From: Desulfurellales bacterium
GTDB lineage: Bacteria > Campylobacterota_A > Desulfurellia > Desulfurellales > Hippeaceae
NCBI GenBank assembly: GCA_027014115.1
Contig: JALWEJ010000079.1
Span: 1 to 64,000, forward strand
DNA: 64,000 bases
Direction of reading: 5' to 3'
Shown: positions 1-64,000 of the stretch, piece after piece
Layout of the letters: each line of letters starts with the position of its first letter
How positions within the stretch are numbered: position 1 is the stretch's first letter
Position numbers and translations under genes: made by a program
Notes under the pieces: generated by a model
Databases searched by the model: none
What the model was told of the DNA's origin: nothing
What the model saw: only the letters and a program-made list of their open reading frames with translations

Positions 1-63
<63 letters not shown>

Positions 64-76
64 TCAAGCGTGTATA

Positions 77-104
77 TTTATAAACTTTTTTTTAAAAAAG
101 TCAA
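77..104 (-). promoter_or_regulatory. Sigma-70-type promoter for the initiator tRNA
   Basis: Read on the minus strand there is TTGACT (99-104), a 16-base spacer and TATAAA (77-82), which places transcription start about 7 bases before the tRNA 5' end. The -35 box overlaps the aroK stop codon (101-103). The position is well suited to drive the tRNA independently of the aro genes. Confidence 0.55.
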
Positions 105-595
105 GAGCTAATTTTATCAAATATTTTTTCTACTACAATCTCCAAAGAATTGTTTGCATCTATATGAAAATGTGCTTTTGTGTAGCAGTTTGTTCTTAGA
201 TTGAACAACTCTTTTGCCTTTTGGTTGTCATTGAAAAGCGGTCTGTTTGACCTGTTTTTTAATCTGTTTTTTATATCATCGAAATCTATTTTTAACCAAA
301 AAACCCATCCGATTTTTTTTAAGATGTTCATATTGTCAAACTGGCAGGGTAGGCCGCCACCTGTTGCAATAACGCAGTTTTTGCAAAACTCAATGTTTGT
401 TTTAAGTATTGTCCTTTCTAAATTTCTAAAATAATTTTCGCCTTTTTTTTCGAAAATTTCTTTTATTGTCATGTGTGTCTTTTTTTCTATTAATCTGTCC
501 GTATCGACAAATTTTAGGTTATATTGCTTTGAAATATATCTCGCTGTTGAGCTTTTGCCGCAGCCCATAAATCCTACAAGAACTATATTGCTCAT
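101..595 (-). CDS. aroK: Shikimate kinase
   Basis: Phosphorylates shikimate at the 3-hydroxyl with ATP, the fifth step of the shikimate pathway, in the cytoplasm. The 164-residue protein has the usual AroK length. It starts with a P-loop GFMGCGKSS (residues 8-16), followed by the DTD motif near residue 32 that binds Mg and shikimate, and a GGG motif near the middle for shikimate binding. Its ATG overlaps the aroC stop in an ATGA, so the two are translationally coupled and work at neighbouring pathway steps. Confidence 0.95.
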   Translation of the reverse strand: MSNIVLVGFMGCGKSSTARYISKQYNLKFVDTDRLIEKKTHMTIKEIFEKKGENYFRNLERTILKTNIEFCKNCVIATGGGLPCQFDNMNILKKIGWVFWLKIDFDDIKNRLKNRSNRPLFNDNQKAKELFNLRTNCYTKAHFHIDANNSLEIVVEKIFDKISS

Positions 596-1743
596 TTTGT
601 TAGGGTATATTCTTTATAATGTTTAACCCTTTGAGAAAGCTCATCCATAGTGTCTGCTCCGAATTTTTCCAAATATGCATTGAGAAGTTCAAATGCGACA
701 ACAGATTTTGCAACAATCCCCAAAGCTGGCACAGCGCATACATCGCTTCTTTCAAATGCAGACATAGTTTGCTCTTTTGTTTTTATGTTTACAGATTCAA
801 GACCTTTAAGCAGTGTGGGTATCGGCTTCATGTATGCTCTTGCAATAATGGGCTCACCGTTTGACATTCCGCCCTCTATGCCACCGGCTCTGTTTGTTTT
901 TCTTTTGTATTTATTGTTATAAACTATTTCATCATGCACATTTGAACCAAACCGCTTCGAATTTTCAAAACCATCACCAATCTCCACCGCCTTGACAGCC
1001 TGTATGCTCATTAATGCGTATGACAGTTTTGCATCAAGCTTTCTATCCCATTGAGAGTAGCTGCCCAACCCGCAGACAACGCCTTTTGCATAAATTTCAA
1101 CGCTTCCTCCGATACTATCTTTTTCTTTCTTAGCCTCTTCAATTTGTGCAATCATCAAATCGCTTGCTTTTTCATCCGGGCAGAAAACATGGGATTTTTC
1201 TATTTTGCTTTCCAAGTATTCATCGTTGTAGTCAATATTACTACATTCTACGGAACCTATGGATTTTGCGTAGGCTGTAAGTTTTACTCCAAGCTGCAGA
1301 AGGGCGTATTCACATAAGGAGCCGACTGCAACCCTTATTGCTGTTTCCCTTGCACTTGAGCGTTCAAGCACATCCCTCATATCCTGTCTGTCGTATTTAA
1401 TATATCCTGTCAAATCAGCATGACCGGGTCTTGGTGATGTTACGCGTTTTTCTTCTGAATATTCGGCATCGTATGCCATGATATTTTTCCAATTTTCAAA
1501 ATCTCTGTTATATATCGCCATTGTTATGGGTGAGCCTATTGTTTCAAGAAATCTAACTCCACTTAAAAATTCCACTTTGTCCTTTTCTATCTTCTGCCTA
1601 CCGCCTCGTCCGTAGCCTGATTGCCTCAAAAGCAGATTTTTATTTATGAAATTTGTGTCAATCTTCAATTTTGACGGAAAGCCTTCAAGAACAGCAATTA
1701 ATGCTTTACCGTGTGATTCGCCTGCATCAAGAAATCTCAACAT
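592..1743 (-). CDS. aroC: Chorismate synthase
   Basis: Converts 5-enolpyruvylshikimate-3-phosphate to chorismate using reduced FMN, the last step of the common aromatic pathway. The 383-residue protein carries the family signatures: the N-terminal GESHG segment, the RQSGYGRGGRQ region, the SPRPGHAD block, the RSSARETA block, and the C-terminal RSDVCAVPA region. It follows directly after the Lon-like gene (start at the same base as that gene's stop region) and overlaps aroK by four bases, indicating one transcription unit. Confidence 0.97.
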   Translation of the reverse strand: MLRFLDAGESHGKALIAVLEGFPSKLKIDTNFINKNLLLRQSGYGRGGRQKIEKDKVEFLSGVRFLETIGSPITMAIYNRDFENWKNIMAYDAEYSEEKRVTSPRPGHADLTGYIKYDRQDMRDVLERSSARETAIRVAVGSLCEYALLQLGVKLTAYAKSIGSVECSNIDYNDEYLESKIEKSHVFCPDEKASDLMIAQIEEAKKEKDSIGGSVEIYAKGVVCGLGSYSQWDRKLDAKLSYALMSIQAVKAVEIGDGFENSKRFGSNVHDEIVYNNKYKRKTNRAGGIEGGMSNGEPIIARAYMKPIPTLLKGLESVNIKTKEQTMSAFERSDVCAVPALGIVAKSVVAFELLNAYLEKFGADTMDELSQRVKHYKEYTLTK

Positions 1744-4094
1744 TATATTTCACCTTCTTTTTTGAATATGTTGTTGATTTTTTTGAATTTCTTATCAACA
1801 AAATAGTGAAAACTGTCTTTTTCAAAGCCGCTTTTTATTCTTTTTCCTGCTTTTAATCCGCTGAATATCTCTATAGCGTCGTCTATTGTATCTATTGAGT
1901 ATATGTGGAATTCTTTTTTGTTGATAGATTCTAAAACCTCGTCTTTTAAAATCAGATTTTTGATGTTTTGTTTTGGTATTACAACACCGCTGCCCTTTAG
2001 ATTACCTGTTTGTTTGCAGATATCATAGAAACCTTCTATTTTTTCATTTACTCCGCCTATAGGTTGAACATGTCCGTCTTGGCTCATAGAACCTGTTACT
2101 GCGAGGTTCTGTTTAATGGGAATTTCAGCCAAAGAAGACAACAGAGCAACTGTTTCTGCAATAGATGCACTATCACCTTCAATATATGAGTATGACTGCT
2201 CAAACGAAATGGATGCAGCAAAGCTTAATGTTTTATTAAAGCCGTATTTTTGCCCCATATAACCGGATATTATAAATGATGCCTTGTCAAAGATTTTCCC
2301 AGAGAGTTTTGATTCCCGTTCGATATTTATTACACCGTCTTTTCCCATAAATGTTTTGACAGATATTTTGTTCGGTCTTCCGAATGATATGTCGCCAAGA
2401 TCGATAACCGATAAGCCGTTTATTTGACCGATTTTTTTTCCTTTTAAATCAAGTATGATGGTTCCATCTTCCATCATTTCATAAATCTTTTCTTTCCAAA
2501 GATTTTTGAGGAAAAATTTTTCATCTATTGTTTCTTTAATATCACCGTATGAAACAAAATTATTTTTACATTTGATTTGAGATTCCCTTAGGATGTCCAA
2601 TACATCATCATAATATACCCACATTTTTGTTCTGTCTTCACTGAGTCTGCATGAATGCTTCAAAAGTCCCTCAAGTCCACTCTTATCCGGTTTTTTTAGA
2701 TTGTTTTTGTCACAAAACGAAAGGATTTTTGCAGCAAATTTTTCCACACTTTCTTGGTTTTTGTTTATGGAATGGTTGAAATTTGTTTTTATCTTGAAGA
2801 GTTTTGAAAAATCCTCATCGTAGCTGTAGAGAATGTCAAAGATATACTCAGGTCCAATTAAAATAATATTTATATCCAAATCAACAGGCTGAGGTTTTAG
2901 AGTTTCTGATGCAAGGATACCGTATTTTTCACTCCACTCCTCAATAATGCTCTTTTTTGAAGACAAAGATTTTTTCAGAGTATCCCATACTCCTGGGTTT
3001 GTTAAGATGCTTACTGCATCAAGAATTAGGTATCCTCCGTTTGCTTTGTGTATGCTGCCTGCTATTATGTGTGTAAAATCTGTCACAAATGAACCGAAAT
3101 AAGCCTGTTTTTCGAGTTTGCCAAACAGATTGTAGTAGGTTGGATTTTCTTCATAAATAACAGGAACGTCTTCGGCATCTTTGTTGTTAACAAATAGGTT
3201 TATTTTGTATTCTGTGTATCTTGGTTTTGTCTGCATAAAGGGAAATTGTTGGTTCTTCTGAGGTAAAAAGATGGCTATATTGTTTAGGGTATATTCCTCA
3301 ACCTCATCAAGGAATTCTTCCACATTTTTACAATCTTTAAACTTTTCTTTTATATCATCAATGCGTTGGCTTACAATAAAAAGCCCCATCTCATCGTTTA
3401 TTTTTTTTATCTTTTTTTGTTTTTCTTTATCAAGTTCTCTGCTTTTTCTTAAGAATTCATCCAAATCCTCTTCTAAATGTTTTCTTTTTTCTTCAATCTC
3501 TTGTTTTAGTGAATCGGACAGATTTGAATATTCACGTTCGTTTATTGCTTTGCCTGATACTATAGGCGTTATTGTTATGCCCATTTGTGAAAATTTTATT
3601 ACAAAATCCAAATCATTTGCCTTTTTTTGGATTTCTTTATCAAGTTCATTTTGCTTTTCGTTGTAGTATGAGATAACCTCCTGAATTTTCTCTTCGTATT
3701 CTTTGCTTTCAAATATGTTTGGGACGCTTTTTATTAAATATCCCACAAATTCATCCATCTGTTTGGATAGAATCTCACCCATGCCTTTTTTAAGCTTTAA
3801 AACCTTTGGCATTTTTGGGTTTTTAAAATTATTGACATAGCAGTAATCATAAAGCTCTGTTTTATTACCTGAAGTGGATTCTATAATATTCTTTTTTATT
3901 ATCTCTTTATCGTTTTTGCTTAGACTGCCTGAAATAAACAGATTGTAGTCAAAAGAACGCATGTTTATCATCTTTTTGATTGCGGTTTCTATTCTTTCTT
4001 GTGCAATAAAACTGTCGTCTTTTGGTGCTATTTTGTCCAAGTCTATATCAAATTTAACTTGTAAATCTTTATATTTTAGTTCTTTTTTTGACAT
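1743..4094 (-). CDS. Lon-like ATP-dependent protease (S16 family, LonH/YcbZ-type)
   Basis: A 783-residue protein of the AAA_32/Lon_C type. The C-terminal S16 protease domain is intact: catalytic Ser642 lies in GDSASIAE and Lys685 in GVNEKIEGF, 43 residues apart as in E. coli Lon. The middle holds a long charged coiled-coil region (about residues 130-270), and a Walker-B-like GGYLILDA follows. The N-terminal position where a Walker A is expected reads FISGSLSKNDKE, without the GxxGxGK[ST] pattern, so ATP binding there is doubtful. No Lon N-domain is seen. The start is supported by AAGGAG six bases upstream. It probably degrades or unfolds proteins in the cytoplasm; the substrate is unknown. 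Confidence 0.85.
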   Translation of the reverse strand: MSKKELKYKDLQVKFDIDLDKIAPKDDSFIAQERIETAIKKMINMRSFDYNLFISGSLSKNDKEIIKKNIIESTSGNKTELYDYCYVNNFKNPKMPKVLKLKKGMGEILSKQMDEFVGYLIKSVPNIFESKEYEEKIQEVISYYNEKQNELDKEIQKKANDLDFVIKFSQMGITITPIVSGKAINEREYSNLSDSLKQEIEEKRKHLEEDLDEFLRKSRELDKEKQKKIKKINDEMGLFIVSQRIDDIKEKFKDCKNVEEFLDEVEEYTLNNIAIFLPQKNQQFPFMQTKPRYTEYKINLFVNNKDAEDVPVIYEENPTYYNLFGKLEKQAYFGSFVTDFTHIIAGSIHKANGGYLILDAVSILTNPGVWDTLKKSLSSKKSIIEEWSEKYGILASETLKPQPVDLDINIILIGPEYIFDILYSYDEDFSKLFKIKTNFNHSINKNQESVEKFAAKILSFCDKNNLKKPDKSGLEGLLKHSCRLSEDRTKMWVYYDDVLDILRESQIKCKNNFVSYGDIKETIDEKFFLKNLWKEKIYEMMEDGTIILDLKGKKIGQINGLSVIDLGDISFGRPNKISVKTFMGKDGVINIERESKLSGKIFDKASFIISGYMGQKYGFNKTLSFAASISFEQSYSYIEGDSASIAETVALLSSLAEIPIKQNLAVTGSMSQDGHVQPIGGVNEKIEGFYDICKQTGNLKGSGVVIPKQNIKNLILKDEVLESINKKEFHIYSIDTIDDAIEIFSGLKAGKRIKSGFEKDSFHYFVDKKFKKINNIFKKEGEI

Positions 4095-4097
4095 ATA

Positions 4098-4391
4098 TCA
4101 CTCCTTGGAAAAGATTTTCTCAAAAATTGCAGACTCAATATCTTCAAATTTCTGTTTTGCGGGGTTTATGTTGCTGCCGTTTGGTAAAACAAGCCTCGAT
4201 TTCGGAGACTCTTTCTTTAAAAAATGGAGTATATCTTTCAAGGTGTCCTTATTGTCTATGTCAAACGATATTATGCAGCTTTTGGAATCAAACTCTATAA
4301 ACCACTCCATATATTTTAGGTTTTTTTCTGTAAGGACATTCTTAAAGCTCCATCTTGCTTTTTTTTCGATGATTACATCCATTGTGTACAT
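4098..4391 (-). CDS. Conserved-looking small protein of unknown function
   Basis: A 97-residue charged soluble protein with no transmembrane segment or recognisable motif. A good ribosome site (AGGCGGTG, 7 bases before the ATG) and a gap of only three bases to the Lon-like gene support it as a real, co-transcribed gene. It contains a central hydrophobic strand-like stretch (SCIISFDID) and a KES-rich helix. It is the first gene of the minus-strand run ahead of the protease, so a role as an accessory or substrate is possible but is guesswork. Confidence 0.6.
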   Translation of the reverse strand: MYTMDVIIEKKARWSFKNVLTEKNLKYMEWFIEFDSKSCIISFDIDNKDTLKDILHFLKKESPKSRLVLPNGSNINPAKQKFEDIESAIFEKIFSKE

Positions 4392-4465
4392 AAATTCACC
4401 GCCTTTTTTGAAACTTTTGCTTTATCTATCATATAGAAACGTAAAATAAAAATCAATTTATAAGG

Positions 4466-5575
4466 TTATGGAATTCTCATTGAATAGATGCATCCGCAGT
4501 AGTTCTGTCTGTAGAAGCCAAATTTTTTTGATAGTTCTGCAGAACGCTTAAACCCGTCTTTCTTTTTAAAATCTGTATACTCAAATTTTATTTTAAAACT
4601 TTTCTCCAAAATTTTTCCTATATGCTTTATTTTATCATATTTCTTTAAAGGACTGACTGAAAGTGTAGTGGTAAAATAATCAAATCCGAGCTGTTTTGCT
4701 GTTTTGGCGGTTTTTGACATTCTCATTCCGTAGCACATGAGACATCTTTTTTCGCCCTCTTTTTCGTATTTGTATTTTTTTGCAAATTTAAACCACTTTT
4801 TTGTGTCGTATTCTTCAGTATGAAGCTTTATGTTATGGTGTTTGCACAGCCTTTTAATCTCATCAAGCCTTATTTCATATTCACGTTTTGGATGAATATT
4901 CGGATTGTAAAATAAAACCTCAATATCATAGTTTTCTTTTAATCGTTCTATAACACTTGTAGCGCAGGGTGCGCAGCAGGCATGAAGAAGAAGTTTGGGT
5001 TTTTGTTTTTTTAGCTCATATATTGCCTTAACGGGCTTAAAGCTCAATCTGTGAAGTTGGCATACACCATATTTCTTTAGGTTTTGTGTATGAAGCTTTG
5101 TGCCGTAGCCTTTGTGTTTTTCAAATCCGTAATTTTTATAAATATCGCCTGCAAGTTCCATATATCTGTCACGCCAGACCTTTGCCAAAATGGATGCAGC
5201 TGCTATGGATTTGACCTTTTTGTCTCCGTCTATGATGGATTTATATTTAATAGGCAAATCGAATTTATCCCTTCCGTCAACAAGCAAAAAGTAGGGCTTT
5301 TCACTCATCTGCTCAATTGCTCTTTTTATGGCAAGCTCGGTTGCTTTTACAATACCGAGTGAATCAATTTCTCTATTTGATGCAACACCTATACCGTAAA
5401 TCGAATGTTCTTTGATAATCCCATAAAGCTCTCTGCGTTTTTTGTCTGTTAAGGTTTTTGAATCGTTTATTGCATCAAGATTCGGGATATCTTTGTCAAG
5501 TATAACACATGCTGCAACAACAGGTCCTGCCCAGGGACCTCTTCCAGCTTCGTCAACACCTGCTGTTTTTTTCAT
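4466..5575 (-). CDS. rnhB-queH: Fusion of ribonuclease HII and epoxyqueuosine reductase QueH
   Basis: One uninterrupted 369-residue frame with two enzymes. Residues 1-190 are RNase HII, which cuts RNA in RNA-DNA hybrids: Asp8-Glu9 in VDEAGRGP, Asp100 in LLVDGRD, and the SIAAASILAK block leading to Asp136. Residues 194-369 are QueH (DUF208), which reduces epoxyqueuosine to queuosine in tRNA: the HACCAPC motif (Cys200, 201, 204), CLMC (Cys278, 281) and a C-terminal CGC (Cys360, 362) for the iron-sulfur cluster. The join lies in a short Lys-rich linker near residue 190. There is no clear ribosome site; the ATG is one base after the upstream DUF89 stop, so it is probably translated by re-initiation. 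Confidence 0.9.
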   Translation of the reverse strand: MKKTAGVDEAGRGPWAGPVVAACVILDKDIPNLDAINDSKTLTDKKRRELYGIIKEHSIYGIGVASNREIDSLGIVKATELAIKRAIEQMSEKPYFLLVDGRDKFDLPIKYKSIIDGDKKVKSIAAASILAKVWRDRYMELAGDIYKNYGFEKHKGYGTKLHTQNLKKYGVCQLHRLSFKPVKAIYELKKQKPKLLLHACCAPCATSVIERLKENYDIEVLFYNPNIHPKREYEIRLDEIKRLCKHHNIKLHTEEYDTKKWFKFAKKYKYEKEGEKRCLMCYGMRMSKTAKTAKQLGFDYFTTTLSVSPLKKYDKIKHIGKILEKSFKIKFEYTDFKKKDGFKRSAELSKKFGFYRQNYCGCIYSMRIP

Positions 5576-5576
5576 G

Positions 5577-6443
5577 TTAGAAATTGTTGTTTAAAAATAT
5601 CTTTGAGAATTTCTTCAGATTGAGAAATTGTGCAACAACTCGGCATTTTATGATAAAAAGGAAAAATATTCTTTTATCTTTGATTTCAGACAGTGTTTCA
5701 AAATTTCCTTGTCCCTTTGAAATAACTATATCGGCATCTTCCCAAATTTTTCTACAGTCTTCATCACAAAAATCAGGCCAAAAACCGGGTATTGCTTTTT
5801 GTGTTTTTACAACTTTTGCAGTATCGCCCATTCCAACATAATCGGCATCTTCAACAGTTACATCATTTATAATGTTGCCGCCTCTTACAAACACATGAAT
5901 ATTTAAGGAGGGGTAGAGGTTTTTTATCGTTTCAAGCAGAATTTTATCAAAAACAATCTCTCCTGCATTGTCGGCAAGCAGAACGAGGTTTTTTGCATCC
6001 TTGAGTTTTGTTTTGAAAATTTCTATATCGTTTATATGAAATCCGCTTGCAAGTGTGTCGTTTATTGTTTCTTCTATGCTGAATTTATCCATTTCACCGC
6101 CAAAATCTATAATATTTCCGGCCAAAGACAGCTTAAGCGCACACATCAGCTTATTTTCTGAATTTTTTATTTTGGCTTTCGAGAAATCCGAATAGCTTTT
6201 TGCTATGTCGTTGTATTTTCTTTTTATATCTTTGTACGGGTCATCCACAACGAGTTCTTTTCTTATTGTTTCGTAGACTTCTTCACTTATAATCGGCGGC
6301 GGAAGAGAATGGTCTATGTTTGTTAGTTTTCTTATAACACCTTGAACGACATTTAAGATTTTTTCTTTGTTGCCTGTATGCAGTTTTGAGCTTCTAATGG
6401 CTTGAGTGATAAAACAGTTATAGCATTCGGGATGTACTTTCAT
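5577..6443 (-). CDS. DUF89 / ARMT1-like damage-control phosphatase
   Basis: A 288-residue member of the DUF89 metal-dependent phosphatases, a family known to remove damaged or excess phosphometabolites. Visible marks are the N-terminal CYNC (Cys7, Cys10) of the prokaryotic subfamily, LADNAGEIVFD (Asp158, Asn159, Glu162, Asp166) and NDVT (193-196), which build the metal and phosphate site, and a KGQGNFETL loop near residue 245. The substrate is not predictable. It overlaps the upstream acyl-CoA synthetase (TATGA) and sits close to a RidA gene, another metabolite-repair family. Confidence 0.85.
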   Translation of the reverse strand: MKVHPECYNCFITQAIRSSKLHTGNKEKILNVVQGVIRKLTNIDHSLPPPIISEEVYETIRKELVVDDPYKDIKRKYNDIAKSYSDFSKAKIKNSENKLMCALKLSLAGNIIDFGGEMDKFSIEETINDTLASGFHINDIEIFKTKLKDAKNLVLLADNAGEIVFDKILLETIKNLYPSLNIHVFVRGGNIINDVTVEDADYVGMGDTAKVVKTQKAIPGFWPDFCDEDCRKIWEDADIVISKGQGNFETLSEIKDKRIFFLFIIKCRVVAQFLNLKKFSKIFLNNNF

Positions 6444-7924
6444 AGTTTTTCAGAATACCTTTCAGTTAGGATATTTTTTTGTATTTTACCCATTGTATTT
6501 TTTGGTATCTCATCGACGATGTGAACCCTTTTTGGGCATTTGTAGTGAGAAAGATTGTTTTTGCAAAATTCAATTATTTCATTTTCGGTTGTTTGTGTCT
6601 GTTTGTTCAGTACAACCACAGCTTCAACCCTTTCTCCGAATTCTCTATCTTTAACCCCAAAAACAGCAGTTTCTTTTATGTTGTCGTGTTCTTCTATGAC
6701 ATATTCAACCTCTTTTGGGTAAACGTTTAGTCCGCCTGTTATAATAAGTTCTTTTGCTCTTCCAACAAGAAACAGCCTGCCTGTTTCATCGGTATAGCCC
6801 AAATCACCGGTTTTAAACCAGCCGTTTTCAAATGATTCTTTTGTTTTTTCAGGCATCTGCCAATAGCCTTTAAAAACATTGTTTCCTTGTATGTAAACCT
6901 CTCCAACCTCAAACGGCTTTGTCTTGTTTTTATTTTTGACAACTTTTATTTTGCATCCTTCAAGGGCATATCCGACACTTTTCGGTATGCGTTTTTCTTC
7001 TTCGTATGGATTTGAGGCTATCATGCCCGCCTCACTCATACCGTATCGTTCAAGTATTTTATGACCGGTAATTTCATAAAATTGCTTAAATAAAACATCG
7101 GGAAGCGGAGCAGAGCCCGATATAAATATACGCATAGATGAGATATCGGGTTTTTGCTGCATCATATGCCATGTATCTACAAGTTTTTGATAGAGTGTCG
7201 GAACACCCATAAACATTGTTATTTTTTCTTTTTCGATTGTCTGCCAAATCCTTTGAGGGTCAAACTTTTTATGCATGATAATATCGCTTTTTGCATTCAT
7301 TGCCCCTTGAAGTGCAACAACAAGTCCGTGAACATGAAATATTGGCAGTGTGTGGAGAAGTTTGTCAGTTTCGCTAAAACGCCAAAGCTTTTTTAACGCC
7401 TCCATATTGTTTATCAGATTTGAATGTGTAATCATTGCACCCTTGTTTTTCCCTGTTGTACCTGATGTGTAGGCAATTAGTGCAACATCATCCTTGTCTG
7501 TTTGGAAAGCTTTATCAACCTCATCATAGCTTGATAAATCTATATTCTCAACTGCTGCAGTATTTATGCCCAAATTTGATACCATACCGTACAGCCTTTT
7601 TAAATTGTTTTTGTTTGTAATGAAAAGTTTGCTTTTTGAATCGCTCAGGAAGTATTCAACCTCTTTTTCGGAATATGTTGGATTTAAGGGCAGTGTAATT
7701 GCGCCAATCCAGAGATTTGCAAAGTGCAAATAGATAAAATCCATAGATTTTTCAAGCTGCAGTGCAACCCTGTCCTGATGCTGCACACCGAGTGATTTTA
7801 AAAATGCTGCAGCTTTTTTTATATGTTTGTCTATATGCAGAAAACTGTATGTATTGTCTTCGAATTTTAAAACTTTATCGGGCGCATCTATCATTGAGTT
7901 GTGAAGTTTTTCTGCCAAATTCAT
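6440..7924 (-). CDS. AMP-forming acyl-CoA synthetase, malonyl-CoA synthetase (MatB)-like
   Basis: A 494-residue ANL-superfamily enzyme that activates a carboxylic acid to its acyl-CoA via acyl-AMP. The P-loop is YTSGTTGKNKG, followed by LPIFHVHGL, the ERYGMSEAG core, TGDLGY, and the C-terminal PKNTMGKIQK with the adenylation lysine. The length and the LPIFHVHGLVVALQGAM segment resemble MatB-type malonyl- or methylmalonyl-CoA synthetases more than long-chain fatty acid ligases. Specificity cannot be fixed from sequence alone. The gene lies between RidA and the DUF89 phosphatase with gaps of at most a few bases. Confidence 0.8.
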   Translation of the reverse strand: MNLAEKLHNSMIDAPDKVLKFEDNTYSFLHIDKHIKKAAAFLKSLGVQHQDRVALQLEKSMDFIYLHFANLWIGAITLPLNPTYSEKEVEYFLSDSKSKLFITNKNNLKRLYGMVSNLGINTAAVENIDLSSYDEVDKAFQTDKDDVALIAYTSGTTGKNKGAMITHSNLINNMEALKKLWRFSETDKLLHTLPIFHVHGLVVALQGAMNAKSDIIMHKKFDPQRIWQTIEKEKITMFMGVPTLYQKLVDTWHMMQQKPDISSMRIFISGSAPLPDVLFKQFYEITGHKILERYGMSEAGMIASNPYEEEKRIPKSVGYALEGCKIKVVKNKNKTKPFEVGEVYIQGNNVFKGYWQMPEKTKESFENGWFKTGDLGYTDETGRLFLVGRAKELIITGGLNVYPKEVEYVIEEHDNIKETAVFGVKDREFGERVEAVVVLNKQTQTTENEIIEFCKNNLSHYKCPKRVHIVDEIPKNTMGKIQKNILTERYSEKL

Positions 7925-7927
7925 TTT

Positions 7928-8308
7928 TTATCCCTTATACGCTATGGCATCTACGGCAACTTTGGCATCAAGCGGCATTGCGGATTGAACAACAAGAGCC
8001 CTTGCAGGAGGTTCTTTTTTGAAAAATTTTGCATACTCTTCGTTTATTCTGCCAAAGAGTGAAATATCGGTTACATAGAGTGTAACCTTTACAACATCGT
8101 CTAAAGAAAAATCGGCCTCTTTTAGTATGTTTTTTACATTTTCAACTGCCTGTTTTGTTTCGCTTTCGATTGTTGCATTTTCCAACTGTTTTGTTTGGGG
8201 GTTTATTCCAAGCTCCATAGAAACAAAACAAAAATCGCCTTGAACAACGGCTTGCGAATAAGGTCCCAAAGCTTTAGGAGCCCTTTTTGTTTTGATAATC
8301 CTTTTCAT
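7928..8308 (-). CDS. ridA: RidA family reactive-intermediate deaminase
   Basis: A 126-residue RidA/YjgF protein, which hydrolyses reactive enamines and imines from PLP-enzyme side reactions, normally as a trimer. GPYSQAV near the N-terminus and the conserved arginine in PPARALVVQ are present. The usual SGQ before LGINP is replaced by SME, and the terminal acidic residue is Asp (VAVDAIA) where most members have Glu, so activity may differ from classical RidA. It is the first gene of the run leading into the acyl-CoA synthetase, three bases downstream. Confidence 0.88.
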   Translation of the reverse strand: MKRIIKTKRAPKALGPYSQAVVQGDFCFVSMELGINPQTKQLENATIESETKQAVENVKNILKEADFSLDDVVKVTLYVTDISLFGRINEEYAKFFKKEPPARALVVQSAMPLDAKVAVDAIAYKG

Positions 8309-8613
8309 ACTTTACCCCCTTCGTTTTTTGTTTTATTTTTATCATATACGGCTCATTTTTCAAGTTTTCTTTCTTTGGCATTATGGGATTGAATTTGTAT
8401 GGTTTAATTGATACTCTTGAAAAAGTGAATTGATAAAGGCTGTGAGTATAGATATTTATGTTTAATCCCGATTGTGGGCATAATGCTGTATATTTTTGAA
8501 CCTCACATTCTTGACCATGTTTTTGATTTTAGATATACTGAAAATCGTCGGAGACAGAAATATGAGTGGATTTTTGGGTAAAAATGATAAAAGAAAAATA
8601 TAAACAATTGTGT
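8309..8613. other. Non-coding stretch upstream of ridA and left of the cassette island
   Basis: About 300 AT-rich bases between the ridA start and the left edge of the island. A 60-codon minus-strand frame at 8462-8644 has no ribosome site and no recognisable protein character. I see no RNA gene, terminator or clear promoter boxes. It presumably holds the promoter of the minus-strand run. Confidence 0.5.
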
Positions 8614-8631
8614 TTAGCGCGCCAATTTGGT
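8614..8631. repeat. Left imperfect 18-bp direct repeat of the island
   Basis: TTAGCGCGCCAATTTGGT matches 15 of 18 bases with 9595-9612, which lies immediately beyond the pfkA stop. The two copies bracket the cassette-like island. They may be a target duplication or two related recombination-site halves. Confidence 0.45.
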
Positions 8632-8661
8632 GGAATAACAACAATAGATGATATACAAACG

Positions 8662-9500
8662 TTGTAGGGCATTAGAAAAGTAAACCTAAAAAATAGATTA
8701 TTAAAAAAATGAAATTTAATAAATCAGAAATAAATACTGTAAAAAGAGGGGCGAAAAAAGCTACTTATGATAAATCTGAAATATATTCAATACTCGACAA
8801 AACTGAAATTTGTAATATTGCTTTTATTTATAACAATAAAGCATTTGTTCAACCTATAAATTTTGGGAGACTTGACAACAAAATTTATATCCACGGCTCG
8901 CAAAAGAATAGAATGACAAATGCCTTGTTGGAAACAGGAGAAGTTTGCTTAAATGTAATGATTTTAGACGCAATGAAATTAACCCGTTCCGCATTTAACC
9001 ATTCTGTTAATTATCGTTCTGTAATGGTTTTTGGCTCTGTGAAAGAATTAACAAATGATAAAGATAAACTGAAAGGTTTGAAAACGATTATAAATCATTT
9101 TGTTCCAAATCGTTGGGAATATTGTAGAAAACCGAATGAAAAAGAATTAAAAGCAACAAGAGTATTAGAAATAACAATTAAAACAGCATCTGCAAAAATT
9201 GCAAACACGCCACCATCTGATAATAAAGATGATTTAAATCTTGATTTTTGGGCAGGAACAATTCCTGTTAAAAAAGTTTATGGTTTTCCCATATCTGATG
9301 AATTTGTAAATAATAAAGCTGAAATTCCAAATCATATTTCAGATTTTATCAAAAGGAAAAATAATGAATAACGCCCTACAACAAAAAATATAGTGCATTT
9401 GGCAGATAGTTCTATAAATGAAGATGATAGCAATAAATAAACATAGTGCAAAACTGAAAATTTTAAGCGTTGAAATGCCAAACGCACCATATTTAAACCG
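8662..9500 (+). mobile_element. Integron-cassette-like insertion carrying one gene
   Basis: An 839-bp unit with the expected topology of an integrated gene cassette. It begins with TTGTAGGGC right after a G (8661) and contains one plus-strand gene filling most of its length. After that gene comes GCCCTACAAC (9373-9382), which is perfectly complementary to 8661-8670. An inner hairpin pair follows (9391-9403 with 9477-9489), and the unit ends at the G of a second GTTGTA (9500-9505). In integrons the cut falls between G and TT of the R' core, so a cassette's 5' end should pair with its own R'' arm, as seen here. The gene is opposite in direction to its neighbours and lacks a Shine-Dalgarno sequence. 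No integrase gene is in the window. Confidence 0.65.
8709..9371 (+). CDS. Pyridoxamine 5'-phosphate oxidase-family flavin-binding protein (NimA-like)
   Basis: A 220-residue protein of the Pyridox_ox_2 / NimA split-barrel group, which binds FMN or a related flavin. Members include nitroimidazole-resistance proteins and uncharacterised reductases. The N-terminal KRGAKKATYDKSEI segment, the FVQPINFGRLDNKIYIHGS strand pair, and the LTRSAFNHSVNYRSVMVFG block (Arg, Asn-His, Tyr-Arg-Ser) match that family. There is no ribosome site: the ATG follows a run of A's, as is usual in Bacteroidota, which fits transfer from such a host. It is the only gene of the cassette-like unit and the only plus-strand gene in the first 11.7 kb. 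Confidence 0.82.
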   Translation: MKFNKSEINTVKRGAKKATYDKSEIYSILDKTEICNIAFIYNNKAFVQPINFGRLDNKIYIHGSQKNRMTNALLETGEVCLNVMILDAMKLTRSAFNHSVNYRSVMVFGSVKELTNDKDKLKGLKTIINHFVPNRWEYCRKPNEKELKATRVLEITIKTASAKIANTPPSDNKDDLNLDFWAGTIPVKKVYGFPISDEFVNNKAEIPNHISDFIKRKNNE

Positions 9501-9507
9501 TTGTATG
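9373..9507 (+). repeat. attC-like imperfect inverted repeat downstream of the cassette gene
   Basis: Outer arms GCCCTACAAC (9373-9382) and GTTGTATG (9500-9507) pair over GTTGTA. Inner arms TAGTGCATTTGGC (9391-9403) and GCCAAACGCACCA (9477-9489) pair with two mismatches. The loop between is about 73 bases, and a second TAGTGCA occurs at 9444-9450. The nested R''-L''-L'-R' order is that of integron attC sites, although the cores deviate from the strict RYYYAAC/GTTRRRY consensus. Confidence 0.6.
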
Positions 9508-9594
9508 AAATGTCAAAACGAGGTGATTGTTTTTATTATCGTTTGTCATATACCCAACAGCTGACTGCGAGCAAATGTAATAAATATTGGTAAA

Positions 9595-9612
9595 TTAGCA
9601 CAACAATTTGGT
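9595..9612. repeat. Right imperfect 18-bp direct repeat of the island
   Basis: TTAGCACAACAATTTGGT, a 15/18 match to 8614-8631. It ends two bases before the last base of the pfkA stop codon, so the island abuts the 3' end of pfkA without damaging it. Confidence 0.45.
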
Positions 9613-9614
9613 TT

Positions 9615-10580
9615 TTATATACCGGACATTTTATATGCCAGTTTTAGAATATTTTCTTTTATTCTGTATTTGCCGGATACTACTTTGTCTATTGTTTCCA
9701 TAGAGAAATATCCGTTTTTGTATGTAACCACTCCGTTTGGCATGCTGTTTTTCAAGAGGGTGTTTAAACCGAAATCAATAAATTCAAAACCCATAAGTCT
9801 GTCATAAACTGTCGGATTTCCACCTCTTTGAATATGACTGAGTATTGAAATTCTCGAATCTAGATTTAGTCTGTTTTCAATCCATTCTTTTATGGTTTCT
9901 GTTTTACCTGTTCCCTCTGTAACAATGGCTATCAGGTAGTTTCTACCAGCATTTAATTCGTTTGACAGCCTTTTTTCGAGATTGTTCATGTTTGGTTCAA
10001 TTTCCGGTATAATACACAGTTCAGCCCCGCTTGTAATGGCTGAAACCAAAGCAAGATAACCGCATTCTCTACCCATAACTTCAATTACAAAGGCACGCCT
10101 GAACGATGATGCAGTATCCCTTATATTGTCTATTGCAGAGCGTATTACATTGAGTGCCGTATCTACACCGAGACAGTATTCTGTCAAATTTACATCATTA
10201 TCAATTGTAGCGGGGATTCCAACAAATTTTACGCCAAAATCATCATAGAACTGTTTCAGTGCTCTAAATGAGCCGTCACCGCCAAGTACAACAAGTTTGT
10301 CTATATTGTTTTTTGCAAGATTGTTAAACGCCTGCTCTCTGAATTTTTTTTCAAAAAATCTTTTGGAGCGGGATGAGCGTATTATTGTCCCGCCTTTGTG
10401 TATAATGCCGGATACATCTGTGTGGGAGGCTTTTTTTATGTGTCCGTCAATCATTCCGCTTAAGCCATCATATATAAAATACGGCTGCGTATTTTCATTA
10501 ATGCATTTATCCACAAATCTCCTGATTGCGGGATTCATGCCTGCGCAGTCACCACCCGAACACAATATACCTATACCCAT
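9615..10580 (-). CDS. pfkA: ATP-dependent 6-phosphofructokinase
   Basis: Phosphorylates fructose 6-phosphate to fructose 1,6-bisphosphate in glycolysis. The 321-residue length is that of bacterial PfkA. Seen are GGDCAGMN (9-16) at the ATP site, GGDGS (100-104), PATIDND with catalytic Asp127, and MGRECG (about 169-174) for substrate. Gly103 in GGDGS and the absence of Lys in PATIDND indicate the ATP rather than the pyrophosphate type. A ribosome site AGGA lies 8 bases upstream. The anchored protein gene upstream ends 26 bases before the start, so the two may share a transcript. Confidence 0.95.
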   Translation of the reverse strand: MGIGILCSGGDCAGMNPAIRRFVDKCINENTQPYFIYDGLSGMIDGHIKKASHTDVSGIIHKGGTIIRSSRSKRFFEKKFREQAFNNLAKNNIDKLVVLGGDGSFRALKQFYDDFGVKFVGIPATIDNDVNLTEYCLGVDTALNVIRSAIDNIRDTASSFRRAFVIEVMGRECGYLALVSAITSGAELCIIPEIEPNMNNLEKRLSNELNAGRNYLIAIVTEGTGKTETIKEWIENRLNLDSRISILSHIQRGGNPTVYDRLMGFEFIDFGLNTLLKNSMPNGVVTYKNGYFSMETIDKVVSGKYRIKENILKLAYKMSGI

Positions 10581-10605
10581 TTTTGTATCCTATATCCGTG
10601 TATAT

Positions 10606-11658
10606 TTAATTTCCAAATTCTATTTCGATTTTTGAGAAAATAGAAGTGATATTTTTTGAACCCATTGCAAGATCGCCTAAGCTTAATTTGTTTTTGTTTA
10701 TGAGTTTTATTACCAATTTTTTTGACTTTGAGGTTAAGAAATTTTCAAGGGGTTTGGCAAGTTTGTCACCGAATGGGCTGTTTTTAAGGTTTTGAAGCTG
10801 TTTTTTTATTAAGATTTCTTTTGTTGTATGTTTTTCTTTTGCTTCCTGAGCGAGCATTCTGTCAACCACACCTTCGTTTTTTATTGTTATCTTCATAAAA
10901 ACAGGTTTGATTTGCATAACTTTTCCCATTATATTTGCCAAAACCATAAAATTGTTTTGGTTTTGTTTGACCTGTTTGAGGATTCTGTTTATGCCTTTTG
11001 CATCAACATTTTTCAAATACATTGAATAGGCAATGCCGAGATTGTTATGAAAGTTTAATTCGTAATTTTTTATGTTGACGGTTTTCTTGTTTATATCTGT
11101 TATCATATTTATGTTTACTGAAATGGGATTGTTGATTTTTATAACCTTTTGTAATGCTTGGGTTTTTTTGTTTTGGTCTACTGCAAATACAAGTCTGCTT
11201 AATCTAATACCCTCTATTTTACCTACAAATTTTGATGTAATATCCTGTTGTTTTTCTATATCAAAGACGGCATATGCGGCTTTTGCTATTTCTTTGTCTA
11301 TGAGTTTTGGCGGGGATTGTGGATTTAGGTTTATGAATGAAATATTGTTGAGCCTAAATCTGTAGTCTTTATTCCAACTGCCATCGATTACGGCATTTTC
11401 GCATTTAATTATGCCTACATCTTCTGCAGTCATCTGGTTTTGGATGCTGAATTTTACATGTTTTATCGTAATCGTATGGGAGAATATATCGGCTTCTACA
11501 TCGTCATAATCGACAAGAGATTCAAGGTGTTCATCTTTGATTATTTTGTTTATTGTTTTTAAAGCTTTGTTTTTGGCATAGAGGTTTGCACCGTAATATC
11601 CACCTGCTGCCAATACGCCGATTATGATTAAAATAAGAAAAAATTTTATTGCTTTCAT
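10606..11658 (-). CDS. Membrane-anchored periplasmic protein of unknown function
   Basis: A 350-residue protein with one N-terminal transmembrane segment (about residues 5-25, FFLILIIIGVLAAGGYYGA) and the remainder predicted in the periplasm. The body alternates short beta strands with polar turns, somewhat like AsmA/DUF945-type envelope proteins, but I recognise no diagnostic motif. The start at 11658 is chosen because GGGGGG lies just upstream; a frame extension of 11 residues further upstream lacks a ribosome site. It lies divergently from mobB. Confidence 0.65.
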   Translation of the reverse strand: MKAIKFFLILIIIGVLAAGGYYGANLYAKNKALKTINKIIKDEHLESLVDYDDVEADIFSHTITIKHVKFSIQNQMTAEDVGIIKCENAVIDGSWNKDYRFRLNNISFINLNPQSPPKLIDKEIAKAAYAVFDIEKQQDITSKFVGKIEGIRLSRLVFAVDQNKKTQALQKVIKINNPISVNINMITDINKKTVNIKNYELNFHNNLGIAYSMYLKNVDAKGINRILKQVKQNQNNFMVLANIMGKVMQIKPVFMKITIKNEGVVDRMLAQEAKEKHTTKEILIKKQLQNLKNSPFGDKLAKPLENFLTSKSKKLVIKLINKNKLSLGDLAMGSKNITSIFSKIEIEFGN

Positions 11659-11759
11659 AACCCCCCCTTTTTTTTCAAATAATATACACAAAAGTCCGGC
11701 AAAAATAAAGAGGCTTTACATATTAGAGATAAAAAGTTATGAATAAGCAGGAGGCAAAC

Positions 11760-12272
11760 ATGAAAACTGTTTTTTTGGGTTTTGTCGGATATTCAGGGAG
11801 CGGAAAAACAACGCTTCTTGAAAAATTGATAAATATTTTTTCAAATAAGGGTTATGTGGTCGGAGCAGTCAAGCACGATGCCCATTCTTTTGAAATAGAC
11901 TACCCCGGTAAAGACTCATACAGACTCAAACATTCGGGGGCAGTGAGGGTTGTTTTATCCTCCAAAGAAAAGCTCGCTGTTGTAGAGGATAGAAAATACG
12001 AAAAGCCGTTTAGCGAAATAAAGGATATGTTCAAAGACTGCAGCATTGTTTTTGTTGAGGGTTACAAGCTTGAGGATATAGATAAGATTGAGGTTAAACG
12101 GGATGGTGTTGGTGACGATTTTTTGATAAACAAGGGTGTTAAAAATATAATTTTGATTGTCAGCGATAAAAAGGATATTGATATGGATGTTAAGGTTATT
12201 GATTTGAATGATATAGATGCAGTTGTTGATTTTGTTGAAAATTATATAAAAGAAAATGAAGTTTTTATTTAA
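11760..12272 (+). CDS. mobB: Molybdopterin-guanine dinucleotide biosynthesis protein MobB
   Basis: A 170-residue GTP-binding protein that assists GMP attachment to molybdopterin. The P-loop is GYSGSGKTT, followed by the MobB-typical KHDAHSFEIDYPGKDSYR block and FVEGYK. The start at 11760 is preferred over an ATG 21 bases upstream because AGGAGG precedes it by 6 bases. The same operon holds moaA and moaC, so it belongs to molybdenum cofactor synthesis. The acyltransferase gene overlaps its end by 17 bases. Confidence 0.93.
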   Translation: MKTVFLGFVGYSGSGKTTLLEKLINIFSNKGYVVGAVKHDAHSFEIDYPGKDSYRLKHSGAVRVVLSSKEKLAVVEDRKYEKPFSEIKDMFKDCSIVFVEGYKLEDIDKIEVKRDGVGDDFLINKGVKNIILIVSDKKDIDMDVKVIDLNDIDAVVDFVENYIKENEVFI

Positions 12273-13077
12273 TGTTTTAAGGGTTCTTCCAAAGCCGGTT
12301 TTGAGAATTATATTGTATGTATTTGCTTTTATACTGTTTTGTGCTATGCCGAAAAGAAGAAAATTAACTCAAAATAATATTAGACTTGCGTTAGGCGAAA
12401 ACTATAAAAAAACAACCATAAAAACATTTTTCTACTTTTCAAATATGGTTTCTGATAATATTAAGCATTTAGGTGATGAAAAATTCATAAGAAAGCATAT
12501 TAAAATTACGGGACTTGAACATTTCAATTATGCAAAATCTTTAAACAGAGGAGTTATTTTTACAACGGCACACTTTGGTAACTGGGAGATGATGGTGTGT
12601 GCCTTTGCACTTTTGGTTGAACCTGTGTTTGTTGTGGTAAGACCTATTGATAATGGAAGCGTAAATAGACTTGTTGAGGAAAAAAGAACAAGCTGTGGCA
12701 ATAAACTGCTTTTGACAAAAAATGCAAATGCCTTTAATTTTTTAAAGATTTTGAAAAAAAACGGTATATTGGGTATTTTGACAGATCAGGCAAGAAGGGA
12801 TGATAAGATGAAGATAAAATTTTTTGGACGAGATGCAAGGGTTGCGGAAGGGATGGCAGCATTTGCATACAGACTTGATGTGCCTGTTTTGACTGCATAT
12901 ATGAAAGAAGATAAAAACGGTTCTGAAATTGTAATAGAAAAACCTATTTTTGCAGATAAAAGCCTTGGTTTTAAAGATAGTGCAAAGAAATTGATGGAGG
13001 ATATTCATAAAAGATACGAAAATTGGATTAGAAAGGAGCCTGAGAAATACCTATGGATGCACAACAGATGGAAGTAA
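12256..13077 (+). CDS. LpxL/HtrB-like lysophospholipid or lipid A acyltransferase
   Basis: A 273-residue inner-membrane acyltransferase with one N-terminal hydrophobic anchor (about residues 8-32) and the catalytic HxxxxE motif in TTAHFGNWEMM. The later TDQARRDDK and FFGRDARVAEG segments match the LpxL/LpxM family, which adds secondary acyl chains to lipid A from acyl-ACP. The adjacent gmhB, a heptose precursor gene, supports a role in lipopolysaccharide. It overlaps both neighbours (17 and 25 bases), indicating tight coupling. Confidence 0.85.
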   Translation: MKFLFNVLRVLPKPVLRIILYVFAFILFCAMPKRRKLTQNNIRLALGENYKKTTIKTFFYFSNMVSDNIKHLGDEKFIRKHIKITGLEHFNYAKSLNRGVIFTTAHFGNWEMMVCAFALLVEPVFVVVRPIDNGSVNRLVEEKRTSCGNKLLLTKNANAFNFLKILKKNGILGILTDQARRDDKMKIKFFGRDARVAEGMAAFAYRLDVPVLTAYMKEDKNGSEIVIEKPIFADKSLGFKDSAKKLMEDIHKRYENWIRKEPEKYLWMHNRWK

Positions 13078-13601
13078 AAGCCGTTTTCTTGGATAGGGAT
13101 GGGACAATAATAAAGGATGTAAACTATCTCAGCAAAATAGAAGATATTGAGATTTTGCCTTATGTCAAAGAGGGGCTGGAACTGCTGAACAAATGCGGAT
13201 ACAAGCTTATAGTTGTAAGCAATCAATCGGGTGTTGGAAGGGGCTATTTTACAAAGGATTTTGTTTATGAAACCCATGCCGTTCTTAACTATATGCTTGA
13301 GGGTTTGATAGAAAAATTTTATTTTTGTCCGCATACACCGGAAGATAACTGTTTGTGTAGAAAACCGAAAACAGGAATGATTGATGAGGCTGTAAAAAGA
13401 TTTAGGATAAACAAAAAACTCTCTTATGTGGTGGGAGATAAAGAAAGCGATGTTGAGCTTGGTATAAATGCAGGTATAACACCGATACTTGTAACAACGG
13501 GATACGGCAGCGATATAAAAGAAAAAACAAAAGCCGAAGCTGTTTTTAATAATTTATATGAGGTGGCCAAATGGATTTGCCAAAAGGGTTCTACGGAATA
13601 A
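13053..13601 (+). CDS. gmhB: D-glycero-D-manno-heptose 1,7-bisphosphate 7-phosphatase
   Basis: A 182-residue HAD phosphatase that removes the 7-phosphate from heptose bisphosphate on the way to LPS core heptose. Motif I is FLDRDGT, motif II VSNQSG, the Zn-binding loop is CPHTPEDNCLCRKPK, and motif IV is GDKESDVELG. All key Asp and Cys residues are present. An ATG five codons downstream is an alternative start. Position between an LpxL-like gene and thiE fits the envelope part of this mixed operon. Confidence 0.93.
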   Translation: MDAQQMEVKAVFLDRDGTIIKDVNYLSKIEDIEILPYVKEGLELLNKCGYKLIVVSNQSGVGRGYFTKDFVYETHAVLNYMLEGLIEKFYFCPHTPEDNCLCRKPKTGMIDEAVKRFRINKKLSYVVGDKESDVELGINAGITPILVTTGYGSDIKEKTKAEAVFNNLYEVAKWICQKGSTE

Positions 13602-14170
13602 CGGATGAAAAATACGGCTCTATAGAGTCGGCAAAAAAACTGATAGATTTTGATGTGAAAATTTTGCAGTATCGCTGCAAATACAAAACCGATAAGGAAA
13701 AATATGAGGAAGCAAAAAAAATCAAAGAGCTAATCGGCAAAAAAGACATTATCTATATTATTGACGATAGGGTTGATTTGGCTTTGGTTGTTGAAGCCGA
13801 CGGTGTTCATGTCGGTGACAAAGATATACCTGTTTGCGAAATAAAGAAAATTGTGCCCGAAGATTTTATTATCGGATTAAGCACTCACAGTGTTGAAGAG
13901 GCGCAGAATGCACAGTGCTGCGATTATATCGGAATAGGACCTGTTTTTTATACAACAACAAAGGATGATGTAGCATCGTCCATAGGTATTGAAACTGCCA
14001 AAGATATGGTGAAGGTCTCAAAAAAACCCGGATATTTAATAGGCGGCATAAAATATGAAAATTTGGAAGCTTTGAAAGATATAAACGCCCACGGATTTAT
14101 AAGTGTTTCCGATGTTTTGTATAACGATAAGAAGCACTTTGAGGATATGGTAAAGATATGGAACAGTTAA
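13571..14170 (+). CDS. thiE: Thiamine-phosphate synthase
   Basis: A 199-residue ThiE/TenI TIM barrel that joins hydroxymethylpyrimidine diphosphate and thiazole phosphate. Signatures are ILQYRCK, the IDDRVDLALVVEADGVHVGD stretch (usually NDRV...), IGLSTHSVEEA and GIGPVFYTTTK for diphosphate binding, and a C-terminal IGGI. The start is supported by GAGGTGG just upstream inside gmhB (31-base overlap). No other thiamine gene or TPP riboswitch is nearby, so a TenI-type paralogue is a lesser alternative. Confidence 0.85.
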   Translation: MDLPKGFYGITDEKYGSIESAKKLIDFDVKILQYRCKYKTDKEKYEEAKKIKELIGKKDIIYIIDDRVDLALVVEADGVHVGDKDIPVCEIKKIVPEDFIIGLSTHSVEEAQNAQCCDYIGIGPVFYTTTKDDVASSIGIETAKDMVKVSKKPGYLIGGIKYENLEALKDINAHGFISVSDVLYNDKKHFEDMVKIWNS

Positions 14171-15123
14171 TAGATAGTTTTGGAAGAAAGATAAATTATA
14201 TAAGAATATCCGTAACAGACAGATGTAATTTTAGATGTATATACTGTATGCCTGAAGGTGGAATAAACTGGAAGCCGATGGATACCCTTCTAACCTACGA
14301 GGAGATATCGTTTTTTATAAAAGTTGCGGGAAAGCTTGGTATAAGCAAAGTTAAGCTTACAGGTGGAGAGCCGTTGGTGAGAAAACATCTTGATAATCTT
14401 GTGTCTCTTGTTAGAAAAACAGACGGAATAAAGGAAATATCTTTAACTACAAATGGAACCATGCTGCCTGTATATGCAGAGAGACTAAAAGATGCAGGAT
14501 TGGACAGAATAACCGTAAGCCTTGATACGCTTTCAAAGGATAAATTTAAACAGATAACAAGAATGGGTGTTCTTGATGATGTTTTGAAAGGGTTTGATGT
14601 CATAGACAGTGCGGGTTTTACAAAGACAAAAATCAATACTGTTGTTATGAAGACAATCAATGATGATGAAATTACGCAGCTTATTGAATTTGCCCATAAA
14701 CGGGGATATGATATACGCTTCATTGAACTTATGCCTACAGAGCTTATACCCAACTGGAAGGATTATTTTATCAGCATAAAGCGAATAAAAGACATTATTA
14801 AAGATAGGTTTGATATTAAATCATCGGATAAAAAAACAAACGGACCTTCTGTTTACTACAAAACAAAAGACGGATATATAGGATTTATAACACCTCTTTC
14901 CAAAGCATTTTGTGCTGCATGCAATAGAATAAGACTGTCAAGCGAAGGGGATATTATTGCTTGTCTTGGTCATGATATAAGAGTTAATGTAAAAGATGCT
15001 GTGGCAAGAAAAGATGAGGTTATGGTCGAGAAATTAATAAAATATTCGATAAAGATTAAGCCAAAGGAACACTCTATGCTTACAGAATCAATACATTCAA
15101 CAATGTCGGCTATAGGAGGATAA
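14158..15123 (+). CDS. moaA: GTP 3',8-cyclase
   Basis: A 321-residue radical-SAM enzyme that starts molybdenum cofactor synthesis from GTP. The first cluster motif is CNFRCIYC (Cys23, 27, 30). The second cluster uses the C-terminal CAACNRIRLSSEG and the following Cys in IIACLG. The chain ends in the Gly-Gly tail needed for activity. It overlaps thiE by 13 bases and is followed directly by moaC, the next enzyme of the pathway. Confidence 0.97.
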   Translation: MEQLIDSFGRKINYIRISVTDRCNFRCIYCMPEGGINWKPMDTLLTYEEISFFIKVAGKLGISKVKLTGGEPLVRKHLDNLVSLVRKTDGIKEISLTTNGTMLPVYAERLKDAGLDRITVSLDTLSKDKFKQITRMGVLDDVLKGFDVIDSAGFTKTKINTVVMKTINDDEITQLIEFAHKRGYDIRFIELMPTELIPNWKDYFISIKRIKDIIKDRFDIKSSDKKTNGPSVYYKTKDGYIGFITPLSKAFCAACNRIRLSSEGDIIACLGHDIRVNVKDAVARKDEVMVEKLIKYSIKIKPKEHSMLTESIHSTMSAIGG

Positions 15124-15600
15124 ATGGATTTTACACATTTTAATAAACAAAAGCGTGCAAAAATGGTTGATGTTAGCCACAAAGATTACACGCTCAGAAT
15201 AGCAAAAGCATACGGAGAGGTAAAATTATCAAAAGATGCCTATTTTGCTCTCAAAGAGGGTAGGGTAAAAAAGGGAGATGTTTTATCTGTAGCCCAGGTT
15301 GCAGGTATTATGGGAGCAAAACAGACACCCCATCTTATACCTATGTGCCATCCTTTGACTGTTGAGGGTATTGATATTAATTTTGAGCTTGATGATGATA
15401 ACCATGTTGTTAAAATATTTTCGGAGGCAAAAATCACACATAAAACAGGTATAGAGATGGAGGCCGTAACAGCGGTGAGCATTGCCGCTTTGACAATTTA
15501 TGATATGTGTAAAGCGATAGATAAATCCATAGAAATAAACAATATAAGGCTTTTGTATAAAGAAGGCGGAAAAAGCGGAACCTACAGCTACAAAAAATAG
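15124..15600 (+). CDS. moaC: Cyclic pyranopterin monophosphate synthase
   Basis: A 158-residue enzyme that converts the MoaA product to cyclic pyranopterin monophosphate. Family motifs are MVDVSHKD near the N-terminus, AGIMGAKQTPHLIPMCHPL, and MEAVTAVSIAALTIYDMCKAIDK with the conserved Asp and Lys. The ATG directly abuts the moaA stop codon, indicating coupled translation, and the following HD gene starts eight bases after its end. Confidence 0.97.
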   Translation: MDFTHFNKQKRAKMVDVSHKDYTLRIAKAYGEVKLSKDAYFALKEGRVKKGDVLSVAQVAGIMGAKQTPHLIPMCHPLTVEGIDINFELDDDNHVVKIFSEAKITHKTGIEMEAVTAVSIAALTIYDMCKAIDKSIEINNIRLLYKEGGKSGTYSYKK

Positions 15601-15608
15601 GAGAGTTT

Positions 15609-17276
15609 ATGGATTATAACCCCATTAACGACATTAAGGATTTGATAAGATTTCATCTATCTCAAATCGATAATGAACCGTTTCGCTTTATGCTCTTTTT
15701 TAAGTTGAGCGACAAACAGGTTTTTTTGCTTAATATTTTTGAATCCGGCAAAGATTTCTTAAAGATATACAAGGGTTTGCAGCTCAGTCTTGAAAAGAAT
15801 TTTTCCGATATACTCTCAAGCAAAAAGGAATATGAAAGTAAATCACCCATAGAAACAAATTATCCTTTTTTGTATGGAGAATTTATAAACAACTCGACAT
15901 TGTATGTGAAACAGATTTGTTTTAGTTTTCAGTGTCTTGGTTTTTTTGAGTTTGTAATAAAAAAAGATTACATATCCCAGTATACAAAAAACACACTTAA
16001 TGAGTTGGCAGAATCCATTAAACCCTATCTTGTGGATTTATATATAGAAATAAGAAAAGACATATCAAAACGGTACTATGCTGTAAATGCTTTAAATGTA
16101 ATTAAAAATGCAAGACCAAGAACATTCTATCATTCATTCAGGGTCGCAGACTTGTCTGTTGCTATTGCTCAAAAGATGGGTTTGTCGAAATCAGTACAGA
16201 GAAATATATGTTATGCATCATTCATTCATGATTTGGGAGAAATGTATCTACCGAGGGATATTTTTTATAAAGAGGGCAGCTTATCCAAAGAAGAGATGGA
16301 TATGGTAAAAAAGCATCCGGAGTTTCTTAAAGTTATTTTTTCTAATAACCCCATAACAGAAGATATTGTTAATATTGCTTATTACCATCACGAGAGGGTT
16401 GATGGCAGAGGATATTACGGCTTTAGCTCAAACGATATACCCATAGAATCAAAAATACTTGCATTGAGCGAAGTGGTTGACGGTTTATACACAGATAGAC
16501 CCGGAAGAAAAGGTTTCGATATACATTATATTATGAGTGCTATAGAGCATTCCTGCGGAAAATCCTTTGACTGCAGTGTTGTTGATGCTGCACTTGTTAC
16601 AATAAAAAAGTATTATCTGGATAGGGAGTATGAATTCTTAAATTCGAACCATATAAGCAATGTAGGTAAACCGGTTGTTGTTGTGTTTCAAAAAGGAGAA
16701 AGTATAGAGTTAATTCAGGGTGTGATTGAGTATATAGGCAATAACATAGCTGGTATAAAGTTTTACGATACAACCTCTTGTGATATTAAGGTTGATAGTG
16801 TGGTTAGGGTTCAATTTTCTTTTTTTGATATTATATATGATTTTGAGAGTGTTGTTATTTCAAGTACAGACGAATCGGTTAATGTTTTGATAAAAAATAC
16901 ATCGAGTGAAATGTTGGGAAATTTGAATGTATTTTGGGAATTTGATATGATTGCCGTACCTTTGAAATTGTCGGGTACAATCTTGAATTCGAAAGAATCA
17001 AACAAAACTTATCTGAAATTGAAGACAAAAAGATTTGGCTCAAAGTCACTTTCGGCAAAAGCCGAGAACCCTTCATTTGATTTAAACATAGGAGATACGG
17101 TTTTGATTAAGATGAAGCCTTTAAAAGAGCTTATAAGTATACCTGCCGTAGTGTCTAATATTATTAAAGAGGATAACTCGATTACAGCATATTTTGAGTA
17201 TTTTAGTCTACCTGAGAAAATGGATGCCCTAATACATCAAGCCATATACCATAAGCAATCACAAGCTTCATTATAG
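15609..17276 (+). CDS. Degenerate HD-GYP protein with YcgR/PilZ-like C-terminal half
   Basis: A 555-residue cytoplasmic protein. Residues 1-150 show no clear motif. Residues 170-330 form an HD-GYP-type domain: HSFRVAD (175-181), HDLGE (207-211, Lys of the usual HDIGK replaced by Glu), HHERVDGRGYYG (260-271, lacking the full GYP loop) and VVDGLYTDRPGR. About 350-545 resembles the YcgR/PilZ flagellar-brake fold but lacks an obvious RxxxR c-di-GMP motif. It may be a c-di-GMP-related regulator with little or no hydrolysis. It begins eight bases after moaC with GGAGAG before its ATG. Confidence 0.7.
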   Translation: MDYNPINDIKDLIRFHLSQIDNEPFRFMLFFKLSDKQVFLLNIFESGKDFLKIYKGLQLSLEKNFSDILSSKKEYESKSPIETNYPFLYGEFINNSTLYVKQICFSFQCLGFFEFVIKKDYISQYTKNTLNELAESIKPYLVDLYIEIRKDISKRYYAVNALNVIKNARPRTFYHSFRVADLSVAIAQKMGLSKSVQRNICYASFIHDLGEMYLPRDIFYKEGSLSKEEMDMVKKHPEFLKVIFSNNPITEDIVNIAYYHHERVDGRGYYGFSSNDIPIESKILALSEVVDGLYTDRPGRKGFDIHYIMSAIEHSCGKSFDCSVVDAALVTIKKYYLDREYEFLNSNHISNVGKPVVVVFQKGESIELIQGVIEYIGNNIAGIKFYDTTSCDIKVDSVVRVQFSFFDIIYDFESVVISSTDESVNVLIKNTSSEMLGNLNVFWEFDMIAVPLKLSGTILNSKESNKTYLKLKTKRFGSKSLSAKAENPSFDLNIGDTVLIKMKPLKELISIPAVVSNIIKEDNSITAYFEYFSLPEKMDALIHQAIYHKQSQASL

Positions 17277-17480
17277 AAATTATACATCTTTTTACCATCT
17301 ATTGACATAAATATTTATTGAATAATATTTATATGGGTCATCCGACCTATGTTTTTCTGTAACTTGTTTTGTAAATATATAAACCTCTACGGATTACAAA
17401 CGCTTTTATTTAATAGATACCTTTTGCTGACGCTCAATAAATATCTACAAAAAAGCGGTGATTTTTTGTATAAATTTGTC

Positions 17481-18041
17481 ATGTTGATAGAAAGATTGAA
17501 AGCAGTTTTGCCGAAAGAATATCCAAAAAAAGAAACCGACGCCAAAGAATCGGCGGTAATTATACCTTTTCTCAATCTTAACGGGGAGATGGTTTTAGTT
17601 TTTGAGAAAAAACCGTCATACGACAGACTGCACCCTTCACAAATTTCGTTTCCCGGCGGGTCAAGAGAAAAATCCGATAGAAGCTTTTTAGAGGCAGCCA
17701 TAAGGGAGACATGCGAAGAGTTGGGTATAAACAAAAGCGATATTCAAATAATCGGTGCAGTTGAGCCGACAGAAACACTAACCACAAATTTTATAATCTA
17801 TCCGTTTGCCGGCATTATAAACAGGCAGCCGCCGTTTGAAATAAGCAAAGATGAGGTTGAAAAGCTTTTGTTTATTCCGCTTGCCTATTTGATTGAAAAT
17901 TCTCCCATAAAATATGGTATATACGAAGATAGGGGTAAAAAAAGAAAAACTCCCTTTCTTGAATACAACAATGAGATAATCTGGGGAGCAACAGCCCGTA
18001 TTTTAAACAATTTTATACTCATTATCAAAAAACTTTTGTGA
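17481..18041 (+). CDS. Nudix hydrolase, CoA pyrophosphatase (NudL)-like
   Basis: A 186-residue Nudix protein of the NudL/UPF0035 group, which cleaves CoA and related compounds to phosphopantetheine. The LHPSQISFPGG entry and the Nudix box with REtCEELG (Arg, Glu-Glu) are intact. The frame is open another 44 codons upstream without family resemblance. A TTG at 17466 following GCGGTGA is an alternative start. The 200-base gap upstream contains TTGACA at 17302-17307 but only a weak -10, so the promoter is uncertain. Confidence 0.85.
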   Translation: MLIERLKAVLPKEYPKKETDAKESAVIIPFLNLNGEMVLVFEKKPSYDRLHPSQISFPGGSREKSDRSFLEAAIRETCEELGINKSDIQIIGAVEPTETLTTNFIIYPFAGIINRQPPFEISKDEVEKLLFIPLAYLIENSPIKYGIYEDRGKKRKTPFLEYNNEIIWGATARILNNFILIIKKLL

Positions 18042-18170
18042 TTGATTTTTTTCGCGCATCCTTCAATAGAAATGATAAGTACAACAAATATCATCATTTT
18101 TAGTTGAACCTCATTTTTAACAAAAGCTTAAATTAAAAAGTGCACTAAATAAGACATCAATTCTTTTTGG

Positions 18171-18198
18171 TTTACAACCTATCCTGCATTCATATAAT
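18171..18198 (+). promoter_or_regulatory. Sigma-70-type promoter for the TSUP permease gene
   Basis: TTTACA (18171-18176), a 16-base spacer and a perfect TATAAT (18193-18198). The predicted start near 18205 is only about four bases before the ATG at 18209, which would give a nearly leaderless transcript. The gene has no Shine-Dalgarno sequence, in agreement. Confidence 0.6.
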
Positions 18199-18208
18199 AT
18201 TTCTTGAA

Positions 18209-18946
18209 ATGGATGCTTTACACCTCTTTTTTGTTTTTGTTGCCGGTATAGTTGTCGGATTTATAAATGTTTTGGCTGCTGGCGGTTCGTTTTTGACACT
18301 TGCCGTTTTGATTGCCTTTGGTTTGCCGCCGACTGTTGCAAACGGCACAAACAGGGTTGGGCTACTTATTCAAAACTCCTTTGCATCCTTGAAATTTTAC
18401 AGACTCAAACTGCTTGACTATAAATTTGTATTTATTGTTGCACCTTCTGCGCTGGCAGGCTCAATTTTAGGAAGTTATATTGCAACCCACATTCCTGATG
18501 AGCTTTTGAAAAAAATTATAGCCATACTGATGGTTTTGATAAGTCTTATCACCATCTATTCACCTCAAAAGTTTGTAAAAACCACCTATTCACAAAAAAA
18601 ATGGGCACTGATGGTTGCTACATTCTTTTTTATAGGTATATACGGCGGATTTATACAAGCTGGTGTCGGTTTTTTTATTATTGCCGCATCCATTTGGGGT
18701 GGTTTTGGTATGGTTGAGGCAAATGCCATAAAGGTTTTAACGATTGTGATTTATACAACTGCCGTTCTGCCTATGTTTATATTTGCTAATCAGGTTGATT
18801 TTGTTGTGGGTTTTGTTTTGGGGCTTGGCAGTATTATAGGTGCAAGGCTTGCAATAGGTGTTTCTGTTAAAAAAGGCGACAAATTCATAAGGTTTGCACT
18901 TTTGGTTTTACTTGCTGCATTTGCCGTAAAATTACTGTTTTTTTAA
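18209..18946 (+). CDS. TSUP (TauE/SafE) family membrane permease
   Basis: A 245-residue integral membrane protein with about eight hydrophobic segments. The N-terminal GFINVLAAGGSFLTLAVL and GTNRVGLLIQN motifs and the central YGGFIQAGVGFFI repeat of the first half are typical of TSUP exporters, which move sulfite, sulfonates or other organic anions. The substrate is unknown. The start is set at the ATG immediately after the promoter; the frame is open a further 14 codons upstream, but those would lie within the promoter. Confidence 0.85.
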   Translation: MDALHLFFVFVAGIVVGFINVLAAGGSFLTLAVLIAFGLPPTVANGTNRVGLLIQNSFASLKFYRLKLLDYKFVFIVAPSALAGSILGSYIATHIPDELLKKIIAILMVLISLITIYSPQKFVKTTYSQKKWALMVATFFFIGIYGGFIQAGVGFFIIAASIWGGFGMVEANAIKVLTIVIYTTAVLPMFIFANQVDFVVGFVLGLGSIIGARLAIGVSVKKGDKFIRFALLVLLAAFAVKLLFF

Positions 18947-18956
18947 GGGTTAAAAA

Positions 18957-20045
18957 ATGGATGTAGCTGTTGTTTCGATAGGCAATGAGATATTAAACGG
19001 CTCTATTTTGGATACAAATTCAAACTATATAGCAAAAAATCTTGAACTTTTGGGCTTAAATGTTTCAACTATTGCTGCTGTAGGTGACAGTATAAAACAG
19101 ATTGAAGATACATTTAAACATTTAAGTAAAAATTATGATTTGGTTATTACAACAGGAGGACTTGGTCCTACATTTGACGACAATACAACGCAGGGTTTGG
19201 CAAGCTGTGCAAATGTTGAGTTAAAACTCAATAAAAAAATCTATCAAGATGTGATAAAAAAGGTAAAAAAGAAGGGTGTAAAGCTTAAACTTTCACACTT
19301 GAGACAGACTTATCTGCCTAAAGGGTGCGAAACCATTCCAAATGAATTTGGAACGGCCTGCGGTATAATGATAAAGATAAACAGAGCTTATTTTATCTCA
19401 ATGCCCGGTGTGCCGAGCGAGATGAAGCCTATGTTTGAAAATTATGTAATTGTGAAAATCAAAAAGCTTTTTAACATAAAAGAGCATTTAAGATACGATT
19501 TAAAGCTTGTCGGTGTGCCCGAGTCGGATATGGATGAGTTTTTAAAAACAGTTGATACAGACGGTGTCGATATTATACTCAATGCTCAAGAGGGCGAGCT
19601 TGCCGTAAGACTGTTTTCGGATGATAAAAACAGAATAGAATCTACAAAAGAGTTGATTTGCGGGCGGTTTAGAAACCTTACTTATTCAGACAGTGATGAA
19701 AGTATAGAGGATGTTGTGGATAGGGTTTTGAGACAAAAAGGTTTGAAGCTTGGTATAATAGAAAGCTTCAGCGGCGGATATCTGACACTTTTAATGTCTG
19801 ATAAGGAATCCTTCTTGGGTTCAATTGTTGTAAAGAATGAGGATTTGAACAATTTTACAAAGTTTAAGGATGCAGACATAGTAATATTCCCAAGCAGCCT
19901 CAATAAAAACACATTTGCAGCAAACATCTATCACAAAAACGAATTGAAGCAGATACACTCAAGATATATGGGTAATAGGAACTTTATGAAGAAATCGGTT
20001 GCAAAGAGAATGCTTGGTCATCTCTATGAATTTTTAAACTCTTAA
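18957..20045 (+). CDS. cinA: CinA-like protein with eroded C-terminal NMN-deamidase domain
   Basis: A 362-residue protein. Residues 1-170 form the MoaB-like COG1058 domain (SIGNEILNG, TTGGLGPTFDD, SMPGVPSEM), which in CinA has ADP-ribose pyrophosphatase activity. The C-terminal PncC-type region begins around residue 255. It keeps only an ESFSGG remnant of the AESCTGG motif and is about 100 residues instead of about 160, so NMN deamidation is probably lost. Total length is below the usual 400-420. It follows the TSUP gene by ten bases and likely shares its transcript. Confidence 0.82.
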   Translation: MDVAVVSIGNEILNGSILDTNSNYIAKNLELLGLNVSTIAAVGDSIKQIEDTFKHLSKNYDLVITTGGLGPTFDDNTTQGLASCANVELKLNKKIYQDVIKKVKKKGVKLKLSHLRQTYLPKGCETIPNEFGTACGIMIKINRAYFISMPGVPSEMKPMFENYVIVKIKKLFNIKEHLRYDLKLVGVPESDMDEFLKTVDTDGVDIILNAQEGELAVRLFSDDKNRIESTKELICGRFRNLTYSDSDESIEDVVDRVLRQKGLKLGIIESFSGGYLTLLMSDKESFLGSIVVKNEDLNNFTKFKDADIVIFPSSLNKNTFAANIYHKNELKQIHSRYMGNRNFMKKSVAKRMLGHLYEFLNS

Positions 20046-20115
20046 AGGTTTGGAAAACTAAAATTCTTGATTTTTATACAAAAGGTAAATACTATTCAAT
20101 TAGCAGGAGGGATTT

Positions 20116-20634
20116 ATGGATTTTGAGATAAAGGTTTATCCTGATCCGGTTTTAAGAAAGAAAGCAGAGGATGTTGAAAAAATAGATGATGAGATAATAA
20201 AAATACTAGATACGATGAGGGATATGATGTACAGCTATAAGGGTATCGGTCTTGCAGCCGAACAGATTGGTTTAACAAAAAAGCTTATTGTTATAGATAT
20301 GATGCCCGAAGGAACAAGTGAGCTTATTCAGCTTATAAATCCAAAGATTGTAAAAGCAGAGGACATCTACGAAGAGCATGAAGAGGGCTGTTTGAGCGTG
20401 CCTGGATACTACGATGTTGTAAAAAACAGAAAAAAGGGTATCAGAGTTGAATATATAGACAGAAACGGCAATGAACAGGTGATAGAGACAGAGGATTTTT
20501 TAAGTGTTGTTTTACAGCATGAGATTGACCACCTAAACGGGACACTGTTTGTTGACAGACTTTCTCCTATAAAGAGAGGTCTGTTTAAAAAAGAGTGGAA
20601 AAAGATTCAAAAAGAGAGGCAGGAAAAAGAATGA
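20116..20634 (+). CDS. def: Peptide deformylase
   Basis: Removes the N-formyl group from nascent proteins. The 172-residue protein has motif 1 as GIGLAAEQ (Glu where Pro is usual), motif 2 EEGCLS with the metal Cys, and motif 3 QHEIDHLNG with the HExxH metal ligands and catalytic Glu. GCAGGAGGG precedes the ATG. It overlaps fmt by four bases, the common def-fmt pair that handles initiator formylation and its reversal. Confidence 0.96.
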   Translation: MDFEIKVYPDPVLRKKAEDVEKIDDEIIKILDTMRDMMYSYKGIGLAAEQIGLTKKLIVIDMMPEGTSELIQLINPKIVKAEDIYEEHEEGCLSVPGYYDVVKNRKKGIRVEYIDRNGNEQVIETEDFLSVVLQHEIDHLNGTLFVDRLSPIKRGLFKKEWKKIQKERQEKE

Positions 20635-21554
20635 GAATACTTTTTTTTGGAACAAGCGAATTTGCAGTATATCCGCTTAAAATGCTGATTGAATCACATT
20701 TCGATATAACAGGTGTTGTAACAACACCGGATAGGCCGGGAAAAAGGGGTAAAAAACTTATAGAGCCGCCGGTTAAGGTTTTGGCAAAAGAGTACGGTTT
20801 GCCTGTAATTCAGCCTGAAAAGCTCAAAGACAGTAAGGCAACAAACAGTATAGCCGAGTTTAAGGCCGATGTATTTGTTGTTGTTTCATACGGTAAATTT
20901 CTTCCAAGCTCAATCCTTAAGCTTCCAAAATATAAGATAAACATACATCCGTCTCTGCTTCCTAAGTACAGAGGTCCATCACCCATAAATTATGCTCTTT
21001 TAAACGGTGATAAGTATACCGGTGTTTCGATTATCGATGTAAGCGATAAAATGGATGCTGGAGATATATATATGCAGTGGGTGGAAAAGGTTTATGACAA
21101 TGACAACTACGAAACACTCCATAACAGGCTTGCTCTTGTTGGTTCAAAAATGGCTGTTTGTGTGCTTGAATCCATTGAATCAGGAGATGTTAAGACTAAA
21201 AAACAGAACGATGAGGATGCGACATTTACAAAAATCATAGATAAAAAAGACGGAAAAATAGATTTTGAAACAATGAGCGCTGTCCGGATTGTAAATATGG
21301 CAAGGGCATACTACGGCTGGCCGAGTGCTTATTGTTCATATAAATCAAAGGTGTTTAAGATATTTGAGGCAGACGCCTTGGATATTGAAGCAAAGCCCAA
21401 AGAGGTTGTGCGTGTTTCTAAAAACGAACTTGTTATAGGATGTGCCAAAGGGGCTATATCCATAAAAAAAATTCAGCCTGAATCAAAAAAACCTATGGAT
21501 ATAAAGGCTTTTTTGGCTGGTTACAGATTTGAAGTCGGCGAAATTATTCAATAG
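20631..21554 (+). CDS. fmt: Methionyl-tRNA formyltransferase
   Basis: Formylates initiator Met-tRNA with 10-formyl-THF. The 307-residue protein begins RILFFGTSEFA, has the catalytic block HPSLLPKYRGPSPINYALLNGD (shown here in two parts: HPSLLPKYRG and PSPINYAL) with the conserved Asn-His-Asp set, and a C-terminal tRNA-binding domain. The start at 20631 forms ATGA with the def stop and has AGGCAGGA upstream. folD, which makes the folate donor precursor, lies at 53 kb. Confidence 0.96.
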   Translation: MRILFFGTSEFAVYPLKMLIESHFDITGVVTTPDRPGKRGKKLIEPPVKVLAKEYGLPVIQPEKLKDSKATNSIAEFKADVFVVVSYGKFLPSSILKLPKYKINIHPSLLPKYRGPSPINYALLNGDKYTGVSIIDVSDKMDAGDIYMQWVEKVYDNDNYETLHNRLALVGSKMAVCVLESIESGDVKTKKQNDEDATFTKIIDKKDGKIDFETMSAVRIVNMARAYYGWPSAYCSYKSKVFKIFEADALDIEAKPKEVVRVSKNELVIGCAKGAISIKKIQPESKKPMDIKAFLAGYRFEVGEIIQ

Positions 21555-22980
21555 TGGTGTTTATCTTCTTTCATTTGTAGCGCTTGTTGCATCTTTTTAT
21601 TTTTCATATTTTGCTTTTTTTGCGTTTCTGCCTTTTATTTTTATGCTTGAGACTCAAAATGATAGTTTTCAGACAGCTTTTTTTTCCTTTTCCTTTTTCT
21701 TTGCTTTTTTGTATTTTGGCGTTTTTAAAAGCCTTTATGTTTACTACAATCTGAATATAATTTTCTCATTTCTGCTTTACATTCTTCTTGTTTTTTATCA
21801 TTTTTTGTATATCTATCTTGCTGTTTTTATATATAAACGTTTAAAATTTCATCTTTTGTTTTTTCCTTTTATTCTGATTTGTTTTGAATATCTAAAATCC
21901 TCTTTATTGTACGGTCTGCCTGTTGGCAATTTCAGCATACTTGTCTATAATATCCCATGGTTTACAAAATCGGCTGCCTATTTCGGTTCGTATTTTGTGG
22001 GTTTGAGTCTGATTTTTGTGAATACTGCAGTATATATGCTAATCAAAAAAGACAAACTGTCTTTTGCGGTATTGGTTATATTTCTTGCTGTTTTGCTTTT
22101 GCCCTACAGTAAGATTACGAATTCTTTTTCTGAGCACATAGCCATAGCGCAAGGCGGTATACCTCAGCAGGAAAAATGGGATAGAGGCTATCTTGAAAGG
22201 AATTTGCACATATACTTAAATGAAAGCAGTGTAATAAATAAGGGGGTTATTTTTTGGCCTGAATCTGCGTATCCTTATCTGTTTGAAGAGGATAATAATA
22301 TTCTGTCAAATTTTGTAGAGCAAAAAAACATAGCATTGGTAACAGGTTTGGTTAGGAAACAGGACAGTTCATTTCTAAACAGTGCTGCACTGATAACAAA
22401 AGAGGGTATATCTTACTACAACAAGCAGCACCTTGTACCGTTTGCTGAGTTTATACCGCTTAGAAATATTATAGGCAAATTTATTCCAAAGAATATTGAC
22501 CCTGGTGATTTTAAATCGGGAAGCGGTAATGTGATTTTGCAGTATAATAAATTAAAAATAGCACCGATGATATGTTATGAGGAGGCGTTTTCTGACATAT
22601 CAAGAAAATACAAGCTTGATAAGGCAAATTTGCTTGCCGTTTTAACAAATGATGCATGGTTTGAGAATACACCAACATTCTATATGCTTCACAGAAACTC
22701 TGTTTTTAGAGCGGTAGAAAGCTCAATGTGGCTTGTAAGGGTTGCAAATACGGGACTAAGCGAAATTATAACGCCAAAAGGCAAGATATATGCAGATCTG
22801 CCCGTTGGAAAAAGGGCGCTTCTGTATAAAAATGTGAAGATAACCTGCACAAAACCTACTTTTTTTGATTCATACGGGTATATGTTTGCAAGATTTTTAT
22901 TGCTGTTTGTCAGTTTGTTGATTTTCTATAGAATATATATGCTCCGAAAGCAAAAAGCACAAGGTCTGGAAGCCAGATAG
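21529..22980 (+). CDS. lnt: Apolipoprotein N-acyltransferase
   Basis: Adds the third acyl chain to outer-membrane lipoproteins in the inner membrane. The 483-residue protein has about six N-terminal transmembrane segments, then a nitrilase-like domain with the catalytic triad: Glu in FWPESAYP, Lys in YYNKQHLVPF and Cys in MICYEEAF. A last hydrophobic segment closes the chain. It starts with TTG inside the fmt end (26-base overlap), with no in-frame ATG or GTG nearby. Its last 71 bases overlap the convergent lptF/G-type gene, an unusually long coding overlap. Confidence 0.92.
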   Translation: MKSAKLFNSGVYLLSFVALVASFYFSYFAFFAFLPFIFMLETQNDSFQTAFFSFSFFFAFLYFGVFKSLYVYYNLNIIFSFLLYILLVFYHFLYIYLAVFIYKRLKFHLLFFPFILICFEYLKSSLLYGLPVGNFSILVYNIPWFTKSAAYFGSYFVGLSLIFVNTAVYMLIKKDKLSFAVLVIFLAVLLLPYSKITNSFSEHIAIAQGGIPQQEKWDRGYLERNLHIYLNESSVINKGVIFWPESAYPYLFEEDNNILSNFVEQKNIALVTGLVRKQDSSFLNSAALITKEGISYYNKQHLVPFAEFIPLRNIIGKFIPKNIDPGDFKSGSGNVILQYNKLKIAPMICYEEAFSDISRKYKLDKANLLAVLTNDAWFENTPTFYMLHRNSVFRAVESSMWLVRVANTGLSEIITPKGKIYADLPVGKRALLYKNVKITCTKPTFFDSYGYMFARFLLLFVSLLIFYRIYMLRKQKAQGLEAR

Positions 22981-23956
22981 GCCATATTATCGAATGGCTT
23001 TTAAATACCGATTCGCCAAGCATCTGAAGTATATAAAATGTGAAGAATATTGATGTGCTGATTATTGCACCGGCACTTTTTCCACTTCTTGAAAATGTGA
23101 TACCCAAAGAGAAGCCTATTATCGATAATACGAATACGCTTAAAGAAAAAACAAGCATTTTGTTTATTTTGTAGAGAGCCTGTATGTTCTTTTGTGATTT
23201 GTAGTAGTTTATAAGTTCTGTAAGCGTCATGTATCGGGTGTTGTATTTGCTGATTTTCGGTTTTTTATCTCCAAGTAGAATTGCTATTTTATAAAGTTTT
23301 GCTTTTCCGTATTCTATTGTATTTTTTCGTTTTTGATAAACTCTTGCTTTTTGAAAATTTACAATAACACCAAGCTGTGTATCTTGAAACTGAGCTTTTT
23401 CTGCCAAGACCACAGCATCGTTGCGGGCATAAAAAACACCGTATAGGGTGTGTTTGTTGGTTGAAATATCATTGGCATACAGGGTTGAGTTTTTTATTCC
23501 GCTGTAGAATTTTTTTTGCTGCAAACCTATGTAAATCTTATTTTTTAAGGCGTTTGTAAGGTTTATTTTGTAGTCAAGTTTTGCCTTGTATGCAAGAAAA
23601 GATATATCGTAGAATAGTATTGCAAAAACGATAGCCGTAAAAAACAGTGCAGGCAGGTATGTCTTAAAAAGAGAAATACCTGAGCTTCTTATTGCGGTAA
23701 TTTCTGAGTTTCTTGAAAACTCCGTGTAGACAAAATTTATACTGAGCATCAAAGCCATAGGTATGGTAAACATTGACAAAAAAATCACCATATCAAGAAA
23801 AATCTTTGACATAATGGATATGCTTACACCCTTTGAGAACAAAAAATCATATATTTTTATTGTATTTCCTATGAGCATAACAAATGTGGTTATCAAAAAG
23901 GATGTAATAAAACTGGAAACCAGGTTTCTAAAGATATATTTATATATTTTTTTCAT
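22910..23956 (-). CDS. LptF/LptG-type lipopolysaccharide export permease
   Basis: A 348-residue YjgP/YjgQ-family permease, part of the ABC machine that extracts LPS from the inner membrane. There are three N-terminal transmembrane segments, a periplasmic beta-jellyroll-like domain (about residues 125-255), and three C-terminal segments with WLPDLVLFAFG, typical of the family. Whether it is LptF or LptG cannot be settled; the partner is not in the window. It lies downstream of the prepilin peptidase with three bases between and ends inside lnt. Confidence 0.88.
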   Translation of the reverse strand: MKKIYKYIFRNLVSSFITSFLITTFVMLIGNTIKIYDFLFSKGVSISIMSKIFLDMVIFLSMFTIPMALMLSINFVYTEFSRNSEITAIRSSGISLFKTYLPALFFTAIVFAILFYDISFLAYKAKLDYKINLTNALKNKIYIGLQQKKFYSGIKNSTLYANDISTNKHTLYGVFYARNDAVVLAEKAQFQDTQLGVIVNFQKARVYQKRKNTIEYGKAKLYKIAILLGDKKPKISKYNTRYMTLTELINYYKSQKNIQALYKINKMLVFSLSVFVLSIIGFSLGITFSRSGKSAGAIISTSIFFTFYILQMLGESVFKSHSIIWPIWLPDLVLFAFGAYIFYRKSTN

Positions 23957-23959
23957 CGT

Positions 23960-24712
23960 TTATATACCGTATATGAATTTTATAATCCATTCACCAAAAA
24001 AAGGATAGCATACTGCAGCTAAGGAAAGATACGGTCCGAAGGGTATTTTGCTTGTAAGCTCTTTTTTGCCTGCTGTTATCAAAGCAATACCAATCAGTGA
24101 CCCCAAAAAAGAACTGAACAATAAAACGAATAAAACACCTTTGATGCCCAAGAAAGCACCAATTCCGCTTAGTAATTTTATATCACCCCCGCCCATAGCC
24201 TCTTTTTTAAAAAGCAGCTCTCCCAAAAGAGCAACGCCGTAGAGTATAACAAATCCGCTTGCAGCGCCAATTAAGGAACCTTTTAATCCTATGGGTAAAA
24301 AGTATGAAAAGGCGACTCCTACAGCAATTAAGCCTAAGCTGATTCTATCTGGTATTATGTAGTGTTTTAAATCTATAAAGCTGCCTACAATGAGGGCATA
24401 TGAGAATATTAAAAAAGCGGCTGTTTGTATACTGAGTTTAAATTTTAAATATATCAAAACGGTTATAAATCCTGTTAGTATTTCTATTAACGGATAAATC
24501 GGTGAGATTTTACTTCTGCACTGTCTGCATTTTCCACCAAGAATTATATAGCTTAGTACAGGGATGTTGTCATACCATTTTATTTGTGTATTGCATTTTG
24601 GGCATGAAGAGGGAGGATATACAATCGATTTTTCGATAGGTATACGGTAAATGCAAACATTCAAGAAGCTGCCGACAACAAGTCCAAACACAAAAAAAAA
24701 TGCAGTATACAT
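23960..24712 (-). CDS. pilD: Prepilin peptidase / N-methyltransferase
   Basis: A 250-residue polytopic membrane aspartyl protease that cleaves type IV prepilin and type II pseudopilin leaders and methylates the new N-terminus. The N-terminal GSFLNVCIYR methylase region and the two CxxC pairs (CPKC, CRQC) are intact. The two catalytic Asp residues are in FIDLKHYIIPD and GGGDIKLL. It shares one base with the tatC stop, so it sits in a tatB-tatC-pilD-lptF/G run. No pilin gene is in the window. Confidence 0.93.
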   Translation of the reverse strand: MYTAFFFVFGLVVGSFLNVCIYRIPIEKSIVYPPSSCPKCNTQIKWYDNIPVLSYIILGGKCRQCRSKISPIYPLIEILTGFITVLIYLKFKLSIQTAAFLIFSYALIVGSFIDLKHYIIPDRISLGLIAVGVAFSYFLPIGLKGSLIGAASGFVILYGVALLGELLFKKEAMGGGDIKLLSGIGAFLGIKGVLFVLLFSSFLGSLIGIALITAGKKELTSKIPFGPYLSLAAVCYPFFGEWIIKFIYGI

Positions 24713-25467
24713 CAGTTTTCCTTCTTTGTTGAGAAGATGTAGGCTATGCCTATACTGATAATATATAGAAATACAAGCGGTCCTGCCATAAGAAACTGCG
24801 TAAACACATCAGGTGGCGTCAAGACTGCAGCGGTTATAAATATCAGAAGTAGTGCATAATCAAATCTTTTAAGCAAATCCTTTGCATTTATTATACCCAT
24901 TCTTGAAAGAATTAAAGATATGATTGGAAGTTCAAAAATGAGTCCGAAAGCCGTAAGCATTCTTAAAAAAAGCGACATATACTGTTTTATGCTTGGCATT
25001 GCCGAAAGCTCTGCACCACCGTATCGAAGTAGGAATTTAAAACCTATTGGCAGAACAATTTTGTATGCAAACAAAACTCCTGATACAAAAAACAGACTAA
25101 AGAAAAAAACAAAAGGCAGAGCGAATTTTTTTTCGCTTTCCTTTAATCCGGGTTTTACAAACAGCCATATTTGATAAAATGTAAACGGTATACTTATGAT
25201 TATACCCGCAACAAGTGCGGCTTCGAGTCTAACCCAAAAGGCTTCAGTAACACCTGTAAATATTATTTTACTACCGTGAGGCAGTGACTGTTTAAGCGGA
25301 GCTATGGCAAGGTTTATAATTTGTTCTGAATATGAGTATGTAGCAGCAATACCGACAGCTATACCGCCTATAATCCATAGAAGCCTTATTCTTAGCTCTT
25401 CTATATGTTCGAGTATGTTCATCTCATCTGCATTTTTTTTATTTTTTCTTATCATCTTCCTCTTCAA
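24712..25467 (-). CDS. tatC: Sec-independent translocase subunit TatC
   Basis: Receptor for twin-arginine signal peptides in the inner membrane, working with TatA/TatB. Six transmembrane segments are visible, with the conserved ILEHIEELRIRLL N-terminal block and FWVRLEAALVAG. The 251-residue start overlaps tatB by 29 bases. ATGs at codons 5 and 16 are alternative starts, and codon 16 would begin with the conserved block. Tat exports folded cofactor proteins, which fits the molybdenum-cofactor genes upstream. Confidence 0.93.
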   Translation of the reverse strand: MKRKMIRKNKKNADEMNILEHIEELRIRLLWIIGGIAVGIAATYSYSEQIINLAIAPLKQSLPHGSKIIFTGVTEAFWVRLEAALVAGIIISIPFTFYQIWLFVKPGLKESEKKFALPFVFFFSLFFVSGVLFAYKIVLPIGFKFLLRYGGAELSAMPSIKQYMSLFLRMLTAFGLIFELPIISLILSRMGIINAKDLLKRFDYALLLIFITAAVLTPPDVFTQFLMAGPLVFLYIISIGIAYIFSTKKEN

Positions 25468-25678
25468 TTATATCCTTCCATTTTTGCTCTATGTCTTTTT
25501 TTATGTTTACATCATCTATATCTTCTTCAATTTCTTTTTTTGCTTCATTTACGGCATCCATAAAGCTTTTATATATTTTTGCAGCACCCTTTAAAATTTC
25601 AGGGAGTCTTTTTGGACCAACTATCATTAAAGCTACAATAATTATGACTATTAACTCAGAACTACCGATAGACAACAT
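25439..25678 (-). CDS. tatB: TatA/TatB-type translocase component
   Basis: A 79-residue protein with one N-terminal membrane helix beginning GSSELIVIIIVALMIVGPKRLPE, the Glu and Gly-Pro hinge of the TatA/B family, then an amphipathic helix and an acidic-basic tail. The Glu in the membrane helix and tatB-tatC order favour TatB. The start at 25678 is chosen since AGGAG lies 6-7 bases upstream; an ATG two codons earlier sits on top of that site. Confidence 0.85.
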   Translation of the reverse strand: MLSIGSSELIVIIIVALMIVGPKRLPEILKGAAKIYKSFMDAVNEAKKEIEEDIDDVNIKKDIEQKWKDIIEEEDDKKK

Positions 25679-25714
25679 AAACATTCTCCTTTTTTCGCTC
25701 ACACAAGTTAATAA

Positions 25715-25737
25715 AAGTTTGTCTATTTGTCAAACTT
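25715..25737. repeat. Short perfect inverted repeat in the tatB / AIM24 divergent gap
   Basis: AAGTTTG (25715-25721) and CAAACTT (25731-25737) pair over 7 bp around a 9-base loop. It lies just upstream of the AIM24-gene promoter and of tatB. It could be an operator; there is no T-run to make it a terminator. Confidence 0.3.
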
Positions 25738-25743
25738 CTTTGA

Positions 25744-25773
25744 TTGACAGATTGGATGTTTTGCCCATATAAT
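25744..25773 (+). promoter_or_regulatory. Sigma-70-type promoter for the AIM24-family gene
   Basis: Perfect TTGACA (25744-25749), 18-base spacer and perfect TATAAT (25768-25773). The predicted start near 25780 leaves a leader of about 23 bases containing GAGAGGTG before the ATG at 25803. Confidence 0.75.
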
Positions 25774-25802
25774 GATTAAAATACATTGTTGAGAGGTGAA
25801 TT

Positions 25803-26588
25803 ATGAGATGTCACGAGGTTGATTATGAAATTATAGGCGATGATATGCAGATTGTGGAGATTGAACTTGACCCAAATGAAACGGTTATTGCAGAAGCCGG
25901 TGCTATGAACTATATGGAAGAGGGTATTGTGTTTGAGGCAAAACTTGGGGACGGTTCTGAGGTAGATGAGGGATTTTTCGGAAAAATACTAAATGCCGGA
26001 AAAAGGGCGATGGCTCAGGAATCGATATTTATGACACACTTTACAAATATGGGAAGCGGCAAAAAACGGGTGGCTTTTGCAGCTCCTTATCCTGGAAAAA
26101 TAATACCGGTAGATTTATCAAAATTCGGTGAGGTCATTTACTGTCAAAAGGATGCCTTTTTGTGTGCTGCACTCGGCACCAAGATAGATATAGCATTCAA
26201 CAGACGCCTCGGTGTTGGTTTTTTTGGCGGTGAGGGTTTTATTTTGGAAAAACTTATGGGTGACGGAATGGTATTTATACATGCAGGAGGAACAATTGTT
26301 AAGAAGGAACTGCATGGTGAAACCCTGCGTGTTGATACAGGCTGTCTTGTTGCTTTTGGCGAGGGCATAGACTACAGTATTGAAAGAAACGGCGGCTTGA
26401 AGTCTATGTTGTTTAGCGGTGAGGGACTGTTTCTGGCAACCCTTAGAGGTCATGGGACGGTGTATCTCCAGAGTCTGCCTTTTTCAAGACTTGCTGACAG
26501 GATAATTGAGAGTGCTCCAAAACTGTTGGGCTCACAAAAAGGAGAGGGTTCTGTTCTTGGGGGATTCGGCAGGTTGTTTGAAGATTAG
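25803..26588 (+). CDS. AIM24 / TIGR00266-family protein
   Basis: A 261-residue soluble protein of the AIM24 (DUF124) family, a beta-rich tryptophan-RNA-binding-attenuator-like fold found in bacteria and mitochondria with no settled function. Conserved features are the N-terminal [17 protein letters not shown] start, [12 protein letters not shown], a glycine-rich hinge [14 protein letters not shown] and the C-terminal [19 protein letters not shown] (shown partly: SGEGLF and GTVYLQ), ending in [10 protein letters not shown]. It is monocistronic or leads the following permease gene. Confidence 0.85.
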
Positions 26589-26668
26589 ATAGTTGTTTTT
26601 TGTTTTATAAATATATGTGTTTGTGGTAATGTAGATTTGTTTGAAAATTATCTGCAGGGAGAGAGTTT

Positions 26669-27688
26669 GTGAGAATAAACTTTATTAATATTGCACTCTT
26701 TGTTTTTTCCGTAATATTTTTTATTATCATGCTGCCTTTCTGGAAGGCTTTTATTTGGGGTGTGACTCTTGCGATTGTTTTTTATCCTTTATACAAAAGA
26801 TTGAATGTTTATATAAAAAGACCGACGCTGTCTACTTTTGCAACTGTTATAATAATACTTATTGTTATAGCTTTACCCATAACAGTTGCGGTATTTATAA
26901 CCGTTAATGAAACCGAAAAGTTTATAAATAACATAGATACTATAAAGAGTGCATTTCAAGGTGTTATTGCAAAAATTAACACCATCTCCCACCTTAAACT
27001 GCTTGCGCCCTGGATTGATAAGATAGATGACAATCTGTTTATGGTTTTGAAAAATACGGGCATATTGATAACAAAGAATGTGGGTGTTTTGTTTTCTTCA
27101 ACATATAGTATACTGGCAAATTTTGTTTTTTCTTTTATAATAACATTTTATTTAATTAAAGATAAAGATAGGTTTATAAACTACCTTGCTCCTATAATAA
27201 ACGATAGAGAGAGTTTTGAGCGTATTATAAAATCTGTTGAGATAAGTATAAATGCAACCGTTCTCGGCGGTGTTGCTACGGCTTTTATACAGGGTATTGT
27301 AGGTTCCGTAGGTTTTTTGATTGTCGGTTTAAACGCCTTTTTTATGTGGATGTTTCTGATAGCTCTTTTTTCTTTTGTTCCACTTGTAGGAACAGCTATT
27401 ATTTGGATTCCTGCTGCTGTTTATCTTTTGATAAAAGGCAGTTATCTTGCAGGGATTTTTATGTTTGTGTGGGGCGTTGTTGCGATAGGTATGGTTGATA
27501 ACTATGTAAGACCCATGATTATAGGAAGTAAAATCAATATACACCCGATGATACTCTTTTTTGGAATAATAGGTGCGATAGTTGTTTTTGGTCCTATTGG
27601 AATTATTGTCGGACCTGTTGCTTTGTCTGTTATTGATGCTTTGGTTAGGGTTTATATAGAACATGGTAAAATTCAGAAAAAATCCTGA
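26669..27688 (+). CDS. AI-2E family (PerM/UPF0118) membrane permease
   Basis: A 339-residue polytopic membrane protein with about eight hydrophobic segments and the family C-terminal block FVPLVGTAIIWIPAAVYL and VDNYVRPMIIG. Members include autoinducer-2 exporters and Na/H antiporter-like proteins; the substrate here is unknown. It starts at GTG with GGGAGAGAG upstream. The ClC gene follows two bases after its stop, so the two are probably co-translated. Confidence 0.85.
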   Translation: MRINFINIALFVFSVIFFIIMLPFWKAFIWGVTLAIVFYPLYKRLNVYIKRPTLSTFATVIIILIVIALPITVAVFITVNETEKFINNIDTIKSAFQGVIAKINTISHLKLLAPWIDKIDDNLFMVLKNTGILITKNVGVLFSSTYSILANFVFSFIITFYLIKDKDRFINYLAPIINDRESFERIIKSVEISINATVLGGVATAFIQGIVGSVGFLIVGLNAFFMWMFLIALFSFVPLVGTAIIWIPAAVYLLIKGSYLAGIFMFVWGVVAIGMVDNYVRPMIIGSKINIHPMILFFGIIGAIVVFGPIGIIVGPVALSVIDALVRVYIEHGKIQKKS

Positions 27689-27690
27689 TT

Positions 27691-28989
27691 ATGCAGAGTT
27701 TTGATATTAAAAATAAAACAATCAACTGCAAAAATTCCGTTGAATGTATAGGGTTAAACTGGATAGCTGTTATTCGATATCTTTTTAAATGGATTCCATT
27801 TTCTATGATTGTTGGTGTTGTTGTCGGCTGTGTTGCTGCCGGTTTTGATTATTTATTGGTTGTTTTTAATGCTCTGCTTGTATCAAACGGCTATATTTTG
27901 CATCTGTTTCCTTTTTTTGTGGCTGTTGTAACAGGTATTATAATATCAAATGACGAAAAGGTTGCAGGAGCAGGAATTGCTTATATATTAAGCAATATAA
28001 ACGAAACCATAGGGTTGAAAACTTTTTTATTAAAAATTGCTGCAAGTTTTATGGCTCTTTCTGGTGTATTTATAGCAGGAAGAGAAGGTCCATCATTCTT
28101 TATGGGTTCTTCCATATCGTCCTATCTATCAAAATTTTTCAATATTGAGGAAAATTTTAAAGATTATGTTGTTTTAATAGGCGCTGCCGCTTTTACATCT
28201 GCACTCCTTAAGGCGCCTCTTGGTGCTGCGATTTTTGCATTGGAGATTAGATATGTCTCGGATATGGACTACAAATCCTTTCCTCAGACACTTATAGCAT
28301 CTATTTTGAGCTACATGGTTTTTTCATATTTTAGAGGAGCTCACACGCTTATAACTCTTAATGGTGTGAGAAGTTGGCATATAGGTGTTTTGCCTTATCT
28401 TATGCTGCTTGGCGTTGTTGTATCATTTTTTGTTTATCTGTTTGTAATGCTTTATAATTTTTCACTGTGTCTATCGGGTTACATAAAGCCGTTTTATAGA
28501 CCTATTGTTGGTGTTGTCTTGGCAGTTCCCATTATTTATATACTTTTTGAAAAAGACATTTTTGGTATATTGTCGGTATCTGTGAATTATCAAGCACTAA
28601 ATTTTCTTGTTCAAACACAAATATCTGTTGTTACATCTTTAGTGTACATATTTTCCATAATTTTGCTTATTAGCTTAACAATAGGTTTTGGAATATCAGG
28701 CGGTCTTGTTTTGCCAAACCTTTTAATAGGAGCATTTATAGGAAATATATTCGGGTCAATGTTTCCTGCAGATTTTGTTATATTTACCATATCAGGCATG
28801 GCAGCTATGCTTGCAGCAAGTGCAAAAACACCAATAGCTGCAATTGTTTTGATGCTTGAAATAAGTGCATCGGATTTGGTTATACCTATAACCGCTGCTG
28901 TTATGGTGAGTTATCTTTTTACATTCGGTATAAATATATATGCGTCTCAAAAATCTTGCAGGATTATATCATCAGACAACATATATTGA
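27691..28989 (+). CDS. ClC-family chloride channel or chloride/proton antiporter
   Basis: A 432-residue membrane protein with 10 or more hydrophobic segments. The GREGPS motif with the gating glutamate is intact, and so is AAAFTSALLKAPLGAAIFALE. The GSGIP chloride motif is replaced by VAGAGIAY, so the pore Ser is lost, and the C-terminal half keeps GFGISGGLVLPNLLIGA (GxFxP analogue). No cytosolic CBS domains follow. It acts in the inner membrane, probably in ion or pH balance. Confidence 0.88.
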   Translation: MQSFDIKNKTINCKNSVECIGLNWIAVIRYLFKWIPFSMIVGVVVGCVAAGFDYLLVVFNALLVSNGYILHLFPFFVAVVTGIIISNDEKVAGAGIAYILSNINETIGLKTFLLKIAASFMALSGVFIAGREGPSFFMGSSISSYLSKFFNIEENFKDYVVLIGAAAFTSALLKAPLGAAIFALEIRYVSDMDYKSFPQTLIASILSYMVFSYFRGAHTLITLNGVRSWHIGVLPYLMLLGVVVSFFVYLFVMLYNFSLCLSGYIKPFYRPIVGVVLAVPIIYILFEKDIFGILSVSVNYQALNFLVQTQISVVTSLVYIFSIILLISLTIGFGISGGLVLPNLLIGAFIGNIFGSMFPADFVIFTISGMAAMLAASAKTPIAAIVLMLEISASDLVIPITAAVMVSYLFTFGINIYASQKSCRIISSDNIY

Positions 28990-29014
28990 CTTAAGAGGTA
29001 AGCTTTTATACTAT
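28986..29014 (+). promoter_or_regulatory. Sigma-70-type promoter for yggS (and flhAFG)
   Basis: TTGACT (28986-28991), 17-base spacer and TACTAT (29009-29014). The -35 overlaps the ClC stop codon. The -10 sits in the loop of an inverted repeat GCTTTTA/TAAAAGC (29002-29008 with 29015-29021), which may act as an operator. Confidence 0.6.
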
Positions 29015-29039
29015 TAAAAGCCAAAAAACGGAGGTATCG

Positions 29040-29717
29040 ATGAGTTCGGTTTGCGATAATATTAAAAATTTGAGAAAAACCATAGAATCAATAAACAAAA
29101 ATGCCAAACTTATGGCTGTATCAAAAACTTTTGGATATGATAAGGTAAAAGAGGCATACTCTTGTGGGCAGCGGTTGTTTGGTGAAAACAGGGTTCAAGA
29201 AGCTATAGAAAAGATAGAGCTATCCAAAAAAGATAAGCTTGATATAGAATGGCATTTGATAGGGCATCTGCAGAAAAACAAGTCAAAAAAAGCCGTTTTC
29301 TATTTTGATTGTATTGAGTCGGTAGATTCTCTTGAGCTTGCCGAAAGAATTGATACATATTCAAAAGAATATAATAAAATGATGGATGTTATGCTTGAGG
29401 TAAATATAGCAAAAGAAGAGCAAAAATACGGATTTTTGGAAGAAAAATTGATGGATAGTATTAAAAATATACTTGAACTTGAAAATATCAATGTTGTCGG
29501 ATTGATGAGCGTTGCCCCTATATCTGAAAACCCTGAGGATATACGCTGGGTTTTTAAAAGACTGCATGAGCTGGCTTTGTATATAAACAAAAGCTATAAT
29601 GCCAACATCAAAGAGCTGTCCATGGGTATGAGTGCAGATTATAAGGCTGCACTGCAGGAGGGCTCTACTATTGTCAGAATAGGTAGAGGTATATTTGGAG
29701 AAAGAGACTATTCTTAA
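29040..29717 (+). CDS. yggS: YggS-family PLP-homeostasis protein
   Basis: A 225-residue PLP-binding TIM barrel of the YggS/PLPBP family, which keeps free pyridoxal phosphate and amino-acid pools in balance and has no known catalytic activity. The PLP lysine is in LMAVSKTF. The FGENRVQEA and WHLIGHLQKNK blocks, LSMGMSADYKAAL and VRIGRGIFGER are all intact. CGGAGG precedes the ATG. It directly precedes flhA, whose ribosome site overlaps the yggS stop. Confidence 0.93.
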   Translation: MSSVCDNIKNLRKTIESINKNAKLMAVSKTFGYDKVKEAYSCGQRLFGENRVQEAIEKIELSKKDKLDIEWHLIGHLQKNKSKKAVFYFDCIESVDSLELAERIDTYSKEYNKMMDVMLEVNIAKEEQKYGFLEEKLMDSIKNILELENINVVGLMSVAPISENPEDIRWVFKRLHELALYINKSYNANIKELSMGMSADYKAALQEGSTIVRIGRGIFGERDYS

Positions 29718-29733
29718 AAAGGCGGTCGGTTAG

Positions 29734-31800
29734 ATAGAAAAAGCAATAAAATTAAGCGATTTTAGCGTAATTATAGCAGTTTTAGTTATATTAACGGTCT
29801 TGGTAATACCGCTTCCGGGATTTATTATCGATTTTTTGGTGTCCACGTCTTTTGCCCTTTCACTTTTGATTTTTTTTGTTGGTATGTATGTAAAAAAACC
29901 GCTTGATTTTTCCACATTTCCTTCTCTTTTGCTTGGTGTTACGCTTTTTAGATTGTCTCTTAATGTTGCAACAACAAGGGCAATTCTTCTAAAGGGAGGA
30001 GAGAGTGCAGATGCTGCTGGAAAAATGATAAAAACATTCGGATATTTTGTTGTGGGTGGAAATTATGTTGTGGGTTTGGTTGTTTTTGCCATTTTGGTTA
30101 TCATAAACTTTATTGTTATCACAAAAGGTGCAGGCAGGGTTGCAGAGGTTGCAGCAAGATTTACACTCGATGCAATGCCCGGAAAGCAGATGAGTATTGA
30201 TGCTGATTTGAATGCCGGGCTTATAGATGAAAATGAGGCAAGAAGAAGAAGAGAAGAAATAGCAAAACAGGCAGATTTTTATGGGGCAATGGACGGTGCA
30301 TCCAAGTTTGTAAGAGGTGATGCTATAGCAGGACTGCTCATTACGGCAATTAACATACTCGGCGGAATTGTTATAGGGGTTATGCAGTTTCACCTTCCTT
30401 TATCTGAGGCTGCAAGCAGGTATACCGTTTTGACAATAGGTGACGGACTGGTCAGTCAGCTGCCTGCTTTAACCGTATCAACAGCAGCGGGCATTATTAT
30501 AACAAGGAGTTCCGAAGAATCTGAATTATCAATCAATATAATGAATCAGATAGTCAAACAGTATCAGGTTTTGTACATTACAGCTTTGGTTGTTATGATA
30601 ATGGCTTTTGTGCCAGGTATGCCAACATTTAACCTCTTGCTTTTGGCTGCAATTTTGTCTGCCATTGCATACAGTGTAGCTGCAAGCAGAAAGAAACAGG
30701 AAGAAGAAAAACTTGTAGAAGAAGAGGCTGAAAGTTTGGCTGAACCGCAGGAAGAGATTACAACGGAGGATATTGAAGAATCCATAAAGATAGATATGCT
30801 TGAATTAAAAATCGGATACGGTCTTATCGGTTTTGTTGATGATAAAAGCGGAACAGGTGATTTGTTAAAGAGAATTAAGCTAATGCGTAAACAGATAGCA
30901 ATGGAACTTGGCGTTATTGTTCCTTCCATTAGAATAAGGGATGATTTGAATCTCGATAGAAACGAATATGTTTTTTTGGTTAAGGGTATTGAAATAGCAC
31001 GTTACAATGTTTATCCGGACAGCTTTTTGGCAATGAAACCCGGTGGTGTGGGAGACTTGGCGGGTATAGAAACAAAAGAGCCGGCATTTGGACTGCCTGC
31101 CGTTTGGATAGATGCAAAAGATAAAACAGATGCTGTTATTAAAGGTTATACGGTTGTTGACCCTGTTACTGTTGTGATTACACACATTACGGAATTGATT
31201 AGAACGCATATTCATGATATATTTACAAGACAGGATGCAAGCATGCTGCTTGATTCCATAAAAGAAGACTACCCGAAGGTTATTGAAGAGCTTATGCAGC
31301 AGTTGTCTTTGGGTAATATTCATAGGATACTAAAGAATTTGCTTCAGGAGGGTGTACCCATTAGAGATATGGTTACAATTGCGGAAACTTTATCCGATTA
31401 TGCACCGTATGTAAAAGATATTGATATGCTGACAGAATATGTGAGGGCTGCCTTATCTCACCATATCAGCAATAAATATAAAAGTGAAAATAATGTTATC
31501 AATGTCATTACTTTGGGAAGTAATGTTGACGGCATCATAAATGCAAATATAAAAGAGCAGGGCGGTATGAGTTATCTCGATTTACCGTCTAATATCTCCG
31601 AAGAATTGTTGAATAAAGTTCAAGAGGTTGTCGGCAGTGTTGCAGAAAGCGGTATGGAGCCTATAATATTGACATCACCCAAAGTTAGGAGATTTTTTAA
31701 ATCGTTTATAGAGCGGTTTCTGCCTAAGGTTCCTGTTTTGTCGTTTTCGGAGATTGCAGACAATGTGGAAATCAGAAGTGTTGGAACAATTGAATTATGA
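29734..31800 (+). CDS. flhA: Flagellar export gate protein FlhA, apparently starting at ATA
   Basis: Core membrane component of the flagellar type III export gate: eight N-terminal transmembrane segments, then a cytoplasmic domain that docks chaperone-substrate complexes. GKQMSIDADLNAGLI, the RRRREE-like loop and DFYGAMDGASKFVRGDAIAG are the canonical FHIPEP block (quoted in part). The first possible ordinary start is TTG at 29800, but family homology (LSDFSVIIAVLVILTVLV before IPLPGFIID) continues upstream to ATA at 29734, directly after an in-frame TAG. AAGGCGG lies 8 bases before that ATA. From there the length is 688, normal for FlhA. The stop overlaps flhF as ATGA. Confidence 0.92.
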   Translation: MEKAIKLSDFSVIIAVLVILTVLVIPLPGFIIDFLVSTSFALSLLIFFVGMYVKKPLDFSTFPSLLLGVTLFRLSLNVATTRAILLKGGESADAAGKMIKTFGYFVVGGNYVVGLVVFAILVIINFIVITKGAGRVAEVAARFTLDAMPGKQMSIDADLNAGLIDENEARRRREEIAKQADFYGAMDGASKFVRGDAIAGLLITAINILGGIVIGVMQFHLPLSEAASRYTVLTIGDGLVSQLPALTVSTAAGIIITRSSEESELSINIMNQIVKQYQVLYITALVVMIMAFVPGMPTFNLLLLAAILSAIAYSVAASRKKQEEEKLVEEEAESLAEPQEEITTEDIEESIKIDMLELKIGYGLIGFVDDKSGTGDLLKRIKLMRKQIAMELGVIVPSIRIRDDLNLDRNEYVFLVKGIEIARYNVYPDSFLAMKPGGVGDLAGIETKEPAFGLPAVWIDAKDKTDAVIKGYTVVDPVTVVITHITELIRTHIHDIFTRQDASMLLDSIKEDYPKVIEELMQQLSLGNIHRILKNLLQEGVPIRDMVTIAETLSDYAPYVKDIDMLTEYVRAALSHHISNKYKSENNVINVITLGSNVDGIINANIKEQGGMSYLDLPSNISEELLNKVQEVVGSVAESGMEPIILTSPKVRRFFKSFIERFLPKVPVLSFSEIADNVEIRSVGTIEL

Positions 31801-32999
31801 TAGTTAAAACATACAGAGCAAGAAGTATACGAGAAGCCATACTTAAAATAAAACAGGATCTGGGTGAAGATGCCGTTATAGTATCAACAAAGAAAATATC
31901 AAAAAATTCTATATTCTCATTCTTTAAAAAAGAGATGGTGGAGGTTACTGCGGCTGTTGACAATAAACCAACCTCTGCGCCTCAAGCTTCATTTAAATCT
32001 GTTGCCAATAAATATATGCCAAAGGGAAAAACTCCATCAAAAAAAATAGAGAAGGATACGGCGCTTGAAGAGAGAATTAAGAGACTCGAAAAGCTTGTTG
32101 TAAATGCCGGAAAGGAAAATTTGCAGAAAATTGTTGAGGATATAAAATACGATTTAAATGATCTAAAGAGTGCTATTAACTATGCAAAAAAGGAAACGGA
32201 TATTGATTTGTCAAAGCTGCCTCTTGGTATGCATAAATATTTTAATTATATGTGTGATGTAGGGATAAGTAAAAAATATGCCTACAAACTTTCTCTTGCT
32301 TTATATAATAATATAGACAAAAACAAATTACCTGACGATACCTATGTAAAGGAATATCTATCTGTTGTCATTTCTCAATTTTTTAGATTAAACAGATTGA
32401 GTAAAAAGGGTATGGTGCTTGTTGGTCCAACCGGTGTTGGTAAAACCACAACCCTTGCAAAGCTTGCGGCAATATACAAACTTAAACTCAATAAAAATAT
32501 TGGCGTAATAACAACAGATACATACAGAATCGGTGCTGTCGATCAACTGTTGAGTTATGCGAAGATTATGGATATACCGGCTGTTGTGAGTATTACAAAG
32601 GATGATTTTATATCGGCAATGAAAGATTTTCAGGATATGGATACTGTATTTGTTGACACAGTTGGAAGAAGTCCTAATGATATAAAAAGATTGAGTGAAA
32701 TTTTCGCCATGTTTGGAGATGTGCATAATAGTTTGAATATTTCCCTTGTTGTTGCCGTAAATACTAAAGAGAGCGACTGCTTTGACGTATATGAGCGGTT
32801 TTCAAGGCTGCCCATTGATGATTTGATATTTACAAAAATAGATGAAACAAGTACACCGGGGACGATGCTGAACATGGCTGTAAAACTAAAAAAAGCAATT
32901 TCTTATGTTTCATTCGGTCAAGATGTTCCCGAGGATATAATGGAGGCAGAGCCTCTAAAGGTGTCATCTTTAATTGTAAAGGGGTATAAAAATGGCTGA
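31797..32999 (+). CDS. flhF: Flagellar biosynthesis GTPase FlhF
   Basis: An SRP-type GTPase that sets flagellar position and number at the pole. The N-terminal KTYRARSIREAILKIKQDLG block, the variable linker (about 50-120), and the NG domain are visible. The P-loop VGPTGVGKTTT is near residues 208-216, followed by TTDTYRIGAVDQL and VDTVGRS (Val where Ala is usual in DTAGRS). The 400-residue length is typical. It overlaps flhA and flhG, forming flhA-flhF-flhG. Confidence 0.95.
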   Translation: MIVKTYRARSIREAILKIKQDLGEDAVIVSTKKISKNSIFSFFKKEMVEVTAAVDNKPTSAPQASFKSVANKYMPKGKTPSKKIEKDTALEERIKRLEKLVVNAGKENLQKIVEDIKYDLNDLKSAINYAKKETDIDLSKLPLGMHKYFNYMCDVGISKKYAYKLSLALYNNIDKNKLPDDTYVKEYLSVVISQFFRLNRLSKKGMVLVGPTGVGKTTTLAKLAAIYKLKLNKNIGVITTDTYRIGAVDQLLSYAKIMDIPAVVSITKDDFISAMKDFQDMDTVFVDTVGRSPNDIKRLSEIFAMFGDVHNSLNISLVVAVNTKESDCFDVYERFSRLPIDDLIFTKIDETSTPGTMLNMAVKLKKAISYVSFGQDVPEDIMEAEPLKVSSLIVKGYKNG

Positions 33000-33840
33000 T
33001 CAGGCTGATAAATTGAGAAAGATGGTTGATGAGAAAAAAAAGACAAAATACAGAGCAATAGCACTCACAAGCGGAAAAGGTGGTGTTGGTAAAACCAATA
33101 TAGTTGTAAATGTAGCTTACCTACTGTCAACAATAGGAAAGAAGGTGATGGTTTTTGATGCAGATTTAGGGCTTGCAAATGTTGATATACTGATGGGCAT
33201 AAAAACCAAGTATTCTCTTCTTGATGTTATCAAAAACGGCAAAAAAATGAGTGATATTATTGTAAAGGTAAATGATAACTTTAGCATAATACCGGCAGGA
33301 AGCGGGGTTGAAGAAATAGCAAACATAACAGAGCCTATCTTTACAAAAATAAAAGATGAGCTTGCTTATGTGATAAAAGATGTTGATATACTTTTAATAG
33401 ATACAGGAGCCGGAATATCAAAAAAGGTGACATTTTTTTTGAAAAACACAGAAGAGATTGTTGTTATTGCAACACCTGAGCCAACGTCTATAGCTGATGC
33501 CTATGCTATGATTAAGATTATGTCAACAAATTATAATAAAGAAAATATTAAGATATTTGTAAATATGGCAAAAAATGAGCTTGAGGCTCAATCCATAGCC
33601 AACAATTTGAATAATATATGTAAAAAATTTTTAAAAAAGGAATTTAAGATTATTGGTTATGCCCTAAATGACAAAAAATTGCCTGTTTCTGTCAAACGAC
33701 AGAAGCTTATTGCGCAAACAAACCCAAACAGTGTGTTTTCTGTTTCTATGAAAAAGATGATAAACAATCTGTTTAAAGAAAATATAAAAGTAAACGAAAA
33801 TCCTATAGCAAGATTTTTTGCTTCTATTTTTGGAGGTTAA
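32992..33840 (+). CDS. flhG: MinD-like flagellar number regulator FlhG
   Basis: A 282-residue MinD/ParA ATPase (FlhG, FleN, YlxH) that limits flagellar number and stimulates FlhF GTPase. The N-terminal basic-Gln segment contacts FlhF. The deviant Walker A is SGKGGVGKTN, with FDADLGLANVDILMG following and LLIDTGAGI as Walker B. A C-terminal amphipathic stretch (NPIARFFASIFGG) fits membrane attachment. It overlaps flhF by eight bases. Confidence 0.94.
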   Translation: MADQADKLRKMVDEKKKTKYRAIALTSGKGGVGKTNIVVNVAYLLSTIGKKVMVFDADLGLANVDILMGIKTKYSLLDVIKNGKKMSDIIVKVNDNFSIIPAGSGVEEIANITEPIFTKIKDELAYVIKDVDILLIDTGAGISKKVTFFLKNTEEIVVIATPEPTSIADAYAMIKIMSTNYNKENIKIFVNMAKNELEAQSIANNLNNICKKFLKKEFKIIGYALNDKKLPVSVKRQKLIAQTNPNSVFSVSMKKMINNLFKENIKVNENPIARFFASIFGG

Positions 33841-33841
33841 T

Positions 33842-34507
33842 GTGGGTATATATTTCGGTGCGTTCTTTGCGGGAATTTTGAGCTTTGTTTCTCCGTGCAT
33901 TTTACCTTTAATTCCCGTGTATATATCTTTTGTTACAGGTAACAGCCTTGATGATTTGAAAAAGGGTGATGTAAGTTACCAACATGTATTTATACGTTCA
34001 ACATTTTTCATATTTGGTTTTTCTCTTATTTTTGTTTCTATGGGTATTGCATCAAGTGCTCTTGGCACATTTCTTTTGACAAATAAGATACTGCTGGCAA
34101 AAATTTCCGGAGTTATTGTGATTTTCTTCGGTTTGTATCTTGCGGGAATTATAAAGCTCGATCTGTTGTCAAAAACAAAAAGAGCTACTCTTCAGGTAGG
34201 TTCATATGGTTTTTTATCGTCGTTTTTATTTGGAATTGTGTTTGGTTTTGGCTGGAGTCCCTGTGTCGGACCTATGTTGTCTTCAATTTTGATAGTGGCA
34301 GCAGATACGGCAAATATGCAAAAAGGTGCAGCGCTTCTGCTTTTATATTCACTCGGCATAGGCGTTCCCTTCCTATTTTCCGCTTTTTTTATAAACTACT
34401 TTATCAAATTCACATCTATTGTAAAGCGTTTAGATATAATAGAAAAAATTTCAGGTGTTTTGCTGATTATTTCGGGAATTTATCTGATTTATAACGGTGG
34501 GTTTTAA
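33842..34507 (+). CDS. ccdA: Cytochrome c biogenesis / thiol transport protein CcdA
   Basis: A 221-residue membrane protein of the CcdA/DsbD-beta family, which carries reducing equivalents across the inner membrane for cytochrome c maturation or periplasmic thiol redox. Six transmembrane segments are seen. The two redox cysteines lie in SFVSPCILPLIPVY and GFGWSPCVGPML. It starts at GTG, with GGAGG about 6 bases upstream and inside the flhG end. It is the last gene of this run before a terminator. Confidence 0.92.
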   Translation: MGIYFGAFFAGILSFVSPCILPLIPVYISFVTGNSLDDLKKGDVSYQHVFIRSTFFIFGFSLIFVSMGIASSALGTFLLTNKILLAKISGVIVIFFGLYLAGIIKLDLLSKTKRATLQVGSYGFLSSFLFGIVFGFGWSPCVGPMLSSILIVAADTANMQKGAALLLLYSLGIGVPFLFSAFFINYFIKFTSIVKRLDIIEKISGVLLIISGIYLIYNGGF

Positions 34508-34517
34508 AAGATAAAAA

Positions 34518-34543
34518 AGCCCTCTTCAAAAAAGAAGAGGGCT
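34518..34543. terminator. Bidirectional rho-independent terminator
   Basis: A perfect 10-bp stem AGCCCTCTTC/GAAGAGGGCT with a six-A loop. On the minus strand it is followed by a T-rich tract (TTTTTTATCTTTT), on the plus strand by GACTTTTA. It ends the ccdA operon and, more strongly, the convergent lipoprotein gene. Confidence 0.88.
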
Positions 34544-34569
34544 GACTTTTACAAGTAGGCAGAAGCTGT

Positions 34570-35991
34570 TTACTGGATAGGCTTACTTGTTCCTACCAAA
34601 ACAGTATGATCACCATCTTCATTTGCAGTTAGTACAGAAACACCAGTGTCTGGATTGACAAGCATATAAGCGTTCATATCTTTTAACTTTATAGTTCCAC
34701 TAAACTTTATATCATCTATCGTAGGATTAAGTTCAAGATCATAGCTTCCGCTATCACTACTTCCATCGCTGCACCATGCATCATTGTAGCTTAGTTTTGC
34801 ACTATCGCCTGTCTTGGTTATTTGTGCTTTACCATAACATATAACTGGGTTTTCGGCAACATCTGTAGTGAAATAATAGTATGTTCCAACTATATCGTCA
34901 GCTGTTATCTCCTTTGCCTCCAATCCGTAACCAACTGAAGATATTATAAAGCTGCTTCTTTTAGGTCCTGGCTGCATATACACTTTTCCATACCCAGGTA
35001 CTTCAATGTATTGATTGTTATATAGTTCCCAATTTCCCGATTCTTCTGCTTCTCCATCCGAATTAATAATGGTAGATTTCCAAGTCTTATCGCTGTATAG
35101 ACTAATTTTTCCTATGGTTCCATCCGGTTCTATGTAATTATATGTTTTATTATCAACAGTTATATTATCTGTAGTATTTTGTAAGGCAAAAATAAAATCC
35201 GAGTCACCATTTTGGAAAACATCTAAGCCGTAAGACAGAAAATATAGGTTGTTTGTTTCGTTGTCTGAGTCCTTAAAAATAACATTTTTGTAACTATTTT
35301 GGAGAGTTTGGGTTATATTGTCATTTTCAAATGTATAGGTTAGTTTTTTGTTATTTTTATCGTATGTTAGTGTTGAGAATTCACCACCGAAAGAAAATCC
35401 TGCCATAGGTAATTGAGCTTTTCCTGTCATTTCAGGATTAAATTTGTCATATTTATCTGCATCTTCTTTTGTAGTTTTTATTTCTGCTGTTTTATTATCT
35501 GTATCATCTACTGAGCATTCAATATCACTTTGTCCTGCTTTTAATAATGTTTCGATTTGTTTTGTAAGTACCTCTGTTTTGTTGTCTGCATCCTTAATTG
35601 TTATATTGTCTATATTTGATAAATCGCATGTATCTGCAGACATATCACATCCAGCAGCATTGTGTAAAAATGCACCGATGTAACTTGCAAGTGTTTCATT
35701 GTCTCCAGCAAGAACCTTTGGTGTAATCCTTGTATCTTTTTTATTAACTGTAATTTCTGCAAGTATAGTATTACCAAGTTTTAGCTGTAGGTGTGCAGGC
35801 AAAACCATATATTTGAATTCAAACTGCCCGTTTTCATCTGTCTTCTTGCATGTATCTGTGCCTTGAAGACAAACATTAACACCCTTTAGATAACTAGCCT
35901 CTACTGTTCCTTTTACAGTTGCAACATCATCTGAGCATGAGTACATGAAGAAAACCAAAAGAAAAAAGAAACCAACAAAAATCCTTTTCAT
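34570..35991 (-). CDS. Predicted lipoprotein of unknown function
   Basis: A 473-residue protein with a lipoprotein signal: MKRIF, a hydrophobic core and FMYSC, placing the lipidated Cys at residue 19. Residues 25-85 look like a carboxypeptidase-regulatory or Ig-like beta domain (VKGTVEASYLKGVNVCL, DENGQFEFKY) of the kind found near the N-terminus of surface proteins. The rest is Asp/Asn/Thr-rich and beta-rich without a family I recognise. Four Cys occur in pairs (CLQGTDTC, CDMSADTC). The start is supported by GGAGG 7 bases upstream. It is monocistronic. Confidence 0.75.
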   Translation of the reverse strand: MKRIFVGFFFLLVFFMYSCSDDVATVKGTVEASYLKGVNVCLQGTDTCKKTDENGQFEFKYMVLPAHLQLKLGNTILAEITVNKKDTRITPKVLAGDNETLASYIGAFLHNAAGCDMSADTCDLSNIDNITIKDADNKTEVLTKQIETLLKAGQSDIECSVDDTDNKTAEIKTTKEDADKYDKFNPEMTGKAQLPMAGFSFGGEFSTLTYDKNNKKLTYTFENDNITQTLQNSYKNVIFKDSDNETNNLYFLSYGLDVFQNGDSDFIFALQNTTDNITVDNKTYNYIEPDGTIGKISLYSDKTWKSTIINSDGEAEESGNWELYNNQYIEVPGYGKVYMQPGPKRSSFIISSVGYGLEAKEITADDIVGTYYYFTTDVAENPVICYGKAQITKTGDSAKLSYNDAWCSDGSSDSGSYDLELNPTIDDIKFSGTIKLKDMNAYMLVNPDTGVSVLTANEDGDHTVLVGTSKPIQ

Positions 35992-36091
35992 AAACATACC
36001 TCCTTTGTTTCTCAATGCATAACATGTTTACTTTTTGTTGTCAAACCTATAATTCTTTGATTTCTTAGCAAAAGAAATTCCGTATATACTG

Positions 36092-36260
36092 TTAATTATT
36101 TATAGTAGCAAGTTTGATATAAAACACAGCTCCACCTTTTGTATTTTTTGTAAACAATCCCCCGCCAACATGGTCCTCTGTAATGATTTTTGTTATATGC
36201 AAGTACAAACAGAATCACAACCAAATCTTGTGCATGAAGCAACAATATTTCAATGGCAAT
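36092..36260 (-). pseudogene. Decayed C-terminal fragment of a sensor histidine kinase
   Basis: Read on the minus strand in the frame ending at TAA 36092-36094, the sequence gives YLHITKIITEDHVGGGL, then FTKNTKGGAVFYIKL. This closely follows the end of a kinase ATPase domain (GLGLYxxKxIIEDHxGG ... NTxxGAxFxIxL). Upstream in the same frame a TGA interrupts the glycine-rich box, where W-L-stop-F-C-L-Y replaces TGLGLY. Nothing recognisable as an HK dimerisation or sensor domain precedes it, so it is a relic. Confidence 0.7.
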
Positions 36261-36308
36261 GAACATATCCTTTTTGTCAAAAACTATAACACACCATCTT
36301 ACAGATTT

Positions 36309-36359
36309 CCTCAACCTTTTTTATATATAAAGTTAAACGTGTTTTTAAAAAAGTTGAGG
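36309..36359. repeat. Imperfect inverted repeat
   Basis: CCTCAAC (36309-36315) with TTTTTT one base later pairs with AAAAAA-GTTGAGG (36347-36359), leaving a loop of about 24 bases. It lies between the kinase remnant and the HD-GYP gene. It may be a terminator of the lost locus or a small element end; function unknown. Confidence 0.35.
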
Positions 36360-36538
36360 GCTGTGAACGAACATATATATGGTCTATGAAAGGCTGCTTA
36401 TTTTATGAGAATAGAAAATACAGAATTTTTAAAGAGAGATAAGGAAACAGTAAAAAAATTTTGACTGTGATTATGTGAAAAATGTTTTATTTAAGGAGAA
36501 TTTGAGTTTCTTTTTTAAAGTTTTGACTCAAGAGAATA

Positions 36539-36567
36539 TTGACATGTTATGTATTTTTCATTATAAG
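36539..36567 (+). promoter_or_regulatory. Sigma-70-type promoter for the HD-GYP gene
   Basis: TTGACA (36539-36544), 17-base spacer and TATAAG (36562-36567). The predicted transcription start falls at or beside the GTG at 36574, which has no Shine-Dalgarno sequence, so a leaderless mRNA is suggested. Confidence 0.6.
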
Positions 36568-36573
36568 TAAGCT

Positions 36574-38655
36574 GTGGATAGTCAATTGTTTAATATAGCA
36601 TATAGAATATCAAAAGAGGGCATAAAAGAAGATATTCTTGATGAGATAGCTGAATTTTTTGATGTTGATGCCTGTTCTATTGTTTCTGTTAAAGATTTGG
36701 ATATAACATATATAGCATCCTCTTCGTTTTTTAGAAAACACGATATAGATTTAGATAAACTGTATAAAAGCTCAAAAGACGAAAACCCTCTGTTTTCAAA
36801 AACCATAAAAGATGGTTTGTATGTGACAAATGATTACCAAAACGATAAAAACGCAAGTGAAATTTGGAAAAAAACAGGCTTAAAATCTGTCTGTTTTTTG
36901 AAGTTTGATGTAGAATTCAACGGAGTGATTGCTTTGGAGAATTTCGAAAGAGATAGAGAGTTTTTAAGTGAAGATGTCGAAAAGTTAAAATTTTTATCGA
37001 CATTTATTGCAAATACGCTTGAAGGTGTTTTGTTTAGAGAACTTATTAAAGATAAAATAAATCTGCTGGATATAGATTATATTGATTCAGATAGCAAGGA
37101 GGATATTAAGAAATGGTTGAAAGAACAGCTTAAAAACATATTAAAATCTGCACATTCAAAGGCTGTGAGCTTTGTTTTTCCTAAATACAACATTTATTCC
37201 TTTCTTTCGAATTCCAACAGAGATGATTTTGTTCTTTTTAAAAAGACAAAACAGGCAAATGAGATGTTGACCTATAAAATGTATAAGCAAAAATTGATGG
37301 GACCTTGTGTATTTGTATATGATTTTGTTGGTGACAAGCTTCCCTGTCTATCGAGAGTAAAAGTCAATTTAGGCATCAATAACATATTGGTTGTGCCTAT
37401 ATACGAAAAAGGTGAACTTTTAAGCATTATCGGTTACGGCTATGTTTCTGAATATAAATTTTCCTTATACGATGTGATGCTTACCACAATGATAGCAAAG
37501 AAACTGACAAGATATATAGAATCCACAAAAGAGTTTTCCAAACTTAAAAATATCATTACAAAAAGTGAAGAAGATATTATAAACAGTTTTATTTTGACCA
37601 TAGAGATGAGGGATGTTTACACAAAGGGACATTCTCAGAGAGTGGCATATTATGCAAGAAAAATTGCCGAAATGCTTGAGCTGAACAAAAACTTAACAGA
37701 ACAGATATATATTGCAGGTCTTCTGCACGATATTGGAAAAATAAGCATTCCGGATAGCGTATTAATGAAATCATCAAAGCTCTCTAATGTTGAATATGAA
37801 ATGATTAAGTATCACTCGCTTCTTTCCTATGAAATTGTCAGTCAATTCAGGAGCCTTGACGATTTGAAAAGTATAGCCAAAATGGTTAGGCAGCATCATG
37901 AAAAATGTGACGGCAGCGGTTATCCTGACGGTCTTTTGTGTAAGAATATCTCTTTGGGTGCAAGGATTTTGGCCATTGCCGATGTTTTTGATGCACTGAC
38001 AACTTCAAGACCTTATAGAGATGTTTTCACCCCGGAAGACGCTATTAGAATAATGCGTGGTGAAACAGACCATTTCGACTGCAGGATATTTGAGAAATCT
38101 GTTGATATTTTATTAAAAAATTACAATGAGGCAACTGTAATAGGCAAGAGTTCTTTAATACCACAGGCTTTTGATGATTATAAAAAGAAATTTTCTGATG
38201 TTGATTGCTTTACAGGACTTTTAAAAAGAAGAGCAATCTTGAAACACATAGACAAACTGCTTCAAATCAATGCGCCGTTTAAATTATATCTTGTTGACAT
38301 AAAGAGCATGGATTTAATCAATATACGCTACGGTAGAGAATTTGGGGATGAGCTGCTTGTTAAAACAGCAGAAGCTTTATCCGAGCTTGGTGATTTTGGG
38401 GCTGTTTCGATATCAAGATTTGGCGGGGATTCATTTATGTTTATAGTGCCGTATTCTTCGGCAAATAACAATCTTGGTAAAATTGATGCATATTTGGCAA
38501 AACTTAATGATATACTAAAATTCAAATTCAAAAATGAAGAGCTTTTTCCTGATAACCTTGAATTTACCATAGTAAAAACCGATTACAGTGAAGGAATAAG
38601 TGCAAATGAACTTGTATTTATAGCAAGAAGATATAAAAAAGCTAGCTCAGTATAA
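36574..38655 (+). CDS. GAF-HD-GYP-degenerate GGDEF signalling protein (c-di-GMP phosphodiesterase)
   Basis: A 693-residue cytoplasmic regulator. Residues 1-155 form a GAF-like sensor, 160-320 a second GAF-like domain, and 335-515 a canonical HD-GYP domain with HDIGK (385-389) and HHEKCDGSGYPDG (441-453), plus ADVFDALTTSRPYR. The last 140 residues are a GGDEF-like domain whose active site reads GGDSF (617-621), so diguanylate synthesis is unlikely. It is expected to hydrolyse c-di-GMP in response to a GAF ligand. It starts with GTG directly after an in-frame TAA. No transmembrane segment is seen. Confidence 0.88.
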   Translation: MDSQLFNIAYRISKEGIKEDILDEIAEFFDVDACSIVSVKDLDITYIASSSFFRKHDIDLDKLYKSSKDENPLFSKTIKDGLYVTNDYQNDKNASEIWKKTGLKSVCFLKFDVEFNGVIALENFERDREFLSEDVEKLKFLSTFIANTLEGVLFRELIKDKINLLDIDYIDSDSKEDIKKWLKEQLKNILKSAHSKAVSFVFPKYNIYSFLSNSNRDDFVLFKKTKQANEMLTYKMYKQKLMGPCVFVYDFVGDKLPCLSRVKVNLGINNILVVPIYEKGELLSIIGYGYVSEYKFSLYDVMLTTMIAKKLTRYIESTKEFSKLKNIITKSEEDIINSFILTIEMRDVYTKGHSQRVAYYARKIAEMLELNKNLTEQIYIAGLLHDIGKISIPDSVLMKSSKLSNVEYEMIKYHSLLSYEIVSQFRSLDDLKSIAKMVRQHHEKCDGSGYPDGLLCKNISLGARILAIADVFDALTTSRPYRDVFTPEDAIRIMRGETDHFDCRIFEKSVDILLKNYNEATVIGKSSLIPQAFDDYKKKFSDVDCFTGLLKRRAILKHIDKLLQINAPFKLYLVDIKSMDLINIRYGREFGDELLVKTAEALSELGDFGAVSISRFGGDSFMFIVPYSSANNNLGKIDAYLAKLNDILKFKFKNEELFPDNLEFTIVKTDYSEGISANELVFIARRYKKASSV

Positions 38656-38678
38656 AATTGTTAAATTTGTTATTTAGC

Positions 38679-38706
38679 TTGAAAAAAATATATATTTTGC
38701 AATAAT
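38679..38706 (+). promoter_or_regulatory. Possible sigma-70 promoter for iorA-iorB-paaK
   Basis: TTGAAA (38679-38684), 16-base spacer and AATAAT (38701-38706), ahead of an AGGAG ribosome site at 38721-38725. Confidence 0.45.
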
Positions 38707-38730
38707 TGCCTTGAGAAAAAAGGAGTGGTT

Positions 38731-40530
38731 GTGAAACTTTTTTTATCCGGTAATGAAGCAATTGCATTCGGGCTTGTTGAGGCTGGCGTTCGTTTTTTGA
38801 GCGGATACCCTGGGACGCCTTCAAGTGAGATTATGCCAACAGCAGTTGAGCTAAAAAAACGATATGGTATAAACGGCTATTATGAATGGTCTGTGAATGA
38901 AAAATCTGCTATGGAAGAGGCAACGGCTGCAAGTTATGCCAATATAAAAAGTGCCGTTGCATTTAAGCAGGTGGGTTTAAATGTTGCCATGGACCCGTTT
39001 ATGAATACGGCACTAACAGGTACTCCGGGAGGATTGGTTGTTGTTAGCGCTGATGACCCTGGACCTCACTCATCACAAACAGAGCAGGATTCACGCTTTT
39101 TGGCTTTTTTTGCAAAAATTCCCGTTATGGACCCCTCAACGCCCCAAGAAGCATACAGTTTTGCAAAATATGCTCTTAGATTAAGCAAAGAGTTTGAAAT
39201 TCCCGTAATGATTAGAACAACAACAAGAATATCCCATTCGAGGGAAGATGTGGATATTGATTTACACGGTTTTTCAGAAAAAGCCGAACCGATTTTTAGA
39301 AAGAATACAGATAGATTTGCAGCTACGCCGCACTTTAGATATCTTCTTCACAAGGAGCTTAACAAAAAGATTGAAAAAATAAAACAAATAAACAAACCAA
39401 AAACATATTATGATGGTGATTTTCTTGTTATAACAAGCGGTATCAGCTTTGCTTATCTTTATGATATAGTGGAAACATACAATCTTCAAAATAAGATTAA
39501 ACTGTTAAAATTCTATATGCCGTATCCAATAGACAGTTTTGGTTTGCAGAAGATAATAGATAAACATAAAAAAGTTCTTGTGGTTGAGGAAAGTTACCCA
39601 CTTATTGAAATGCAGATACAAAACAGAAAAAATGTGTTTGGAAGGATAGATAAAACCATTCCCAATGAGGGTGAGCTTATTGTTGATGTTTTGGAAAATG
39701 TCTTTCAGGATTTGGGTATTGTAAACAATACAATAAAAACAGAGGTTGTAAAGCCACCGTTTAAAAGGCCGTCTTTGTGCCCAGGATGCGGCCACAGAAG
39801 TGCTTTTTTTGCCGTAAAAAAGGTTTTTGGGACAAAGGCAGTCTACACAGGTGATATAGGATGTTATACGCTTGGTTTGAATTTGAAGGCTGTGGATACT
39901 GTTCATTGTATGGGTGCAAGCGTATCGTTTGCGTTTGGTTTTGATAAGGCTTTCATGCTGGGTGGAAACAAACAGACCGTTGTTGCAACAATAGGTGATT
40001 CAACATTTTTCCATTCCGGTATAACACCTTTGATAAATGCTGTTCATAACAACTCATCGTTTTTGCTTGTGATACTTGACAATGCGACTGTTGCAATGAC
40101 GGGAAATCAAAAAACACCTCAAGATGTTACGGATTCTTACAACAATACTGCCAATGCTGTTGATATAAAAAAGGTTGTTGAGGGTTTGGGTGTAGAGTTT
40201 GTTGAGGTTATGGATGCATATGATATTGAAAATGAGATAGAGCTTTTGAAAAGGGCAAAACAACACATACAGGATGCCAAAAAACCTGCGGTTGTCATAT
40301 TGAAGCATCCTTGTATTTATACAAAAGAAGGATTAGAAACCAATATAAAATATAAAAAAGTTTATGTGGATAAAGATTTATGTACGGGATGCAAGGTTTG
40401 TATTGATGCCTTCGAATGTCCATCTTTAATTTTTAAGAATGGAAAAGTGGAGGTAGATAAAGTCACATGTATAAACTGTGGGCAGTGTGTATATTCTTGT
40501 CCGTTTGATGCAATAGGTGTAAAGCAGTGA
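38731..40530 (+). CDS. iorA: Indolepyruvate:ferredoxin oxidoreductase, alpha subunit
   Basis: Oxidatively decarboxylates aryl 2-oxo acids to aryl-acetyl-CoA, passing electrons to ferredoxin, or runs in reverse for aromatic amino acid synthesis. The 599-residue protein has the pyrimidine-binding half (SGYPGTPSSEIMP), the TPP-binding half (CPGCGHRSAFF, GDIGCYTLG, GDSTFFHSG) and a C-terminal 2[4Fe-4S] domain (CTGCKVCIDAFEC and CINCGQCVYSCP). The start is placed at GTG 38731, five bases after AGGAG; a GTG two codons upstream lies inside that site. Confidence 0.95.
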   Translation: MKLFLSGNEAIAFGLVEAGVRFLSGYPGTPSSEIMPTAVELKKRYGINGYYEWSVNEKSAMEEATAASYANIKSAVAFKQVGLNVAMDPFMNTALTGTPGGLVVVSADDPGPHSSQTEQDSRFLAFFAKIPVMDPSTPQEAYSFAKYALRLSKEFEIPVMIRTTTRISHSREDVDIDLHGFSEKAEPIFRKNTDRFAATPHFRYLLHKELNKKIEKIKQINKPKTYYDGDFLVITSGISFAYLYDIVETYNLQNKIKLLKFYMPYPIDSFGLQKIIDKHKKVLVVEESYPLIEMQIQNRKNVFGRIDKTIPNEGELIVDVLENVFQDLGIVNNTIKTEVVKPPFKRPSLCPGCGHRSAFFAVKKVFGTKAVYTGDIGCYTLGLNLKAVDTVHCMGASVSFAFGFDKAFMLGGNKQTVVATIGDSTFFHSGITPLINAVHNNSSFLLVILDNATVAMTGNQKTPQDVTDSYNNTANAVDIKKVVEGLGVEFVEVMDAYDIENEIELLKRAKQHIQDAKKPAVVILKHPCIYTKEGLETNIKYKKVYVDKDLCTGCKVCIDAFECPSLIFKNGKVEVDKVTCINCGQCVYSCPFDAIGVKQ

Positions 40531-40985
40531 AACTTGTTATTCTTGGTATAGGTGGAATGGGCGCCATATCGTTATCAAAAACCATAGCACAAATTGCTAT
40601 GAACAAGGATATGTCTGTTAAATCCACAGAGATTCACGGTATGGCAAAAAAGGGCGGGCTTGTTGAGATATATATGAAAATAGGCGAGGGTGTAAGTCCG
40701 TATATTCCTCAAGGCGATGCTGATTTTGCTGTTGTTTTGGATGAATTATACAGTGAATATGCCGTCTCTTTCTTAAATAAAAACGGAAAACTTATTATGC
40801 TCAGCAATAATGATAAATATGAGATTGTCGAGGAATTTGGAGATGCTAAGTTTGCAAATTCATTTATACTTAAAAAATTTATAGACAAACAAAATATCAT
40901 AACAGAAGACGATGCTTTAAGTGTTTTGAAAAACATAAAACAATCGGAAAAAAATATAGAGGCTTTCAAAAGGGGTGCCGTATGA
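40527..40985 (+). CDS. iorB: Indolepyruvate:ferredoxin oxidoreductase, beta subunit
   Basis: The 152-residue gamma-type (POR) subunit paired with IorA. GIGGMGAISLSK at the N-terminus and STEIHGMAKKGGLV are typical, with the family's conserved GG and RGG-like positions. It is shorter than many IorB proteins (about 190), mainly at the C-terminus. It overlaps iorA (GTGA) and paaK (ATGA), forming a three-gene operon in which the last enzyme handles the aryl-acetate/aryl-acetyl-CoA step. Confidence 0.93.
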   Translation: MKLVILGIGGMGAISLSKTIAQIAMNKDMSVKSTEIHGMAKKGGLVEIYMKIGEGVSPYIPQGDADFAVVLDELYSEYAVSFLNKNGKLIMLSNNDKYEIVEEFGDAKFANSFILKKFIDKQNIITEDDALSVLKNIKQSEKNIEAFKRGAV

Positions 40986-42256
40986 TTTTTAACCATAAAA
41001 TGGAGACCATGCCGAAAGAAGAATTGGAAAAACTTCAGCTTGAAGGTTTAAAAAAGACATTGGAGAAAATAAAAAGTTCAAATTCTATTTTTAAAGAAAA
41101 GTATAAAGATATAAACCCTCAAGACATAAAAACGCTTGATGATATCAAACAGATACCGATACTTGAAAAGGATGAATTGAGAAAGGCATACCCGTTTAAA
41201 CATATAACCGTCGATAGTGAAAAATGGTATAGAATGCACATGAGCTCAGGAACAACAGGTACACCCATAATTAATGCTATGACGAAAAACGACATTGAGC
41301 AGTGGAGTGAGATTATGGCTCGATGTTATTATTCTGCGGGTGTAACAAACAAAGATAGGGTTCAAATAACTCCTTCTTTCGGATTATTTAACGGTGGGTT
41401 TGGATTTCACTACGGTGCCGAAAAAGTGGGTGCTTTTATAATACCAGCTGGTGCAGGAAGAAGCAGACTTCAGCTTAAGTTTATTGAAGAGCTTGGAACA
41501 ACTGCTCTTTGTGCTATTGCATCATATCCTTTGAGGTTGATGGAGGTTGCAAGAGAGATAGATTTTGACTTTAAGAAAACCCAGCTTAAAACCGCAATAC
41601 TTGGTGCTGAGACCTGGAGTGACGAATTGAGAGTTAGGATAGAGGAAGAAATGGGTGTTGATACCTACGATATAATAGGCATGACAGAGACAGGCGGCGT
41701 CGGTATGGGTATAGACTGTGAGGCTAAAAAAGGTATTCATATATGGGAAGACCATTACATAGTTGAGATAGTAGACCCCGAAACAATGGAGGTTGTTGAA
41801 GACGGCAAAGAGGGTGAGATGCTTATAACAACACTAACAAGAGAAGGACTGCCTCTTTTAAGATACAGAACAAGGGATATTACAAAAATTATTTCTAAAG
41901 ATAAATGTGACTGCGGAAGAACACATTTAAGAGTGGATAGATTAAAGGGAAGAACGGATGATATGTTTAAAGTTAAGGGTGTCAACTTTTATCCCTCCCA
42001 AATAGAATCTATTTTAATGAAATATAAAAACCTAACTCCCTATTATAACATTGTATTGGAGAAGGTTAAGGGCAAAGGCTCTATGACAATCGTTACAGAA
42101 CGAAAAAATGGATTTAAAACAGAAGAGCTTGATAGGCTTGGAAATGAACTGTATGATTTTTTAGGATTCCACTGCAATATTCAAATAGTGCCTGAGGGAA
42201 CAATAGAAAGGCCTGCCGGAAAGGCTGTGAGAGTTGTAGATAAAAGAAACAAATAA
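40982..42256 (+). CDS. paaK: Phenylacetate-CoA ligase
   Basis: A 424-residue AMP-forming ligase that interconverts phenylacetate or indoleacetate and its CoA ester. The P-loop is MSSGTTGTP, followed by the PaaK signature FNGGFGFHYGAEKVGAF (quoted in part), GMTETGGVGMG and the C-terminal RPAGKAVRV with the catalytic lysine. Next to iorAB it probably works with the oxidoreductase in aromatic amino acid oxidation or in reductive synthesis from arylacetates. Confidence 0.94.
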   Translation: MIFNHKMETMPKEELEKLQLEGLKKTLEKIKSSNSIFKEKYKDINPQDIKTLDDIKQIPILEKDELRKAYPFKHITVDSEKWYRMHMSSGTTGTPIINAMTKNDIEQWSEIMARCYYSAGVTNKDRVQITPSFGLFNGGFGFHYGAEKVGAFIIPAGAGRSRLQLKFIEELGTTALCAIASYPLRLMEVAREIDFDFKKTQLKTAILGAETWSDELRVRIEEEMGVDTYDIIGMTETGGVGMGIDCEAKKGIHIWEDHYIVEIVDPETMEVVEDGKEGEMLITTLTREGLPLLRYRTRDITKIISKDKCDCGRTHLRVDRLKGRTDDMFKVKGVNFYPSQIESILMKYKNLTPYYNIVLEKVKGKGSMTIVTERKNGFKTEELDRLGNELYDFLGFHCNIQIVPEGTIERPAGKAVRVVDKRNK

Positions 42257-42257
42257 T

Positions 42258-42284
42258 TAAATAAAATTTAAAAACAACCGATTT
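42258..42284 (+). promoter_or_regulatory. Candidate sigma-28 (FliA) promoter for motAB
   Basis: TAAA (42258-42261), 15 bases, then ACCGATTT (42277-42284), compared with the flagellar consensus TAAA-N15-GCCGATAA. The core CCGAT and the spacing match exactly. No good sigma-70 boxes are present in this 63-base gap. Confidence 0.5.
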
Positions 42285-42319
42285 ATTTTTAGGACTTAGA
42301 AAAAACTTTCGGGGGTATT

Positions 42320-43165
42320 ATGAATGCTGTAGGTATTATTGTTACATTGGCAGCCGTTATAGGTGCTTTTGTCTATGAGGGTGGAAATCCCCTTGTACTT
42401 TTACAAATCGGAGAATACATAGTTTTAATTGGCGCCTTTTTTGGGATGCTATTGTCTACAGCTTCTCCAAGTGCTCTAAAGGGTGCTTTCGGAGTTATTG
42501 GTGGAATTGCAAAACCGGATCCTTATAACAAAAAAGTTTATCTTGAATTGTTAAAAGTTGTCTATGAGCTTTCAACGAAGGTTAGAAAAGACGGTATTTT
42601 ATCTTTGGAGGCAATTGTTGACGACCCTGAATCATCTCCCATAATGCAGGATGCTGCATTTTTTCTCAAAAACAAAGAGGCAAAAAATTTACTTGTTGAT
42701 GCTCTAAGGAATGTTGTGACAGGTATTGAGGTTGAAAAGTTGGATGAAATGTTAGATGGCAATATAGAATCTATTGAAAAAGAGATTTCGGCACCGCCAA
42801 AGATGGTTGGTGTTTTGGCTGAATCAATGCCTGGTATGGGTATTGTTGCTGCTGTTATGGGTGTTATTCTAACAATGGGTGCACTCGGCGGTTCTATCTT
42901 GGAAATCGGTGAGCATATCGCAGGTGCTTTGACAGGTACATTTTTGGGTTTGCTTTTGTGTTACGGAATATTTGGTCCTATGGCAAAGTATGCTGAATTT
43001 AAGAATGAAGATTTTATTGCATATCTTACAGCTTTAAAGACGGGTATTATATATATAGCCAAAGGTGATGCACCTATTATTGCAATGGAGGCTGTAAGGG
43101 AGAGTATTCCTCCTTTGGTTAGACCTGAGTTTGATGAAGCCGAATCGGCTGTAAAGGGTAAATAG
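42320..43165 (+). CDS. motA: Flagellar motor stator protein MotA
   Basis: The 281-residue proton- or sodium-channel subunit of the flagellar stator. Four transmembrane segments (near residues 1-20, 30-52, 175-200 and 205-230) flank a cytoplasmic loop with charged residues that contact the rotor. Features are the family's TASPSALKGAFGV and MPGMGIVAAVMGVILTMGAL blocks (second quoted as MPGMGIVAAVMG). GGGGG precedes the ATG. motB starts right after its stop. Confidence 0.95.
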   Translation: MNAVGIIVTLAAVIGAFVYEGGNPLVLLQIGEYIVLIGAFFGMLLSTASPSALKGAFGVIGGIAKPDPYNKKVYLELLKVVYELSTKVRKDGILSLEAIVDDPESSPIMQDAAFFLKNKEAKNLLVDALRNVVTGIEVEKLDEMLDGNIESIEKEISAPPKMVGVLAESMPGMGIVAAVMGVILTMGALGGSILEIGEHIAGALTGTFLGLLLCYGIFGPMAKYAEFKNEDFIAYLTALKTGIIYIAKGDAPIIAMEAVRESIPPLVRPEFDEAESAVKGK

Positions 43166-43166
43166 T

Positions 43167-44027
43167 ATGGCAGAAGAAAATGAAGGCGGTATAGTTAAAA
43201 AGTGTAAAAAATGCAAATGTGAAGAAGGCGGAGGAAGTGCATGGGAGGTTGCATACGGTGATTTTATGACCTCAATGATGGCATTTTTTCTTGTTATGTG
43301 GCTTATCGCTGCAACAAATGTTAAGCAAAGAAAAACGCTATCAACCTACTTTACCCACCCTGGAGCAACATCTCTTACCGAAGGTTCAAGTCAGTTGCCC
43401 TCAAAAGGTGTTTTTGATGTTGGTTCAAAGAGCTTAACTATATCGACAAGAATACCGGAGATGCCGCTGCCCACCGTTAAAAAAGAAAAAACTATACACG
43501 GAAGAGGATTGATACCAAAAGTAATGAAGAATACAGGTGGAGGTACAAGCAGGCAAAAAAATACAGTTAGGTTGTACAGCATAATGATGAAAATCAAACA
43601 AACAATTATGCACAACAAGCAGCTGTTGAGATACAAAAACCAGATAAAAATGGAAATCACAGAGGATGGGTTAAGGATTGTTATTTTTGATAAAAACAAT
43701 AAACCTATGTTCTTACCGGGTTCTGCAAAGCTTGAACCTTATGCAAAAGAGATTTTGGATATTGTTGCAAAAGAGCTTAAAAACATATCAAATAAAATTG
43801 TTATAGAGGGACATACTGATTCTATTGCTTATGAAGACAGCAATTTATCCAATTGGGATTTATCTACAATGAGAGCAAATGAGACGCGCAGAGAACTTGA
43901 AGTAAATGGCGTTTCAAAGGATAGATTTGACAGTGTAATAGGATATGCTGACACCAGGCCTATGCCTGGAACAAGTCCTCAGGACCCTGTTAACAGAAGA
44001 ATTGTGGTAATAGTAAAGAAATTTTAA
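43167..44027 (+). CDS. motB: Flagellar motor stator protein MotB
   Basis: The 286-residue stator partner that anchors to peptidoglycan. The single membrane helix begins YGDFMTSMMAFFLVMWL with the ion-carrying Asp. A periplasmic plug/linker follows, then an OmpA-like domain with EGHTDSI, NWDLSTMRA and GYADTRP. The cytoplasmic N-terminus carries a Cys cluster (Cys13, 16, 18 in KCKKCKCEEG) that most MotBs lack. It follows motA by one base. Confidence 0.95.
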   Translation: MAEENEGGIVKKCKKCKCEEGGGSAWEVAYGDFMTSMMAFFLVMWLIAATNVKQRKTLSTYFTHPGATSLTEGSSQLPSKGVFDVGSKSLTISTRIPEMPLPTVKKEKTIHGRGLIPKVMKNTGGGTSRQKNTVRLYSIMMKIKQTIMHNKQLLRYKNQIKMEITEDGLRIVIFDKNNKPMFLPGSAKLEPYAKEILDIVAKELKNISNKIVIEGHTDSIAYEDSNLSNWDLSTMRANETRRELEVNGVSKDRFDSVIGYADTRPMPGTSPQDPVNRRIVVIVKKF

Positions 44028-44086
44028 TTTAAATATTAACAACTATTTAAAAGCTTAATTAGTATATATAAAGTTATATATAATAC

Positions 44087-44115
44087 TTGACAATATCTAA
44101 CGGAATTGTTATTAT
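44087..44115 (+). promoter_or_regulatory. Sigma-70-type promoter for acs
   Basis: Perfect TTGACA (44087-44092), 17-base spacer and TATTAT (44110-44115). The leader runs to a strong GGGGGAGG ribosome site before the ATG at 44163. Confidence 0.75.
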
Positions 44116-44162
44116 CTCGCTTAACTCTATATAATTGTCAAATAATAAGGGGGAGGTTTAAT

Positions 44163-46160
44163 ATGGGTGACGTAATTGAATCCAAACTAAATGAGACCAG
44201 AGTATTTCAACCGCCTATTGATTTTGCTCAAAAAAGCAATATAGACAAAGATGAGCTAGACAATCTGAGGGAGTGGGTTAAAAAGGATTATGAGGGGTTT
44301 TGGAGACATTTTGCTTTAAAAAAGATTGAGTGGTTCAAACCTTTTAAAAAAGTTTTAGATGATTCTAATTCTCCATTTTACAAGTTTTTTGAAGATGGAG
44401 AATTAAATGTTTCATACAACTGCCTGGATAGACACTTGAAGACCTGGAGAAAAAACAAAGCCGCCATAATTTGGGAGAGTGAAAATGGCAACACAAGAAT
44501 AATGACTTATCAAGAGTTATATATTGAGGTCAACAAGTTTGCCAATGTTTTAAAAACGCTTGGTGTGAAAAAAGGTGATAGGATTGTTATATATATGCCT
44601 ATGATTCCAGAGGCTGCTGTTGCTATGTTTGCCTGTACAAGAATAGGTGCTGTTCATTCTGTTGTATTTGGCGGATTTTCGGCTGAATCTCTAAGGGATA
44701 GAATAGAGGATGCAAAACCTAAAGTTGTCATTACCGCAGATGGCGGATACAGAAACGGAAAATCTATTCCTTTAAAAAGCCGAGTTGATAATGCTGTTAA
44801 CGGCATTGAGCATAAGGTCGATTATATTGTTACAATTAGGCATATAGATAGAGATGTGCACATGAAGCCTTTAAGGGATTTTTGGTACCACGATTTGATG
44901 AGTGACGAAGACTATGCAAGCATATACTGCGAACCAGAAAGAATGAATGCAGAAGACCCTTTGTTTATTCTATATACATCCGGCTCAACGGGAAAACCTA
45001 AGGGTATTGTTCATTCGACAGCAGGTTATCTTTTGTGGACTATGCTTACAATGAAATGGGTATTTGATATTAAAGATGAAGATACATTTTGGTGTACGGC
45101 AGATATAGGATGGATTACGGGTCATTCCTATACTGTTTATGGACCATTGGCTATGGGTTCTACAAGTGTTATGTATGAGGGTGTTCCAACATATCCTACA
45201 CCGGCTAAGTGGTGGGAACTTGTTGAGAAGCACTCCATAAATGTATTATATACTGCTCCAACTGCAATAAGGGCTCTTATGAGGCTCGGTAATGACTGGG
45301 TTGCAAAACATAATCTATCATCTTTGAGATTGCTTGGAACGGTTGGTGAACCTATTAATCCTGAGGCATGGATGTGGTATTACAGATATATAGGAAATGA
45401 AAATTGTCCTATAGTAGATACATGGTGGCAAACCGAAACTGGCGGTCATATGATAACGACAGTCCCCGGTGTTCTACCTGCAAAGCCGGGTTCAGCAGGA
45501 CAACCTCTTCCAGGTATTTTTGCCGAGGTTGTTGACAATGAAGGAAATCCTGTTAACAATCCCGATAAAGGTGGTTTTTTGGTTATTACAAAACCGTGGC
45601 CCTCGATGCTTAGGACAATCTGGGGAGATGATACAAGATATAAGGAAACCTATTGGTCAAGATTTAATGGAAAATACTACTTTGCGGGTGATGGTGCAAG
45701 AAAAGATGAGGACGATTATATATGGATAATGGGTAGGGTTGATGACGTTTTGAATGTTTCCGGCCATAGAATTGGCACAATGGAGGTTGAAAGTGCTCTT
45801 GTTTCTCATGAATGTGTTGTTGAGGCGGCTGTTGTCGGAAGGCCTGATGAGATAACAGGAGAGGCTATTGTAGCATTCGTTGTTTTAAAAGATAGTGCTG
45901 ACAAAACAAGGCATGACGAACTTGTAAGGGAATTAAGAGAACATGTTCAAAAAGAGATTGGATCAATAGCCAAACCACAAGAGATAATATTTACAGATTC
46001 CTTACCAAAAACTCGTTCGGGAAAAATTATGAGACGACTGCTTAAAGATATAGCAGCAGGAAACGAAATAAAACAGGATATCTCAACGCTTGAAGATGCA
46101 ACTGTTCTTGATAAATTGAAGGAATTGAGAGAAAAAATGGAAAACGGAAACGGAGATTAA
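44163..46160 (+). CDS. acs: Acetyl-CoA synthetase (AMP-forming)
   Basis: Activates acetate to acetyl-CoA with ATP. The 665-residue protein has the Acs-specific N-terminus ([10 protein letters not shown]), the P-loop [11 protein letters not shown], the acetate pocket [14 protein letters not shown] (Trp block), WWQTETGG, and the C-terminal motif [11 protein letters not shown] whose lysine is the usual acetylation control site. The start at 44163 follows GGGGGAGG. It is monocistronic between its own promoter and a strong terminator, suggesting independent control, as expected for acetate use. Confidence 0.97.
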
Positions 46161-46178
46161 ACCACTCTCTTTTTGTTT

Positions 46179-46210
46179 AAGGGGTTATATTAACCCCTTT
46201 TTAATTTTTT
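46179..46210 (+). terminator. Rho-independent terminator after acs
   Basis: A perfect 9-bp stem AAGGGGTTA (46179-46187) / TAACCCCTT (46191-46199) with a three-base loop, followed by TTTAATTTTTT. Confidence 0.92.
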
Positions 46211-46212
46211 GC

Positions 46213-46240
46213 TTGATTTGAATTATTCAATGTATATAAT
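46213..46240 (+). promoter_or_regulatory. Sigma-70-type promoter for ilvB operon
   Basis: TTGATT (46213-46218), 16-base spacer and TATAAT (46235-46240). The leader to ilvB is about 60 bases and contains no T-box, leader peptide or attenuator that I can see. Confidence 0.6.
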
Positions 46241-46308
46241 CCTTTCTCAATTAAACGGGGGAGCTTTCAAAACAACGCTTAAATTATACCTTATCTAAAG
46301 GAGGTCAA

Positions 46309-48003
46309 ATGAAACTCAAAGGGGCTCAAATTTTCATAGAAAGCCTTAAAAAAGAAAATGTGGAATACATATTCGGTATACCCGGCGGTGCTATTATAGA
46401 TTTGCATGATGAATTGTATAAACAAGATGATGTTAAGTTTGTTTTAACAAGACATGAACAGGCTGCTGTGCATGCTGCCGACGGTTATGCAAGAAGCACA
46501 GGAAAACCTGGTGTTGCACTTTTAACAAGCGGACCTGGTGCTACAAATGGTATAACAGGCATAGCAACAGCTCATATGGATTCCATTCCTTTGATTGTAT
46601 TTACAGGGCAGGTTCCTACAATCTTAATCGGAAATGATGCATTTCAAGAGGCAGACATAGTTGGAATGACACGCTCCTGCACAAAACATAATTTCCTTGT
46701 AAAAGATGTTAAAGAGTTGGCATACACAATAAAAAAAGCTTTTTATATAGCAACAACAGGAAGACCTGGACCTGTTTTAATCGATTTTCCAAAAGATGTT
46801 CAGGTAACAGAAGCTAAGTTTTCATATCCTGAGACGATTCACCTTAGGGGCTATAATCCTACATATCACGGCAACTTGAAACAGATTAAAAAAGTTGCAA
46901 ATGCTATTGCCAAAGCAAAAAAACCTCTGTTATATGTTGGCGGAGGTGTTATTACATCCAATGCCCACAAAGAGGTGATAAAACTTGCTAGAAAGCTAAG
47001 AATTCCTGTATTTACAACACTTATGGGTATAGGAACATATCCTGAGGATGATGAATTGAGTTTGGGTATGGCTGGAATGCACGGTACATACAGAGCAAAT
47101 ATGGCAATTCAATATTGTGATTTGTTGATATCTGTGGGTGCAAGATTTGACGATAGGATAACAGGAAAGGTATCCGAGTTTGCACCTAATGCAAAAGTTG
47201 TTCACATAGATATAGATCCTACAAGTATTAGCAAAAATATACATGTAGACTATCCTCTTGTGGGTGATGCAAAAATAGTATTAGAAGAAATGTTGCCTAT
47301 GTTTGATGAATATAACAGCGTTGATTGGGATGAAGTTAGGAAGCCATGGCTTACACAAATCAATAAGTGGAAAAATGAGCACAAACTTGCTTATAATGAA
47401 AAAGAGGAGCAGATTTTGCCCCAATATGTAATAGAAAAATTGGCCGAGATAACAAAGGACGACGACCCTATAATATCCACAGAGGTTGGTCAGCATCAGA
47501 TGTGGGTTGCTCAATTTTACACATTTAGAGAGCCAAGAAGACTGCTGACATCGGGTGGTCTTGGTACAATGGGATTTGGATTCCCAGCCGGTATCGGGGC
47601 TCAATTTGCAAATCCGGATAAACCTGTTTATGTTTTTGCGGGTGATGGTTCCTTTCAGATGAATGAACAGGAACTTGCAACGCTTATTGCATATGATAAA
47701 CCTGTTAAGGTAATTATTCTAAACAACGGATTTTTGGGTATGGTTAGACAGTGGCAGGATCTGTTTTATGGCAGAAGATACGCAGCAACAAATATAGAGG
47801 TTCAGCCGAGTTTTGTAAAACTTGCTGAGAGCTACGGTATAAAGGCAAGAAGAATTACGAAAAAATCGGAAGTTGAAGAAGCCCTTCTTGAAATGAAAGA
47901 CCATACAGGACCATATATTTTGGATGCCGTGATTGCCAGGGAAGAGAATGTTTATCCAATGGTTCCAGCTGGTGCTCCAATTAGCAATATGCTTTTGACT
48001 TAA
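46309..48003 (+). CDS. ilvB: Acetolactate synthase, large (catalytic) subunit
   Basis: Condenses two pyruvates, or pyruvate and 2-oxobutyrate, in branched-chain amino acid synthesis. The 564-residue protein has [30 protein letters not shown] with the catalytic Glu, the FAD domain (RFDDRITG), and the TPP motif [12 protein letters not shown] followed by [20 protein letters not shown] precedes the ATG. It leads an operon with its small subunit and ketol-acid reductoisomerase. Confidence 0.97.
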
Positions 48004-48030
48004 TATAGTTCGGTTTAAGGAGTTAATGAA

Positions 48031-49546
<1,516 letters not shown>

Positions 49547-49549
49547 AGA

Positions 49550-50194
49550 ATGAAAACAAAAGAAAATGATTTTATAGTCAAAGAAGGCTTACCGTTTATT
49601 GTAGGAGGCTTTGCCTCCTCCTTGCTTTTATACAGAAAATCAAAGTTATTATTCGCTTTGAGTTTTGGTTTTGGTGCATTCAGCACCTTTTTCTTTAGGA
49701 ATCCATCGAGAAATACACCTGTTATGAAGCATGCCATAATGAGTCCTGCAGACGGTGTTGTGATATCAAAAGATGATGCTTATGAAAGATATTTTTTTAA
49801 AAAAGATGTGAAACGCATCAGTATTTTTATGTCTCTTTTTAATGTTCATGTTAATAGATCTCCCTTGAATGGTAAGGTTTTGGATACTGTTTACAATAAA
49901 GGAAAATATTTGCCTGCATATAGGGAAAAAGCCTCAATGGATAATGAGCAGAATGCCTTTTTGATTGAGGGGAGAAGTGGGAGAAGAATTGTTGTTGTTC
50001 AGATAGCCGGACTTATTGCAAGAAGAATAGTAAGTTACAAACAACCTGGCGATAAACTAAAAAAGGGAGAGATAATAGGTCTTATTAGATTTGGTTCAAG
50101 ACTTGATGTATATATAGAAGAAGATATACACGAGTTTGTTAATCTAAACGAGAAGGTAAAAGCCGGGGAGAGTATCTTAGGTGTTTTTAAATGA
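49550..50194 (+). CDS. psd: Phosphatidylserine decarboxylase (short PSD-A type)
   Basis: A 214-residue pyruvoyl enzyme that makes phosphatidylethanolamine from phosphatidylserine at the inner membrane. A hydrophobic N-terminal part (15-50) precedes FFRNPSR and SPADGVV. FNVHVNRSP is the active-site block, and RFGSRLDV carries the self-cleavage Gly-Ser that becomes the pyruvoyl group. It overlaps pssA, whose product is its substrate source, in an ATGA. Confidence 0.94.
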   Translation: MKTKENDFIVKEGLPFIVGGFASSLLLYRKSKLLFALSFGFGAFSTFFFRNPSRNTPVMKHAIMSPADGVVISKDDAYERYFFKKDVKRISIFMSLFNVHVNRSPLNGKVLDTVYNKGKYLPAYREKASMDNEQNAFLIEGRSGRRIVVVQIAGLIARRIVSYKQPGDKLKKGEIIGLIRFGSRLDVYIEEDIHEFVNLNEKVKAGESILGVFK

Positions 50195-50940
50195 TTGAAA
50201 AGAATAGAAGAGCTGTTTATATACTGCCAAACCTGTTTACAACGGCGAATATAGTTGCTGGTTTTTATAGTATTTTGGCTGCACATAACGGGAATTTTAC
50301 CGTTAGTGCATGGGCTGTTATTTTTGCTGTTTTGTTTGATAATTTGGATGGCAAGGTTGCCAGATTGACGCATACAGAGAGTGAATTTGGCGTTGAGTAT
50401 GATTCTTTGAGTGATTTGATAAGTTTTGGTGTTGCACCTGCTTTCTTGGTATATGCTTTTGTGCTTAGAGATTTTGGAAGACTTGGGATTATTGCATCCT
50501 TTTTATTCCTTTTAACAGGTGCTTTAAGGCTTGCACGTTTTAATATACAAACATCTCATAGGGATAGTTTTATGGGTTTGCCTATACCGGGTGGTGCCGC
50601 TGTTGTGGCAAGTTTGGTGTTAATCTTTATAAAATACGGTTTGGATTCACATAGATTTGATGTTTTATTTTTAATTACTGTTTATGTTCTTGCTTTTTTG
50701 ATGATTAGCACATTAAAATACAGAAGTCTGAAAAGCAAAAGTACAAACCAGAGAATCTCTATAAGGACATTTGCGTTTATTATTCTGCTTTTGTCGCTTC
50801 TGGTGTTTAAGCCGTATATATTTATTCCGGCTTGTGCCATTTTGTATATGCTTTCTGGTCCATGTGAATATATGTATAAAATTCTAATTAGAATTAAAGG
50901 GGGTGTGAGGTATGAGCGAAAGAAAAATAATAATATTTGA
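50191..50940 (+). CDS. pssA: CDP-diacylglycerol-serine O-phosphatidyltransferase
   Basis: A 249-residue integral membrane CDP-alcohol phosphatidyltransferase that forms phosphatidylserine. The CDP-OH-P motif is present as [10 protein letters not shown], with G and the two later Asp residues in [11 protein letters not shown]. Six to eight hydrophobic segments follow. Adjacent psd completes the two-step route to phosphatidylethanolamine. The leuA start lies inside its last 29 bases. Confidence 0.95.
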
Positions 50941-52432
50941 TACTACACTGAGAGACGGTGAGCAGTCTCCGGGTGCAAGTCTAAATACAGAGGAAAAGTT
51001 GGTAATAGCAAAACAGCTTGAGGTTTTGGGGGTTGATGTAATCGAAGCTGGTTTTGCTGCTGCATCTCCTGGTGATTTGGATGCCATATCAAAAGTTGCA
51101 CAAGAGGTTAAAAAACCTGTAATAGCATCACTTGCAAGGGCTGTAAAAGGCGATATAGAGGCTGCGGCAAAAGCTTTGGAGAATGCCGAGAGAAAAAGGA
51201 TACATACATTTATAGCAACAAGTCCTATCCATGTTGAAAAGAAGCTTAAAATGAGTTACGATGCAGTAATTGATGCTGCTGTAGATGCTGTTAAACTTGC
51301 AAGAAATTATGCAGAAGATGTGGAATTTTCAGCCGAGGATGCTACGCGCAGTGATTGGGATTATCTTTGCAAAATATTCGAAAAGGTAATAGATGCCGGT
51401 GCATCAACAATAAATGTTCCAGATACTGTTGGCTATACTACACCTCAGGAGTATTATGATTTGATTGCCTATCTTATGAATAATATTCCCAATATCGATA
51501 AAGCTGTTGTTAGTGTTCACTGTCATAATGACCTCGGTATGGCTGTTGCAAATTCTTTATCTGCTGTTTTGGCGGGTGCTAATCAGGTTGAATGTACAAT
51601 AAACGGACTTGGGGAAAGAGCTGGCAATGCCGCATTGGAAGAGATTTCAATGGCTCTAAAGACGAGGGCTGATTTTTACAAAGGATGTAAAACAGGAATA
51701 AATACTCAGGAAATATACAGAGCAAGCAGACTTGTCAGTAAGTTAACAGGTATTAGGGTTCAAAGAAACAAGGCTATAGTGGGTAAAAATGCTTTTGCTC
51801 ATGAAGCAGGAATACATCAAGACGGTGTTATTAAAGAAAAAAGAACATATGAGATTATGAAACCGGAAGATATAGGAATTGATACAAATAAACTTGTTTT
51901 AGGTAAGCATTCGGGTAAACACGGTCTTGAAGAAAGATTAAGAGAGCTTGGATACAATCTATCGAAAGAACAAATTGGCGTCATTTTTGAGGAATTTAAA
52001 AAACTTGCAGATAAGAAAAAAGAAATTTATGATGAGGATTTAAGAGCCTTGATTGAAGATCAATTTAAGCTTACACCTCAGGTTTATGAGCTTGTTTCTC
52101 TTCAAGTTGTGGCAGGAAATGCCGCTTCGCCTACAGCTACAATGAAACTTGTCAAAAACGGAGAAGAGTTTGAGGATGCCGCTTTGGGTGATGGTCCTGT
52201 TGATGCAACATTTAAGGCTTTGGAGAGAATTACGTATGTAAAGGGTAAATTGATGAACTATGACATTCAAGCTCTAACCGAAGGAAAAGATGCTGTGGGA
52301 GAGGTTTCCGTGAAGGTCTATTTTGCGGATTTGGATAAAGCCATTCTCGGAAGAGGAACATCGACAGATGTTATTGAAGCATCGGCTAAGGCTTATCTTG
52401 ATGCTATAAATAAGGCGCTGATGTTAATGTAA
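50912..52432 (+). CDS. leuA: 2-isopropylmalate synthase
   Basis: Condenses acetyl-CoA with 2-oxoisovalerate, the first step of leucine synthesis. The 506-residue long form has [14 protein letters not shown], the metal ligand block [22 protein letters not shown], and the C-terminal LeuA allosteric domain for leucine feedback. GGGGGTGTGAGG precedes the ATG. It closes a run in which ilv genes supply its 2-oxoisovalerate precursor. Confidence 0.97.
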
Positions 52433-52433
52433 G

Positions 52434-52598
52434 ATGGAAGATAAAAAGGTTTCTTGTGCTGCATGTGCATGGAGAGCTACATGTAAAAAACGCTATTCAA
52501 GCGGTGACGGTGCAGCTCTCCACTGCCCGGATTTTGTGTTTGATGTGTCTTTGAAAAAGAATAAAAACAAAGAGGAAAAGGATAATAGAAGCGAATAG
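52434..52598 (+). CDS. 54-residue Cys-rich small protein with CxxC motifs
   Basis: A short frame starting at the ATG one base after the leuA stop. The sequence carries SCAACAWRATC (Cys8, 11, 17), KKRYSSGDGAALHCPDF (Cys31) and a highly charged Lys/Glu/Asn tail. The spacing C-x2-C-x5-C-x13-C plus His30 suggests a small metal site, probably zinc. The CAWRxxC...ALHCPDF pattern looks conserved, but I can give no function. Its end overlaps the start of the diadenylate cyclase gene, suggesting co-translation. Confidence 0.75.
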   Translation: MEDKKVSCAACAWRATCKKRYSSGDGAALHCPDFVFDVSLKKNKNKEEKDNRSE

Positions 52599-53457
52599 AT
52601 TTATATTAAAGCATGCTTTTGAGCTTGCAAAGATTGTTGAGCATACTTCTGTGCTTTTTTATTATAGGGATGTTGAGGAATATATTTTTGATGAAGAGTT
52701 TTCCAATAACGATGTAAAGAAAATAATAGTTTTACAAGAGGACGATAAAGACGAAGCAACAATAGAGAAGATAAAGAAAATAGGCAACGTAGTTTTTTCT
52801 CCGTCTGTTACATTCAATAGAATCAACAAAATTAAAATTGCCTTGATGATGTGTGTATCATCAGGTATTATTACAAAAGATGAAAATCTTATAGCTTTAA
52901 CAGGTATAAGCGATGCAATAGACACAGCTATTTTTATAGATATATCCAAAGAGAAGGAACTTTTGAGTTTTAAAGGTGATATTGACTTGGGAAAATCGGT
53001 AAAACCCGAAGTTTTTGAAAGAATATTAAGGGTGGCATTAGAGCTTGCTAATCAAGGAAGGGAAGGGAAAAGCGTCGGCGGTATATTTGTTTTGGGTGAT
53101 AAAGAGCAGGTTTTGGAAAATACAAAACAGATGATTTTTAATCCGTTCAAAGGATATGAACCCGATGAAAGAAATATACTAAAGGCTAATCTGGATGATA
53201 CACTGAAAGAATTTAGTTTACTTGACGGCGCAATTGTTATAAATTCAGATGGGGTTGTTGAAGCAGCTGGTGCATATATATCCGTATCGTCATCTGTATC
53301 TGAGGATTTACCAAAGGGGCTTGGTGCAAGACATATGGCTGCTGTTGCCATAACATCCATTACGAATGCCGTAAGCATAGTTATATCTGAATCAACAGGT
53401 GATGTGACAATATTTAAAAACGGTTCTATTGTAACAAGAATAGAAAAGGCTATTTAA
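52582..53457 (+). CDS. Diadenylate cyclase (DisA_N / DAC domain) protein with non-canonical start
   Basis: Predicted to make cyclic di-AMP from two ATP. The C-terminal DAC domain has LLDGAIVINSDG (DGA motif) and GARHMAA in place of the usual RHR. The first part resembles a pyruvate-kinase-C-like domain often joined to DAC. The first ordinary start is GTG at 52651, but the frame upstream reads FILKHAFELAKIVEHTS, a good N-terminal helix for this family, with no ATG, GTG or TTG after the in-frame TGA at 52552. ATA at 52582 or 52585, behind AGAGG (52571-52575), is the likely start. From the GTG the protein has 268 residues; from the ATA, about 291. Confidence 0.78.
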   Translation: MIEANRFILKHAFELAKIVEHTSVLFYYRDVEEYIFDEEFSNNDVKKIIVLQEDDKDEATIEKIKKIGNVVFSPSVTFNRINKIKIALMMCVSSGIITKDENLIALTGISDAIDTAIFIDISKEKELLSFKGDIDLGKSVKPEVFERILRVALELANQGREGKSVGGIFVLGDKEQVLENTKQMIFNPFKGYEPDERNILKANLDDTLKEFSLLDGAIVINSDGVVEAAGAYISVSSSVSEDLPKGLGARHMAAVAITSITNAVSIVISESTGDVTIFKNGSIVTRIEKAI

Positions 53458-53475
53458 GGAGAATTGATTAGAAAG

Positions 53476-54321
53476 ATGATATTGTTGGACGGCAAAGCTT
53501 TATCTAAAAAAATTAGAGAATATATAAAAAAAGAGGTTTCTCAACTAAAACAAAAGGGTGTGATACCCGGTTTGGCTGTTATACTTGTTGGTGATAATCC
53601 GGCAAGTCAGCTATATGTTAATATGAAAACAAAAGCCTGCGAAGATGTGGGTATATATTCAATAAACCACAGGATGCCGGCTGAAATTTCTGAAAACGAA
53701 CTTATAAGCGTAATAAAAATGTTGAATGATAATCCTATGGTACATGGAATTTTGGTGCAGCTGCCGCTTCCAGAACATATTAACGAAGAAAAGATTATAG
53801 AATCAATCGACTACAAAAAAGATATAGACGGATTTCATCCTTACAATATAGGAAGGCTGGTAAGGGGATATCCTCTTTATTATTCATGCACTCCTTATGG
53901 TATTATGAAGCTGTTCGAAGAATACAACATAGAGCTTAAAGGAAAGGATGCTGTAATTGTCGGTGCGGGCAATATAACAGGAAAACCTATGGCATCCATG
54001 CTTTTAAATGTCAATGCTACTGTGGAAATATGCCATGTATACACAAAAGAATTAAAAGAAAAAACGCTTAATGCAGATATCGTTATATCTGCTGTAGGTA
54101 AGCCAAATTTAATCACAGCTGATATGGTAAAAGAGGGAAGTATAGTTATTGATGTTGGGATAAGCAGAGTAGGTGATAAGGTAGTTGGTGATGTGGATTT
54201 TGAGAATGTTTCCAAAAAAGTTTCCCATATAACCCCGGTTCCTGGCGGTGTAGGTCCTATGACAATAGCTATGCTGCTTTACAATACTCTTAAGGCTGTT
54301 AACACAAACAAAGGTTTTTAA
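53476..54321 (+). CDS. folD: Methylenetetrahydrofolate dehydrogenase / cyclohydrolase
   Basis: Bifunctional one-carbon enzyme giving 10-formyl-THF, the donor used by fmt. The protein, 281 residues from this ATG, has MILLDGKALSKKIRE, the active-site YVNMKTKACEDVGI, QLPLPEHI, DIDGFHP, and the Rossmann loop VGAGNITGKPMASML, ending in TPVPGGVGPMT. The start is uncertain: ATG 53476 matches family length, but AAGGAG (53456-53461) is 14 bases away. TTG 53464 and ATT 53467 are closer to it (2 and 5 bases). Confidence 0.95.
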   Translation: MILLDGKALSKKIREYIKKEVSQLKQKGVIPGLAVILVGDNPASQLYVNMKTKACEDVGIYSINHRMPAEISENELISVIKMLNDNPMVHGILVQLPLPEHINEEKIIESIDYKKDIDGFHPYNIGRLVRGYPLYYSCTPYGIMKLFEEYNIELKGKDAVIVGAGNITGKPMASMLLNVNATVEICHVYTKELKEKTLNADIVISAVGKPNLITADMVKEGSIVIDVGISRVGDKVVGDVDFENVSKKVSHITPVPGGVGPMTIAMLLYNTLKAVNTNKGF

Positions 54322-54354
54322 GGTTTAAACTATACAAATTAAAGGGTATAAATT

Positions 54355-54798
54355 ATGAGCTTAGATAAAAAAACCGAAGAGGATATTATTTTAATAGTTG
54401 AATCACTTGGGTTGAAGGTGTATGATATGGAATATAGTAACTCAAAGATTACTGTATTCATAGAAAAAGATTCTGGATATGTTTCCGTTGAGGATTGTGA
54501 AAATGTAAGCAGAAATGTAAGTGTTATGCTTGATGTGAATGATCCTTTTCCGAGTTCTTATGTTCTTGAGGTATCAAGTCCCGGTATAAATAGAAAGCTG
54601 AGAAAAAAAGAGCATTTTTTATCGGCAGTAGGCAAAAAATGTTATATTAGAACACACAGGTTGGTAGGTGAAAGTAAAGTATTTAGAGGTATTTTATCAT
54701 CATTTGAAAATGATATGATAATTTTGAGTGAAAATAATGGAGAAAGTGTTGAAATAAAATTGGACAATATTAAAAAAGCGAGAATAGATGAGGTTTAG
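54355..54798 (+). CDS. rimP: Ribosome maturation factor RimP
   Basis: A 147-residue protein needed for 30S subunit maturation. The N-terminal alpha/beta domain contains VEDCENVSRNVS and YVLEVSSPGINRKL, the strongest RimP signature; the C-terminal half is the SH3-like domain. It heads the classical rimP-nusA-infB cluster. A ribosome site is not obvious (AAAGGG 10 bases upstream). Confidence 0.95.
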   Translation: MSLDKKTEEDIILIVESLGLKVYDMEYSNSKITVFIEKDSGYVSVEDCENVSRNVSVMLDVNDPFPSSYVLEVSSPGINRKLRKKEHFLSAVGKKCYIRTHRLVGESKVFRGILSSFENDMIILSENNGESVEIKLDNIKKARIDEV

Positions 54799-54807
54799 GA
54801 GGTAGTA

Positions 54808-55890
54808 ATGAGCGAGATTTTTAATATAGCAAAACAGATATCAAAGGAGCATGATATACCATTGGAGAGGGTTTTGATGTCTTTATCAGATGCAATGAAA
54901 ACTGCTATTTTGAGAAAATACGGAGACGATGTTCCTTTGAGAGTGGATGTCAGTATAGAAAATGAGATATTTGATGTTTATGTGGGTAAGACAGTTGCAA
55001 AAAAACCAAAGAACGATAAAGAGATATCGCTTAAAGATGCGCTTTTGATAGATGAAAATGCTAAAATAGGCGACATTGTAGAAGATAAAATAGATGCAAA
55101 GAGTCTTGGCAGGATTGCTGTTACCTCTATAAAAAATGTTATATCCAAATTATTTAGAGATGTTGAAAAACATACTGCATACGAAGAGTATAAGCACTAT
55201 ATTGGCAGTATAATAGTGGGAGAGGTTTGGAGTATCGGGGCATATAACGATGTTATTGTTGATTTTAAAAACGCAATAGGCATACTACCCAAAAAAGAAC
55301 AGGGCATTAATGATAAATATGTGGTTGGAGAAAATGTTAGAGCATATGTTCTTGAGGTTTTGGAAGAAGCCAAAGGCGTTAAGTTGATTCTCTCAAGGAC
55401 ACACCCTGGATTTGTTAAGGAATTATTTAAAAAAGAGGTGCCTGAGGTAAAAGACGGTAGTGTGGAGATAAAGGCTGTTGCAAGAGAACCCTCAAGAAGA
55501 ACAAAGGTTGCCGTATACTCCAAAGATTCACGTATAGACCCCATAGGCACATGTGTTGGCTCCAAGGGTGTAAGAATTGCAGCAATTGTAAAGGAGCTCG
55601 GTGATGAAAAAATTGATGTCATTAAGTGGAGTGCAAATCCGTCCATATATATCAGAAATGCAATGTCACCTGCGAAGGTTATATCTGTTGATATAGATGA
55701 GGATTTGAAAAGGGCAAAGGTGTATGTAGAGGATGAGGAATACTCTATGGCAATAGGAAAAGCCGGTGTTAATGCAAAATTGGCAGCTAAATTAACCGGA
55801 TATAATATAGATATTATAAAAAATTCTGATAGAATAGACGGTGATGTTGTTGCCGATGAATTTTTGGCCGATAGCGATGTTTCTGTTTGA
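54808..55890 (+). CDS. nusA: Transcription termination/antitermination factor NusA
   Basis: Binds RNA polymerase and nascent RNA to control pausing, termination and antitermination. The 360-residue protein has the N-terminal polymerase-binding domain (about 1-125), an S1 domain (about 130-200), and KH1/KH2 with the GTCVGSKGVRI and AIGKAGVNAKLAAKLTGY GxxG loops. It lacks the C-terminal acidic repeats of E. coli NusA. TTTAGGAGGT precedes the ATG. Confidence 0.97.
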   Translation: MSEIFNIAKQISKEHDIPLERVLMSLSDAMKTAILRKYGDDVPLRVDVSIENEIFDVYVGKTVAKKPKNDKEISLKDALLIDENAKIGDIVEDKIDAKSLGRIAVTSIKNVISKLFRDVEKHTAYEEYKHYIGSIIVGEVWSIGAYNDVIVDFKNAIGILPKKEQGINDKYVVGENVRAYVLEVLEEAKGVKLILSRTHPGFVKELFKKEVPEVKDGSVEIKAVAREPSRRTKVAVYSKDSRIDPIGTCVGSKGVRIAAIVKELGDEKIDVIKWSANPSIYIRNAMSPAKVISVDIDEDLKRAKVYVEDEEYSMAIGKAGVNAKLAAKLTGYNIDIIKNSDRIDGDVVADEFLADSDVSV

Positions 55891-55908
55891 TGTTTGTGGA
55901 GGTTGCAG

Positions 55909-58059
55909 ATGGGTAAGTTAAGGGTTTATGAGATAGCAAGAAGACTGAATACGAAAAGCAGTGTTGTCATAAAGAAGTTAAATGATATGAATATAGAGGC
56001 AAAAAGCAATTTTAGCGGAATAGAGGAAGAGGTTGCCGAAAAGTTTATAGAAGAGTGGAATAAATCAAGAAAAGAGATGATTAAACAGATTAAGGAAAAG
56101 CATAAAGAAAAACAACCGGTAAAAAAAGAAGAAAAAACAAAAGAAAAACCCAAAGAGAAAAACATAAAAGATAGTCAGCAAAAGAAACATAAGGGTAGAT
56201 TTAGAAAAGAGGAATTTATAGAGTCTGTAACCCCTCAAAAGCTAAAAGGAAGAAAAAAGTATAAAAAGGCCGAAAAAGGTGCAAAAGAGGAAGAGCAGGA
56301 CAGCAACATTATAAACTTTAAAGAGGGGATGACCGTCTTCGAATTTGCAAACACAATGGATGTTGATTTTTCGGATATTTTATCAAAATTGTTTCAGCTT
56401 GGAATTATGGCAAGAAAGAACGACATAATTAACCTTGACGCTGCAAAGATATTAGCAGAAGAGTATGGTTTTGAAATAAATGAAGAAAGCCTTAAAAAAA
56501 GTGAAGGCGTTATAGAAGAGCTTATGGATATAGAGGATAGCGAAGAAGAGTTAGTTGAAAGACCACCCATTGTTACTGTTATGGGGCATGTTGATCACGG
56601 AAAAACCTCTATTTTAGATGTCATTAAAAAAACAAATGTTGCATCAAAAGAAGCAGGTGGTATAACTCAGCATACAGCGGCATACTCTGTAAAAATAAAA
56701 GACAGATATATAACATTTCTTGATACACCCGGACATGAAGCCTTTACAAAAATGAGGGCAAGGGGTGCGCAAATTACAGATATTGTTGTTCTGGTTGTTG
56801 CAGCTGACGATGGTGTTATGCCTCAAACAGTTGAGGCTATAAACCATGCAAAGGCTGCTGAAGTGCCTGTTGTTGTTGCTGTGAATAAGATAGATAAACC
56901 CAATGCAAACCCAGATAAGGTAAAGCAGGAGCTTGCAAATTACAATATAGTCCCGGAAGATTGGGGCGGTGAAAACATATTTGTTAATGTTAGTGCAAAG
57001 AAGAAGATAGGTATTGATGAGCTGCTTGAGAGTATTTTGCTGCAGGCTGAGGTTATGGAACTTAAAGCAAACCCGAACAAAAGAGCAAAAGCTGTAGTTG
57101 TTGAGGCTAAATTGGATAAAAATAGGGGCGCTGTTGCAACTGTTGTTGTTAAAGAAGGAACACTTAATCAAGGCGATGCTTTTATAGTAGGTGCACATTT
57201 TGGTAAGGTTAGGGCTTTGATGGATGACAGGGGAAAAAAGATTAAAAAAGTTGGTCCTTCGTTTGCTGCTGAGATTATAGGTTTACACGGTGTTCCGGAA
57301 GCCGGAGATACTCTTATTGCAGTAAGGAATGAACAGGCTGCCAAAGATATTGCTCAATCACGCCAAGAAGAGCTTAAAAAAGCCATGTTGAATAAAAAAG
57401 GTTTAAGTCTTGAAAATATTTTTGAAAAAATTGAAGAAGGAGAAATTAAAGAGCTCCCGATTATTTTAAAAACAGACGTATTTGGCTCTATTGAGGCTAT
57501 TTCATCGGCAGTTGCAAAGATTGCAACAGATGAGGTGTCTGTAAAGATTATACATTCAGCTGTTGGTGCTATTACCAAGACAGATATAGATTTGGCTCAG
57601 GCGTCAAATGCTATTATTGTTGGGTTTAATGTAAGACCAACTCAGGAAGCTTTTAAGATGTCAAAGGATTTACATGTTGATATTAGGACATATAAGGTTA
57701 TTTATGACATCATAGAGGATGTAAAAAAATCACTATCCGGACTGCTTTCACCCGAAGAAAAGGAAGAGATTCTCGGAAGGGTCGAAATCAGAGACACGTT
57801 TAAAGTTCCAAAAATTGGTGTTGTTGCAGGCTGCTATGTTACATATGGTAAAATTACAAGAAATGCAATGATAAGGATTTTAAGGGAAGGCGTTATAATA
57901 TATGAGGGTAAGATTGCCTCACTGAAAAGATTTAAAGATGATGTTTCAGAGGTTCAGCAGGGTTATGAATGTGGTGTCGGTGTAGAGGGTTTCAATGACA
58001 TAAAACCCGGAGACAGTATTGAGGCATATACAATAACAAAGATTGAAAGAGAGCTTTAA
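55909..58059 (+). CDS. infB: Translation initiation factor IF-2
   Basis: GTPase that brings initiator fMet-tRNA to the 30S subunit. The 716-residue protein has an IF2-N segment ([16 protein letters not shown]), a Lys/Glu-rich linker (about 65-145), a second N domain, then the G domain with G1 GHVDHGKTS (near residue 226), G3 DTPGH and G4 NKIDKP, and domains II-IV. The start at 55909 has GGAGG six bases upstream; the frame is open five codons further without a ribosome site. Confidence 0.97.
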
Positions 58060-58070
58060 ACGAAAAACAA

Positions 58071-58352
58071 GTGTTTGTCGGTATTATGGAAATAGAGTTT
58101 AGATTGTTTGATGTTTTTTCATTAAAAGACAAAAGAAAAACTCTAAAAAGCTTGAAAGATAAAATAAAAAGAATGTTTAATGTGTCTGTATCCGAAGTAA
58201 ACAGCAATGATATTATAAATTATTCAACTGTGGGTTTTGCTTGTGTATCAAACAACAAAGCAATTATTGAATCAACATTTGAAAAAATATTACATTTTCT
58301 TGAGAATAGTTATAATATTGAACTGACAAATATCAGAAAGGACTTTCTATGA
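58071..58352 (+). CDS. DUF503 family protein YlxP
   Basis: A 93-residue protein of the DUF503/YlxP family, commonly found between infB and rbfA and thought to act in ribosome assembly. FVGIMEIEFRL, SLKDKRKTLKSLKDKI and FNVSVSEV are the family core. It starts at GTG 58071 without a clear ribosome site, and overlaps rbfA by four bases (ATGA). Confidence 0.88.
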   Translation: MFVGIMEIEFRLFDVFSLKDKRKTLKSLKDKIKRMFNVSVSEVNSNDIINYSTVGFACVSNNKAIIESTFEKILHFLENSYNIELTNIRKDFL

Positions 58353-58708
58353 TAAAAAGGAACAACCCTTACAAAAGAAAAGATAGGGTTGCAAGCGAGC
58401 TTAAGAAAGCAATATCGTATATAATAGAATTTGAGATAGGTGACGATAGGTTAAAAGAGGTTACCTTAACCGATGTTGTTGTGAGTGACGATTTGAAACA
58501 TGCTAAGGTTTATGTTGGAATGAGCCTAACAAACAAAAGTAAAGAATTAATTATGGCTGCACTTGATAGGGCAAAGAGTTTTATAAGAAAGAGTTTGTCC
58601 GGAAGGGTTAGGCTTAGATATATGCCCACATTGAGTTTTTATTATGATGATTCCATAGATTACGGATTTAAAATTGATAAGCTTTTAAAGGATATTGAAG
58701 ATGAATGA
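58349..58708 (+). CDS. rbfA: Ribosome-binding factor A
   Basis: A 119-residue KH-like protein required for late 16S rRNA processing and 30S maturation. Visible are the basic N-terminus (RKDRVASELKKAIS), EVTLTDVVVSDDLKHAKVYV (quoted as DVVVSDDLKHAKVYV) and the C-terminal RYMPTLSFYYDDSIDYG. It overlaps both ylxP and the nrnA start, the usual rbfA-nrnA-truB order. Confidence 0.95.
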   Translation: MIKRNNPYKRKDRVASELKKAISYIIEFEIGDDRLKEVTLTDVVVSDDLKHAKVYVGMSLTNKSKELIMAALDRAKSFIRKSLSGRVRLRYMPTLSFYYDDSIDYGFKIDKLLKDIEDE

Positions 58709-59657
58709 ACTGATAAAAAAAATAGGTGATATTATTAAAAAGCAGAATAGTTTTTTAATTGTATCACACAAAAATCCAGACGGAGATGCTGTAGGCTCCT
58801 CTTTGGCGCTGTACAGTCTTCTTGGTGAAATGGGCAAAAAGGTCTATGTTGAAAATCCAACGGATGTGCCGCAGCTTTATATGTTTCTTGAGGATTATGA
58901 TAAAATTAAGCCTATTAAAAATGATAAAGATATTGATGTTGTAATTGCTGTTGATACAGCGGAACTTGACAGATGCGGTATACAGAAGGACTATGTTGAA
59001 GACAAAATATTTATAAACATAGACCATCACAAAACAAACACTCTATTTGGAGAAATAAATCTGATAAATGCAGATGCTGCCGCTGTGGGGTGCATATTGT
59101 GGGATTTATTCAAGCAAAACGGTTTTGAGATATCAAAAAAAACATCTCAATATCTATATCTGAGTATATTGACAGATACAGGTTCATTTAGATATTCCTC
59201 AACATCTCCAAAAACCATGCGTATAGCCGCTGATTTGCTCGAAAGAGGTGTAGAGCCGTGGTTTATTGCCTACAATATCTATGAATCGAACAGATTTAAA
59301 ACATTAAAACTGCTTGGTCTTGTGCTTGGGACGCTTGAGACATATTACGACGGGAAGCTTGCTGTTGAATATGTTACACAGGATATGTTTGAAAAAACCA
59401 ATACCAGTGCAGAGGATACCGAAGGATTTGTAAATTTTGCACGCAGTGTTCGCGGTGCAGAGGTTGGTGTTTTACTAAGAGAAGACGGTCCTAATCTTTT
59501 TAAAATCAGTATGCGCTCAAAAGATAAGGTTGATGTGACTATTGCTGCTTCAGCTTTTGGTGGCGGTGGTCATAAAAATGCTGCCGGCGGTCAGATTGAA
59601 GGTACGCTGAATGAAGCAAAAAGCAAAATAGTAGAGGCTTTTTCTTTTTTATCATAA
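58701..59657 (+). CDS. nrnA: Bifunctional oligoribonuclease / PAP phosphatase NrnA
   Basis: DHH-family enzyme that degrades nano-RNA and can dephosphorylate 3'-phosphoadenosine 5'-phosphate. The 318-residue protein has the metal motifs SHKNPDGDAVGS, AVDTAELDR, NIDHHKTN and, in the DHHA1 domain, GGGGHKNAAGG. It may also finish c-di-nucleotide breakdown by cleaving pNpN products. The start at 58701 overlaps the rbfA stop; a TTG two codons earlier lacks support. Confidence 0.93.
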   Translation: MNELIKKIGDIIKKQNSFLIVSHKNPDGDAVGSSLALYSLLGEMGKKVYVENPTDVPQLYMFLEDYDKIKPIKNDKDIDVVIAVDTAELDRCGIQKDYVEDKIFINIDHHKTNTLFGEINLINADAAAVGCILWDLFKQNGFEISKKTSQYLYLSILTDTGSFRYSSTSPKTMRIAADLLERGVEPWFIAYNIYESNRFKTLKLLGLVLGTLETYYDGKLAVEYVTQDMFEKTNTSAEDTEGFVNFARSVRGAEVGVLLREDGPNLFKISMRSKDKVDVTIAASAFGGGGHKNAAGGQIEGTLNEAKSKIVEAFSFLS

Positions 59658-59660
59658 ATA

Positions 59661-60515
59661 ATGCAAGATGCTGTAATACTGATTGATAAGCCCAAAGGTA
59701 TAACCTCCTACGATGTCATAAGAAAACTTCAGAAAAAACTTAGTATTAAAAAAATAGGTCATGCCGGTGTTTTAGATAAACCTGCAACGGGTTTATTGGT
59801 TTGTGCAACAAATAGGGCAACAAAAATACTATCCCTCTTTGAAAACGGATATAAGATTTATACAGCAAAGATTCAGCTTGGTGTAAAAACTGATACTTAT
59901 GATATAGAGGGAAATGTTTTAGAAAAAAAAGAAAATATTAATCTTAATCTGGATGCAGTAAGGGATGTTTTGATAGAATTTGAGGGTGAGATAACACAAA
60001 AAGCCCCGCCTTTTTCCAATGTAAAAATAAATGGTAAGAAATTGTACCAATATACTTTGTCTGACGAAGATGTTGAGCTGCCTGCAAGAAGAGTGGTTGT
60101 ACACGGCATCAAAGTTGTTGGTTTTGACGGTAATTTCTTAGATGTTATGGTTAAGTGCTCCAAAGGAACGTATATAAGATCTCTTGCAAATGACATCGGG
60201 GAGAGACTCGGTGTTTTTGGTTGTGTGTATTCTTTGAGAAGGGTGTTTAGTTATCCATTTAGCATTGAATCGGCTAACAGCTGTGATAATATTAAACCGA
60301 TTTCCATAAATGATGCTTTGAGTTTTTTGCCGTCTTTAAGGGTAAGTGCCGAGATTGAAAAAAAGGTGAAAAATGGCGTTGTTTTTGGAAGATTGTTTGA
60401 TTGTGAATCTCTTAAATACGGAACATATAGAGTTTTAAATAAAGACAATTCTCTTTTGGCTGTAGTTGAAAAACATTCACAAAAGACAGTATATCGTTTT
60501 ATAGAAATCCGATAG
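59661..60515 (+). CDS. truB: tRNA pseudouridine-55 synthase
   Basis: Forms pseudouridine 55 in the tRNA T-loop. The 284-residue protein has IDKPKGITSYDVIRKL, then GHAGVLDKPATGLL with catalytic Asp39 (LDK where LDP is usual), and YIRSLANDIGERLG; the C-terminal tail is a small PUA-like region. It follows nrnA by three bases with no ribosome site, probably translated by coupling. Confidence 0.94.
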   Translation: MQDAVILIDKPKGITSYDVIRKLQKKLSIKKIGHAGVLDKPATGLLVCATNRATKILSLFENGYKIYTAKIQLGVKTDTYDIEGNVLEKKENINLNLDAVRDVLIEFEGEITQKAPPFSNVKINGKKLYQYTLSDEDVELPARRVVVHGIKVVGFDGNFLDVMVKCSKGTYIRSLANDIGERLGVFGCVYSLRRVFSYPFSIESANSCDNIKPISINDALSFLPSLRVSAEIEKKVKNGVVFGRLFDCESLKYGTYRVLNKDNSLLAVVEKHSQKTVYRFIEIR

Positions 60516-60537
60516 ATATTTTTAATCCAACATATAA

Positions 60538-60553
60538 AGGTACACTGTTTGCT
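60538..60553 (+). promoter_or_regulatory. Sigma-54 promoter for flgF-flgG-flgA
   Basis: AGGTACACTGTTTGCT aligns with TGGCACR-N4-TTGCW: GG at 60539-60540 and GC at 60551-60552 with exactly ten bases between, and an intact TTGC. It lies about 30 bases before flgF. This implies sigma-54 control of the rod genes, as in many polar flagellates. Confidence 0.65.
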
Positions 60554-60584
60554 AAACATTAAATGATGAGTATGAGGAGGGTTT

Positions 60585-61379
60585 ATGTTTAGCGGTGTTT
60601 ATGATGCTGCAGGTGCTATGATAGTTCAAATGAACAGGGTTAACAATATATCCAGCAATATTGCCAATGTGGGTACGGTAGGTTTTAAAAAAGAAAGAAT
60701 AAATATAAAAAGCTGGTCAAGGATTTGGGGTGAGGCGAATGCAGCTTTACCTATACCGCCGAATACAAAACAGGCTCAAGATTTTATCAACGAAACAAAA
60801 AATTCTACACCGCATATGGAGAAAGACTATGTCGATTTTTCACAAGGTCCGATGAAGCATACGGGAAATACACTTGATTTTTCGATTGAATGTAAAGGGT
60901 TTTTTCTCGTAAAAACACCAAATGGTATAGCATACACAAGGGATGGTGAATTCAGTATAAACAAAGACGGTATTCTTGTTCAAAAAGGAACAGGTTATCC
61001 TGTTATCGGCGAAAATTATTTCTCAAACGGAAATTTGATAGATGTAACTGGAAATCATTTTGTCATTAGGGAAGACGGAACGGTTATAGTGGATAAAAAT
61101 AATGTAGACAAGATTGCCGTGAGGGATTTTAAGAATTACGCAAATTTGAAAAAATTACACGATACACTGTTTGTGCCTATAAATAATGAACAAACAGTCA
61201 ATGTTGATAATTATCGACTTGCGAATGGTTATCTTGAGATGAGTAATGTCAGCATAGTGAAAGAGATGGTTAATTTGATAGATGCACAAAGGGCCTTTGA
61301 CAGGTATCAAAGAGTAATTGATTCGCTCGGTAATGAAATAATGGGCGATGTTGTAAAAAATATTAGTAAAGTCACTTAA
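60585..61379 (+). CDS. flgF: Flagellar proximal rod protein FlgF (basal-body rod protein)
   Basis: A 264-residue rod protein. The N-terminal heptad-like helix ([17 protein letters not shown]) and C-terminal helix ([20 protein letters not shown], quoted as [16 protein letters not shown]) are the pair that form the rod coiled coil. The middle domain has the FTVxxxGFFLV-type segment. It is divergent from FlgG next door and shorter in the middle; FlgF is assigned by order. ATGAGGAGGG precedes the ATG. Confidence 0.88.
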
Positions 61380-61396
61380 GAGTATGGGAGGAAAAT

Positions 61397-62185
61397 ATGA
61401 TTAGGTCACTATGGACAGCTGCAACGGGAATGGAGGCGCAGCAGTTAAATATAGATACAATATCAAACAATCTTGCCAATGTTAATACGGCAGGTTTTAA
61501 AAGAAGCAGGCCTGATTTTGAGGATTTGCTTTATCAAATGGTTAAGGAGGCGGGCGTAGCCTCAACATCAAACACATCAGAGCCTACGGGTATTCAGGTG
61601 GGTTTGGGTGTAAAACCTGCTGCTGTTGTAAAAAATTTTTCTCAAGGAAACTTCAAAGAAACAGGCAATCCACTTGATATAGCCATTGCCGGAAAAGGTT
61701 TTTTTCAAATAACGATGCCTGATGGTACAATCGCATACTCAAGAGACGGCTCTTTTAAGATTGACGCAAACGGAAAGATTGTAACAAGTGAGGGCTACCC
61801 GCTTTCACCTGAGATAACAATACCCGGTGACACAGTAAGTGTAAATATAGGAAATGATGGAACCGTATCTGTTTTAGAGGCCGGACAGAGCACACCTTCT
61901 CAGATTGGACAGATACAGATTGCAAATTTCATCAACCCGGCAGGTTTGAAGGCTTTGGGGCACAATCTCTATCAAGAAAGTGATGCATCAGGTGCTGCAA
62001 CTGTTGGAAATCCCGGTTCAAACGGTCTTGGAACAATAGAGCAGGGTATACTTGAAATGAGTAATGTAAGCGTTGTTCAGGAGATGGTTGAGATGATAGC
62101 AGGACAGCGCGCATACGAAACAAACGCAAAGGCTATACAGACAAGCGATGAGATGCTTCAAACGGCTAATAACCTTAAGCGTTAG
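61397..62185 (+). CDS. flgG: Flagellar distal rod protein FlgG
   Basis: The 262-residue distal rod subunit, exported by the flagellar type III system. [16 protein letters not shown], then [20 protein letters not shown] and the extended loop with FEDLLYQ (the FlgG-specific insertion) identify FlgG. The C-terminus [20 protein letters not shown] (quoted in part) is canonical. It lies 17 bases after flgF and overlaps flgA by 38 bases. Confidence 0.96.
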
Positions 62186-63035
62186 TATATTTTTCCTGCT
62201 AACTTTCGTTAGCAAATCATGCGATATAATATTAAAACCATTTTCTTTGGTATCTTTAAAAAAAATCTACCTAAAAGATATTGCTGAAAAATATCCAAAA
62301 AATCTGAAAAATTTCTATATAGCCAATGCTCCCTACATAAACAGCAGCCTTATAGTAAATGACAGATATTTAAGTTCTCTTTTGAAAAACAAGGGTTTTA
62401 AAAATCTCAAAATTTGCCGCAAAAAATCTATTGTCAAAAGAAAACCACTTTATATTAAAGAAAGCTTCATAAAGAAACTTACAGGTTTAAACAATATAAC
62501 AATTGTTTCTGCAATGCCTGTTGTTGTACCTTATGCGGAGTACAGCTTTAAAGTTAAAAGTATAAAAAAAAGCGGACAGTTTGTTTGGATTGTTCTATCT
62601 CTTTATGAAAATGGGAAATTTTTTAGAAATATAGGCATAAGTGCAAAAAGCAGAATATCCGATATTTTGCCTGTTGCCAGTATGGATATAAGAAGAGGAG
62701 AAATTATACAGCCAAATGAACTCAAATTTGTAAAAATAACAAAAAACACAAACAAACCTGTTTTAAAAACAAACGATGCAATAATTGGCTGTGTTGCAAC
62801 TGTAGATATTAGAAAGGGTCAATTTTTTACATCATTAAACACAAAAAAGCCGTTTCTTGTAAAGAGGGGAGATATTGTCAGTGTTAGTGTTGTTGAAAAT
62901 GCCATTAAAATAAGCACAGTTGCAAAGGCTTTGCGAAATGGTTTTGATAAAGATATGATACCCATTAAGTATATAAATTCAAACAGGGTTGTTGTTGCAC
63001 AGGTTGTCGGAAATAAAAAGGTTCTGGTAAAATAA
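62148..63035 (+). CDS. flgA: Flagella basal body P-ring formation protein FlgA
   Basis: A 295-residue periplasmic chaperone for the flagellar P ring. The signal peptide ([20 protein letters not shown] region) is followed by a divergent N-terminal part and an SAF-type domain (about 175-230: [29 protein letters not shown]), ending in the ChapFlgA domain with [19 protein letters not shown] (quoted as VKRGDIVSV). The start lies inside flgG; no later start keeps the signal sequence. Confidence 0.85.
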
Positions 63036-63595
63036 TGAAAATAGCCGTTGGTATAAGCGGTGCAAGCGGTTCAGTATACGCAAAAAAACTTATAGAATAC
63101 CTAAGCGTAGAAAATGACCTTTTTATCAGCATAACTCAAAATGCAAAAGAAATATTTTTATATGAGACAGGCATTGACTTTTACAGTTTTATAAAAAAAT
63201 TTGATGTTAAGCTTTTTGATGAAAATGATATGTTTGCGCCTATTTCAAGCGGTTCTTTTACTCTTGACGGTTGTGTTGTTGTACCGTGTTCTATGAAAAC
63301 TTTGGCTTCAATAGCAAACGGATACAGTGATACGCTTGTATCAAGATGTGCGGATGTTTCCATAAAACAAAAAAGAAAACTTATTGTGGTGCCGAGAGAA
63401 ACTCCATTATCGGCTATACACCTCGAAAATATGCTCAAACTATCAAGACTGAATGTTTCTGTTGTTGTTCCTTCTGTCGGCTTTTACTCAAAACCCAAAA
63501 CAGTCAATGATTGTGTAGATTTTGTTGTGGGAAAAATTCTTGATGAGCTGAAAATAGAGCACAACCTCTATACAAGATGGGGAGAAAACAATTAA
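63035..63595 (+). CDS. ubiX: Flavin prenyltransferase UbiX
   Basis: Makes prenyl-FMN, the cofactor of UbiD decarboxylases. The 186-residue protein has GISGASGSVYA for FMN, SGSFTLDGCVVVPCSMKTLA (quoted as VVPCSMKTLA) and VPRETPLSAIHLENML. It shares its first base with the flgA stop and is followed by ubiB, a pair seen in quinone biosynthesis. No ubiD is in the window. Confidence 0.95.
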   Translation: MKIAVGISGASGSVYAKKLIEYLSVENDLFISITQNAKEIFLYETGIDFYSFIKKFDVKLFDENDMFAPISSGSFTLDGCVVVPCSMKTLASIANGYSDTLVSRCADVSIKQKRKLIVVPRETPLSAIHLENMLKLSRLNVSVVVPSVGFYSKPKTVNDCVDFVVGKILDELKIEHNLYTRWGENN

Positions 63596-64000
63596 AAGAC
63601 GTGTTATAAGAGGAATAAAAAGATTTAATGAGATAACAAGAATAGTTGTAAAATACGGGCTTGGTGAATTTGTAGAATATACAAAATTTAGAAAAAAAGC
63701 ATCAATAGATGAAACAACTATTGCGTTTAGATTTAAAAGAATGCTTGAAGAGCTCGGTCCTACATTTGTAAAGTTTGGGCAGCTGTTAAGCACTCAGGAG
63801 AGTATTCTTCCGCAATCGTTCATAGAAGAATTAAAAAATCTTCAGGATAATGTAGAACCTTTTTCATTCGAGGATGTAAAAAATACAATTAAAAAAAGCT
63901 TAAACAAGGATATAGAGGAAATTTTCGAAGAATTTGAAGAAATACCCGAAGCAAGTGCATCGTTAGGTCAGGTTCACAAGGCAAAATTAAAAAGCGGACA
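63591..64000 (+). CDS. ubiB: UbiB/AarF atypical kinase (N-terminal part), apparently starting at ATT
   Basis: The beginning of a UbiB/ABC1 kinase-like protein, cut by the window end. Family features are KYGLGEFVEY, ELGPTFVKFGQLLSTQ with the KxGQ motif, and ASASLGQVHKA, the nucleotide loop. The frame is open from 63558 (after TAG 63555-63557) but holds no ATG, GTG or TTG before the conserved region. ATT at 63591, six bases after GGGGAG and overlapping the ubiX stop, gives KRRVIRGIKRFNEITRIV, a typical UbiB N-terminus. Confidence 0.88.
   Translation, partial: MKRRVIRGIKRFNEITRIVVKYGLGEFVEYTKFRKKASIDETTIAFRFKRMLEELGPTFVKFGQLLSTQESILPQSFIEELKNLQDNVEPFSFEDVKNTIKKSLNKDIEEIFEEFEEIPEASASLGQVHKAKLKSG

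Follow-up and report, generated by a model that had tools for sequence, protein, structure and literature searches.

Surveys and reviews of integrons select integrases by the IntI-specific insertion (PMC2426708, PMC9668308). The insertion has been called essential, yet it is not fully conserved in the "integron-like" subgroup of Smyshlyaev et al. (2021) (PMC8138268). In Bacteroidetes, recombinases without cassettes were all that was found at first; a single complete integron followed later, from Salinibacter (PMC9024848). Gut Bacteroidales also carry clusters for recombinase-associated acquired interbacterial defence (rAID), in which a tyrosine recombinase precedes short genes that share its orientation and have conserved motifs between them (PMC12247911). 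Among environmental attC sites, only about 10% have been assigned to a taxon (PMC10963911).

The DNA analyzed here, 64,000 nucleotides from a Desulfurellales bacterium (hereafter the window), carries an integrated gene cassette on the plus strand at 8662-9500, called by a generic cassette detector from 8661 over 9373 to 9500. Its 5' end, TTGTAGGGC (8662-8670), directly follows G8661 and pairs with its own R'', since GCCCTACAAC at 9373-9382 is a perfect complement of 8661-8670 over 10 bases, and its right end is G9500|TTGTATG. The window cassette thus shows both the G|TT boundary and the complementarity of the 5' end to its own R''. An earlier sequence-only reading had described this unit with its single plus-strand gene, its 10-base complement and its terminal G9500, and all of these were present. 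Taken by itself the complement is weak, because a 10-bp inverted repeat with arms at least 150 nt apart occurred in 168 of 300 shuffles of the AT-rich kilobase. It gains weight because both cassette ends are fixed independently of it, the left by homology to attI sites and the right by homology to attC sites found behind other genes.

The cassette gene (8709-9371, plus strand) encodes a 220-aa split-barrel flavin-binding protein of the Pyridox_ox_2 family (PF12900, 114 bits, 6e-33). It had been labeled NimA-like, which needs correcting: with 35.4 bits against NF000261 (Nim), where the curated cut-off is 260, the protein is only remotely Nim-like and scores far below the threshold for a NimA-type nitroimidazole reductase. 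Its best plasmid homologue, from Aureibacter, is 41% identical. Because the other 24 genomes of the class hold no close homologue, we regard the gene as horizontally acquired.

Behind the gene lies the attC site (9373-9505, minus strand), delimited by its bottom-strand fold and by homology to other attC sites. In the fold, the R box pairs 9377-9383 with 9499-9505, a short and asymmetric central spacer sets 9384-9385 against 9495-9498, an L stem of 19 bp pairs 9386-9404 with 9476-9494, and the loop covers 9405-9475. The sequence-only reading had named a lack of attC-like folding of the bottom strand as grounds for rejecting the cassette, and such folding was found, at -14.8 kcal/mol (z -3.04) with none of 200 shuffles as good; the top strand folded more weakly (-13.1 kcal/mol, z -2.25). 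A DNA search recovered attC sites 70-80% identical to this one behind other genes, on contig C17 of the same genome and in G022, a genome of the same class.

About 80 bp of the flank to the left of the cassette recur many times in the genome itself and in relatives, and by homology to sequence 3' of recombinase genes we delimit an attI-like site at 8584-8661 (plus strand), up to the crossover G8661|TT. Over 31 bp of this site, contigs C77 and C30 of the same genome carry an identical (100%) sequence immediately downstream of the recombinase gene, and the matches break off at the contig ends. Copies 75-88% identical, in matches of 65-90 bp, are found on C17 and C25 and in G003, G022 and G024, and the same element lies 3' of Neomarinimicrobiota recombinases (L080 and L081). 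An alignment of 10 copies revealed an inverted repeat inside attI (8608-8644, plus strand; arms 8608-8617 and 8635-8644) with compensatory changes among the copies. Over these 10 copies, 88% of cells are paired compared with 33-62% when the arms are slid, and 2 of 500 shuffles gave as high a covariation score; in the window the repeat is imperfect. A short leader ORF, MIKEKYKQLCLARQFGGITTIDDIQTL, runs across attI and ends in the TTGTAG of the cassette (8584-8667, plus strand). Its frame and length are constant over 10 copies, its third-position excess is only slight and amounts to no clear coding signal, and it may aid translation of cassette genes that have no Shine-Dalgarno sequence.

Further upstream, at 8511-8539 (plus strand), a promoter-like TTGACC-17-TATACT is the best of 13 consensus matches in the region, with 10 of 12 positions (shuffle mean 7.9 matches). 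Similar boxes precede attI on C17, G003 C60, G006 C41 and G012 C171, and precede the intact recombinase on C77. We propose that the window box is the predicted former promoter of the recombinase or platform, now facing the cassette. Between it and attI, 20 bases at 8562-8581 (plus strand) may perhaps be the remnant of a recombinase gene end, atgagtggatttttgggtaa against atggatgatttttttgaataa, a weak resemblance seen by eye.

Other copies in the genome and the class show what such a platform can look like. The recombinase gene is carried on C77, while C30 carries a copy with an internal deletion that adjoins attI (L013:4450-4783); both contigs end inside attI, which suggests several copies in the genome. 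The attI element follows decayed recombinase copies on C25 and in G022 and G024, and on contig C60 of G003 a recombinase promoter-like sequence is joined straight to attI. Further cassettes of the same genome lie on C17, C25 and C73. These and the cassettes in G022 and G024 are attached to the same type of attC and carry unrelated genes (a methyltransferase on C17, an HNH-like gene by eye on C73), in arrays of up to three cassettes. Their 5' ends match their own R'' despite differing cores, as in TTGTAGCTC/GAGCTACAA, TTGGGCAC/GTGCCCAA and TTGTAGGGC/GCCCTACAA. A 1039-bp block is common to G022 C50, where it follows attI, and G024 C59, where it follows an attC. Its left break falls at the crossover and its right end is an ORF stop, not an attC, so that the block is only half evidence of mobility.

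On C17 (L012:7155-9242) there is a second recombinase-less promoter-attI unit, with a DNA methyltransferase and a partner gene that together are perhaps a restriction-modification cassette; another attC lies upstream, at 11519. In G022 there is also a disrupted canonical IntI in which the insertion is present (KYPNA motif; G022:C14:32420-33055, L179), in the same class as the genomes with the insertion-less system. As a cassette finder, the fixed core pattern GCCCTACAAC was discarded. With one mismatch allowed, its count in the same genome was not far above chance, and in Bacteroidota, where cores vary, it had almost no matches, and a core-free detector was used instead.

The recombinase on C77 (280 aa) matches Phage_integrase and has the catalytic residues. 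It scores 241 against NF040815, above the cut-off of 220, and 211.5 bits against the integron integrase model TIGR02249, below the cut-off of 265. In an alignment with IntI4 (2a3v), residues 207-246 of IntI4 have no counterpart, i.e., 40 residues are missing. The distance from Arg-I to HxxR is 91-96 residues in all 51 family members measured and in C77, compared with 133-134 in IntI1, IntI2 and Vibrio IntIA. The family is therefore one without the IntI-specific insertion of about 40 residues. In a maximum-likelihood tree, which took in only three IntI sequences on a long branch, it forms a clade (98/99) sister to IntI (100/98), with XerA, XerC and XerD outside; grouping IntI with XerC/D was rejected (AU p 0.013). 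In an earlier tree, which had two further, long rows, the placement of IntI with respect to the family was not settled. The open frames of the Bacteroidota recombinases (L196-L224) are mostly 350-500 aa and exceed the 280-aa form of the window's lineage by about 100 aa at the N terminus, and an N-terminal extension in these members is likely.

Among 84,980 species genomes, a scan found 231 relatives of this recombinase. The best 80 of the 231 are mostly from Bacteroidota, with others from Neomarinimicrobiota, Campylobacteraceae, Spirochaetales, Phycisphaerales and Cyanobacteria. Recombinase and cassettes share one orientation in the family, attI adjoins the recombinase gene, and the first cassette lies at attI. 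Chained cassettes began right after the recombinase at 28 of 51 loci, compared with 26 of 320 control gene ends (p 6e-14). A first, loose detector had given many false hits and was tightened with control anchors. The replicate used a stricter setting on an evenly drawn sample of Bacteroidota genomes, meant to avoid choice of loci by the scan, and the recombinase profile was found in 95 of 297 of these. Downstream DNA was taken for 40 positions from the higher-scoring part of the list, 35 of them with enough sequence. A cassette stood behind the recombinase at 23 of the 35 loci and at 2 of 39 control gene ends (p 2e-8), with at least two chained cassettes at 12 of the 35, and the first cassette began 41-237 nt after the recombinase stop. 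The detector demands pairing with the own R'', and pairing is hence not an independent statistic in the 28/51 and 23/35 counts; the comparisons with controls are. At roughly a third to a half of the recombinase loci, no cassette was detectable.

A bias of attC folding toward the bottom strand is expected of integron-type recombination. The bottom strand was the more stable in 52 of 68 attC sites of the relatives and in 42 of 48 of the Bacteroidota replicate, where the bias held at 22 of 23 loci. Control segments inside the same cassettes had the opposite sign and showed no preference for the bottom strand.

Set beside the known systems, the family shares with integrons the cassette anatomy, the G|TT crossover, the pairing of each 5' end with its own R'', the bottom-strand-biased folding of attC, arrays that start at an attI next to the recombinase, and a recombinase clade sister to IntI. 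It differs in that the recombinase has no IntI-specific insertion, the mark by which published surveys define integron integrases, that recombinase and cassettes run in one direction, and that attI lies 3' of the recombinase gene, holding an inverted repeat in the window's group. The C77 recombinase also resembles the "integron-like" subgroup, both in matching NF040815 above cut-off and in that the insertion is not fully conserved there; however, neither the description of the subgroup (PMC8138268) nor that of NF040815 links insertion-less members to cassette arrays. On the grounds of sequence, we judge the insertion-less cassette system to be a variant of the integron kind and the window copy a decayed member of it. 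In the open-licence literature, we did not find earlier recognition of an insertion-less family with cassette arrays.

The rAID clusters have the same anatomy of recombinase and array. They were described as arrays of immunity genes and not termed integrons (PMC12247911). They also differ from the window's group, where attC sites are longer, at about 130 bp, and cassette genes come in many kinds. Our comparison is with one rAID-like array, on a plasmid of B. ovatus BFG-107 (L177:5719-12798, NZ_CP081918.1). Its recombinase is 58% identical, its genes are of the rAID-like immunity type, and in its short intergenic hairpins the R'' agrees with the beginning of the same cassette, for example ATTACCAAT / ATTGGTAAC. 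The window locus is not itself a rAID cluster (a recombinase with at least two co-directional immunity genes), as it has one non-immunity gene and no recombinase.

We consider the window locus to be the recombinase-less remnant of an integron-like platform, consisting of promoter, attI, one cassette and attC, with a probability of roughly 0.8. The observations behind this are the homology of attI and attC, the complementarity of 5' end and R'', the bottom-strand bias of the family, the missing insertion and the arrays after the recombinase; from these we infer recombination activity, expression, and the direction and order of events. An intact system would have a short tyrosine recombinase of the insertion-less sister group of IntI, read in the direction of the cassettes and probably transcribed together with them, and an attI about 20-240 nt past the stop codon of its gene. 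Each circular cassette would bring an attC that forms a hairpin on its bottom strand, and the recombinase would join the cassettes at G|TT of attI, leaving each one with a 5' end that is the other half of its own attC and the newest cassette next to attI. In the window, a cassette would have been captured at attI and the recombinase gene lost from behind the promoter up to its last codons, so that the cassette is held in place with its gene facing what was once the recombinase's promoter. The cassette is possibly still mobile in trans through the C77 enzyme. Because the possible recombinase trace in the window is very short, the loss of the gene there is deduced from the series of decay states in the relatives and other copies.

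The chief competitor is that the promoter-attI-cassette block arrived as a whole, together with pfkA, through a genome rearrangement or some other mobile element, and was by then already recombinase-less. In G001, of the same genus, ridA (L174:6085-6477) abuts the homologue of 10606-11691, and pfkA is elsewhere (L173). The whole of 8309-10605, platform remnant and pfkA included, is absent there between homologous genes. The locus has thus been rearranged, which makes movement of the whole block a serious rival to loss in place, and several recombinase-less attI copies per genome fit it too. The interval 8309-10605 nevertheless contains no transposase ORF, and the other copies show stepwise decay of the recombinase; we hold block movement to be unlikely, if well worth considering. 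The comparison with G001 also bears on the sequence-only reading, whose "core gene run" was inexact in view of this arrangement. That reading had suggested looking for an empty ridA-pfkA site in relatives; no exact empty site was found, and G001 has none of the stretch between ridA and the next gene.

A solitary cassette of the attG type is an insertion in a genomic site other than attI. A canonical cassette put at such a secondary chromosomal site by a proteobacterial-type IntI would leave a single attC without integrase. The window does hold a single cassette, with no recombinase nearby, as had been claimed, and shares the absence of a linked integrase with solitary cassettes at attG sites and with CALIN and SALIN elements; G022, of the same class, holds the canonical IntI pseudogene with the insertion. 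The left boundary, however, is not a generic genomic site and is instead the attI-like repeat found directly 3' of another recombinase, and the genome has no TIGR02249 match at E 1e-60, so that we consider this origin improbable and do not class the locus with attG-type cassettes. The proposal of a single inserted integron cassette therefore stands as to its integron type and horizontal acquisition; it does not stand as to a lone cassette in an ordinary intergenic site, since the unit occupies an attI-like site with promoter-like sequence, nor as to a canonical cassette, since the system is not IntI-type and the recombinase on C77 lacks the insertion. Least probable is coincidence, i.e., an ordinary acquired gene followed by a palindrome (terminator or repeat) whose edge matches upstream sequence by chance. 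Inverted repeats of 10 bp are indeed common in this AT-rich stretch, but no Rfam family or terminator-like site was found at attC, and the recurrence of attI and attC with other genes, in the same arrangement and with matching variable cores, refutes this reading in the main.

On balance we favor the broader view that cassette capture of the integron type is performed by a large clade of recombinases lacking the IntI insertion, one that about a third of Bacteroidota genomes carry and that has been passed on to other phyla. Cassette recombination would then not depend on the insertion, which the classical IntI lineage may have added later. Should the family prove active, standard searches have missed a large system of gene capture in a major phylum, and the family would test whether the insertion called essential is so and help to place the origin of integrons. 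It would also give the arrays of gut rAID systems a mechanism and suggest an origin for part of the numerous environmental attC sites whose source is not known.

On a plasmid of Acinetobacter indicus (L175:4528-6700, NZ_CP041297.1), tet(X3) is immediately preceded, in the same orientation, by a recombinase 56% identical to that of C77. The gene is in turn followed by an attC-like left arm, with a resolvase gene and ISVsa3 beyond it, and the 5' boundary of tet(X3) shows no pairing with the R'' that remains downstream. By its sequence context, tet(X3) may derive from a cassette of the insertion-less family, and this recombinase and the gut rAID clusters look like pieces of that family.
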